From an uncultured Alphaproteobacteria bacterium (GTDB lineage: Bacteria; Pseudomonadota; Alphaproteobacteria; HIMB59), in NCBI GenBank assembly GCA_902543855.1, contig CACBZW010000005.1, positions 1 through 33,195 of the forward strand: a DNA stretch of 33,195 nucleotides, written 5' to 3'. Of the stretch, positions 1-33,195 are shown piece by piece. Every line of letters starts with the position of its first letter. Within the stretch, counting starts at the first letter, position 1. The notes beneath the pieces were generated by a model. It ran no database searches. It had not been told where the DNA came from and saw nothing but the letters and a program-made list of their open reading frames with translations. Position numbers and translations under genes: made by a program.

Positions 1-2
1 CT

Positions 3-356
3 GCAACTAGCATGACTTATAAAGTTGCTGCCTTAGGTGAGGTTGATGAGAGCGGAAGAAGAAAGCCAGTTGATACAGGTGTTGAAAAACAAATTAAAAG
101 CGACTTAATAATTCAAGCTTTGGGTTTTGAGCCTGAGGATTTAAACCATAATTTTAAAACAAATATTGAATTAACAAGCTGGAAAACAGTTAAAGTTGAT
201 TTTAAAAAGTTTCAAACTAGCAATCCAAAGATTTTTGCTGCTGGGGATATAGTCAGAGGAGCATCTTTAGTAGTGTGGGCTATTCATGATGGCCGCGAAG
301 TTGCGAAATCAATTCATCAATTTTTACAAAATTCAAAAATAAAAAAAGCATCATGA
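3..356 (+). CDS. gltD: Glutamate synthase small subunit, C-terminal fragment (5' truncated by window edge)
   Basis: Frame open from the window start; 'DLIIQALGFEP...FAAGDIVRGASLVVWAIHDGREVAKSIHQFL' is the typical GltD C-terminal NAD(P)H-binding end; followed directly by gltB with ATGA overlap. Confidence 0.92.
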   Translation, partial: ATSMTYKVAALGEVDESGRRKPVDTGVEKQIKSDLIIQALGFEPEDLNHNFKTNIELTSWKTVKVDFKKFQTSNPKIFAAGDIVRGASLVVWAIHDGREVAKSIHQFLQNSKIKKAS

Positions 357-3300
357 TTGACAAAGAATTAGAACTTTTTAAAAAAAATAGGCAAAAGCTT
401 AAAGAAAATCACATATATAAAGAAAAATATGAACATGATAACTGTGGTGTTGGCTTAGTTGCCTCAATAAAAGGTGAGTCAAGAAGAGATATAGTTGAGA
501 AAGGTATTGAGGCACTTAAAGCTGTATTCCATAGAGGTGCAGTAGATGCTGATGGCAAAACAGGTGATGGTGCTGGTATCATGTTGGAAGTTTCTAACTC
601 ATTCTTTAACAAACAAGTATTAAAAATGGGTCACAGGTCTAGCGAAGATACCATATTAGGTGTTGGAATGATATTTTTGCCAAAAAGAGATTTTGGGGCT
701 CAAGAAAAATGTAGAGCTATAGTCGAATATGAAATTATAAAAGCTGGGATGAATCTCTATGGATGGAGACAGGTTCCTGTAAATACAGAAATTATTGGTG
801 AAAAAGCAAATTATACTAAACCAGAAATTGAACAAATAATTTTTTCACCTAAAGCTTATACACCAGATATTGAAAAGAAACTTTACCTAACTAGAAGAAG
901 AATCGAAAATAAAATTAAATCACAAAGTATCAATGATTTCTATGTTTGTTCCTTATCAACAGAGACAATAGTTTACAAAGGGATGTTTTTGGCTGAACAG
1001 CTATCAGAATTTTATCCTGATTTACTAGATCAAGAATTTAAATCTAAATTTGCTATTTACCATCAAAGATACTCTACAAATACATTTCCTACTTGGTCTT
1101 TAGCTCAACCATTTAGAGTTTTAGCTCATAATGGTGAAATCAACACATTAAAAGGAAATATAAATTGGATGAGTGCTCATGAACCGAGAATTACACATCC
1201 TTTTTTTAATGAAAGGATTAATGATTTAAAACCAATACTCGATCCTGATGCTTCTGACTCTGCGTCTCTTGACGCGGTTTTTGAGCTTCTAGTGCAAACT
1301 GACAGAGACATGCCGATGGCAAAATCTATGATTATTCCTGAATCTTGGTCTAATAGACCTGACTTATCTGATCAATTAAAGGATATGTATGCTTATTGTA
1401 ATGCTGTGATTGAGCCGTGGGATGGACCTGCTGCTGTGTGTGGAAATTTTGGAGATTGGATTATATCTGGAATGGACAGAAACGGATTGAGACCTCTCCG
1501 TTTCATATTAACTAATGATGATCTGCTAATTTCAGGTTCTGAAGTAGGTATGATTAATATCGATGAAAAAAATATTCTAAAAAAAGGAAGAGTAGGACCT
1601 GGTGAATTAATAGCAATTAATTATAAAGAAAATAAATTTTATGAAAGCGATAAATTAAAAGAATTACTTAGTAATCGTAATAACTTCTCAGATTGGAATA
1701 AAAAAACTATAAAATTAGATAATATTTTATCCAAAGATAAAATATATGAACCCTCATTAGAGGAAAAAGATAATGTTTTTCACATAGCTAAATCGTTTAA
1801 TCTTACTCTTGAAACTCTAGATTTAATCTTAGACCCCATGGTTAAAACTGGTCAAGAAGCTATTGGATCAATGGGTGACGATGCACCTTTAAGTGTGCTT
1901 ACGGAAAGATATAGAGGTCTTCACAGTTTTTTTAAACAAAATTTTGCTCAAGTAACTAACCCACCAATCGATAGTCTAAGAGAACAAGTAGTAATGAGTT
2001 TAAAAACTAGGCTTGGAAATTTAGGAAATATCTTAGAACAAGACTCTGAACAATGTAATTTGGTACTTTTAGAGAGTCCATTGTTATTAGATAATGAGTT
2101 AGAAACATTAAAAACTCATTTATCAAAATTTACAACTGAAATTGACTGTACATACAATATTAATGATGAGACTAATTTTTTAAATGAAATTCAGAGAATA
2201 TGCTCCGAGGCTGAGCAAGCAGTGAGATCTGGATCTCAACATTTGATTATAACTGATAATAATATTAATCAAGACAGAATTGCTTTACCGATGATACTTG
2301 CAACAAGCGCTGTACATAGTTACTTAATTAAAAACAATCTTAGAACATTTACTTCACTAAATGTTTCATCAAGAGAGTGTCTTGACGTTCACTACTTTGC
2401 TGTTCTCATAGGTGTTGGAGCTACAACTGTTAACGCATCTCTAGTAGAAAAACTTATCTCATATAGATTTAAAAAAAATATTTATGAAAAGACCGATTAT
2501 CCTCAATTAATTAAAAACTTTAAAAAATCAATAGAAAAGGGTTTAAGAAAGATAATTAGCAAAATGGGTATCTCTGTTATCAGCTCTTATCGTGGTGGGA
2601 GAAACTTTGAAATAATTGGTTTGAGTAGAAGTATGGTAGAAAGTTTTTTTCCAGGTATGTCATCGAGAATATCAGGAATTGGTTTAGATGGTTTAGAAAA
2701 AAGAGTTAGGCGACAGCATGAACAGGCATTTAGATCTAGTAATGTAATTTTAGATATAGGAGGAGAGTATAGATTTAGGGCCAACAGTGAGGTACATGCT
2801 TACGAGGGTGTTTCAATACACATGCTTCAAGAGGCTGTTTCTAAAGACTCATATAACTTATATAAAAAATATACATCAAGGATTTATAGCTCCAAACCAA
2901 TACAAATTAGAGATCTTCTGCAATTTAATGAAAGTAGTAATTCCTTGAATTTAGATAACGTCGAAAGTATTTCTGAAATAAGAAAAAGCTTTGTATCTCC
3001 TGGAATTTCTCTTGGAGCTTTAAGTCCGGAAGCACATGAAACTCTAGCTATAGCTATGAATAGAATTGGATCTAAGTCAGATAGTGGAGAAGGCGGCGAG
3101 GACTCTAGAAGATATACCAAACTTGAAAATGGTGATAATCCAAGTTCAGCAATTAAACAAGTCGCAAGTGGTAGGTTTGGTGTAACAGCTGAATATTTAA
3201 ATAATTGTTCTGAATTAGAAATTAAAATAGCGCAAGGTGCCAAACCCGGAGAGGGGGGTCAGTTACCTGGCTTTAAGGTAACCGATTTAATTGCTAAATT

Positions 3301-4867
3301 AAGACATAGCACAAAAGGCGTAACACTTATCAGTCCTCCACCTCATCATGACATATACTCTATTGAGGACCTAGCTCAACTTATTTATGATTTAAAACAA
3401 ATTAATCCTAAGGCAAAGGTTTGTGTAAAGTTAGTTGCACAGTCGGGGATTGGAACCGTTGCAGCTGGTGTAGCAAAAGCAAAAGCTGATGTAATTTTAG
3501 TATCTGGACACTCTGGAGGCACAGGAGCAAGTCCTCAGTCTAGTATTAAATACGTGGGCCTCCCATGGGAATTGGGTATTAGCGAAGTGCATCAAATTTT
3601 AGCTTTAAATGGTTTAAGAGATAAAGTTCTTCTTAGAACTGATGGAGGTATAAAAACAGGTAAAGACATAGTTATAGCGGCAATCCTTGGTGCAGAGGAA
3701 TATGGAATTGGAACAGCATCATTAGTTGCCATGGGATGTATAATGGTAAGACAGTGTCATTCAAATACATGTCCAGTTGGTGTCTGTACCCAAGACGAAA
3801 AACTTCGTGAAAAATTTGGTGGCACACCTGAAAAAGTTGTGAATTTATTTTCTTTTATTGCTGAAGAGGTAAGAGAAATTCTTGCATCTTTAGGTTATAA
3901 ATCACTAAAAGATATAATTGGAAAAACTGAATTATTATCCCAAATACATTATGGCTCTAGTGATTTAGATAACTTAGATCTAAACCCAATTTTAACAAAA
4001 ATTGATGATGGAAAAATTTATGATTACCACTCTGAAAAAAAACGAAATGATGTCCCCAAAACATTAGACGATCAATTTGAAAAAGATGGTAAAGACTTTA
4101 TTAACTCAGGTCAAAAAATTGAGTTAACTTACAATATTCAAAATACATTAAGAACAATTGGCACCAAGATATCCTCAGTTATTACAAGAAAATACGGTAT
4201 GAACTCTTTGTCTGAAGATCATGTTACTCTAAAGCTTAGAGGTTCTGCTGGCCAATCTTTAGGGGCTTTTGCAGTTCGAGGTCTGACGTTAAAAGTTTTT
4301 GGGGATGCTAATGACTATGTAGGTAAGGGTCTTTCAGGTGGAAAAATTATTGTGCAACCAAGAAACTCATTTGTCCAGCCCAGTCATGAAAATGTTATTA
4401 TTGGAAATGTCACTCTTTATGGTGCCACAGATGGAACTTTATATGCCTCAGGAAAAACTGGTGATAGATTTTGTGTCAGAAACTCAGGTGCTTTAGCTAT
4501 TGTTGAGGGATGTGGTGCTAATGGATGTGAATACATGACAGGTGGCTCAGCAATAATTTTAGGAGATATTGGTGACAATTTTGGAGCAGGAATGACAGGT
4601 GGCTGTGCTTTTATTTATTCAGAACAAAATAATATTTCTGATTTGATGAATATGGAAACTATTGGTTTATATCAGATTGAAAATATAGAGTGGAAAAAAC
4701 ATCTTCTTAAACTATTAAAAGATTTTCAAAAAGAAACTAAATCTAAAAGAGCTGAGTATATTATCGAAAACTTTGACTTTGAAATTCAAAAATTCTTTCA
4801 TGTTGTTCCTGATGAGGTTATTAATAAGCTGGAATATCCTATTACGAAAAAATCAAAAATTGCTTAA
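353..4867 (+). CDS. gltB: Glutamate synthase large subunit
   Basis: 1504 aa; N-terminal glutaminase motif DNCGVGL after a short propeptide, HQRYSTNTFPTWSLAQPFR, FMN domain GHSGGTGASPQSSIKYVGLPWELG, Fe-S motif CIMVRQCHSNTCPVGVCTQ, C-terminal GXGXG beta-helix domain. Confidence 0.97.
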   Translation: MIDKELELFKKNRQKLKENHIYKEKYEHDNCGVGLVASIKGESRRDIVEKGIEALKAVFHRGAVDADGKTGDGAGIMLEVSNSFFNKQVLKMGHRSSEDTILGVGMIFLPKRDFGAQEKCRAIVEYEIIKAGMNLYGWRQVPVNTEIIGEKANYTKPEIEQIIFSPKAYTPDIEKKLYLTRRRIENKIKSQSINDFYVCSLSTETIVYKGMFLAEQLSEFYPDLLDQEFKSKFAIYHQRYSTNTFPTWSLAQPFRVLAHNGEINTLKGNINWMSAHEPRITHPFFNERINDLKPILDPDASDSASLDAVFELLVQTDRDMPMAKSMIIPESWSNRPDLSDQLKDMYAYCNAVIEPWDGPAAVCGNFGDWIISGMDRNGLRPLRFILTNDDLLISGSEVGMINIDEKNILKKGRVGPGELIAINYKENKFYESDKLKELLSNRNNFSDWNKKTIKLDNILSKDKIYEPSLEEKDNVFHIAKSFNLTLETLDLILDPMVKTGQEAIGSMGDDAPLSVLTERYRGLHSFFKQNFAQVTNPPIDSLREQVVMSLKTRLGNLGNILEQDSEQCNLVLLESPLLLDNELETLKTHLSKFTTEIDCTYNINDETNFLNEIQRICSEAEQAVRSGSQHLIITDNNINQDRIALPMILATSAVHSYLIKNNLRTFTSLNVSSRECLDVHYFAVLIGVGATTVNASLVEKLISYRFKKNIYEKTDYPQLIKNFKKSIEKGLRKIISKMGISVISSYRGGRNFEIIGLSRSMVESFFPGMSSRISGIGLDGLEKRVRRQHEQAFRSSNVILDIGGEYRFRANSEVHAYEGVSIHMLQEAVSKDSYNLYKKYTSRIYSSKPIQIRDLLQFNESSNSLNLDNVESISEIRKSFVSPGISLGALSPEAHETLAIAMNRIGSKSDSGEGGEDSRRYTKLENGDNPSSAIKQVASGRFGVTAEYLNNCSELEIKIAQGAKPGEGGQLPGFKVTDLIAKLRHSTKGVTLISPPPHHDIYSIEDLAQLIYDLKQINPKAKVCVKLVAQSGIGTVAAGVAKAKADVILVSGHSGGTGASPQSSIKYVGLPWELGISEVHQILALNGLRDKVLLRTDGGIKTGKDIVIAAILGAEEYGIGTASLVAMGCIMVRQCHSNTCPVGVCTQDEKLREKFGGTPEKVVNLFSFIAEEVREILASLGYKSLKDIIGKTELLSQIHYGSSDLDNLDLNPILTKIDDGKIYDYHSEKKRNDVPKTLDDQFEKDGKDFINSGQKIELTYNIQNTLRTIGTKISSVITRKYGMNSLSEDHVTLKLRGSAGQSLGAFAVRGLTLKVFGDANDYVGKGLSGGKIIVQPRNSFVQPSHENVIIGNVTLYGATDGTLYASGKTGDRFCVRNSGALAIVEGCGANGCEYMTGGSAIILGDIGDNFGAGMTGGCAFIYSEQNNISDLMNMETIGLYQIENIEWKKHLLKLLKDFQKETKSKRAEYIIENFDFEIQKFFHVVPDEVINKLEYPITKKSKIA

Positions 4868-5586
4868 ATAAATTTCAAAATAGTTTTCAAACTATTCTGG
4901 TCAGAAAGACTGTGATCAGCATTTTTTAAAATTATAGAGGTCAGGTTTTCAAAATGATGTGTTTCTAGTAAGTTATTATTGTATTTAAAAGGAACTGATT
5001 TATCTTTAAATCCATTAAAAATAATAGTCTCACCCTTATATTTTTTTTTTGATTTTTTGATTATCTTCTTTTTACTCCTTTCGAAGAGCTGTTTGGAATA
5101 AAAATAACTGAAATCTTTAGATATTTTTTCTTCAATTATTTTTCCAGATGATATCGATTTTTTTTTCAGCTCATTTAAATTATTCCAAATGATTCTCTCT
5201 GTAAAATCAGGAGCTGGAGCTAAACCTATAAGTTTTTTTATTTTACTTGGATTGGATAGAGCATAGCTCATAGCTACCCATCCACCTAAACTACTTCCGA
5301 TTAAAGTTATATTCTTTGTATTTAAAAAATTAATAATATTACTTAAATCATTAAACCAGTCTTCAACTCCAAATTCATAAATTTTACCACTTGATTTACC
5401 ATGACCTCTAAAATCAAAACTTAAAAAAGATAAATCATTTTTCAAACAGTAATTCCTTAAAAAGTTTGATTTTTTACCATTCATATCTGACATTAATCCA
5501 TGAAGAAAAATAATTGTTTTTTTCCTTCTTTTAAAATATTTGTAGGCTATTTTGTATTTATTATTGATTATTAAAAACTTTGTCAC
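4864..5586 (-). CDS. Alpha/beta hydrolase
   Basis: HGLMSD, FDFRGHGKSSG, nucleophile elbow LIGSSLGGW, C-terminal 'NADHSL' catalytic His region. GTG start. Confidence 0.85.
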   Translation of the reverse strand: MTKFLIINNKYKIAYKYFKRRKKTIIFLHGLMSDMNGKKSNFLRNYCLKNDLSFLSFDFRGHGKSSGKIYEFGVEDWFNDLSNIINFLNTKNITLIGSSLGGWVAMSYALSNPSKIKKLIGLAPAPDFTERIIWNNLNELKKKSISSGKIIEEKISKDFSYFYSKQLFERSKKKIIKKSKKKYKGETIIFNGFKDKSVPFKYNNNLLETHHFENLTSIILKNADHSLSDQNSLKTILKFI

Positions 5587-6719
5587 AGCGTAAAAATAAT
5601 AAAAATCTCAGAGTTTTACAAATAGTTCCTCAATTAAAATTTGGTGGGGTTGAGAGGGGCGTAATTGATATCTTGAGATTTCTTAATAGAAGAAAAATCG
5701 AAAACTATATACTTTGTGAAAACTTTAACCAAGATATAATAAAATCAGAGGAAAAGAAACAAATCTTCACAATAAATTATTATAAATTCAAAAACTTTTT
5801 TAGTTATTTTAAACTAAATGATGAATTAAAAAAAATAATTGATAAAAAAAAAATTAATTTAATTCATATATCATCTAGAGCTCCTGCTTTTATTTTTTAC
5901 AATTTAATAAAAAAAAATAAAAAAATAACCTATATAACCAGTTACCATAATCCTTATAGCGGCAATTCAATTAAAAAATTTTACAACTCATTTTTATGTA
6001 GGGGAAATAAAATTATTTGTAATTCGAAATTTACAAAAAAAAATCTATTAGCTAATTATAACATTAGTGAAAATAAAATAGCTACAATTCCAAGGGGAGT
6101 GGATATTAAATATTTTAATCCAAGCTTACTAACTCTTAAATCCAGAGACGCTTTTAGAGATAAATTAGGCGTCCTTAAAAGTGAGACATTAATTACAATC
6201 CCCTCACGATTTTCAAATTGGAAAGGACACTTGCAGTTAATATTGTTTCTTGTTAATCAGCCAAAATTTATATTACAAAGAATAAAATTATTAATTTTCC
6301 TAAACAAAAATAATAAAATTGAAAAAGAAAATTTACTCAAGCTATGTAATGAAAAAATTTACAAAAAAATAATATTTAATAACCCCACACAAGACATGCG
6401 ATTAATTTATCACTGCTCTGATATAATAGTTAATAATTCATCTAAACCAGAGGGATTTGGAAGGACAATATCTGAGTCTTTAGCAATGAATAAAATTCCA
6501 ATTGGAGTTAATCATGGAGGTGTGAAAGAGCAATTGTATCCTTTTGACAAAAAATTGTTATATAAGTTAAATGATCAATTAAGTTTTAATAAAGCCCTAA
6601 AATATGCAATCAATTTAAAGGAAAAAAATAATTTTAATGGCAGAGATTACGTGTTGAAAAATTATTCTTTGAATACAATGTTAAATTCTACATTAGAAGT
6701 ATATTTAAATGGTTCATAA
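5580..6719 (+). CDS. Glycosyltransferase family 4 (GT-B fold)
   Basis: 'VLQIVPQLKFGGVERGVIDILRFL' N-terminus, 'IPRGVDIKYFNP', 'NNSSKPEGFGRTISESLAMNKIPIGVNHGG' donor-binding E-x7-E motif. TTG start. Confidence 0.88.
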   Translation: MSQRKNNKNLRVLQIVPQLKFGGVERGVIDILRFLNRRKIENYILCENFNQDIIKSEEKKQIFTINYYKFKNFFSYFKLNDELKKIIDKKKINLIHISSRAPAFIFYNLIKKNKKITYITSYHNPYSGNSIKKFYNSFLCRGNKIICNSKFTKKNLLANYNISENKIATIPRGVDIKYFNPSLLTLKSRDAFRDKLGVLKSETLITIPSRFSNWKGHLQLILFLVNQPKFILQRIKLLIFLNKNNKIEKENLLKLCNEKIYKKIIFNNPTQDMRLIYHCSDIIVNNSSKPEGFGRTISESLAMNKIPIGVNHGGVKEQLYPFDKKLLYKLNDQLSFNKALKYAINLKEKNNFNGRDYVLKNYSLNTMLNSTLEVYLNGS

Positions 6720-7596
6720 TAAAAAAATTCTCATTATAAAGCATGGATCTACAGGAGATATATTTATGTCATTTAATGTCTTAAAAAGTATCATAAATCA
6801 TAACCCGAATATTACTATTTGTAGTACCAAAACTGGTTTGAAAACACTTAAATTGTTAAATTGCAATTTTAAAGAAATAAGGGACGATAGAGGAAAATTC
6901 ATTGAGACTATAAAAGTTCTTTTAAAAATTAAAAAAAAAAAATTTGACTATGTTATTGATTTACAGAACTCAACTAGATCTAGTATTTATCTTCTATTTA
7001 TAAAATTGTTTTCTAATGCTAAATCTAATGGAACAAGTTTTTTTTCTTCATTTCGTTATAAATCAAAAAATAATAAAGAACATGTCATAACTGGACTTTA
7101 TAAACAAATTAAACTTTTAAATATTCCAAAAATGCAAAATCATATTTATATGCCTAATAACAAAATTAATCAGGTAATAATCGTACCTGGCAGTTCAAAA
7201 TCTGGTCAATATAAAAGATGGCCATTTGAAAATTACTTGAAAGTTATTGAATATTTAACTAGTAAGAAGATTAGGTGCTATATCATAGGAGGAAAAGATG
7301 AAAAAGATATTGAGAAAATGATACCAACTAATAAATATATAATTAATTTAATTAATAGTTCACCTTGGGACTATGTAAAAAAAATTGCTTTAAAATCAAA
7401 AATTACACTTTCTAATGATACATCTGCAATGCATTTTATAAGTAATTTAAATTTGCCTGTTATTGCAATAATGAAAGATAATATTTATGCATTTAGAAAT
7501 CGGCCTTTAAGCGATAATTCGATTATAATTAAAAATAAAAATATTAACGATATACCTACAAAAAGAGTTATAAAAGCTCTTTCCAAATATGTCTGA
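6709..7596 (+). CDS. Glycosyltransferase family 9 (heptosyltransferase-like)
   Basis: 'KILIIKHGSTGDIFMSFNVLKSI' N-terminus; 'IIVPGSSKSGQYKRWPFENYLKVIEYL', 'TLSNDTSAMHFISNLNLPVIAI' are typical GT9 motifs. Confidence 0.85.
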   Translation: MVHNKKILIIKHGSTGDIFMSFNVLKSIINHNPNITICSTKTGLKTLKLLNCNFKEIRDDRGKFIETIKVLLKIKKKKFDYVIDLQNSTRSSIYLLFIKLFSNAKSNGTSFFSSFRYKSKNNKEHVITGLYKQIKLLNIPKMQNHIYMPNNKINQVIIVPGSSKSGQYKRWPFENYLKVIEYLTSKKIRCYIIGGKDEKDIEKMIPTNKYIINLINSSPWDYVKKIALKSKITLSNDTSAMHFISNLNLPVIAIMKDNIYAFRNRPLSDNSIIIKNKNINDIPTKRVIKALSKYV

Positions 7597-8662
7597 AGAG
7601 ATAGCTATTTTACCTCCCTTTAAGGAAAAATTTAGTCCGCAAAACTTTGGCTCAGTGTCTCTTTATATTAAGGATATAAATCAGAAATCAAAATTTAAAA
7701 AAAAAATAAAGGTCTACGTTAATATTCGTTCAAAAACTTTCAATGGTTTCAAATCTGTAAACGTACCAAAAAATATAAATCATTTTCTTTTTGGAAAGAA
7801 TATGGGGCATACTAAATCCTTTTTAAAGGTTATTAGAAATAAAGCGCCCAAGATAGTTGAGATACACAATCGTCCAAAATCAGCTTTAGAGATATCTAAA
7901 TCTTTAGCTGAAACAAAAATTTTTTTATTTTATCACAATGATCCTTTATCATTTAAAGAATATTCATCGGTAAAAAAAAGATTACAGATTCTTGATAATT
8001 GCCACCTTATATTTTTTGTAAGTGATTTTTTAAGAAAAAGATTTCTAGAGGGTCTTCCTAAAAATAAGTTTTCAAAATCTAAACTTATCATAATGTATAA
8101 TGGTATTAACCCTATCAAACAATTGCCTTTCAAAAACAAAAAACTATATATAGTTTATGTCGGTGAGCTTGAAAAAAAGAAAGGCTTTGATATTTTCTTG
8201 CAATCAGTCACACAAATTATTGATCAGTTTCCTAATTGGAAGGCCCATATTTTTGGAAAAATTAATTTTAAATTTGAGAATTCACTTAATAAACATGATA
8301 GGGTTATTTTTCACAATTTTAAAAATAATAATTATGTACAAGATTTTTTAAAAAAATCTTCTATATCAGTTATACCCTCAGTTTGGAACGAACCTTTTGG
8401 TAGAACCTTGATCGAGTCAATAAATTCAGGCACTGCAACTATATCATCTAATAAAGGAGGCCTTAGAGAGATAAATAAATATTTTAAAACAATATTATTA
8501 AATAAAATTAATAAAAAAACTATTTACATCGCTTTAAAAAAACTAATAATGTCCAATGATGAAAGATCTTATTACTCTAACAACAACGTTAGCAGAACAC
8601 CTTTTACCTTGAATAAAATCACCTCTAATCTTGATAAACATAGATCTAGAATATTGACCTAG
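7589..8662 (+). CDS. Glycosyltransferase family 4
   Basis: 'IVYVGELEKKKGFDIFLQSV', 'VIPSVWNEPFGRTLIESINSGTATISSNKGGLREI' GT4 donor-site motif. Confidence 0.87.
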   Translation: MSEEIAILPPFKEKFSPQNFGSVSLYIKDINQKSKFKKKIKVYVNIRSKTFNGFKSVNVPKNINHFLFGKNMGHTKSFLKVIRNKAPKIVEIHNRPKSALEISKSLAETKIFLFYHNDPLSFKEYSSVKKRLQILDNCHLIFFVSDFLRKRFLEGLPKNKFSKSKLIIMYNGINPIKQLPFKNKKLYIVYVGELEKKKGFDIFLQSVTQIIDQFPNWKAHIFGKINFKFENSLNKHDRVIFHNFKNNNYVQDFLKKSSISVIPSVWNEPFGRTLIESINSGTATISSNKGGLREINKYFKTILLNKINKKTIYIALKKLIMSNDERSYYSNNNVSRTPFTLNKITSNLDKHRSRILT

Positions 8663-8679
8663 TATGAATTTATAATATT

Positions 8680-9213
8680 TTGAAAAAAATTAATTTTAGA
8701 AATAACAAAAAACCTTTTCATAGAATCAATTCTCAAATTAAAAATGAAGAAGTAAGAGTTTTAATGGATGATGGTGAACAGCTTGGTGTAATGAAGACAA
8801 TTGAGGCAATAGATTTAGCTAAAAACAGAAAAATGGATTTAGTTGAAATTGCTGCAAGTAATAATCCACCAGTTTGTAAAATAATAGATTATGGAAAATT
8901 CAAGTATCAAGAACAGAAGAAAAAAAACGAGGCCAAAAAAAAACAAAAAACAATAGAAACAAAAGAAATAAAAATAAGACCCGGTACAGGAGAACATGAT
9001 TATCAAGTTAAAATTAAAAATGCACAGAAATTTTTAAAAGGTGGTAATCGTGTCAAATTTAGTTTGAGATATAAGGGTAGGGAAATGGAACACTCTAATC
9101 TAGGTATAGATATGCTTAAAAGGGTTAAAAGTGACTTAGAAGAGCTTATTAGAGTTGAAATGGAACCAAAAATTGAGGGAAGACAAGCATTCCTCGTTGT
9201 TGCACCTAAATAA
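8680..9213 (+). CDS. infC: Translation initiation factor IF-3
   Basis: 'NSQIKNEEVRVLMDDGEQLGVMKTIEAIDLAKNRKMDLVEIAASNNPPVCKIIDYGKFKY' IF3-N and 'ETKEIKIRPGTGEHDYQVKIKNAQKFLKGGNRVKFSLRYKGREMEH' IF3-C. Start is TTG (8680) or the in-frame ATT at 8677. Confidence 0.96.
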   Translation: MKKINFRNNKKPFHRINSQIKNEEVRVLMDDGEQLGVMKTIEAIDLAKNRKMDLVEIAASNNPPVCKIIDYGKFKYQEQKKKNEAKKKQKTIETKEIKIRPGTGEHDYQVKIKNAQKFLKGGNRVKFSLRYKGREMEHSNLGIDMLKRVKSDLEELIRVEMEPKIEGRQAFLVVAPK

Positions 9214-9225
9214 ATTTTATGATAC

Positions 9226-9287
9226 TAAATTTGCTCGGTAGGGTCGAACTGGCTTTCAAAGGGTATGCCTTGAGACCTTTAAATTTA
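9226..9287 (+). promoter_or_regulatory. Candidate structured 5' leader of rpmI-rplT (possible L20-type autoregulatory element)
   Basis: Hand-folded stem-loop: 9226-9233/9280-9287 (7 WC + 1 GU), 9240-9245/9274-9279 (5 WC + 1 GU), 9256-9262/9268-9273 (6 bp with one A bulge, 5-nt loop); ends just before the AAAAGGAG Shine-Dalgarno of rpmI. Confidence 0.5.
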
Positions 9288-9303
9288 CTCAAAAGGAGAT
9301 TAA

Positions 9304-9504
9304 ATGCCCAAATTAAAAACAAAGAGTAGCGTAAAGAAACGCTTCAAAACATCCTCATCAGGAAAACTAGTTGTCGGAAACGTTGGTAAACGTCACGGCA
9401 TGTCTAAAAGAACAAACTCATTTATTAGAAATTCAAAAGGTACTAGAGTCTTGTCAAAATCTGCATCTATCATAATTGACTCAATGATGCCGTATTCAAA
9501 ATAG
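9304..9504 (+). CDS. rpmI: 50S ribosomal protein L35
   Basis: '[23 protein letters not shown]...[10 protein letters not shown]'; strong SD AAAAGGAG upstream. Confidence 0.96.
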
Positions 9505-9520
9505 GTTAAGGAGAGATATA

Positions 9521-9880
9521 ATGCCAAGAGTTAAAAGAGGAGTCACAGCAAAAGCTAAACATAAAAAAGTATTTGAATTTACTAAAGGTCATCGTGGTAG
9601 AAGAAAAAATGTTTACCGTGTGGCCACACAAAGCATGGATAAAGCTTTACAATATGCTTATCGCGATAGAAGAAATAAAAAAAGAGATTTTAGAGGTTTA
9701 TGGATACAAAGAATTAATGCAGGTGTTAGGGAACATGGGCTTACATATGCAAAGTTCATAGATGGTTTAAAAAAAGCTAACATAGAAATTAATAGAAAAA
9801 TTCTCTCTGAAATTGCATTTCATGAACCAGCTGCTTTTAAATCAATAGTTGAGAAAGCTAAGGCTAATTTAGCCAATTAA
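9521..9880 (+). CDS. rplT: 50S ribosomal protein L20
   Basis: '[35 protein letters not shown]...[55 protein letters not shown]'. Confidence 0.98.
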
Positions 9881-9887
9881 TTTAAAA

Positions 9888-10937
9888 ATGGACATTAAAA
9901 AAGTCCTACAAGAAGCTACTAAAGAAATAGAGCAAAGCTCTGGTCAACAAGAATTACAAAATGTTAAAGTAGCTTACTTAGGAAAAAAGGGTAAAATAAC
10001 TGATTTATTGAAAAGTCTCAAAGATCTTTCTTTAGAAGAAAAAAAATCTTTAGGTTCTAAATTAAATTTATTAAGAGCTGAAGTTGAAAATCTTATCAAA
10101 AATAAACTTAATGATTTAAAGGTTGAAGAAATAAACTCTAAATTAAAAAATGAATATTTAGATATAAGTTTTCCTCCACCAAATTCCATAGCTTCGAAGG
10201 TACATCCAATATCAAAAACATTTGATGAGGTTATCTCTATTTTTGGATCAATGGGTTACTCTGTTGCTGAAGGGCCTGATATTGAGACAGATTTTTATAA
10301 TTTTTCAGCACTAAATATTCCCGAAAATCACCCTGCTCGAGAAATGCAAGATACATTCTACATAGATGACACAGATAAAGATAATAAACCATATGTCCTA
10401 AGAACACATACGAGTCCAGTTCAAATTAGAACTTTATTAAATGAAAAACCCCCAGTTAAAATAATTGCTCCTGGTAGAACCTATAGATGCGACTCGGACT
10501 CTACGCATTCTCCAATGTTTCATCAAGTTGAGGGTTTGTTTATTAATAAAAATACAAACATGGGTGACTTAAAAGGAACTTTGATTGAATTTTGTAAACA
10601 ATTTTTTAATGTACAAAATTTAAAGGTAAGGTTTCGACCAAGTTATTTTCCATTCACAGAACCCTCTGCTGAAATGGATATCGCTTATGAGATTGTTAAT
10701 AACAAGATACACCTAGGCACAGGTGATCTTTGGCTTGAAATTTTAGGATGTGGTATGGTAAATCCCAAAGTTTTAGAAAATTGCAATGTGGATACAAAAA
10801 TTTATCAAGGTTTTGCGTTTGGAATGGGATTAGACAGAATTACAATGTTAAAATATGGATTAACAGATATCAGGTCATTTTTTAGCGGAAATTTAAATTG
10901 GATTGTTAATAACGGTTTTAGCATAGGAGATTATTAG
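9888..10937 (+). CDS. pheS: Phenylalanyl-tRNA synthetase alpha subunit
   Basis: 'LRTHTSPVQIR', 'PGRTYRCDSDSTHSPMFHQVEGL', 'FRPSYFPFTEPSAEMDI', 'FAFGMGLDRITMLKYGLTDIRSFF' class II motifs. Confidence 0.97.
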   Translation: MDIKKVLQEATKEIEQSSGQQELQNVKVAYLGKKGKITDLLKSLKDLSLEEKKSLGSKLNLLRAEVENLIKNKLNDLKVEEINSKLKNEYLDISFPPPNSIASKVHPISKTFDEVISIFGSMGYSVAEGPDIETDFYNFSALNIPENHPAREMQDTFYIDDTDKDNKPYVLRTHTSPVQIRTLLNEKPPVKIIAPGRTYRCDSDSTHSPMFHQVEGLFINKNTNMGDLKGTLIEFCKQFFNVQNLKVRFRPSYFPFTEPSAEMDIAYEIVNNKIHLGTGDLWLEILGCGMVNPKVLENCNVDTKIYQGFAFGMGLDRITMLKYGLTDIRSFFSGNLNWIVNNGFSIGDY

Positions 10938-13330
10938 TGAAGTTTAGTTATAGCTGGTTGTGCGATCATTTAGAAACAGATAAAAATGCAACTGAAATAG
11001 GTGATGCGCTTACAAATTTAGGACTGGAACTTGAGAGTTTAACTGATTACTCCTCATACTCAAAATTTGTTGTTGCAACAATTAAAGATTTTCATAAACA
11101 TCCCAACGCAGACAGGTTGAATATCTGTACCGTTGATGATGGCACCAAGACTTACCAAGTAATATGCGGTGCAAATAATGTTAAGAAAGGACTAAAAGGT
11201 ATATTTGCTAAAGATGGAATGTATATTCCCGGAACACAGATATATCTAAAAAAAGGTAAAATTCGTGGAGAAATTTCAGAGGGTATGCTTTTATCTGAGA
11301 GAGAGCTTAATTTAAGTGATGATCATGATGGTATTATTGAGCTTTCAGATAATTTTGAAAATGGAACATCAGCGATTGATGCACTAAAATTAAACGACCC
11401 TGTTTTTGAAATAGGTATTACACCTAACAGAGGGGACTGCCTTGGTGTAAGAGGAGTTGCCAGAGATCTTTCGGCTAAGGGTATCGGAAAACTTAAACCT
11501 CTAAAATATGAAAAAATTACAAAATTAGATTTTGAAAGTCCTATCAGTTGGAATATTGAAAATGATAATAATAGCTGTGAGTACGTAGTAAGTAGATATT
11601 TTAAAGATGTAAAAAACACAGTATCCCCTGAATGGTTACAAAAAAAACTCATTTGTCTTGGATTAAGACCTATTAATGCATTAGTTGATATTACAAATTT
11701 TATAACTCATGATTTAGGTAGACCTTTACATGTATTTGATGCTGATAAAGTTGAAAAAAAGCTTCATATGAGATTAGCTAAACCTAATGAAAAAATTCTT
11801 GCTTTAGATAACAAAGAATACACCTTGGATAGCAATTCAACTGTCATAGCTGACAATAATAATGCTCTTGCCATAGCTGGAATAATCGGAGGTGAAAGTA
11901 GTGGATGTACAGAGGATACAAAAAATGTATTTCTTGAAGTAGCTATTTTTGAAAAAGATAGTGTAGCAAAAACTGGAAGAACTCTTGGAATAAATTCTGA
12001 TGCCAGATATCGTTTTGAAAGAGGTTTGGATAAAAAAATGGTTCTTGAGGGATTAAATTATGCATCATACTTAATAAACAAAATTTGTGGAGGGTCTGTA
12101 AGTAAAAATGTTGATTCTGGTAAGCTAGATACCAATGAACGCAAAATTAAATATAAGTTTGATTATTTTGAAAAAGTAATAGGTATAAAATTAGAACCAA
12201 AAAAACAAATAAATATACTAAAAGATTTAAAATTTCAAATCAATCAAAGCAACGAAAAAGAGTGTGATCTTCTAATACCTTCATGGAGAAATGATATTGA
12301 AAATAATATAGATGTAGTTGAAGAGGTGATTAGAATATACGGATATGAAAATATCACAGAGAGTATTCCATCACCCTCAGATGATGAGTTTGTTAAGATT
12401 AATAATTCATTTATAAATAAAAAATTTAAAGCAATAAAAAAACTAAAGAAAATATTAATATCAAATGGAGTTTCTGAGATTATAACTTTCTCTTTTCACT
12501 CAACAAAGGCTCATGAAACTCTTTCAGGTGATAAATCATTAAAAATTTCAAACGCTATCAGTGACGATCAACAATTTATGAGAAACTCAATGATTTTTAA
12601 TCATCTAGAAACTGCAGAGATGAACTATAAAAAAGGTTATAAAAATATTCAAATATTTGAAATTGGACCTATTTATAATACATCCCAATCTCAAGAAAAT
12701 ATTCTATCAATGCTTATATCATCTCAGGAAAATACAAACTCAATTTTCAAATCAGAAGACTTCAATTTTTATTCTATATCAAATCTTGTATCTAAATTAA
12801 TAAGTTCATTAAATTTTGATGCAAAGCAGTTTAATATCTCAAGATCAACTTCAAATACTTTTCATCCAGGTCAATCTGCGGAACTAAACATGGGCAAGAA
12901 ATTAATTGCCAGGTATGGAAAAGTTCATCCATTAATTATAGAAGAATTCCCTAAACTTAAAAATAGTTACGCAATTGAGTTATTTTTTGAAAATCTCCCA
13001 ATAGACTCTATTAGTAGAACTAATTCTTCCAACATTTTAGACTCCCAGTTTCAATTCAGTGAAAAAGATTTTTCATTTGTATTTGAAAAAGAGCAAAATC
13101 TTTTTGAAGTACAAAGATACGTTAATGGTATTGACAAAAACCTTATAAAAAATGTTGAATTTTTTGATCTCTATGAGTCAAAAGATTTAGGGGAAAATAG
13201 CAAAAGTGTAACATTCAGAGTAACTATTCAATCAAAAGATAAAACGCTTGATGAAAAAGTCTTAGAGCAAATTCACAGTAATATTTTAGAAAAAGTATCT
13301 AATAAATTTAAAGCAAACATTAGAACATAA
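10937..13330 (+). CDS. pheT: Phenylalanyl-tRNA synthetase beta subunit
   Basis: '[14 protein letters not shown]', tRNA-binding EMAP-like domain '[15 protein letters not shown]', '[20 protein letters not shown]', C-terminal FDX-ACB domain. GTG start overlapping pheS stop (TAGTG). Confidence 0.96.
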
Positions 13331-15129
13331 TGGAAATTTCTAAAATTAGAAATTTTTCGATTATAGCTCATATCGATCATGGTAAATCAACATTAGCAGA
13401 TAGAATGATAGAAATTTGCGGAGGAATGGATGATAGAACAAAAAAAGATCAAGTCCTTGACTCGATGGATATAGAAAGAGAAAGGGGTATTACTATAAAA
13501 GCTCAAACTGTCAGATTAAATTATAAAAATAAAAATGGTGAAGAATATCAATTAAATATATTAGATACACCAGGTCATGTTGATTTTTCTTACGAAGTTT
13601 CAAGATCCTTATCTGCATGTGAGGGATCTGTTCTTGTTGTTGATAGTACACAGGGTGTAGAGGCCCAAACACTCGCAAACGCTTACCAGGCAATTGATGT
13701 CAATCATGAGATATTACCTGTGTTAAACAAAGCCGACTTACCAGCATCTGAACCAGAGAGAGTAAAAGAAGATATTGAACAAACAATAGGAATAGATACT
13801 TCTGAAGCCCAACTTGTTTCTGCAAAAACAGGATTAGGTGTTGATAGCTTATTAGACCAAATTATTGAAAAACTCCCAGCTCCACACACAAATGAAAATC
13901 ATCTAAAAGCCCTGCTAGTTGATAGTTGGTATGATAATTATTTAGGAGTTACAGTTCTAGTTCGAATTCTTGATGGTGTGATGAAGAAAGGAATGAAGGT
14001 AAAGTTTTTATCAAATAATCAACAGTACAATATAGATAGAATTGGATATTTTACACCAGATATAAATTATTGCGATGAACTAGGTCCTGGGGAGATAGGT
14101 TTTATTAATGCAAGCATTAAGTCAGTTGCAGATTGCAAAGTTGGCGATACCATTGCAGAATTAAACGATCAAAAAGTTAAGCCGCTGCCCGGATTTAAGC
14201 CCTCATTGCCAGTTGTATTCTGTGGTATTTACCCAGTGGATACCTCAGACTATGAGAGATTGAAAGAAAGTTTTGAAAAATTGGCTTTAAATGACTCAAG
14301 TTTCACCTATGAAAATGAGACTAGTGCAGCATTAGGATATGGATTTAGATGTGGTTTTCTTGGGCTGCTTCATTTAGAGGTAACAACAGAAAGATTGAGA
14401 AGAGAATTTGATCTTGATTTGATAACAACTGCACCTGGAGTTGTTTACAAAGTAATAGACAGAAATAAAAATGAAATTGTTATAAGGAACCCTTCAGAAC
14501 TCCCTGACCCTGCAGAAATTGATCAAATTTTAGAACCTTGGGTCAAATCAACGATTATAGTTCCACAAGATTATTTAGGAACAGTAATAACACTTTGTAT
14601 TGAAAAAAGAGGTAAGCAAAAAAATTTAAATATACAAAATAATAGAGCTGTTTTAGAAATGGAACTTCCTCTGAATGAAATAGTAATAGATTTTTATGAT
14701 AAATTAAAATCTTACTCCAAAGGCTATGCTAGTTTTGATTATCAAGTTTATGATTATTTTCAAGGAGACTTAGTTAAGCTAAATATATTGGTAAACTCAG
14801 AAACTGTTGATGCATTTTCAAATATAGTTCATAAAACAAGAGCAGAAACAATTGGCCGTAGAATATGTAATAAACTTAAAGATTTAATTCCAAGACAAAA
14901 TTTTCAAATTCCAATTCAAGCTGCAATTTATGGAAAAATTATTGCTAGAGAAACAATTAAAGCATTCAGAAAAGATGTTACAGCGAAACTTTATGGTGGA
15001 GATGTCAGTAGAAAGAAAAAACTCCTTGAAAAGCAAAAAAAAGGAAAGAAAAGAATGAAACAATTTGGTAATGTTGAAATACCACAAACAGCTTTTTTTG
15101 AAGCTTTGAAAATAGGGGATAGTGATTAA
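13330..15129 (+). CDS. lepA: Elongation factor 4 / LepA GTPase
   Basis: '[23 protein letters not shown]', '[11 protein letters not shown]', '[39 protein letters not shown]', 'VLNKADLP', C-terminal '[39 protein letters not shown]'. Overlaps pheT stop (TAATG). Confidence 0.98.
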
Positions 15130-15134
15130 TTTTT

Positions 15135-15224
15135 GGAGAGATGGCCGAGTGGTTTAAGGCGCACGCCTGGAACGCGTGTATAGGGGCAACTCTATCGTGG
15201 GTTCGAATCCCACTCTCTCCGCCA
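15135..15224 (+). tRNA. tRNA-Ser (anticodon GGA), CCA encoded
   Basis: Acceptor stem GGAGAGA/TCTCTCC, anticodon arm CACGC-CTGGAAC-GCGTG with GGA anticodon, long variable arm, T arm GTGGG-TTCGAAT-CCCAC, 3' GCCA. Confidence 0.96.
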
Positions 15225-15229
15225 ATAAA

Positions 15230-16048
15230 ATGAGTGAGTCAATAGGATATAATCTTAGAAAATTTGCCAGAAAATTTACTGAGTTTCCATTAGTTGAAAT
15301 AAAAGACAAAATAATCAACCACAAATCAATTAATAAAATACCCCAAAATGTCTATCAAACATGGGAGACTAGATCTCTTGGAAAGACTCACGCTAAATCA
15401 ATTCAAGAATTTAGAGAAAAAAATCCAACTTTCTCTTTCTATTTATATGATAAGGAGAAAAGAGATAGCTACATGGAGTCTAGTTGGGGCAAGGAAGATA
15501 TTTCAAAAATATATTTCAAAAGTATTTTTGGTCCAATGAAGGCTGATATTTTCCGTTATTGTATATTGTATGAGTTAGGTGGTTATTATTTTGATATAGC
15601 AAAAGGCTGCAAATGCCCACTTAATCAACTTCATGATAGTAATCACATAGGAGTCTTAACTTATGAGGATACAATATGCTATTACCCACCAAATGATCCA
15701 AAACTTTTTTCACTACTCAGACCTTTTAACCATTTTTTGCAATGGGGACTTGCATTTTCATCAAAAAATTTGTTTTTAGAGAGTTTAATTAATAATATTT
15801 GTTCAGACTATAAATATTATAAAGATAAAGTTTTTGAAAATCCAAAGGTAGCTATTTTAAATTTTACTGGACCTGGTATGTATACAAAAGTAATGAGAAA
15901 TTATATTTCAAATAATGATATTTTTGACATGTCTGAATTAGATATAAAGTTTAATAACAATGGAATATTTAAATTAAAGGGATCCTCTGTAAGACATTAT
16001 ATAGTCCCTAGTTATACTTATCAAAAAAACTCAAAAATAGTTAGTTAG
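15230..16048 (+). CDS. GT32-like (OCH1 / capsular polysaccharide synthesis family) glycosyltransferase
   Basis: 'IPQNVYQTWETRSLGKTHAKSIQEFREKNPTFSFYLYD' and 'FGPMKADIFRYCILYELGGYYFDIAKGCKCPL' are characteristic of the Gly_transf_sug / DXD family. The ORF-track start at 15176 lies inside the tRNA; the ATG at 15230 is in frame and outside it. Confidence 0.8.
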   Translation: MSESIGYNLRKFARKFTEFPLVEIKDKIINHKSINKIPQNVYQTWETRSLGKTHAKSIQEFREKNPTFSFYLYDKEKRDSYMESSWGKEDISKIYFKSIFGPMKADIFRYCILYELGGYYFDIAKGCKCPLNQLHDSNHIGVLTYEDTICYYPPNDPKLFSLLRPFNHFLQWGLAFSSKNLFLESLINNICSDYKYYKDKVFENPKVAILNFTGPGMYTKVMRNYISNNDIFDMSELDIKFNNNGIFKLKGSSVRHYIVPSYTYQKNSKIVS

Positions 16049-17018
16049 CAACAATTGATTTAAGAAATTCTCGTAAAATATTTTCATAAATATTCAATGG
16101 GAAATCTTTTAAATTTTTAAAACCATAATCTTTTATTTGAATTGTCTTTGAAAAACCAGGTCTTGAAAATTTTTTTTCATTTGTAACTCCAAATATTTTA
16201 AGTGTTTTTACTCCCACAAATTCAAACATCCAAGCAGTGCCACTATCATTGCAAAGCAAACAACTCATTTGTTTTGCTAAACTCATAGTGAAAGTTATAT
16301 CGTTTGAGATTAACTCACCATTTTTCCATTCTGGGCAGTTAAAGCCGTTCTTTAGACAAATATTTAAGAGATCTTTTTCATCAGGTCCTAAAAAAAAGAA
16401 AACATTATAGCCATTTTTCTGCAATTTGTGTGCAATCATTAAATACTTTTCAAAATCCCATTGTCTTATTTTATCGCCAGCTCCTGGTGAGATTGCAATA
16501 TTTTTGTTAATTTCTTTATTATTAAATGAAAACTTAATATTTTTTGGAAGTATTATATTAGGTATCTCTTTAATAATTTTTTTTTGAAGGGTTGATAAAA
16601 TATTTAAATAAAATTGCTCTATATAAACATCTTTAAATTTTAAATTGTATTTATTTTTAATATCAGAAAAAAAAAAGTTTGCACATGAACTAAAAAAATA
16701 TTTGTGTGGTATTTTTTTTAGACTTAGTGTCCTTAAAACAACTTTTTGTAAATCTATGATTAAATCAAAATATTGATTTTCAAGTTTAGTATTTTTTCTA
16801 AATAGATTTGATATTGATGACTGTATGCCATTATTTTCAATAATTTCAAAAATTGTATCTTTTACTAATGGATTTAATTTATCTCTAAAAGTTGTTGTAT
16901 GGGTGGTCGTGTAATAAATTTTTGATTCAGGGTATATGTTTTTTAAAGTTTGTAAAAAAGTTACCTTTTGTAAGCCATCTCCAATTTTATCATTAAAACT
17001 ATATACAAGAATATTCAT
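16041..17018 (-). CDS. Glycosyltransferase family 9-like protein
   Basis: 'NIAISPGAGDKIRQWDFEKYLMIAHKLQKNGYNVFFFLGPDEKDLL' and 'LLCNDSGTAWMFEFVGVKTLKIFGVTNEKKFSRPG' match GT9 motifs. Confidence 0.78.
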   Translation of the reverse strand: MNILVYSFNDKIGDGLQKVTFLQTLKNIYPESKIYYTTTHTTTFRDKLNPLVKDTIFEIIENNGIQSSISNLFRKNTKLENQYFDLIIDLQKVVLRTLSLKKIPHKYFFSSCANFFFSDIKNKYNLKFKDVYIEQFYLNILSTLQKKIIKEIPNIILPKNIKFSFNNKEINKNIAISPGAGDKIRQWDFEKYLMIAHKLQKNGYNVFFFLGPDEKDLLNICLKNGFNCPEWKNGELISNDITFTMSLAKQMSCLLCNDSGTAWMFEFVGVKTLKIFGVTNEKKFSRPGFSKTIQIKDYGFKNLKDFPLNIYENILREFLKSIVAN

Positions 17019-17977
17019 TCATTTATATCTAACTCCACTTTTGTTTTAGCACCTAAATCTTTAATTTTATTAGCCCTACTTAATAAACTACCCTTACCAT
17101 CTATTATATATTTTTTAGACTGATTTATATTTTCAGTTGATTTAATTAAACTTGCTTCAGTTTTTTCTAGCAAATTTAAAGTTTTTGCAATCTGGTCAAA
17201 CATACTACCTGCAATTTCTGCAATTTCTTTTGAATTTTTATTTTGTTTCTCAAGTCTCCAAATACTCTCGACGAGTTTCATGCACATAATGAGAGTAGAT
17301 GGTCCCACAATTATTACTTGTTTTTGTTGTGCATAGTTTGAAATACTCTGATCGTACTTTTGAGCAGTGATCAATGCATAATCATGAGGCATGAATATAA
17401 AGACATAATCTGGCGAATTCACTTTTATGAGGTTTGTATAATCCTTTTTGTGAATTGCATTTATATGAATTTTCATTGAATTTATGAAATTTTTTATAGA
17501 CACCTGTTTTGCCTTTTCATCATCAGTGTTTTGATAATTATACCAATCTTTCATTGGTAATTTTGAATCAATAACAATATTCCTTTTTTCTGGAAGAAAA
17601 ATTACTACATCAGGCCTAAAAATTTGCCCACTCTCATTTTTATCAGTAAATTGCGTTTTGTAGTCTCTATCTTTGGTCATTCCACAATCTTGTAAGATAT
17701 TTTCCAAAATAGCCTCACCCATGTCCCCCATATCGGAGATATTTGCTGTCATGGCATTAGTCATTTTTTTTGTTAAAACTCCAATTTCATCTATTTTGGA
17801 ATTTACATATCCTGTTTGTTCAAGAGTTTTATCAAATAGGTTTGCGAGGTTTTCGTTAATTTTTTTTAAATCTAAATCTGTGTTATCATTAGTCTTAGTA
17901 CTCGACTTTAACAAAACAAAAATTAAAAGAACGATTACAATAATTAAAAATATAATTATTAAAAAATCCAAATTCAT
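17015..17977 (-). CDS. rmuC: DNA recombination protein RmuC homolog
   Basis: N-terminal TM segment, coiled coil, then 'MGDMGEAILENILQDCGM...FRPDVVIFLPEKRNIVIDSKLPMKDW...DYVFIFMPHDYAL...QKQVIIVGPSTLIMCMKLVESIWRLEKQNKNSKEIAE' typical RmuC domain. Confidence 0.88.
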   Translation of the reverse strand: MNLDFLIIIFLIIVIVLLIFVLLKSSTKTNDNTDLDLKKINENLANLFDKTLEQTGYVNSKIDEIGVLTKKMTNAMTANISDMGDMGEAILENILQDCGMTKDRDYKTQFTDKNESGQIFRPDVVIFLPEKRNIVIDSKLPMKDWYNYQNTDDEKAKQVSIKNFINSMKIHINAIHKKDYTNLIKVNSPDYVFIFMPHDYALITAQKYDQSISNYAQQKQVIIVGPSTLIMCMKLVESIWRLEKQNKNSKEIAEIAGSMFDQIAKTLNLLEKTEASLIKSTENINQSKKYIIDGKGSLLSRANKIKDLGAKTKVELDINE

Positions 17978-17994
17978 ATAAATTTAATTAATAT

Positions 17995-18369
17995 TTAAGA
18001 GTAAATTTTATGAATATTATCAATATTACTCTTTAATTTATTCTTTAATATATTTAATGACTCATAATCAAAAAAATTCTGTTCTAAAAACTTATTATAA
18101 CTCTGTTTAATCTCATGGGAGATTTGCTCGATTTTTAAAAAATCTTCTGGTATGTGATTTTTTATTTTTTTTACTTCTTGATTGAAATCATTAAGTGCAT
18201 TTTTAAAATGTTTATCAGAAAAAGTTTCAAGTTTATTTTTAATATTTGAGATATTTAAATTAGTATCAATTTTAGACTCCAAGTCATAAACAGTTAAACT
18301 AAAATAGTCAAAAATTTGTTCATACAAATCGTAAAGTTTTTGGGAATTTATGACTTTTGGAATATTCAT
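17995..18369 (-). CDS. Hypothetical small helical/coiled-coil protein
   Basis: 124-aa ORF with ATG, same strand and 17 nt upstream of rmuC, filling an otherwise empty interval; no recognised motif; Lys/Asn/Ile/Leu-rich helical pattern. Confidence 0.55.
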   Translation of the reverse strand: MNIPKVINSQKLYDLYEQIFDYFSLTVYDLESKIDTNLNISNIKNKLETFSDKHFKNALNDFNQEVKKIKNHIPEDFLKIEQISHEIKQSYNKFLEQNFFDYESLNILKNKLKSNIDNIHKIYS

Positions 18370-18421
18370 ATATAAAGATTACATTAGATACTTTTGATAT
18401 GTCAAAGAAATTTTAAAATGA

Positions 18422-18455
18422 AAAAAGCCTAAATACTTATTTATCTAGGCTTTTT
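18422..18455. terminator. Rho-independent-type (bidirectional-looking) terminator
   Basis: Perfect 10-bp inverted repeat AAAAAGCCTA...TAGGCTTTTT with A/T tracts on both sides, directly downstream of the stop of the 18465-19769 minus-strand gene. Confidence 0.82.
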
Positions 18456-18464
18456 AAAATAAAA

Positions 18465-19769
18465 TTAATATGCCGTATCTCTTCCATCATCCTTTGCAAT
18501 TTCTCGTGCATTAGGATTTACTGACGGTCTAAAAGGTATTTCAACTATTTCACCATCTACAGGCGACCCTGGAGTTTCACAATACTCATCAGGTAGATGA
18601 AATTTAAATTTATTACCTAAGTCTTTTTTCTCATAAGGTACATATCCCATTGCGATATTTGTTCCCAATTCTGGGGAATACCAAGGTGATGTTAGATACC
18701 CTATTGGTGTAGATCCATCTTCAGATATAAGCCAAAAGTCTGGAGCATATTCATCAATGGGTTTACCACCTAATCTAAATCCAACTAGTTGGTTGCTATA
18801 TGGTTTCTCACCTGCCTCAATTTTTGTTCTCATTGCCTCTAGAGCTTCTTTACCAATATAGTCAGCTTGTTTTTTTCTTGGAACCTGATAGCCAAGGTTG
18901 CATTGAAATGGATAAGTTTCGGCATCAAGATCTTGACCCCAAGATAAAATTCCTGCAGCTATTCTTCTATGATGAGCAGGTGCAATTACTTTAAGATTGT
19001 GTTTCTTTCCAGCCTCTAAAACAGCATTCCACATATCATCTGCATACAAAGTTGCATCTCTGAGGTAGATTTCATATCCCTTTTCCCCAGTAAAACCTGT
19101 TTGGGAAATAATACAATCTCTCCCTCCAACTTTTGCTGCCATTAATCCATAGTAGGGAATATCTCTAACAGCATCTCCAACCAAATCTGCCATAAGATCG
19201 ATTGATTTTGGTCCTTGAATTTGAACAGGAGATACATCTATTTCATCAATTTCAACATTAAATTTTTTATCGTGATTTACACCTTGAAGAAAAAACATAA
19301 TATCAGAGTCAGATAGTGAAAACCAAAATTCATCCTCTGCAATTCTGAGTAATATAGGATCATTTAACACTCCTCCTTTGTCATTACAAAGGATTACATA
19401 TTTTCCTTTCATTACATCAATTCTTGTAGCATCTCTTGTGATAACGAAATTTGTAAATTTTAAGGCGTCAGGTCCTTTTACACGAATTTGTCTTTCTACT
19501 GCAACATTCCACATAGTTACGTGATTTACTAATGCATCATATTCGACCATTGCACCACCATCCTCAGGTTTTACATAACCTCTAGGATGATACATTCTAT
19601 TGTACACGGTGCATCTCCAACATCCTGCTTCCACTGATAAATGCCAATAGGGATTTTTTCTAACTCTAGTAGATATAAGCATTTGTTGAGGTGTTGGTCC
19701 TGATTGCCTTAAATTAAAAGGGACTTTTCTGTCAGATTGGTCCACTGAACTTGGTTGCTTAAGCTTCAT
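18465..19769 (-). CDS. Aminomethyltransferase (GcvT) fold protein, DmdA-related; substrate unassigned
   Basis: 'MWNVAVERQIRVKGPDALKFTNFVITRDATRIDVMKGKYVILCNDKGGVLNDPILLRIAEDEFWFSLSDSDI', 'DVSPVQIQGPKSIDLMADLVGD', 'QTGFTGEKGYEIYLRD', 'AGILSWGQDLDAETYPFQCNLGYQV' resemble DmdA / GcvT-like THF-dependent demethylases. SD AGGAGG just upstream. Confidence 0.8.
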   Translation of the reverse strand: MKLKQPSSVDQSDRKVPFNLRQSGPTPQQMLISTRVRKNPYWHLSVEAGCWRCTVYNRMYHPRGYVKPEDGGAMVEYDALVNHVTMWNVAVERQIRVKGPDALKFTNFVITRDATRIDVMKGKYVILCNDKGGVLNDPILLRIAEDEFWFSLSDSDIMFFLQGVNHDKKFNVEIDEIDVSPVQIQGPKSIDLMADLVGDAVRDIPYYGLMAAKVGGRDCIISQTGFTGEKGYEIYLRDATLYADDMWNAVLEAGKKHNLKVIAPAHHRRIAAGILSWGQDLDAETYPFQCNLGYQVPRKKQADYIGKEALEAMRTKIEAGEKPYSNQLVGFRLGGKPIDEYAPDFWLISEDGSTPIGYLTSPWYSPELGTNIAMGYVPYEKKDLGNKFKFHLPDEYCETPGSPVDGEIVEIPFRPSVNPNAREIAKDDGRDTAY

Positions 19770-19849
19770 ATATCCTCCTATAAAAAATGCAGTAGCAATT
19801 TTTGAAAATTAATTTCTTTTTAGGGTCTATGCAATCGAAAAATTAGAAC

Positions 19850-20731
19850 TTAAAAGATTTTGTTGTGGAGGACTATTTTGTTATTTTCCATTGTAAAATC
19901 ACCATTTTGAAGAGCATTTAACCAATGACAGGTCTTCTCGAAGCCACCAAAAGGAAAACAGTGAAAATTTTTAAATGAACTTTGTTCTTTAGAGAAGTTT
20001 GCTAATTCAATAAACATTTCATCGTTTGAAGTTTTTGTTAAAAGGTCAGTTACTTTAGATGAGTTTTTTTTCAAAAAACTTAATGAATTTCCAACACCAC
20101 TCATTATGCCAAAATTAAGAAGTGTTTTAAAAGACGCCGGGCCTGGAAAGCCTACTCTGACGGGTAATTTTATATTTGAATTATCTAAAAATTTACACCA
20201 TTTAATAAATGGTTCGGCATTAAAAAAAAATTGAGTAACAAGTTCTAAACTTAAATTTTTATTCTTTGATAATTCATATTTTTTATCTAAAAATTCGTTG
20301 ACAGTATTTTGATCAATATCAGGTGAACCTTCTGGGTGTCCAGCTATTCCTATCTCTTCAAATTCATTATCCTTTAATAAACCAGACTCTAGTATTTCCA
20401 GCGAGGATGATACTGATCCATTCTGATTACCACCACCACCTATAACAAGAATTTTTTTGCTATCTGTTCTATTTCTTAGTTCTTTTAGGAAGTCTGAAAC
20501 ATGATCTAAATTTCTCATTGTCCTTGCAGGCAAATGAGTAATAGGAGTTAATTCTTGTTTAGATACAAAATCAACAGTTTCTAAGATATCGTTTTCCGTA
20601 GCATCAGGTAAATATGTTATGTAGACATTATTTTTTTTATCTAGAGGGATAGACTTTAGTTTGTGTCTTACTTTTGGGTTTAACTCTATGGTAAAGCCAT
20701 CTACTAAAGAAACGATATTTTCTTTGATCAT
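19850..20731 (-). CDS. Methylenetetrahydrofolate reductase-like protein (MTHFR superfamily)
   Basis: 'FTIELNPK', 'LTPITHLPARTMRNLDHVSDFLKELR', 'ILVIGGGGNQNG', 'EEIGIAGHPEGSPDI', 'LELVTQFFFNAEPFIKWCKFL' follow the MTHFR TIM-barrel motif order, but divergent from canonical MetF. Confidence 0.78.
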   Translation of the reverse strand: MIKENIVSLVDGFTIELNPKVRHKLKSIPLDKKNNVYITYLPDATENDILETVDFVSKQELTPITHLPARTMRNLDHVSDFLKELRNRTDSKKILVIGGGGNQNGSVSSSLEILESGLLKDNEFEEIGIAGHPEGSPDIDQNTVNEFLDKKYELSKNKNLSLELVTQFFFNAEPFIKWCKFLDNSNIKLPVRVGFPGPASFKTLLNFGIMSGVGNSLSFLKKNSSKVTDLLTKTSNDEMFIELANFSKEQSSFKNFHCFPFGGFEKTCHWLNALQNGDFTMENNKIVLHNKIF

Positions 20732-20749
20732 ATTTTTAAAATATAATAG

Positions 20750-23224
20750 TTAAGACTTTAATCTACGATTTTCTGGGTCGAGCAAAGGTTCCTCTGTAAC
20801 TGTTAATGGATACCTTTTGCCAAAGTACTCGACCTCTAACTTATTTCCTTTTTCTGACAATTCTGTTGGTAAATATCCATAAACAATGTGTTTATCTACA
20901 AAATAGCCATAATTTGTACTTGTAACATACCCTACAGCTTTACCATTTGAATAAATTGGTTCTGTGCCCAAGGCCATTCCTTCAGGGTCATCAATAATCA
21001 TACAAGTAAGTCTCTTTTCAATTGGTTTTTCTTTTATTTTTTGAAGTGCATTCTTACCGATAAACTCATCATCTTTTTTAAGCTTTACTGTAAAGCCTAA
21101 GCCTGACTCATAAGGGTTGTAATTAGTATGAATATCTGTACCCAGTGATCTATAGCCTTTCTCCAATCTGAGTGACTCAAAAGCACCAGCACCTGAGCAA
21201 ATCATGTTGAACTCTCTTGAGGTTTCTCGAAGTTCATCCCATAATGATAGCCCATACTCAGTAGGTGTGTATATTTCCCAACCTAATTCACCTATATAAG
21301 ATATTCTTACAGCAACACAAGGAATGTTACTGATTGAAATCTTTTTAATATGGAAAAATGGAAAACCCTCGTTAGATACATCATCATCATCACACAGTTT
21401 TTCAAGAACAGATCTTGAATTTGGCCCCCATAATCCGATACCTGCAAAAGCAGATGTCCAATCTATGATCTGAACACTTCCGTCATCAGGAGCATTTGCT
21501 CGAAGCCAACTAATATCAATCATTCCATTCCCAGCTCCTGCCAAGACCCAAAATTTATTTTCCTCAAGTCTACTAATAGTTAGATCACTCTTTATACCAC
21601 CATACATATTAGAAATTACGCTATAAACAACTTTACCTACGGCAACATCAATATTATTTGTGCAAACTTTCTGTAATAATTTTAGAGCACCTTTTCCACT
21701 TACTTCAATTTTCACAAATCCTGTAATATCAAACAGGGCACCCGTTTGTCTTGTTACAAGATGTTCAGCTGCTTGAATTGGTGACCAATATTTTGCAGCC
21801 CAGCCTGTCCTATTTGGAAAGTTTTTACCTTTCATTAATTCAGCATTTGACTCATACCATTGAGGTCTTTCCCAGCCCATAGTCTCAAAGAAATGTGCTT
21901 TTTGTCCTTCTAACCTTGCATAAAATGGACTTCTTCTGAGTGGTCTTGGCTGCTCCATTTGTTGAAGCGGGTGAATAATATCATATACCTCTTTATAATT
22001 CTGCTTACCTCTTGACCTTAGATATTTCCTGACATGATGATGTTGATGAAAACGATTGATATCTCCTTGACGAACATCAAGTTCAGGCTCACCATTCACT
22101 ATCCATTCTGCCATAGCTTTTCCAACACCACCCGCATGTGTTATCCATACAGCATTAGCGGTCCACAAACCTTTTACACTTGTCTCGCCCATTAAAGGGT
22201 TACCATCTGTTGTAAATGAAAAAATTCCATTAATTTTTTTTGTAAGTTTTTTTTCTGAAAATCTTGGGAACAACCAATTCGACTCTTTATGTGCACCTTC
22301 AAAATCATCAGGTCTAAAGTCCACCAAAGAGGGCATTTCTTCAGCATCTTCAGGTTTCTTTAATTCTTCTGACTCTAAAATTCTTGGTTCATGTCGATAA
22401 TTCCCAATAACATAAGTATCATTCCATTGTCTGAAATAGAGACTGTAATCTTGGTGACGCATCAATGCGTGTTCAACCAAAGCTTCTTTGTGATCAGCTT
22501 TAAATTCTTTCAATTCTTCAAACGGTTCTAACCACACCATTTGATGTTCGCAGGGAACTAGAGGCAATGATATGTTCGCAAGTCTTCCCATTTTTGGAGC
22601 CCAGATACCAGTTGAGACAAGTACAATATCGGCTTCATAATCACCCTTAGATGTTTGTACACCGCGAATTTGATTATTCTGAATTTTAAAACCATTAACT
22701 GCTGTGTCACCAAAGAATTCCCCTGCTTTTAAATCAGTCACATATTTTGCCATTGCTCTAACTGCCCTTACAGGTGCTGCTAAACCATCAGTTGGAACAT
22801 AATATCCTCCGTGAATTTTTTCTGGATCAATATAGGGGCTCATTTTTAAAACTTCATCTGGAGTAATTATTTTTGCATCAGTTAATCCATAACTGTGAGC
22901 TATACCTAGTTTTCGATACAGGTCTTGATGTCTTTCTTTTGTCTTCGATACTTCAATTCCTCCAACAGTATGAAAACAAGGTTTTCCCTCGTATGATAAG
23001 GATCTAAGTAAGTCAACTGTGTACTGCGCAAATTTACACATCATTCGTGAAGGATTAGTTTGAAACACACCTCCTGGTGCATGACTCGTAGAGCCTCCAG
23101 TTTCAAACAATGGCCCTTGATCGAGTATGACCATATCTTTCCAACCCAATTGAGCTAAATGATAGGCGGTGCTCGCTCCAACAATACCACTGCCAACGAT
23201 AATTATTCTTGATTTTCTTGCCAT
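20750..23224 (-). CDS. Dimethylglycine/sarcosine dehydrogenase-like FAD-dependent oxidoreductase fused to GcvT domain
   Basis: 824 aa; N-terminal 'RIIIVGSGIVGASTAYHLAQLGWKDMVILDQGPLFETGGSTSHAPGG' DAO domain; C-terminal 'LFDITGFVKIEVSGKGALKLLQKVCTNNI...ISYIGELGWEIYTPTEYGLSLWDEL...GAGAFESLRLEKGYRSLGTDIHTNYNPYESGLGF' GcvT domain. Confidence 0.9.
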   Translation of the reverse strand: MARKSRIIIVGSGIVGASTAYHLAQLGWKDMVILDQGPLFETGGSTSHAPGGVFQTNPSRMMCKFAQYTVDLLRSLSYEGKPCFHTVGGIEVSKTKERHQDLYRKLGIAHSYGLTDAKIITPDEVLKMSPYIDPEKIHGGYYVPTDGLAAPVRAVRAMAKYVTDLKAGEFFGDTAVNGFKIQNNQIRGVQTSKGDYEADIVLVSTGIWAPKMGRLANISLPLVPCEHQMVWLEPFEELKEFKADHKEALVEHALMRHQDYSLYFRQWNDTYVIGNYRHEPRILESEELKKPEDAEEMPSLVDFRPDDFEGAHKESNWLFPRFSEKKLTKKINGIFSFTTDGNPLMGETSVKGLWTANAVWITHAGGVGKAMAEWIVNGEPELDVRQGDINRFHQHHHVRKYLRSRGKQNYKEVYDIIHPLQQMEQPRPLRRSPFYARLEGQKAHFFETMGWERPQWYESNAELMKGKNFPNRTGWAAKYWSPIQAAEHLVTRQTGALFDITGFVKIEVSGKGALKLLQKVCTNNIDVAVGKVVYSVISNMYGGIKSDLTISRLEENKFWVLAGAGNGMIDISWLRANAPDDGSVQIIDWTSAFAGIGLWGPNSRSVLEKLCDDDDVSNEGFPFFHIKKISISNIPCVAVRISYIGELGWEIYTPTEYGLSLWDELRETSREFNMICSGAGAFESLRLEKGYRSLGTDIHTNYNPYESGLGFTVKLKKDDEFIGKNALQKIKEKPIEKRLTCMIIDDPEGMALGTEPIYSNGKAVGYVTSTNYGYFVDKHIVYGYLPTELSEKGNKLEVEYFGKRYPLTVTEEPLLDPENRRLKS

Positions 23225-23282
23225 TTATTCCTCTAAAAATACCTAATCAGTTCCAAAATTTGATGTCAATATGAAAAAAAAC

Positions 23283-23804
23283 CTAATAGTTAACCGCGTC
23301 AATAAGACGATCCTCAAGATAGTCAGCAAATGATCGATTACAACTAAGTAACAATTTTAGATCAAGATTAAAAATAGAACAGTCTACTCTAGCTAATAAT
23401 GTTTGTGCAGCAGTGGATTTTTTAAAGGATTTTTCTCTAAAGTCAAAATGCGTTAATTTATTTAATATATCAAAACTATTTTTACCCTGAATTTCAAAAA
23501 ATACTTGTGAGTCAGAAATATTTGTCGCCAATATTAAGGGTGATTTATTTAAGTCAGCTAAGATTTTGTTGAGTTTATTATTTTCAATTTCTTTTTCAAA
23601 TATCAAATTCCATTGATCAAAAGACATTTTTGCTAAAGTATAATTATCATTTGAAATTATCCTTAAATTATCTGATGGTGGTAAAAGTTTTAAAGATTTA
23701 TTTATGTGATTATTAAATTTTGAGTCACCAGATCCTCTTAACAGAATCTGTTGAATAACTTTTTTTTTTATTTCAATACCATCAGATCGGATTACTTCAG
23801 TCAT
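23283..23804 (-). CDS. soxG: Sarcosine oxidase gamma subunit
   Basis: Small subunit encoded after soxA with 4-nt overlap; 'FFEIQGKNSFDILNKLTHFDFREKSFKKSTAAQTLLARVDCSIF...CNRSFADYLEDRLIDA' matches SoxG pattern. Confidence 0.85.
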   Translation of the reverse strand: MTEVIRSDGIEIKKKVIQQILLRGSGDSKFNNHINKSLKLLPPSDNLRIISNDNYTLAKMSFDQWNLIFEKEIENNKLNKILADLNKSPLILATNISDSQVFFEIQGKNSFDILNKLTHFDFREKSFKKSTAAQTLLARVDCSIFNLDLKLLLSCNRSFADYLEDRLIDAVNY

Positions 23805-26779
23805 GAAACTAACCTTTTATTACCTTCATCATAAAAAACTGGTTTAACTATATCCACACCAGTTGTGCCCATACTTGATGTAGAAGCGTAAGCTTTTGTT
23901 CCAATCATAGAGTGGCCATTTTTGATAACAGCTAATGCAAAATCATGACCTAATGTAGGACTATAATAACAAGATGTAATATGACCAAGCATTGGAACAG
24001 GAGACTTAATTTCTTTATCAAGAATGATATGTTGTCCTTCCTCTAGTTTATCGGTTTTATTCGAGGGAATAATACCAACAAGTTGTTTTCTATCTTCTCT
24101 TATAGTATCAGACCGAGTAAGTGATCTTTTACCTAAAAAATCTTTTTTTGATTTACCAATCATCCAGCTAAGTCCTAAATCTATTGGCGTTATAGAACCA
24201 TCTGTGTCTTGGCCAACAATAATGTAACCCTTTTCTGCCCTTAAAAGATGCATTGCCTCCGTGCCGTAGGGAGCAAGACCAAATTCTTTTCCAACACTTT
24301 GAATGTTATCCCAAATTTTAGGGGCACTATTTGACGGAATATATATTTCGTAACCTAACTCCCCAGTAAAGCTTGCTCTTAGAATTCGTATTGGAACACC
24401 ATTAAATTCATGAAATTGGAAAGTCATAAATGGAAACTCCTCATTGCTAAAATTGATATTTGGAAAGGCTTTTTTCATAATTTCTCTGGTTTTTGGTCCA
24501 CTGATGTTGAAAGTTGCATATTGCTCTGTAATCGAGTTCATAAAAACTTTTAAATTTGGCCACTCGGTTTGAGCATATTCCTCCATGCAACCTAAAACAG
24601 TAGCAGCACCTCCAGTAGTTGTAGTGGCAATAAAATGCTGATCAGAAATTTTACAAATTATCCCGTCATCTTTTACCATTCCATCTTCCCCCAACATAAG
24701 AGCATATCTTGCAGAACCTTGTTTCATCTTAGTAAAACTGTTTGTGTAAATTAAATTCATAAATTCCAACGCATCCTCACCTTTGATCTCAATTTTTCCT
24801 AATGTGCTCCCATCTAAAATACCTGCGTTTTCTCTTACATTTTTGCTCTCTCGTTGAACAGCATCATGCATCGACTCATCTTTATTAATTTGAAAATACC
24901 ATGGCCTTTTCCATTGCCCGACATCCTCAAAAATTGCACCATTTTTTAAGTGCCAATTATGTATTGGTGATTTTCTCTCTGGGTCATAAAACTCATAGCA
25001 ATTTCTGCCAGCTATTGCAGAAAAACTTAAAGGAGCATAGGGTGGTCGATAAATAGTTGTGCCAACTTCATTTACTTTTTTATCCAGAAGATCAGAAACT
25101 ATTCCCAGTGCGTTAATACTACTAATTTTACCTTGATCGGTTCCCATACTATTTGTTGTATATCTTTTTAAATGTTCAATTCTATCAAAACCCTCTGTTA
25201 TTGCTTGACGGATATCTTTAGTTGTTACATCATTTTGTAAGTCAATAAATGATTTAGCCCATAATGATTTCTTTTGCGGAGAGACCTCCCACAATTTTTC
25301 AATGTTATACTTAGCATTTGTATTTAATTCGAGTTTAACGTCTAATTTTTTGACTTTAAAAGTTTTCAATTTTTCATTTATATCAGAATTTAAATTATCA
25401 AAATTAAATTGTCCTGAAGCAGAACCAAGAGTTATGGTAGGTTGAAAAGGTTTTGATGGTTTGTAAGTTAAATCTTTCTCATCCCAATCTAATAAACCTT
25501 TTGATTGAGTAAACAAGTGAACATCTGGATTTATTCCACCTGACAAACATAAGCAGTCACATTTAATTTCATTCAAGGCACCAGAACTATCCTCAACAAG
25601 AATTTTTTCAATTTTTTTGTTTCCAAATGCTCCTTTTATTTGTGAATTTGTGTAAAGAGGAACATCATTTTTTCTTATCAAGTCAAACAAATTTGGCTCA
25701 ATTTCCTCCCCGGATCGTGAGTCGATATATGCTTTTGGTTTTAAACCAGCTTTTATAAGACTATAAACTAAGCTGTTTGAATTCGAATTATTACTGAAAA
25801 TAACAGGTTCTTTAGAAGGTGCTAGTCCATATCGGCACATATATTTTTCAAAGGAAGAGCTTAGCATTATGCCTGGGAGATCGTTATTTTGAAAAGATAA
25901 AAATCTCTCAATGTGTCCATTACATAATATTGTGTGACCTGTGCGTATCTTATGTAAAGTGCTATTAACTTTTCCTTCAATCGGTTTAGAGCCAACAAAT
26001 CTATCTTCAATGGCTATAAGATGATTAATGTAATTATAAGTAGTAACAAGTGTGTTTTTTAAAATCTTTATATTCTTAGAGTCTTCTATTTCTTGTATAG
26101 TTTCTTTTAACCAATCTTTAGGCTCTTTGTTATCAATTGATGATATTTTGTTTGAATTATTTATAATGCCACCAAGTTGTTCCTCAAAGTCAATTAACAA
26201 CACATCATAATTTGAGTTGATGAAAGATTTAGCTGCGAGGAGTCCATTTATTCCTCCTCCTATAATTGTAATATCGACATTGTGATGGATATGATTGCTT
26301 ATGCCTTTGAAATCTTTGGGAGGTTTACCTAATCCAGCGGCTCTTCTAATAAGTGGTTCATACAAATTTTTCCAAAATTTCTTATGCGGCCCCATGAACG
26401 TTTTATAGTAAAAACCAGCAGTAAAAATTGGAGAAAATAAGTTATTGATACTTCCAAAATCGTTTTCAAGAGAAGGCCATCTGTTTTGACTTTCAATTTC
26501 CATTCCTTCATAAATTTTTTTTATAGTTGCTCTTGTGTTTGGTTCGGAATATTCACTAATTATTTGGACTAGAGCATTTGGTTCTTCTATACCACAAGTA
26601 TAAATTCCTCTTGGCCTATGGTACTTAAAACTTCTTCCTACAAGGTTAATATTATTTCTTAATAGAGCTGAGGCTATAGTATCGCCTTTGTAGCCAAAAT
26701 ATTTGACCCCATCAAACTTGAAGCTAATTTTTTGATGAAACTGAATAAATTGATTATCTTTTAAATTTATAGATTTCAT
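23801..26779 (-). CDS. soxA: Sarcosine oxidase alpha subunit
   Basis: 992 aa; N-terminal 'FKFDGVKYFGYKGDTIASALLRNNINLVGRSFKYHRPRGIYTCGIEEPNALVQI', dinucleotide motif 'ITIIGGGINGLLAAK', C-terminal GcvT domain 'NISGPKTREIMKK...SFTGELGYEIYIPSNSAPKIWDNI'. Confidence 0.95.
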   Translation of the reverse strand: MKSINLKDNQFIQFHQKISFKFDGVKYFGYKGDTIASALLRNNINLVGRSFKYHRPRGIYTCGIEEPNALVQIISEYSEPNTRATIKKIYEGMEIESQNRWPSLENDFGSINNLFSPIFTAGFYYKTFMGPHKKFWKNLYEPLIRRAAGLGKPPKDFKGISNHIHHNVDITIIGGGINGLLAAKSFINSNYDVLLIDFEEQLGGIINNSNKISSIDNKEPKDWLKETIQEIEDSKNIKILKNTLVTTYNYINHLIAIEDRFVGSKPIEGKVNSTLHKIRTGHTILCNGHIERFLSFQNNDLPGIMLSSSFEKYMCRYGLAPSKEPVIFSNNSNSNSLVYSLIKAGLKPKAYIDSRSGEEIEPNLFDLIRKNDVPLYTNSQIKGAFGNKKIEKILVEDSSGALNEIKCDCLCLSGGINPDVHLFTQSKGLLDWDEKDLTYKPSKPFQPTITLGSASGQFNFDNLNSDINEKLKTFKVKKLDVKLELNTNAKYNIEKLWEVSPQKKSLWAKSFIDLQNDVTTKDIRQAITEGFDRIEHLKRYTTNSMGTDQGKISSINALGIVSDLLDKKVNEVGTTIYRPPYAPLSFSAIAGRNCYEFYDPERKSPIHNWHLKNGAIFEDVGQWKRPWYFQINKDESMHDAVQRESKNVRENAGILDGSTLGKIEIKGEDALEFMNLIYTNSFTKMKQGSARYALMLGEDGMVKDDGIICKISDQHFIATTTTGGAATVLGCMEEYAQTEWPNLKVFMNSITEQYATFNISGPKTREIMKKAFPNINFSNEEFPFMTFQFHEFNGVPIRILRASFTGELGYEIYIPSNSAPKIWDNIQSVGKEFGLAPYGTEAMHLLRAEKGYIIVGQDTDGSITPIDLGLSWMIGKSKKDFLGKRSLTRSDTIREDRKQLVGIIPSNKTDKLEEGQHIILDKEIKSPVPMLGHITSCYYSPTLGHDFALAVIKNGHSMIGTKAYASTSSMGTTGVDIVKPVFYDEGNKRLVS

Positions 26780-27126
26780 TTTTCAACCGTAAAATTACCC
26801 GACCCAACTTCTGGTTCACCAGAGGGCGTTTTAACAACACTTTTAAAATTATTTAAATTTGGTTTTTTTTCATCGAGCTTGTATGTCACCAAAATTTCAT
26901 CAGTAGATGTATCTCTTACACAATTAAACCATTTGCGACAACCATGTGTGTGTACCCAGCGCTCATAAAACAAACCTTTCGGATTTGCTCTTATAAAGAC
27001 ATATTCTCCCCACTCTCGATCACCAATTTCTTTTGATCCATCGGGTCTTTTTACATGCGCCTCTCCTCCATTTGAAAATTCCGATTGATCTCTCGGGCCA
27101 CAATAAGGGCAATTAATTATGAGCAT
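26776..27126 (-). CDS. soxD: Sarcosine oxidase delta subunit
   Basis: 'MLIINCPYCGPRDQSEFSNGGEAHVKRP...WVHTHGCRKWFNCVRDT' with Zn-ligand Cys/His pattern of SoxD. Confidence 0.95.
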   Translation of the reverse strand: MLIINCPYCGPRDQSEFSNGGEAHVKRPDGSKEIGDREWGEYVFIRANPKGLFYERWVHTHGCRKWFNCVRDTSTDEILVTYKLDEKKPNLNNFKSVVKTPSGEPEVGSGNFTVEK

Positions 27127-27131
27127 ATTTA

Positions 27132-28382
27132 TTAATGTGCTACGGCTGCAGCACCGTGTTCGTCGACTAATCTTCCACTTGCAAATCTATCAAGATTAAA
27201 AGCACTATTAATTTGATGAGGTTCATTTTTTGCAATTGTATGTGCAAAAACATTTGCACTTCCAGGTGTAGCTTTAAAACCACCTGTGCCCCAGCCACAA
27301 TTAAAAAATAAACCCTCAATGTCACATTTACTAATAATAGGACTAGCATCTGGGCAGATGTCAACAATCCCACCCCATTGACGAAGCATTTTCATTTTCC
27401 CAAATACTGGATAAAGCTCGACCATAGCTCGAATAGTATCTTCAATAATGTTAAAACCACCTCTTTGAGTGAAAGAATTATAACTGTCGGTTCCTGCTCC
27501 AATAACTAATTCACCTTTATCAGATTGACTGACATAAGCATGAACTGCAGAGGACATTACCACTGTATCAATAATAGGTTTGATTGGTTCAGAAACAAGT
27601 GCCTGAAGTGGCTTACTTTGTAAAGGTAATCTGATACCTGCACTTTCTGCTAAAACACCAGTATGACCTGAAGCAACAACTCCAATTTTATTTGCCCTTA
27701 AAAAACCCTTGGAAGTTTCTACACCTTCTATTGTTCCATTTTTAGTCCTAATTTGATGTGCCTCACAATTTTGAATTATATCAACTCCCATCTCATCAGC
27801 ACGCATTGCAAAACCCCATGCTATTGCATCATGTCTTGCTACACCACCGCGAGGTTGGTAAGATGCACCTAGCACTGGATATCGAAGATTGTCAGTATTC
27901 ATTATAGGAACCTTTTTTTGAATTTCTTCTTTAGATAACCAAAATGAATCAATACCATTCAAATTATTTGCACTCACTCTTCTTTTTATTTCTTTTATAT
28001 CATGTTCGTTATGGGCTAAATTCATAACCCCTCTTTGACTAAACATTACGTTGTAATTTAATTCGCTTGATAGGTTTTCCCATAACTTCAAAGAGTGTTC
28101 GTACAAATGAGCACTATCATCCCATAAATAATTTGATCTAATGATAGTGGTATTTCTACCTGTGTTACCTCCACCAAGCCAACCTTTTTCTATTACGGCA
28201 ATATTTTTTAATCCATGTTCTTTTGCTAAGTAATATGCAGTTCCTAGTCCATGACCCCCACCACCAATTATTATGACATCATAAAACTCTCTAGGTTCGG
28301 GGCTTCTCCACATTTTTGGCCACTCTTTATGGCCAGATAGTGCATTTTTAGCTAGGCTAAATATTGAATATTTTTTCTTCAC
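27132..28382 (-). CDS. soxB: Sarcosine oxidase beta subunit
   Basis: '[81 protein letters not shown]', '[18 protein letters not shown]', C-terminal '[24 protein letters not shown]'. Confidence 0.96.
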
Positions 28383-28410
28383 ATCAGCAAATTAGCAAAA
28401 AATAAAATAA

Positions 28411-29241
28411 TCAGCTAGTTATTTTCAGGGGCGAATTGTCATTAATTTTTTTAAAAATTTTAGGGAACTTCCATTGCAAATCGCAGTCTACATTTGGGGC
28501 TTGAGCTGAACTATTTAAGTCGCTTTCACAAATAGTTCTAATTTCAAAGCTTATCCTTGTATTTTCAGACTTTTCTTTTGATGAGCTATGTAAGTGAGCA
28601 CCTGAAAAACATAAAATTTCTCCTGGTTTTATAGTTACCGGTATTTTCTTAATATTGCTGGGCAAGTCCTCTTTTAATTGTGGAGCAGAGGGATAAGAAA
28701 AATCGCCTTTTTTTCTATTTGCTAAATAAATGTTTAAGTCCCAAGTCGAAGTAGTATTCTTAACTGGAACATCAAAATAATCTGGATAAAAAATCATTGT
28801 ATTTTTTTCCTCTACACTGCTTACTGGTGCCCACCAATTAATTTGTTGATACAAATTTGTGCCCCAAGTATCACGATGAATATTTATTCTAGATGCTTCT
28901 CTATAAGGTAAGTTATTTTCTGCTGGTGCTACTCTTACCACAAATCGATCCCAAAAAGTTCCACCTTTATTATATCCAATTTCATATAAAAAGTTTGAAA
29001 ATAGTTTTCTGAAATCTTCATGGTTTTTTAATTTTGATACAATATCCTTACTTATATCCTCAGAATTTTTTAAATAGTGTATTTTTTCTATTTCACCATC
29101 ATAAATATTTTGTATTTTATTTTTAATTTGGGTTATTAAATCATTAGAAGTTTTTGATTTTTGAAATACAAAAACTTTTCCACTAAAAATATCTTTTTTA
29201 AATTGTTGAAGATTTGAAATTTTTTCTATTGGTATAAACAT
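28411..29241 (-). CDS. Putative 2-oxoglutarate/Fe(II)-dependent oxygenase (PhyH-like), substrate unknown
   Basis: 'INIHRDTWGTNLYQQINWWAPVS' (HxD), 'IKPGEILCFSGAHLHSSSKEKSENTRISFEIRT' (distal His and R-x-S) resemble the 2-His-1-carboxylate facial triad plus 2OG-binding Arg. Confidence 0.6.
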   Translation of the reverse strand: MFIPIEKISNLQQFKKDIFSGKVFVFQKSKTSNDLITQIKNKIQNIYDGEIEKIHYLKNSEDISKDIVSKLKNHEDFRKLFSNFLYEIGYNKGGTFWDRFVVRVAPAENNLPYREASRINIHRDTWGTNLYQQINWWAPVSSVEEKNTMIFYPDYFDVPVKNTTSTWDLNIYLANRKKGDFSYPSAPQLKEDLPSNIKKIPVTIKPGEILCFSGAHLHSSSKEKSENTRISFEIRTICESDLNSSAQAPNVDCDLQWKFPKIFKKINDNSPLKITS

Positions 29242-30324
29242 TCACTTTATATCACCAACATATACCCCAAGTGCTAAAGCAGTTTCAATTAGAGGATCGG
29301 ATCTATCTACAACTTTATAAGTAGATATTCCTTCGCTAATTGGAACATCAACAACTTTTCTATCTCTCCAGGCAACCATTCTTCCATATTTTCCTTTTGC
29401 TATTAAATCAACAGCATAAACTCCAAAAGCACTAGCTAAAATTCTATCACGTGGAGTAGGAGGCGCACCTCTTTGAACATGCCCCAAAGAAGTGACCCTA
29501 CACTCTATATCAGTACTTTTCATTATTTCCTCTGAAAGATAATTACCTATTCCACCTAATCTTTTTTGACCATCAGCGTATTCAACAGTATAACTTTTTC
29601 CGTTTTCTGTTTTTACTGCCTCTGCTACTACAATCAGCGAATGAACTATTCCTCTATTTTTCATTTCAGTGAGTTTATTGACAATTCCTTTGATAGAGTA
29701 ATCTAATTCAGGAATTAGGATTACATCTGCTCCACCTGCAATGCCAGCGTTAATAGCTATGTGTCCTGCGTCTCTACCCATTACTTCTAAAATCATCGTT
29801 CTTTGATGACTTGCAGCAGTTGTTTGTAAGTTATCTAGTGCTTGGGTAGCAACATTTACAGCTGTATTAAACCCTATGGAGCTCTCAGTGGCTCCCACAT
29901 CATTGTCAATTGTTTTAGGTATGGCTACAATATTTAAGTCACCTCTTTTTGCAATTTCAGTTAAAATCGACATGCTTCCATCTCCGCCTATAACAATTAG
30001 CCCATCAAGACCTAATTCTTTGTAACCATCAATAATGTCTTGGGATCTATCTTTGTATTTACCATCTGGCATGGGAAATTTAAAAGGATTACCTTTACTT
30101 GTTGTTCCCAAAAATGTCCCACCTTGTCTTAGAAGAGAACCGCTAAAAGTTTGATAGTCTAATGGAACATAAGCCACTGGTCTTTGCATTAAACCAACAG
30201 TGCCATCACGAATACCCATAACTTCCATCTGATATGTATTTTTAGCTCTGAAAAATATCGATCTAACTGCCGCGTTTAAACCACCACAGTCTCCACCACT
30301 AGTAAGAATTCCAATTTTTTTCAT
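29242..30324 (-). CDS. pfkA: 6-phosphofructokinase (PfkA superfamily)
   Basis: 'KIGILTSGGDCGGLNAAVRSI', 'LIVIGGDGSMSI', 'VAIPKTIDNDVGATESSIGFNTAV', 'EVMGRDAGHIA', 'LGHVQRGAPPTPRDRILA'. Confidence 0.93.
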   Translation of the reverse strand: MKKIGILTSGGDCGGLNAAVRSIFFRAKNTYQMEVMGIRDGTVGLMQRPVAYVPLDYQTFSGSLLRQGGTFLGTTSKGNPFKFPMPDGKYKDRSQDIIDGYKELGLDGLIVIGGDGSMSILTEIAKRGDLNIVAIPKTIDNDVGATESSIGFNTAVNVATQALDNLQTTAASHQRTMILEVMGRDAGHIAINAGIAGGADVILIPELDYSIKGIVNKLTEMKNRGIVHSLIVVAEAVKTENGKSYTVEYADGQKRLGGIGNYLSEEIMKSTDIECRVTSLGHVQRGAPPTPRDRILASAFGVYAVDLIAKGKYGRMVAWRDRKVVDVPISEGISTYKVVDRSDPLIETALALGVYVGDIK

Positions 30325-31248
30325 TTAAAATTTATCTGAGTCCCACAACCACGCTGCCCCTCTAACACCGCTGGAGTCACCGTGAGTATTCCGTAAGATC
30401 TTATTTCTTATCTTATCACTAAATGTGTATTTAGGAAGTAATTTAGGTATATTATCATAAAGTCTACCAACGTTTGACATACCTCCACCAAAAACTATTA
30501 CATCAGGGTCAACGATACCTATCATTACAGATATTAATCTGGCAAAACGATCTTCATATAATTCAAATTCTTTTTTTGCTCTTTCATCTCCATTTGCTTC
30601 CAAAGCAACTATTTCTCTTGTTCTTAAACTGGTGCCATATTTCTCGTTAAATAATTTTGTAAAACCTATTCCTGATATAAATTGCTCAGCACATAAGGGT
30701 CTTTTGCAATTACCTACATTACATTGGACATCAGAATTAATTTCCTCCTCAGTAGGATAGGGTAATGGTTGATGTCCCCAATCTCCTGCAATTTGGTTAA
30801 CGCCCTCAATGACTTTCTTTTCATAAACAAATGATCCGCCAAAACCAGATCCAATAATTACACCCCAAACTGATTTATAATTTGCCCCAGAACCATCGAT
30901 AGCTTCAGATAATGCAAAACAGTTAGCATCATTCATGATTCGAATTTCTCTATTTAAACTTTTTTCTAAGTCTTTATGAAATGGTTTGTCATTAATCCAT
31001 ATACAATTAGCATTATTTACTAAGCCAGTTTCATATGAAGAAAATCCTGGTATGCAAACCCCTACAGAATTTTGTTGATCTGTAAATTTATCAAATTCTG
31101 AAACTAAAGATTTTACGGTATTTAAACCACTTTCGTAATTTTTTTCATAAGTAGATCTTTTTCTCAGAATTTCTTTACCATTTGAGTCTATTAAAATACC
31201 CTCAATTTTGGTACCACCGTAATCAATGCCTATTTTAAAATCACTCAT
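30325..31248 (-). CDS. ROK-family sugar kinase (fructokinase/glucokinase type)
   Basis: 'KIGIDYGGTKIEGILID', 'VGVCIPG', 'NDANCFALSEA', 'WGVIIGSGFGGSFVYEKKVIEGVNQIAGDWGHQPLPYP', 'CNVGNCKRPLCAEQFISGIGF', 'VIVFGGGMSN'. Confidence 0.92.
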   Translation of the reverse strand: MSDFKIGIDYGGTKIEGILIDSNGKEILRKRSTYEKNYESGLNTVKSLVSEFDKFTDQQNSVGVCIPGFSSYETGLVNNANCIWINDKPFHKDLEKSLNREIRIMNDANCFALSEAIDGSGANYKSVWGVIIGSGFGGSFVYEKKVIEGVNQIAGDWGHQPLPYPTEEEINSDVQCNVGNCKRPLCAEQFISGIGFTKLFNEKYGTSLRTREIVALEANGDERAKKEFELYEDRFARLISVMIGIVDPDVIVFGGGMSNVGRLYDNIPKLLPKYTFSDKIRNKILRNTHGDSSGVRGAAWLWDSDKF

Positions 31249-31339
31249 TTTTAAATAGATACCATAAGTTATAAAATATATGTATGAAATCTTTTAAATA
31301 TATGTATGGATTGTAGTCAAATAGGTTTAAATTTTTTTT
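31249..31339. promoter_or_regulatory. Divergent intergenic region with a direct repeat (AAATATATGTATG x2); candidate operator/promoters
   Basis: Exact 13-nt repeat at 31274-31286 and 31296-31308, 22 bp apart, between two divergent start codons. Confidence 0.4.
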
Positions 31340-32347
31340 ATGAAAAAAAAAATTATTAATTGGGGCATATTAAGCACTGCTAAAATTGGTTGGGAGCACG
31401 TAATACCTGCAATAAAAAAATCTAAAAATAGTCAGGTTATAGCGCTCGCTAGTAGAAATTTATCCAGAGCAACGGCTTTAACAAAAAAATTTAAAATACC
31501 TAAAAGCTATGGTTCTTATAAAGAGTTATATGAAGATAAAGATGTAGATGTAATTTATAACCCTCTTCCTAACCACTTACATATAAAATCAAGTATTGAG
31601 GCCTGTAAAAATAAAAAAAATCTCCTATTAGAGAAACCATTATCTTTAAAATCAAAAGATATAGACCCATTAATAAAAATTGCCTCACAAAATAAAGTTA
31701 TTGTTAAAGAAGCATTTATGGTCAGGCATCATCCTCAATGGCGATGGGTTAAAGAATATATAAAATCAGGTAAGATCGGATTAATATCAAGTATATCAAC
31801 AGTGTTTTCATACAATAATAAAAATCCAAAAAATATCAGAAATATCAAAAACTTTGGTGGAGGGGCCATCTATGACATTGGATGTTATCCGACTGTCATA
31901 TCAAGATTTCTTTTAGATAAAGAACCAAAAAGAGTTATTGCAACTTCTAAAAATGATAAAAAATTTAAAACAGATATTTTATCATCCGCATTGTTAGATT
32001 TTGGAGATATTTTCTCAACCTTTACAGTTGCTACACAAAGCACATATTCACAACAAGTCGTAATTCTTGGCACAAAAAAAACAGTTGTTATTGAAAATCC
32101 TTTCAACGCAATTGCTAATAAACCAACTACAGTTGTTATCTACAATGGAAAATCAATCTATCGAAAAGACAATACAATAAAAGTATTTCCAGCGACTGAT
32201 CAATATGAACATCAAGTTACAAAATTTTCTAATGAGTTAATTTATAAAACTAAAATAGATTATGGATTATTAGATGCAAAAAAAAATATGAAAGTCTTAG
32301 ATGCAATTTTTATGTCTATTAAGAAAAAAAAGTGGATTAAAATTTAA
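31340..32347 (+). CDS. Gfo/Idh/MocA-family oxidoreductase
   Basis: 'INWGILSTAKIGWEHVIPAIKKS...VIALASRNLSRATALTKKFKIPKSYGSYKELYEDKDVDVIYNPLPNHLHIKSSIEACKNKKNLLLEKPLSL' Rossmann and EKP motifs; 'GGGAIYDIGCYPTVISR'. Confidence 0.95.
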   Translation: MKKKIINWGILSTAKIGWEHVIPAIKKSKNSQVIALASRNLSRATALTKKFKIPKSYGSYKELYEDKDVDVIYNPLPNHLHIKSSIEACKNKKNLLLEKPLSLKSKDIDPLIKIASQNKVIVKEAFMVRHHPQWRWVKEYIKSGKIGLISSISTVFSYNNKNPKNIRNIKNFGGGAIYDIGCYPTVISRFLLDKEPKRVIATSKNDKKFKTDILSSALLDFGDIFSTFTVATQSTYSQQVVILGTKKTVVIENPFNAIANKPTTVVIYNGKSIYRKDNTIKVFPATDQYEHQVTKFSNELIYKTKIDYGLLDAKKNMKVLDAIFMSIKKKKWIKI

Positions 32348-32380
32348 TTTATTAGTGAGATAATAAAAAATTTCAATTAA

Positions 32381-33195
32381 TCAATGGGCACTAGAAGGAG
32401 CCCATATATTTATATCACCCTCTTTTGCAGCTTTATTTATTTCTTTTATTTCTTTTTTTGAAAATTTTAAATTATCAAGTGTAGCTAAGTTTTCTTTAAG
32501 CTGTTTTACTGTTCTAGCCCCAATTAAAGCAGAGGTTATTGCACGATTATTTAATACCCATGCTATAGCCATTTGGGATAGAGATTGATTTCTTCTTTTT
32601 GCAATTTTATTGAGTTCATTAATAATTTTTGTATTTTTTTTCGTTATTAAATCTTTGCTGAAAGAGCTATTCTCATTAACCCTTGAAACTTTGGGAATTC
32701 CTTTTAAATATTTATTAGATAAAAAACCTTGGGCTAGTGGAGAAAAGGCGATACAACCAACCCCTTTTTTTATGAGAGTTTTTGTTAAATCTTTTTCAAT
32801 CCATCTATTAATTAATGAATAAGAAGGTTGATGAATTAATAATTTGATTCCTTTGCTCTTTAAAATTGAAATCATTTTATTTGTCTTGTTGGAGGAGTAA
32901 GAAGAGACACCAATATACAAGGCCTTACCAGCTTTATAGATACTTTCTAAAGCATCAGCTGTTTCCTCAAGAGGTGTATTTGGATCAAAACGATGAGAAT
33001 AAAATATATCTACATAATCCAGTTTCATCCTCTTTAAACTTTGATCGCAACTAGCAATTACATGTTTTTTTGAACCCCATTCACCATAGGGTCCATCCCA
33101 CATATCGTAACCTGCTTTAGACGATATAATTAACTCATCACGGTATTTTCCAAGATCACTTTTCATGACTTTTCCAAAATTAGACTCAGCACTGC
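32381..33195 (-). CDS. Aldo/keto reductase, YghZ/Gpr-like (5' end outside window)
   Basis: 'DELIISSKAGYDMWDGPYGEWGSKKHVIASCDQSLKRMKLDYVDIFYSHRFDPNTPLEETADALESIYKAGKALYIGVSSYS'; frame remains open upstream of the listed ATG (SAESNFGKV-MKSD), so the true start lies beyond 33195. Confidence 0.92.
   Translation of the reverse strand, partial: SAESNFGKVMKSDLGKYRDELIISSKAGYDMWDGPYGEWGSKKHVIASCDQSLKRMKLDYVDIFYSHRFDPNTPLEETADALESIYKAGKALYIGVSSYSSNKTNKMISILKSKGIKLLIHQPSYSLINRWIEKDLTKTLIKKGVGCIAFSPLAQGFLSNKYLKGIPKVSRVNENSSFSKDLITKKNTKIINELNKIAKRRNQSLSQMAIAWVLNNRAITSALIGARTVKQLKENLATLDNLKFSKKEIKEINKAAKEGDINIWAPSSAH

Follow-up and report, generated by a model that had tools for sequence, protein, structure and literature searches.

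DmdA catalyses the redox-neutral demethylation of DMSP through an SN2-like step on the sulfonium. A DmdA-related aminomethyltransferase of unknown substrate, SAR11_1265, adjoins the metF gene SAR11_1264, and Sun et al. speculated that it acts on methylmercaptopropionate (MMPA) (PMC3160333). In stationary-phase HTCC1062, the transcripts of SAR11_1264 and SAR11_1265 drop in parallel, by 5-10 fold (PMC5069961), consistent with an operon. Sphingobium SYK-6 possesses an MTHFR that oxidizes 5-methyl-THF downstream of LigM (PMC12585457), and in haloarchaea dimethylglycine (DMG) oxidase genes have been noticed, with the demethylase not named (PMC3102087). Searches of the open-licence literature turned up no description of a glycine betaine demethylase from the GcvT family. 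Here we analyse a sister of DmdA from the HIMB59 order, a member of the GcvT/DmdA superfamily that, with a probability of about two in three, demethylates glycine betaine in a THF-dependent, cobalamin-independent manner.

A DmdA-sister gene and its neighbours

The window, that is, the entire 33,195-nt stretch of DNA analysed, belongs to a genome of 0.69 Mb that is 56% complete. The DmdA-sister gene, encoding a GcvT-fold protein and candidate glycine betaine:THF methyltransferase, occupies exactly positions 18465..19769 on the minus strand as an intact ORF of 434 aa, which contains the DMSP-demethylase-like motifs quoted in the sequence-only reading, and it is preceded by a ribosome-binding site, AGGAGG, located 6 nt upstream of the ATG. 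An intrinsic-terminator-like stem (18422..18455, minus strand; 14 pairs followed by a T-rich stretch) lies at most 10 bp past the stop codon; its assignment is backed mainly by position and stem length, with 5 terminator-like sites seen in the region versus 5.4 expected from shuffled sequences. The GCV_T and GCV_T_C domains exceed the Pfam cutoffs (135.2 and 34.9 bits, respectively), and the AlphaFold2 model (pLDDT 88.3, pTM 0.88), built from an alignment free of plasmid-derived sequences, matches both GcvT and DmdA structures. The comparison of such a model with DmdA, proposed earlier as a check, returned DmdA from P. ubique (3tfh) as the nearest fold (TM-score of 0.93 by target length), and the same structure is the best solved relative by sequence.

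The gene closes a run of eight genes with the same orientation, all on the minus strand and separated by -4 to 80 bp. The run starts with a gene for a 2OG-Fe(II) oxygenase-like protein (28411..29241; weak TIGR04324 match) and continues with the sarcosine oxidase subunit genes soxB (beta; 27132..28382, above the TIGR01373 cutoff), soxD (delta; 26776..27126, above the TIGR01374 cutoff), soxA (alpha; 23801..26779, with 1121.8 bits for TIGR01372, just below the 1164 cutoff) and a divergent soxG (gamma; 23283..23804, recognized by profile matches). These are followed by a dimethylglycine oxidase/dehydrogenase gene (20750..23224; 824 aa, aligned over its full length with the Arthrobacter globiformis dimethylglycine oxidase 1PJ5 at 733 bits), a metF-like methylenetetrahydrofolate reductase gene (19850..20731; 293 aa), the DmdA-sister gene and the terminator-like stem. 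The adjoining soxBDAG and dimethylglycine oxidase genes bear out the earlier impression of an amine rather than a DMSP context. The metF-like protein, a putative 5-methyl-THF oxidizer, scores below the canonical MTHFR cutoffs; its best solved relative is 7xg9 (139 bits), which is also the top match of the haloarchaeal MetF, far above canonical MTHFR in either case. We take 7xg9 to be the Sphingobium SYK-6 enzyme that oxidizes 5-methyl-THF after LigM. Homologs of the 2OG-Fe(II) oxygenase-like protein (26-29% identity) were also observed near the DmdA-sister gene in three unrelated loci (L078, L146 and L148).

Family assignment and conservation

A maximum-likelihood tree computed from 83 sequences, covering the DmdA-sister family, DmdA, intermediates, GcvT, and SoxA and DMGDH domains, united the family, including its haloarchaeal members, in a single clade (support 100/97), with DmdA plus the intermediate proteins as its sister (96/93) and with the GcvT, SoxA and DMGDH domains falling apart from it. 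This phylogeny, another check suggested from the sequence, places the protein inside neither DmdA nor GcvT. The top NCBIfam family is DmdA (NF009133), with 270.2 bits versus a cutoff of 410, and DmdA, one of the identities initially entertained, was discarded on account of this score, the position outside the DmdA clade and the lack of the SKQ motif. Also rejected were GcvT (158.6 bits versus a cutoff of 300; outside the GcvT clade), the TMAO demethylase Tdm (160.4 bits versus 1100; 434 aa versus about 760 aa, with the C-terminal half of the Tdm model alone being aligned) and the LigM/DesA O-demethylases (46.1 versus 580 and 55.4 versus 800 bits). True DmdA paralogs scoring above the cutoff coexist with the DmdA-sister gene in five genomes (G029, G037, G096, G187 and G273).

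At 23 positions, both the DmdA-sister family and DmdA are fixed, yet different. SGE replaces the SKQ that is fixed in the sampled DmdA after a conserved Gly-aromatic pair (G228-E229 versus K199-Q200), Q223 replaces an arginine present in all other groups sampled, and H266, R268 and W277 further distinguish the family from DmdA. In contrast, S151, E233 and Y235, the Ser/Glu/Tyr trio with folate roles taken from PMC7487153, are invariant across both the family and DmdA, as is D137, the aspartate of the NDP motif, which aligns with the catalytic Asp of GcvT. Given these shared residues, the chemistry has probably been conserved and the methyl donor changed. The DMSP-pocket tryptophan of DmdA, W171 (PMC7487153), maps to W197 in 3tfh numbering and is a Phe in the DmdA-sister protein; it was dropped as a specificity marker because several accepted DmdA have Tyr at this position. 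Against the DmdA model, proteins from loci L182-L188, L190, L191 and L236 reach about 360-395 bits, and they form clades just outside accepted DmdA. Another, deeply separate GcvT-like protein (L244/L004, G000:C37), labelled tmmT in the tree, branches on its own there and adjoins a flavin monooxygenase that, by eye, resembles trimethylamine monooxygenase.

The longer N-terminus remarked upon in the sequence-only reading is real. Residues 1-30 (19680..19769, minus strand) carry, from residue 9, the signature VDQSDR-P-NLRQSG, a block that is near-invariant in the family and missing from DmdA; ten of its positions (V9, D10, Q11, R14, P17, N19, L20, R21, Q22 and G24) are among the 143 invariant in 35 bacterial and archaeal representatives. 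The extension is modelled with low confidence (pLDDT about 41-62). The atypical Cys-Trp-Arg-Cys did not hold up as a distinguishing motif: most orthologs have GCWRA, the haloarchaeal ones GAWRC, GAWRA or DAWRA, with the Trp-Arg alone being nearly constant, and this poor conservation rules it out as a metal or methyl site. A relative with 52-54% identity (L140/L142, G084:C38), lacking the VDQSDR signature, forms a basal branch of the family.

Orthologs with 54-100% identity were found in the HIMB59 order, Pelagibacteraceae, Rhodospira, Spiribacter, Arthrobacter, Nostocoides and on haloarchaeal plasmids. Near-identical loci occur in single cells of uncultured Alphaproteobacteria, and 92% identity is reached in HIMB59; the clade members from SAR11, Rhodospira, Spiribacter, actinobacteria and haloarchaea are 55-80% identical. 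The gene is carried by 19 of the 385 sampled alphaproteobacterial genomes; in a sample of 297 genomes drawn from the phylum to which the Arthrobacter record belongs, that record's own genome was the only carrier. Such a patchy distribution at high identity suggests horizontal transfer.

A gene 70-72% identical to that in the window directly follows metF in the Pelagibacteraceae locus L110 and in two genomes, G273 and G362, that are complete at 1.2-1.3 Mb, and SAR11_1265 is, judging from these sequences, very probably its ortholog. An unassigned DmdA-like paralog, as the protein was initially described, had already been recorded in the form of SAR11_1265 (PMC3160333). Whereas Sun et al. grouped SAR11_1265 as DmdA-like, the family forms its own clade here.

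Gene context, co-occurrence and the methyl donor

The surroundings of 37 sampled DmdA-sister loci, to a distance of about 9 kb, were compared with those of 20 accepted DmdA genes, scoring betaine and C1 genes only; the counts are minimal, with some loci ending at contig ends. DMG oxidase/dehydrogenase genes were present at 24 of the 37 loci versus none of the 20 DmdA loci (P = 5e-7), metF at 15/37 versus 1/20 and Sox genes at 13/37 versus 0/20. In the window (733 bits) and in haloarchaea (572 bits), the DMG enzyme linked to the gene belongs to the Arthrobacter oxidase 1PJ5 type, whereas Rhodospira has one of the mammalian DMGDH type (628 bits), so that the common theme of the linked loci is DMG rather than one orthologous operon. 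The haloarchaeal loci additionally contain genes for Fhs (formate-THF ligase), FolD, SHMT, threonine/serine ammonia-lyase and a BCCT transporter. On haloarchaeal plasmids (L120, L122 and L123), the islands that hold the DmdA-sister gene also include genes for the folate-synthesis enzymes dihydropteroate synthase and aminodeoxychorismate synthase as well as FolD-type genes, which looks as though the THF supply were travelling with the pathway.

The carriers were further distinguished by their gene content. An FAO_M (DMGDH-type) protein is encoded in 19/19 carriers versus 119/366 of the other sampled alphaproteobacterial genomes and, by genus, in 13/13 carrier genera versus 86/263 others (P = 1e-6). 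Among FAO_M genomes, the MttB/MtgB family, which also includes enzymes for other methyl donors, was found in 3/19 carriers versus 44/65 non-carriers (P = 1e-4), counted per genome, with kinship being handled at the genus level in the FAO_M test only. GbcA above the cutoff was found in none of the genomes tested; the nearest approach was in carrier G366, where the DmdA-sister gene occurs alongside MttB proteins and a GbcA-like protein. In several carrier genomes, no known enzyme for the first glycine betaine demethylation was found. For example, Rhodospira trueperi has DMGDH, SoxA and the DmdA-sister gene in one cluster, and its GCV_T proteins comprise GcvT, SoxA, DMGDH, the DmdA-sister protein and a YgfZ-like one; searches of this genome yielded no MTTB, Rieske oxygenase or DmdA, and no candidate for BHMT, MtgB or GbcA. 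PF02574, which cannot separate BHMT from other homocysteine methyltransferases, matched a single place there, a MetH-size ORF, and BHMT was called absent only where such an ORF stood alone.

The situation differs in the window's own genome, which encodes two BHMT-like proteins; the HIMB59 BHMT-like match to human BHMT is 158 bits. As SAR11 is likewise reported to have BhmT (PMC5069961), the glycine betaine demethylation step may not be missing in HIMB59 and SAR11. However, BhmT of HTCC1062 is controlled by SAM riboswitches (PMC5069961), which fits a role in methionine supply rather than in bulk betaine breakdown. One of the BHMT-like genes of the window's genome is clustered with a kinase-like gene and a second DMGDH-like gene encoding 810 aa (L242, 4989-9438, G000:C3); the second BHMT-like gene is on G000:C14. 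A HIMB59 Rieske protein, also at G000:C14, was rejected as GbcA (107 bits versus 670).

Gene context suggests that the DmdA-sister family removes the first methyl group of the osmolyte glycine betaine in a B12-free reaction, and glycine betaine is the best-supported choice of donor, made on context and co-occurrence. Another onium osmolyte (DMSP at a different affinity, dimethylsulfonioacetate, proline betaine, carnitine or similar) is an unlikely donor, although it, too, would yield 5-methyl-THF, the DMG and sarcosine genes being nearby because they feed the same folate C1 pathway. The clade adjoins DmdA, folate C1 genes are linked, and in several genomes the gene lies apart from DMG genes. 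Its position away from any betaine cluster in Spiribacter, Nostocoides, one Haloarcula and a few alphaproteobacteria counts against the betaine reading, as do the BHMT-like proteins of HIMB59 and the MttB and GbcA-like proteins of G366. These points have to be set against a specific link to DMG enzymes of two different types, the 19/19 co-occurrence with FAO_M, the inverse relation to MtgB and a carrier, R. trueperi, without DmdA.

Far less probable is action on DMG or sarcosine, or a role as a stand-alone partner of the neighbouring flavoenzymes that passes formaldehyde units on to THF, as the resemblance of the GcvT fold to the C-terminal domains of DMG oxidase and SoxA might suggest. Both enzymes retain their own folate domains, the protein groups with the 5-methyl-THF-forming DmdA and not with the GcvT, DMGDH or SoxA domains, and the linked metF would be superfluous if the product were 5,10-methylene-THF. 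Of the earlier proposal of a glycine betaine/DMG demethylase, the betaine half is favoured by context and co-occurrence, whereas DMG demethylation is unlikely, the adjacent protein already being a dimethylglycine oxidase relative; the broader option of a new methyl-X:THF methyltransferase gains support from the family, the folate residues and the metF linkage.

The MMPA demethylase role in the DMSP pathway, put forward for SAR11_1265 from its DmdA similarity and metF adjacency (PMC3160333), is very doubtful for the DmdA-sister protein, given that some carriers, such as Rhodospira, are without DmdA, DMSP genes do not figure in the haloarchaeal gene lists and, on chemical reasoning, THF is methylated far less readily by a neutral thioether than by an onium. 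Operation in the making direction, with methyl transfer from 5-methyl-THF, or a regulatory function with no catabolic role is the least credible reading, hinted at by the housekeeping-like context in G366 and Spiribacter and opposed by the mostly catabolic character of the linked loci.

Proposed pathway and comparison with known systems

The analysis establishes an intact gene, a predicted fold, conserved folate and catalytic residues, a distinct clade, linkage and co-occurrence; what the protein acts on, what it releases and which way MetF runs are inferred as follows. The DmdA-sister protein would convert glycine betaine and THF to dimethylglycine and 5-methyl-THF, a redox-neutral transfer of one methyl group in the manner of DmdA on DMSP, in which N5 of THF would attack the quaternary ammonium methyl in an SN2-like fashion, with dimethylglycine leaving. 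The neighbouring DMG oxidase would then convert dimethylglycine to sarcosine and SoxBDAG sarcosine to glycine, while the MetF-like protein would return 5-methyl-THF to the oxidation pathway as 5,10-methylene-THF. On balance, we lean towards regarding this single cobalamin-independent betaine:THF methyltransferase as a fourth route of glycine betaine demethylation next to BHMT, GbcAB and MtgBCD, present in Bacteria and Archaea, including SAR11 and HIMB59, where it may be dissimilatory, with BHMT serving methionine supply. If so, a SAR11 core-genome protein open since 2011 would gain a function, HIMB59 and Rhodospira a B12-free betaine route, and the haloarchaea with DMG oxidase genes their missing first step; the tally of betaine demethylation in ocean metagenomes would shift as well.

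DmdA (NF009133; 3tfh/3tfi/3tfj) resembles the DmdA-sister protein in fold (TM-score of 0.93), folate residues, NDP aspartate, sister position and the expected product, 5-methyl-THF, but the identity is about 28-33% and the context is one of DMG rather than DMSP. The C-terminal domains of dimethylglycine oxidase/DMGDH share the superfamily and the gene neighbourhood, but yield 5,10-methylene-THF as part of a fusion with a flavoprotein domain. A parallel is offered by Sphingobium SYK-6, in which LigM/DesA, GcvT-derived and producing 5-methyl-THF, are paired with a reverse, oxidizing MTHFR (PMC12585457), although the substrates there are aryl methyl ethers and the sequence similarity is low (46-55 bits). 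Finally, MtgBCD, BHMT and GbcAB would share with the DmdA-sister protein the proposed reaction, glycine betaine to dimethylglycine, but they rely on cobalamin methyltransfer, homocysteine as the acceptor and Rieske oxygenation, respectively, and all are unrelated to it.
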